5,118 nucleotides of DNA from positions 1 to 5,118 of the forward strand of contig CASEZU010000057.1 of assembly GCA_949292445.1 (NCBI GenBank), in the 5' to 3' direction. This document shows, piece by piece, positions 1 to 5,118 of the stretch (positions are counted from its first letter, which is position 1; every line of letters begins with the position of its first letter). The notes beneath the pieces are model-generated. The model was not told where the DNA came from and did not search any database. It saw nothing but the letters and a program-made list of their open reading frames with translations. The position numbers were made by a program, and so were the translations under genes. The stretch comes from an uncultured Spirochaetales bacterium (lineage in GTDB: Bacteria > Spirochaetota > Spirochaetia > Sphaerochaetales > Sphaerochaetaceae).

Positions 1-1167
1 GGCAACGGTGAGCGGCTTCTCCGGATCCCTCATCACCATCGGAACACCTTTCTCCAGCCCGACAATATGTTCTCCGGATATGAAGCTGTAGCTGAGAACC
101 CCGCCGGCATCCTTCTCGGCGCTGAAAACGGAACGGAGGAGGGTGTCATAGAGCTTTCCTTTGCTCACCTCCATCCCCATCATCCTCAGGACCTCGGAGA
201 AAAGGCCGATCCAGGCATCGTAATCTCCCGTGCAGTTGTTGCTGTGAGCCATGGCTCCTGGATATCCGTCAGGCGTTGCCACAACATCGATCGCACTGTA
301 AGCCTTTGAAAGCGGCTTTTCCAGGATTATCGTGGCAAATGCGCTGGTTCCCGCAGAGACATTGCCTGTCCTGGGACGGACTGTGTTTGTCGCGGCCATA
401 CCTGTCTCGGCATCGCCCTCGGGCGGGCAGAAAGGCACGCCGGCTTTCAGCGTGCCGCTTTCATCGAGAAGCCCCGCCCCCTCCTCCGTGAGCGTGCCGC
501 AGAGCTCGCCTGCCACCTTCACCTCCGGGAAAAGCGGGAGCACATCATAGCCGTAAGCGGAGCGGAAGCGCTCTGCCGCGGAAGAGGAGAAACCATGGGA
601 GGAGAAATCAATCGGGAACATGCCGGAGGCATCGCCGATACCGATCGCCCTTACCCCTGTCAGGAGGAAGTACACATAGGAAGCGAGCGTGAAGACATAA
701 GCGACATCGGGAAGATAGCTCTTTCCTTCCTTGATATCCTTCAAAAGATGGCTGATCGTCCAGCGCTGCGGGATGGGATAATCGAAGAGCTTCGTCAGCT
801 CCTCAGACTCTGCCGCAGTGACTGTGTTCCTCCATGTTCTGAATGGAGAGAGGAAGCGGCAGCTGCTGTCGCATTCGATGCAACCGTGCATCATCGCCGA
901 GATTCCGATCGCCCGGAGACTTACGATCCCGATGCCGTAGCGTTTCCTTACATCTCCGGCAAGGTCGGAATAGACGCCTTTCAGTCCGGAGAGGATATCC
1001 TCCCTGGAATATGTCCAGATCCCGTCCTCCAGCCTGTTCTCCCAGTCATATGATCCCGAGGCGATCGGGCGGCAGCTCTCATCGATGAGGACCGCCTTTA
1101 TCCTCGTCGATCCGAACTCAATGCCGAGAACCGCCTTTCCGTCCCTGATGCACTCCGCTTCTCTCAT
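1..1167 (-). CDS. FGGY-family carbohydrate kinase, N-terminal 389 residues (runs off the window)
   Basis: Probable cytoplasmic sugar kinase that phosphorylates the ketose made by the isomerase upstream. The reading frame is open from ATG at 1167 to the window edge. Family kinases run about 500-550 residues, so roughly a quarter of the C-terminus is missing. Seen: the N-terminal phosphate-binding strand GIEFGSTRIKAVLID (residues 15-29); GISAMMHG (88-95); FRTWRNT (109-115), where family members carry a substrate-side W-[RN] motif; GDASGMFPID (178-187); PPEGDAETGM (248-257), whose Asp252 aligns with the catalytic base of the GGGD motif in xylulokinase; and GNVSAGTSAF (268-277), the second nucleotide-binding segment. 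The start is set by AGGAGG four bases before the ATG. It follows the isomerase stop by 13 bases with no terminator, so the two are cotranscribed. The fold assignment is firm. The substrate is inferred only from the neighbour; L-ribulose, L-fuculose or a xylulose are all possible. Confidence 0.92.
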   Translation of the reverse strand, partial: MREAECIRDGKAVLGIEFGSTRIKAVLIDESCRPIASGSYDWENRLEDGIWTYSREDILSGLKGVYSDLAGDVRKRYGIGIVSLRAIGISAMMHGCIECDSSCRFLSPFRTWRNTVTAAESEELTKLFDYPIPQRWTISHLLKDIKEGKSYLPDVAYVFTLASYVYFLLTGVRAIGIGDASGMFPIDFSSHGFSSSAAERFRSAYGYDVLPLFPEVKVAGELCGTLTEEGAGLLDESGTLKAGVPFCPPEGDAETGMAATNTVRPRTGNVSAGTSAFATIILEKPLSKAYSAIDVVATPDGYPGAMAHSNNCTGDYDAWIGLFSEVLRMMGMEVSKGKLYDTLLRSVFSAEKDAGGVLSYSFISGEHIVGLEKGVPMVMRDPEKPLTVA

Positions 1168-1180
1168 GTTTCCTCCTTTC

Positions 1181-2662
1181 TCAGAACGGACACTCGCCGC
1201 TGTAGAGCATCGACTTCGGCTGGTTGAACGAGATATCATTCACACCAAGATACGAAAGCACAGCATAAAGCGCTCGTCCGACATGGCCGAACGCAACGGC
1301 TCCATGGTGAGGATAATGCTTTGCTATAAGCACATGGCGGTAGAAACGTCCCATCTCATGGATTGCGAAGATGCCGATGCCTCCGAATGAACGTGTGGCA
1401 ACGGGAAGGATCTCTCCCTCCGCGACATATGCCTGGAGCGATGTGTCCGCATTGCCCTGCAGACGGAAGAATGTTATCTCGCCCGGTGCGATGTCGCCCT
1501 CGAGCGTTCCTCTGGTGAAATCAGGAGTTCCGCCGTTCTCCAGCGTCCTGTTCTGGATAAGCTGGTACTTTATGCCGCCGCCGGAAAGACGGCAGAACGG
1601 GGTGTTGCCGCAGTGGAATCCCATGAAGGTATCCTGGAGCGTGTAGTCGAACTTTCCCTTTATCTCGCTCTCATACATATCCTTCGGAACCGTGTTGTTG
1701 ATATCCAGCAGCGTCACAGGAGCGCCTGTGATGCAGGTCCCGATGAACTCGGAGAGCGCACCGTAGATATCCACCTCACATGCCACTGGAATACCTCTGG
1801 CTGCCAGGCGGCTGTTCACATAGCAGGGCTCGAAACCGAACTCCTTGGGGAATGCGGGCCAGCACTTGTCCGCGAACACGACATACTTCCTCGCTCCCCT
1901 GTGGCCTTCAGCCCAGTCAAGCAGCGTAAGCTCGAACTGAGCCATGCGCGGCAGGAGATCAGGATAGGCATTGCCGGTGCCGAGCTCTGCAGCCATATCC
2001 TTCACGACATCCTCAATCCTGGGATCACCGGCATGCTGGCGGTACGATACAAGAAGATCGAGCTCGCTATTCTCCTCTATCTCAACCCCGATGTCATAAA
2101 GCCCCTTGATCGGAGCATTGCAGGCGAAGAAGTCCTGCGGACGCGGTCCGAATGTGATGATCTTGAGCCCCCTGATTCCGATGATGGCCCTGGCAGCGGG
2201 AACGAAATCCGCGATCATCATGGCGCAGTCAGCGGCGTCTCCGACAGGATACTCGGGAATATATGCCGCTATCTTCCTCAGTCCGAGGTTGTATGAGCAG
2301 TTGAGCATGCCGCAGTAGGCATCGCCGCGGCCGTTTATGAGGTTGTCCCCCCGCTCCTCGGCAGCTGCGACATACATCACAGGTCCGTCGAAATACTTCG
2401 CTATGATCGTCTCAGGAGTCTCCGGTCCGAAATTGCCGAGGAAGACGACGAGAGCAGTACAGCCTGCTTTCCTCACCTCTTCCAGAGCCTTCATCGCATC
2501 GCACTCATTCTCCGCGATCACAGATGACAGGAAGACATCAATCCCGAGCCTGCCGCACTCCTCCACAACCTTCCTGCTTCTTCCGTCTGATACGGATATA
2601 GGGAAGCAGTCACGGCTGACAGCAATCATTCCAAGTTTAACTTCCGGTATATTGGAAAACAT
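1181..2662 (-). CDS. L-fucose/L-arabinose isomerase family protein
   Basis: Predicted cytoplasmic, metal-dependent aldose-ketose isomerase, the first step of a pentose or deoxyhexose pathway. The protein is 493 residues from the preferred start, close to AraA (about 500) and shorter than E. coli FucI (about 590). Seen, in 493-residue numbering: VACEVDIYGALSEFIG with Glu296, and TLLDINN with Asp320, which look like the metal-binding Glu and Asp of FucI; FMGFHCGN with His350, recalling the AraA active-site His; and a His-rich C-terminal stretch (His435, 443, 449, 452, 453, 460) that should supply the last metal ligand. An N-terminal Rossmann-like part (LGMIAVSRDCFP; ALVVFLGNFGPETPE) fits the COG2407 fold. 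A longer reading begins at 2692, but AGGAGG lies 5 bases before the ATG at 2662 and the predicted transcript starts near 2691, so 2662 is preferred; ATG at 2665 is an alternative. First gene of a two-gene unit with the FGGY kinase. Substrate not determinable. Confidence 0.92.
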   Translation of the reverse strand: MFSNIPEVKLGMIAVSRDCFPISVSDGRSRKVVEECGRLGIDVFLSSVIAENECDAMKALEEVRKAGCTALVVFLGNFGPETPETIIAKYFDGPVMYVAAAEERGDNLINGRGDAYCGMLNCSYNLGLRKIAAYIPEYPVGDAADCAMMIADFVPAARAIIGIRGLKIITFGPRPQDFFACNAPIKGLYDIGVEIEENSELDLLVSYRQHAGDPRIEDVVKDMAAELGTGNAYPDLLPRMAQFELTLLDWAEGHRGARKYVVFADKCWPAFPKEFGFEPCYVNSRLAARGIPVACEVDIYGALSEFIGTCITGAPVTLLDINNTVPKDMYESEIKGKFDYTLQDTFMGFHCGNTPFCRLSGGGIKYQLIQNRTLENGGTPDFTRGTLEGDIAPGEITFFRLQGNADTSLQAYVAEGEILPVATRSFGGIGIFAIHEMGRFYRHVLIAKHYPHHGAVAFGHVGRALYAVLSYLGVNDISFNQPKSMLYSGECPF

Positions 2663-2667
2663 CATCT

Positions 2668-2673
2668 CCTCCT
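2668..2673 (-). promoter_or_regulatory. Shine-Dalgarno site that decides the isomerase start
   Basis: AGGAGG on the minus strand, inside GAGGAGGAG, directly before tandem ATG codons. The spacing is 2 bases to the ATG at 2665 and 5 bases to the ATG at 2662, favouring the latter. In the longer reading from 2692 this purine run would encode Glu-Glu-Glu, which is unlikely for a real N-terminus when it forms such a strong ribosome site. Confidence 0.75.
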
Positions 2674-2674
2674 C

Positions 2675-2694
2675 GTGCGTGTACGTCCACACAC
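2675..2694. repeat. Inverted repeat at the isomerase transcription start (possible operator or 5' hairpin)
   Basis: On the minus strand GTGTGTG and CACGCAC flank a six-base centre GACGTA. Seven pairs form, one of them G-U in RNA. The element sits over the predicted transcription start (about 2691) and ends just before the AGGAGG site. It could be a repressor operator, as expected for a substrate-induced sugar operon, or a 5' mRNA hairpin. Nothing in the window identifies a regulator. Confidence 0.4.
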
Positions 2695-2697
2695 ATC

Positions 2698-2725
2698 AGT
2701 ATGAATCACTTTGGAGGATAGTCAA
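2698..2725 (-). promoter_or_regulatory. Putative sigma-70 promoter of the isomerase-kinase operon
   Basis: Minus-strand TTGACT (2720-2725, five of six consensus bases) and CATACT (2698-2703, four of six) are separated by 16 bases. The start of transcription would be near 2691, one base inside the longer candidate start codon of the isomerase, which supports translation from 2662. The promoter lies downstream of the lipoprotein terminator, so the sugar operon appears independently transcribed. Confidence 0.5.
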
Positions 2726-2751
2726 GGAAATTAGCAGGACAGGGATGAAAG

Positions 2752-2785
2752 AAAAAAGGCTGACCGCACGAAGAGCAGCCAGCCT
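2752..2785 (-). terminator. Rho-independent terminator after the lipoprotein gene
   Basis: The minus strand reads AGGCTGGCTGC, a seven-base loop TCTTCGT, then GCGGTCAGCCT followed by TTTTTTC. The stem has 11 pairs, two of them G-U, so it is strong only in the RNA made from the minus strand. The hairpin begins 21 bases after the lipoprotein stop codon. It separates the lipoprotein transcript from the isomerase-kinase operon. Confidence 0.88.
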
Positions 2786-2806
2786 GAAAAGAACTGAATG
2801 AACGGC

Positions 2807-4681
2807 TCAGTTTACTGAAGAAGCCTTTGCACCTCCTACAGGATACCCGGTAGCAGGATCATAAAGCGTCACACTATACTGCCAGCACGCATTTCCAGCA
2901 GGAGCAACCGGCTCCATAACCTGCCCATTTGCGACAAACTCATGCAGATCATCAATTGTGACTGTCTTTGAACCGGCATTAGCGGGATCAGCGATATCAT
3001 CCACAGTTCTGAGTGTTCCCGCACTGCTTCCGTCGGGTTTCCTGTAGCTTCCATAGAATGATCTCTGGTAGACAGCAAGATATGTATCAGGAAGTTCAGC
3101 CCCATTTATAGAAGCATGGAGGACAACATTGCTGTTCTCATCCTCTGCTGCAGTCAGCACAAGCCCATCGACTCCGGTAGTATCGAGACGGCTTCCTGGC
3201 AGCTCTGTGACATTATCTTCAACATATTCGTTCACAGGCGTCCAGGCAGCACCCTGAGGATCAGTGTCGTTCCATGTGAACCATCCGGCGTTTCCATCGT
3301 ATCCTACGAACTTGCCGCTGTTCTTCATGCCGCTGACAACAAGCTGTATCCCGCCTTCCGCCGGAGTACCGCCCTCCCCGAGGATATAGCGGCTGACATA
3401 ATTGCCGCTGTTTCCGCCATTCGCGACGAGGAATCCGGCCTTCCCCATGATGAAATCACCATTATTGGTACAATCTTTGAATGTAAGCCTGCTGGTCTGC
3501 ATCCCGGAGCTTCCGCCCACAAGATACCCAAGGAAAGGAGCGGAGTATGCATTCATCGAGCCATACATGGAGGCATTGTTTGTACAGCTGCTGAACATTA
3601 TTTCATCAGCTTCACCATAGACGAGATAGAACCCCATATTGGTTCCGACATCTTCAGCGACACCGTAGACATCAACATTCTCAAAACCGATATATTCCGT
3701 ATCGAGGATGATACTGCCGCTGTCATCTACAAGTTCGTCACCATAAACAATGGCTTTTCCCCCGCGTGTATGGAAATCAAAGTTCCTGAACTCCGCATAT
3801 TTTCCAGTTGCCCTCACAACAAATGGAGGAGCGTCTTCTGCCTCATCGGTGATGGCGATGGAATGATTATCTCCATCGAGAACACCTGAGAACATATCAA
3901 TGTAGTCATTGGCACCTATTTCAATATCATCCCCGAGCCTGAAATAAGTAATTTCCTCCATTCTGTCAGCGCAGATACTGCTTATATTCAGGAACTGAGC
4001 AGCAGTGGATATCACATACGCTGTCTCCGGAGTCTTGCCATCTCCGCCGGATACAAGTCCATCAGCCTCGGCCTTTGACACCTCTTCACTTCCGATGACG
4101 AATGATCCGGAGATATCAGCAGACACTTTGCCGGAGGTTATCTGGGCAATGACAGGTTCAGCCCCCTCATTTACAGTTGCAGCTGCACTTTCAATGGTTC
4201 CCTGAAGCTCAGAAACGCTGACAGATGATGTCACATTGTCATATGTGATCCTGACATCCCCTTCTGTCTCAGCACTGTACCGCGTAATGGTTACGGATGT
4301 ATCAGCAAGAGTTCCCTCGAAGAAAATAACCATATCGCCATAAAGAACAGCTCCATTTCCTGCACGGTAACCGGAGAATGTCACATCCGCACGGATCGTG
4401 ACGGAAGCGGCTGCGAGAACAGAAGCCCGGGCTTTTGAAGAAGCATCGGCAACAGAGTATTTCACAGCAATGTTCTTTGCTTCCGGATCCGGTGACGTGA
4501 CATCGCTGATTATCTGCTTCATGGAAAACGCGCGGGATACAGCAGCGGCAGGAACCTCCTGATCAGGTTTCTGTCCTGGATACGGCAATATTCCTCCCGG
4601 AATACTCGGGCCATTATTACAAGCCACAAACGATACAAGCATAAGCAATATGCCCAGTGAAATCATGACAGTCTTCTTCAT
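2807..4681 (-). CDS. Predicted surface or periplasmic lipoprotein with beta-helix-like (GLUG-type) repeats
   Basis: A 624-residue exported protein of unknown function. Residues 1-20 form a type II signal peptide: MKK, a hydrophobic run, then SFVA before Cys21. Phe at -3 departs from the strict lipobox but fits the relaxed form of spirochaetes. Residues 22-45 are a Pro/Gly-rich tether. Residues about 50-205 are Ala/Ser/Thr/Val-rich and probably beta-stranded. From about 211 comes GGDGKTPETAYVISTAAQF, then FRLGDDIEIG and FSGVLDGDNHSI, the usual opening of right-handed beta-helix or GLUG-type surface domains. Three imperfect CTNN-type rungs follow (about 363-470). Residues about 504-617 may form a last beta-sandwich. 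No catalytic motif is recognised; adhesion or glycan contact is a guess. The start at 4681 is backed by the signal peptide and by GGAGG 12 bases upstream, a slightly long gap. It is monocistronic: its own promoter carries a G tract and a terminator follows. By eye it is less GC-rich than the sugar genes. Confidence 0.85.
   Translation of the reverse strand: MKKTVMISLGILLMLVSFVACNNGPSIPGGILPYPGQKPDQEVPAAAVSRAFSMKQIISDVTSPDPEAKNIAVKYSVADASSKARASVLAAASVTIRADVTFSGYRAGNGAVLYGDMVIFFEGTLADTSVTITRYSAETEGDVRITYDNVTSSVSVSELQGTIESAAATVNEGAEPVIAQITSGKVSADISGSFVIGSEEVSKAEADGLVSGGDGKTPETAYVISTAAQFLNISSICADRMEEITYFRLGDDIEIGANDYIDMFSGVLDGDNHSIAITDEAEDAPPFVVRATGKYAEFRNFDFHTRGGKAIVYGDELVDDSGSIILDTEYIGFENVDVYGVAEDVGTNMGFYLVYGEADEIMFSSCTNNASMYGSMNAYSAPFLGYLVGGSSGMQTSRLTFKDCTNNGDFIMGKAGFLVANGGNSGNYVSRYILGEGGTPAEGGIQLVVSGMKNSGKFVGYDGNAGWFTWNDTDPQGAAWTPVNEYVEDNVTELPGSRLDTTGVDGLVLTAAEDENSNVVLHASINGAELPDTYLAVYQRSFYGSYRKPDGSSAGTLRTVDDIADPANAGSKTVTIDDLHEFVANGQVMEPVAPAGNACWQYSVTLYDPATGYPVGGAKASSVN
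3272..3595 (-). repeat. Three imperfect beta-helix-like repeats inside the lipoprotein
   Basis: Protein-level repeats: FSSCTNNASMYG ending in APFLGYLVGG (residues about 363-390), FKDCTNNGDFIMGKAGFLVA (401-420) and SGMKNSGKFVGYDGNAGWF (450-468). The shared pattern is a Cys-Thr-Asn-Asn-Gly-like turn, a short strand, then Gly-x-Phe-Leu/Trp. This resembles the [N/K]NxGxV..AGGIVG rungs of bacterial surface beta-helices. Repeat identity is low at the DNA level, so recombination between them is not suggested. Confidence 0.6.
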
Positions 4682-4693
4682 ATCAGACGAAAA

Positions 4694-4698
4694 CCTCC
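4694..4698 (-). promoter_or_regulatory. Shine-Dalgarno site of the lipoprotein gene
   Basis: GGAGG on the minus strand, 12 bases before the ATG at 4681, longer than the usual 5-9. With the predicted promoter the transcript would begin at or next to this site, giving a leader of only about 17 bases. Confidence 0.55.
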
Positions 4699-4704
4699 GA
4701 GGGA

Positions 4705-4732
4705 ACTATACCCCCCCCCGGCTGTTTGTCAA
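4705..4732 (-). promoter_or_regulatory. Lipoprotein promoter with a G9 tract in its spacer (candidate phase-variable promoter)
   Basis: On the minus strand a perfect TTGACA -35 box (4727-4732) is followed, after 16 bases, by TATAGT (4705-4710, five of six consensus bases). The spacer is AACAGCC plus a G run that abuts the -10 box. Tract-length change would move the two boxes relative to each other: one more G gives the optimal 17 bases, one fewer gives 15. The same design is known for porA and opc of Neisseria meningitidis, and G-tract control is reported for tpr and other outer-membrane genes of Treponema pallidum. The promoter call is strong from sequence; phase variation itself is inference. 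Confidence 0.8.
4711..4719 (-). repeat. Homopolymeric G9 tract (C9 on the + strand)
   Basis: Nine uninterrupted Cs on the given strand, lying entirely between the -35 and -10 boxes of the lipoprotein promoter. No other homopolymer run of this length stands out in the window. Runs of this size are prone to slipped-strand mispairing, and also to sequencing error, so the exact count should be treated as provisional. Confidence 0.95.
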
Positions 4733-4735
4733 CAG
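4722..4735. repeat. Perfect 5-base inverted repeat over the lipoprotein -35 box
   Basis: CTGTT and AACAG flank TGTC on the + strand. The repeat is centred on the -35 hexamer of the minus-strand promoter, a position where a bound repressor would block RNA polymerase. The arms are short and a chance occurrence is quite possible; no regulator is encoded in the window. Confidence 0.3.
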
Positions 4736-4761
4736 AAATAGCCGCCTGGTCCCATTAACCA

Positions 4762-4806
4762 ATGCAGAAGCCAGATGCAACAAAATGCAACATTTTTTGA
4801 ATGCAA
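4762..4806. repeat. Cluster of ATGCAA direct repeats in the divergent intergenic region
   Basis: ATGCAA occurs at 4775-4780, 4785-4790 and 4801-4806, with a near copy ATGCAG at 4762-4767. The middle pair is spaced 10 bases apart, one helical turn. The cluster lies 30-75 bases upstream of the lipoprotein -35 box and 68-112 bases upstream of the start codon of the plus-strand gene, so a bound protein could influence either gene. The surrounding DNA is AT-rich and the repeats may be incidental. Confidence 0.35.
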
Positions 4807-4862
4807 TTCTTTTCATTGAAAGTAATTGACGAAGCAATCATCATTCCGCTAATCTCCAGGCA

Positions 4863-4867
4863 AGGAG
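4863..4867 (+). promoter_or_regulatory. Shine-Dalgarno site of the plus-strand gene
   Basis: AGGAG within CAAGGAGAT, six bases before the ATG at 4874. It supports that start codon for the nucleosidase-like gene. No convincing promoter could be fixed upstream: TTGACG at 4826 has a near-consensus -35 but only a weak TAATCT match at 4850. Confidence 0.7.
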
Positions 4868-4873
4868 ATAATA

Positions 4874-5118
4874 ATGCACAGACTTATCATCGCGGCATTA
4901 ATCATGGCAGCGGCAATTTCCCCGCTTGCGGCGGAAACGGCTACAGCGGAGAACCCTGAGAAGATCGAGGTTCTCATCCTTCCTAAATTCGAGAACGGGG
5001 AAATGACCGGAGACTTCCCCGGAGAAGCCCAGTATTACTATGATGCCTATCTTGCAGGCGGAGAGGAGTACGAGATTGAAGGAGGATTCCCCGGACACAG
5101 GCTTTATGTGAAGGACGG
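4874..5118 (+). CDS. Exported nucleoside phosphorylase/nucleosidase-like protein, N-terminal 81 residues (runs off the window)
   Basis: The open frame starts at ATG 4874 with a good ribosome site and continues to the window end. Residues 1-20 form a signal peptide: Met-His-Arg, a hydrophobic Ala/Ile/Leu core, and a likely type I cleavage after PLAA (20) or ATA (25); there is no lipobox Cys. The mature part begins KIEVLILPKFENGEMTGDFP (residues 29-48), then GEAQYYYDAYLAGGEEYEI and GFPGHRLYVKDG. This resembles the first strands of the purine nucleoside phosphorylase/MTA-SAH nucleosidase superfamily, in particular a bacterial subgroup often called purine nucleoside phosphorylase or permease. The catalytic region lies beyond the window, so activity cannot be judged. 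If right, it would cleave nucleosides in the periplasm or outside the cell. It is transcribed divergently from the lipoprotein, with 192 bases between start codons. The coding call is firm; the family call is tentative and made from memory of similar proteins. Confidence 0.7.
   Translation, partial: MHRLIIAALIMAAAISPLAAETATAENPEKIEVLILPKFENGEMTGDFPGEAQYYYDAYLAGGEEYEIEGGFPGHRLYVKD

Follow-up and report, generated by a model that had tools for sequence, protein, structure and literature searches.

A G9 tract in the promoter spacer of a spirochaete lipoprotein gene: a recurrent promoter type and probable slipped-strand switch

The window, a stretch of 5,118 nucleotides from an uncultured Spirochaetales bacterium, carries on its minus strand a lipoprotein gene preceded by a promoter whose spacer ends in nine Gs. 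Neighbouring genes encode an L-fucose isomerase-like protein, an FGGY kinase (Pfam) and, divergently oriented, a protein with a signal-like N terminus. The features of the locus are listed below.

2757..2785, minus strand: terminator-like hairpin downstream of the lipoprotein gene (terminator scan)
2807..4681, minus strand: lipoprotein gene, 624 aa, MKKTVMISLGILLMLVSFVAC, lipobox Cys21, no Pfam family (ORF; Pfam scan; protein and profile searches)
4694..4698, minus strand: GGAGG, probable ribosome binding site (read directly)
4705..4710, minus strand: -10 element TATAGT (read directly; promoter scan)
4711..4719, minus strand: G9 homopolymer tract (C9 on the plus strand), proposed slippage site (read directly; shuffles; recurrence in relatives)
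4720..4726, minus strand: non-G part of the spacer, AACAGCC, 7 nt (read directly)
4727..4732, minus strand: -35 element TTGACA (read directly; promoter scan)
About 2733..4752, minus strand: segment comprising lipoprotein gene, promoter and terminator-like hairpin, with no homologous sequence at the corresponding position of the related genome G042 (locus alignment)

The lipoprotein starts at an ATG at 4681, and its signal sequence ends in Cys21 of a lipobox read by eye, suggesting an envelope protein with putative exposure on the outer face. It gave no Pfam hit. A protein search with it returned 9 proteins at E <= 0.001, including the window's own, among the best 7998 candidates scored, and profile A1 of the lipoprotein matched two MAG contigs assigned to an uncultured Spirochaetaceae bacterium (in G001 and G002). 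No relatives of the protein were found in viral contigs or, by sequence, in the PDB. The family of G001 comprises 139 genomes, 17 of which have a relative of the window lipoprotein. Since the window isomerase is 87 to 93% identical to that of ten of these genomes, the window organism was placed near those ten genomes.

Direct reading of the window confirmed the promoter described in the earlier note, namely, TTGACA, a 16-nt spacer ending in G9 and TATAGT upstream of the lipoprotein start, with the tract abutting the -10 element. This promoter ranked first among the promoter-like sites in a window scan, with 11 of 12 matches compared with 9 of 12 for the other eight; the total of 9 sites compares with a shuffle mean of 3.4. 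The G8-TANNNT element, GGGGGGGGTANNNT, occurred once in the window and in none of 200 dinucleotide shuffles. A start site about 7 nt past the -10 element would fall at or just before GGAGG, giving a very short leader, and the G9 tract would then lie upstream of the start site. In the terminator scan, positions 4697 to 4721, in the promoter region, could also be written as a terminator-like hairpin; because terminator-like sites number 4 in the window against a shuffle mean of 3.6, this reading was discounted as probably due to chance. An invertible promoter was rejected as well, as the sole inverted repeat between 4500 and 5118 has both arms within the neighbouring plus-strand gene. An Rfam scan of the window yielded no element at gathering score, and no plasmid match to the window was found.

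Other poly-G spacer promoters, which the earlier note had proposed to look for, proved abundant. Across the 139 family genomes, the reversed form of GGGGGGGGTANNNT had 47 matches and GGGGGGGGTANNNT itself had 429, with at least one in 83 genomes, five or more in 30 and none in 56. When one such locus per genome was inspected, 11 of 30 were flagged as lying before a lipoprotein, one of them plainly wrongly; with no -35 element required, GGGGGGGGTANNNT also picks up runs inside genes. The pattern TTGACAN{3,12}GGGGGGGTATA was found in 8 of the 139 family genomes and, in an overlapping search across the phylum, in 19 of 392 genomes (27 matches), with no match to the reversed pattern in either set. 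By eye, 6 of the 10 newly found phylum loci that were inspected precede lipoproteins. In 12 related genomes, which were chosen for lipoprotein relatives or promoter matches, 131 sites fit TTGACN{9,21}GGGGGTANNNT (TTGAC-N-G5+-TANNNT) and 6 fit its reverse; the C-tract version gave 1 against 3. Each of the 12 genomes scanned has 6 to 14 poly-G spacer promoters, spread over many contigs and not confined to one gene cluster. If anything, the earlier note had understated its case. The window promoter looks like one of a genome-wide set of this kind, which the window's own genome would be expected to carry.

The genes under these promoters were then classified with a lipobox rule, a regular expression of our own that was applied in the same way to the controls, with start codons chosen using a lipobox bonus. 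An earlier version of the rule had a background of 21 in 181 untagged ORFs of at least 200 aa, some of them antisense. After 9 of the 131 sites (G5 to G6) had been dropped, 112 of the 122 sites with G7 or longer in the 12 genomes were found to precede a lipoprotein, which supports the earlier claim that the tract lies in the promoter spacer of a lipoprotein gene. The remaining ten comprise eight sites cut by a contig end 22 to 91 nt past the -10 element, one missed by the rule, whose product has a signal ending in CTSC and resembles a lipoprotein, and one without a lipoprotein. That last site, L221 (contig C39 of G046), has all the parts of a typical poly-G promoter but no lipoprotein in the 1,900 nt downstream; a GGAGGATTTAATCCTCC hairpin follows it, and it looks like an orphan promoter. 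As a control, perfect TTGACA/TATAAT pairs, which are rare, were collected from six of these genomes, a set that is at most about twice the reversed count (16 versus 7) and of which many members are probably not promoters; one of the 16 is itself a poly-G site, and none of the 15 tract-free matches precedes a lipoprotein (Fisher P = 8e-14), with 5 of the 15 lacking an ORF. Among matches in viral contigs, 1 of 22 precedes a lipoprotein (P = 1e-16), and 5 of 22 lack an ORF.

A census of all runs of G8 or longer in three genomes identified 66 tracts, 31 of them before a lipoprotein start, and 25 of these 31 are preceded by TTGAC and run straight into TANNNT. Two further tracts with TTGAC and TANNNT were scored as lying within a frame that crosses the promoter, and the site-by-site analysis gives both to lipoproteins. 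After correction for these two, tracts inside reading frames number 21 of 66 and account for most of the remainder. A second class of G8 to G9 runs lies within reading frames, in roughly the first 80 nt or just past the signal-peptide region of envelope-like proteins (L001 at 7125 and 9394; L111, L118, L129, L132, L158 and L163), and is a candidate for translational phase variation.

The length of the tract and its effect on promoter spacing were examined across the set. Tract lengths at the 131 sites were G5 (4 sites), G6 (5), G7 (3), G8 (29), G9 (64), G10 (16), G11 (4) and G12 (6). Compensation between tract and non-G spacer length was tested for and rejected: the two show no correlation (rho = -0.05, P = 0.57, n = 122) and have additive variances, indicating that tract length is not tuned to keep the spacing constant. 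The spacers of the G7 or longer sites span 15 to 23 nt. Promoters of one genome were paired when the roughly 82 nt compared outside the tract carried no more than 3% substitutions. Of the 25 such pairs, 18 have tracts of unequal length and 5 differ by another indel, although many or most of them involve contig-end copies, mostly from G041, that could be one locus assembled twice. The mature DNA proves separate loci for 8 pairs; tract length is unequal in 7 of these, and another indel is present in 3. The members of one proven pair, in G041, match throughout 91 nt except for G8 versus G11. Looser pairs, with up to 10% substitutions, differ in tract length in 47 of 71 cases and have an indel elsewhere in the block in 45 of 71. 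Such length differences between near-identical promoters match the prediction for slippage, and assembly error could contribute, as draft assemblies can get homopolymer lengths wrong. The earlier note is supported to the extent that relatives share the design and differ in tract length between near-identical promoters; variation within a population, the window's own or that of any relative, remains a proposal.

Promoters with the arrangement mirrored, the tract being at the -35 end (TTGAC-G7 to G10-N-TANNNT), were also found in some genomes. Under a pattern allowing spacers of 10 to 20 nt, 12 of 13 have 15 to 17 nt. In 2 of the 13 a closer TANNNT, giving an 11-nt spacer, is available as well, and the longer spacer was taken; one promoter is counted twice, in G010 and in G017. 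Eleven of the 13 precede lipoproteins; the mirrored pattern had 15 matches versus 7 reversed, about twice its control. That the spacing stays similar whichever end of the spacer holds the tract favours an action through spacer length. An RNA element in the leader is disfavoured, given that the mirrored promoters keep their spacing and that the tract would be upstream of the expected start site. TATNNT promoters, the type found in the window, mostly have a spacing of 16 to 17 nt (17 of 31), and 19 nt is commonest in TAGNNT promoters (38 of 76), outside the usual 16 to 18. The 19-nt TAGNNT promoters of relatives often carry AACC or TACC ahead of the tract. The 19-nt peak could mean that the assembled consensus shows most TAGNNT copies in an OFF state, or that the effective spacing is altered by poly-G. 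The earlier prediction that G10, giving 17 nt, would be the stronger form agrees with the optimum described for tp0126 in the available text of PMC7864442, but is tentative for these promoters, many relatives having 19 nt.

Conservation of these promoters extends into the signal peptide. For TAGNNT promoters compared within the same genome (149 pairs, 11 genomes), mean identity is 0.84 from the -35 element to the tract, 0.74 in the leader and 0.73 in the signal-peptide DNA, falling to 0.20 in the mature protein, and it is 0.47 in the DNA upstream of the promoter (138 pairs). A set of 106 proteins falls into 68 clusters. Promoter and signal peptide are therefore conserved, while the mature parts are mostly without a close relative within the set. 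In G017 and G043, L143 and L208 encode lipoproteins that are 70% identical and have different promoters and signal peptides, a possible module swap. A Pfam scan was performed on 20 proteins, namely, 19 of the 90 complete poly-G-promoter lipoproteins plus P0007, and above the curated cut-off it found Pectate_lyase_5 in three, Big_3 in one and Flg_new in one. A putative adhesive domain was assigned to 3 of these 20 related or co-regulated proteins. The matches suggest adhesive or repeat surface domains, most of the proteins having no assignment.

The window locus was compared with 15 isomerase loci of relatives. Only G062 has a syntenic lipoprotein homologue; it shares the window gene order, with an isomerase 93% identical and a divergent gene 84% identical, and its lipoprotein is only 35% identical. 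The earlier note had named a lack of conservation of the tract in orthologous promoters as grounds for refutation, and this applies in part: the tract is absent from the promoter of this homologue, which counts against the switch, and the promoter type recurs at other lipoproteins. Early in the coding sequence of the G062 lipoprotein (L006), at its 5' end, a G6 run coincides with a break in the reading frame, a possible translational switch. Also in G062, near 6192 of L309, TTGACAAATCACTACCGGGAGGGTG lies upstream of the isomerase and resembles the remnant of a poly-G promoter whose tract has been interrupted. In G042, the isomerase adjoins the divergent gene with no lipoprotein match, and homology to the window ends near 2732 and returns near 4753. 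Both flanking genes are present in G057, separated by another ORF and again with no lipoprotein match. At the remaining 12 isomerase loci no divergent gene was found, so that they say little on this point, and in G041 a different poly-G lipoprotein gene lies beside the isomerase. From this pattern of presence, absence and replacement, turnover of the lipoprotein beside the isomerase, by gain, loss or replacement, seems to be rapid.

Three other explanations of the tract were weighed. Two-colour Illumina chemistry can yield false G runs, and many of the poly-G sites are near contig ends, as would be seen if the tracts were sequencing or assembly artefacts. Poly-G lipoprotein promoters at contig ends were noted in G041 (C54, C98), G043 (C6, C48), G046 (C35, C49), G064 (C36) and G074 (C44, C157). 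However, an artefact would not be expected to recur across 12 genomes in one position, flanked by TTGAC and TANNNT ahead of lipoproteins, at 131 sites versus 6 reversed, and we regard it as extremely improbable; the contig ends would be better explained by repeated promoter/signal-peptide blocks that break assemblies. Alternatively, the tract might be a fixed element of a lipoprotein regulon, acting as a stiff or unusual spacer or as a regulator site, with a length that drifts and no switching. The sharp mode at G9 and the tight 19-nt spacing in several genomes are consistent with this, as is a CRP homologue reported to bind poly-G tpr promoters in the accessible part of PMC7864442, where an opc-type mechanism is discussed. 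A fixed element nevertheless appears unlikely, in that tract length differs in all but one of the eight near-identical pairs at proven different loci, the spacers of G7 or longer sites vary without compensation by the non-G part, and the tract is found at either end of the spacer.

It is also possible, if doubtful, that the tract promoter and signal peptide constitute a recombination cassette for exchanging lipoprotein coding regions, with phase variation secondary or absent. This is suggested by the conservation of the -35/spacer region and signal-peptide DNA between a divergent upstream region and a divergent mature protein, by the 70% identical protein beneath different promoters in G043 and G017, and by the presence of the lipoprotein near the isomerase in some relatives and its absence in others. 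Such a cassette leaves unexplained why a G tract should lie within the spacer, at either end of it, and why its length should differ. Recombination of this kind and a slipped-strand switch are compatible.

The reading that we prefer is that the G9 tract, lying in the spacer of a sigma-70-type promoter, probably acts as a slipped-strand switch and that the window gene probably belongs to a dispersed lipoprotein repertoire. Gains and losses of G during replication would change the distance between the -35 and -10 elements and, in turn, the level of transcription of the surface lipoprotein gene. With many lipoprotein genes each under a tract promoter of its own, a population could show many surface combinations, and these might have an ecological role. 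The sequence comparisons show that the promoter architecture is real and recurrent, and it very probably belongs to a phase-variable repertoire of lipoproteins. On balance, we also lean towards the broader view that the uncultured spirochaetes of this family have a Vlp-like system of Treponema pallidum-like switches, in which interchangeable, dispersed lipoprotein genes generate combinatorial surface phases. Our guess is that these bacteria live in the gut.

If this is correct, a multi-locus phase-variable genome exists in bacteria that are not known as pathogens, in the phylum of T. pallidum. Why such genomes seem confined to pathogens is posed as an open question in the available text of a 2025 review, which gives database bias as one suggestion (PMC11868660). 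The draft genomes would offer a test case outside the classical pathogens that can be addressed with existing metagenome reads. They would also supply more than 100 natural promoter alleles, the 19-nt class included, from which the dependence of transcription on poly-G spacer length could be worked out. Among the open-licence PMC papers that our searches listed, we found no report of such a repertoire in uncultured spirochaetes, which is weak evidence of absence. Homopolymers have been counted in cultured treponemes (PMC8049484, whose section 6 makes no tie to lipoprotein promoters), and tracts within coding genes are treated in the part of PMC2831843 available.

The closest known switch is that of tp0126 in T. 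pallidum, an OmpW homologue gene with poly-G between the -35 and -10 elements that, in the text available, is transcribed best at a spacing of 17 nt (PMC7864442). It shares with the window gene the phylum, the poly-G promoter spacer and a surface-protein target, and we counted this precedent within the phylum in favour of the switch. The tp0126 product is an OmpW-type outer-membrane protein, whereas the window product is a lipoprotein. In addition, the tract here abuts the -10 element (the -35 in some relatives), and near-identical promoter/signal-peptide blocks occur in many genes. Poly-G in the promoters of a multigene outer-membrane family is likewise described for tprE, tprG, tprJ and tprL (PMC7864442). 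In the portion seen of that study, tprL has 7 to 11 Gs within T. pallidum isolates and 76% of 17 further poly-G tracts are clearly length-variable; however, the tprL tract covers part of the -10 element, and a porA-type spacing mechanism was ruled out. For porA of Neisseria meningitidis, as described in the same text (PMC7864442), poly-G lies between the -10 and -35 elements and the spacing sets transcription, a similar spacer in a single porin gene of an unrelated organism.

In organisation, the closest system appears to be Vlp of Mycoplasma hyorhinis, which resembles the relatives described here in that each lipoprotein gene has its own tract-bearing promoter, a conserved signal peptide and a divergent mature part. 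The Vlp tract is a promoter poly(A) beside the -10 element, and the genes form a single cluster with coding repeats. The accessible text of PMC12815946 describes a surface lipoprotein family with a common N-terminal signal and variable expression, and combinatorial lipoprotein phase variation is listed in that of PMC11868660. In contrast to Vlp, the tracts here are poly-G, the genes lie on many contigs and the mature proteins are mostly without close relatives in the set.
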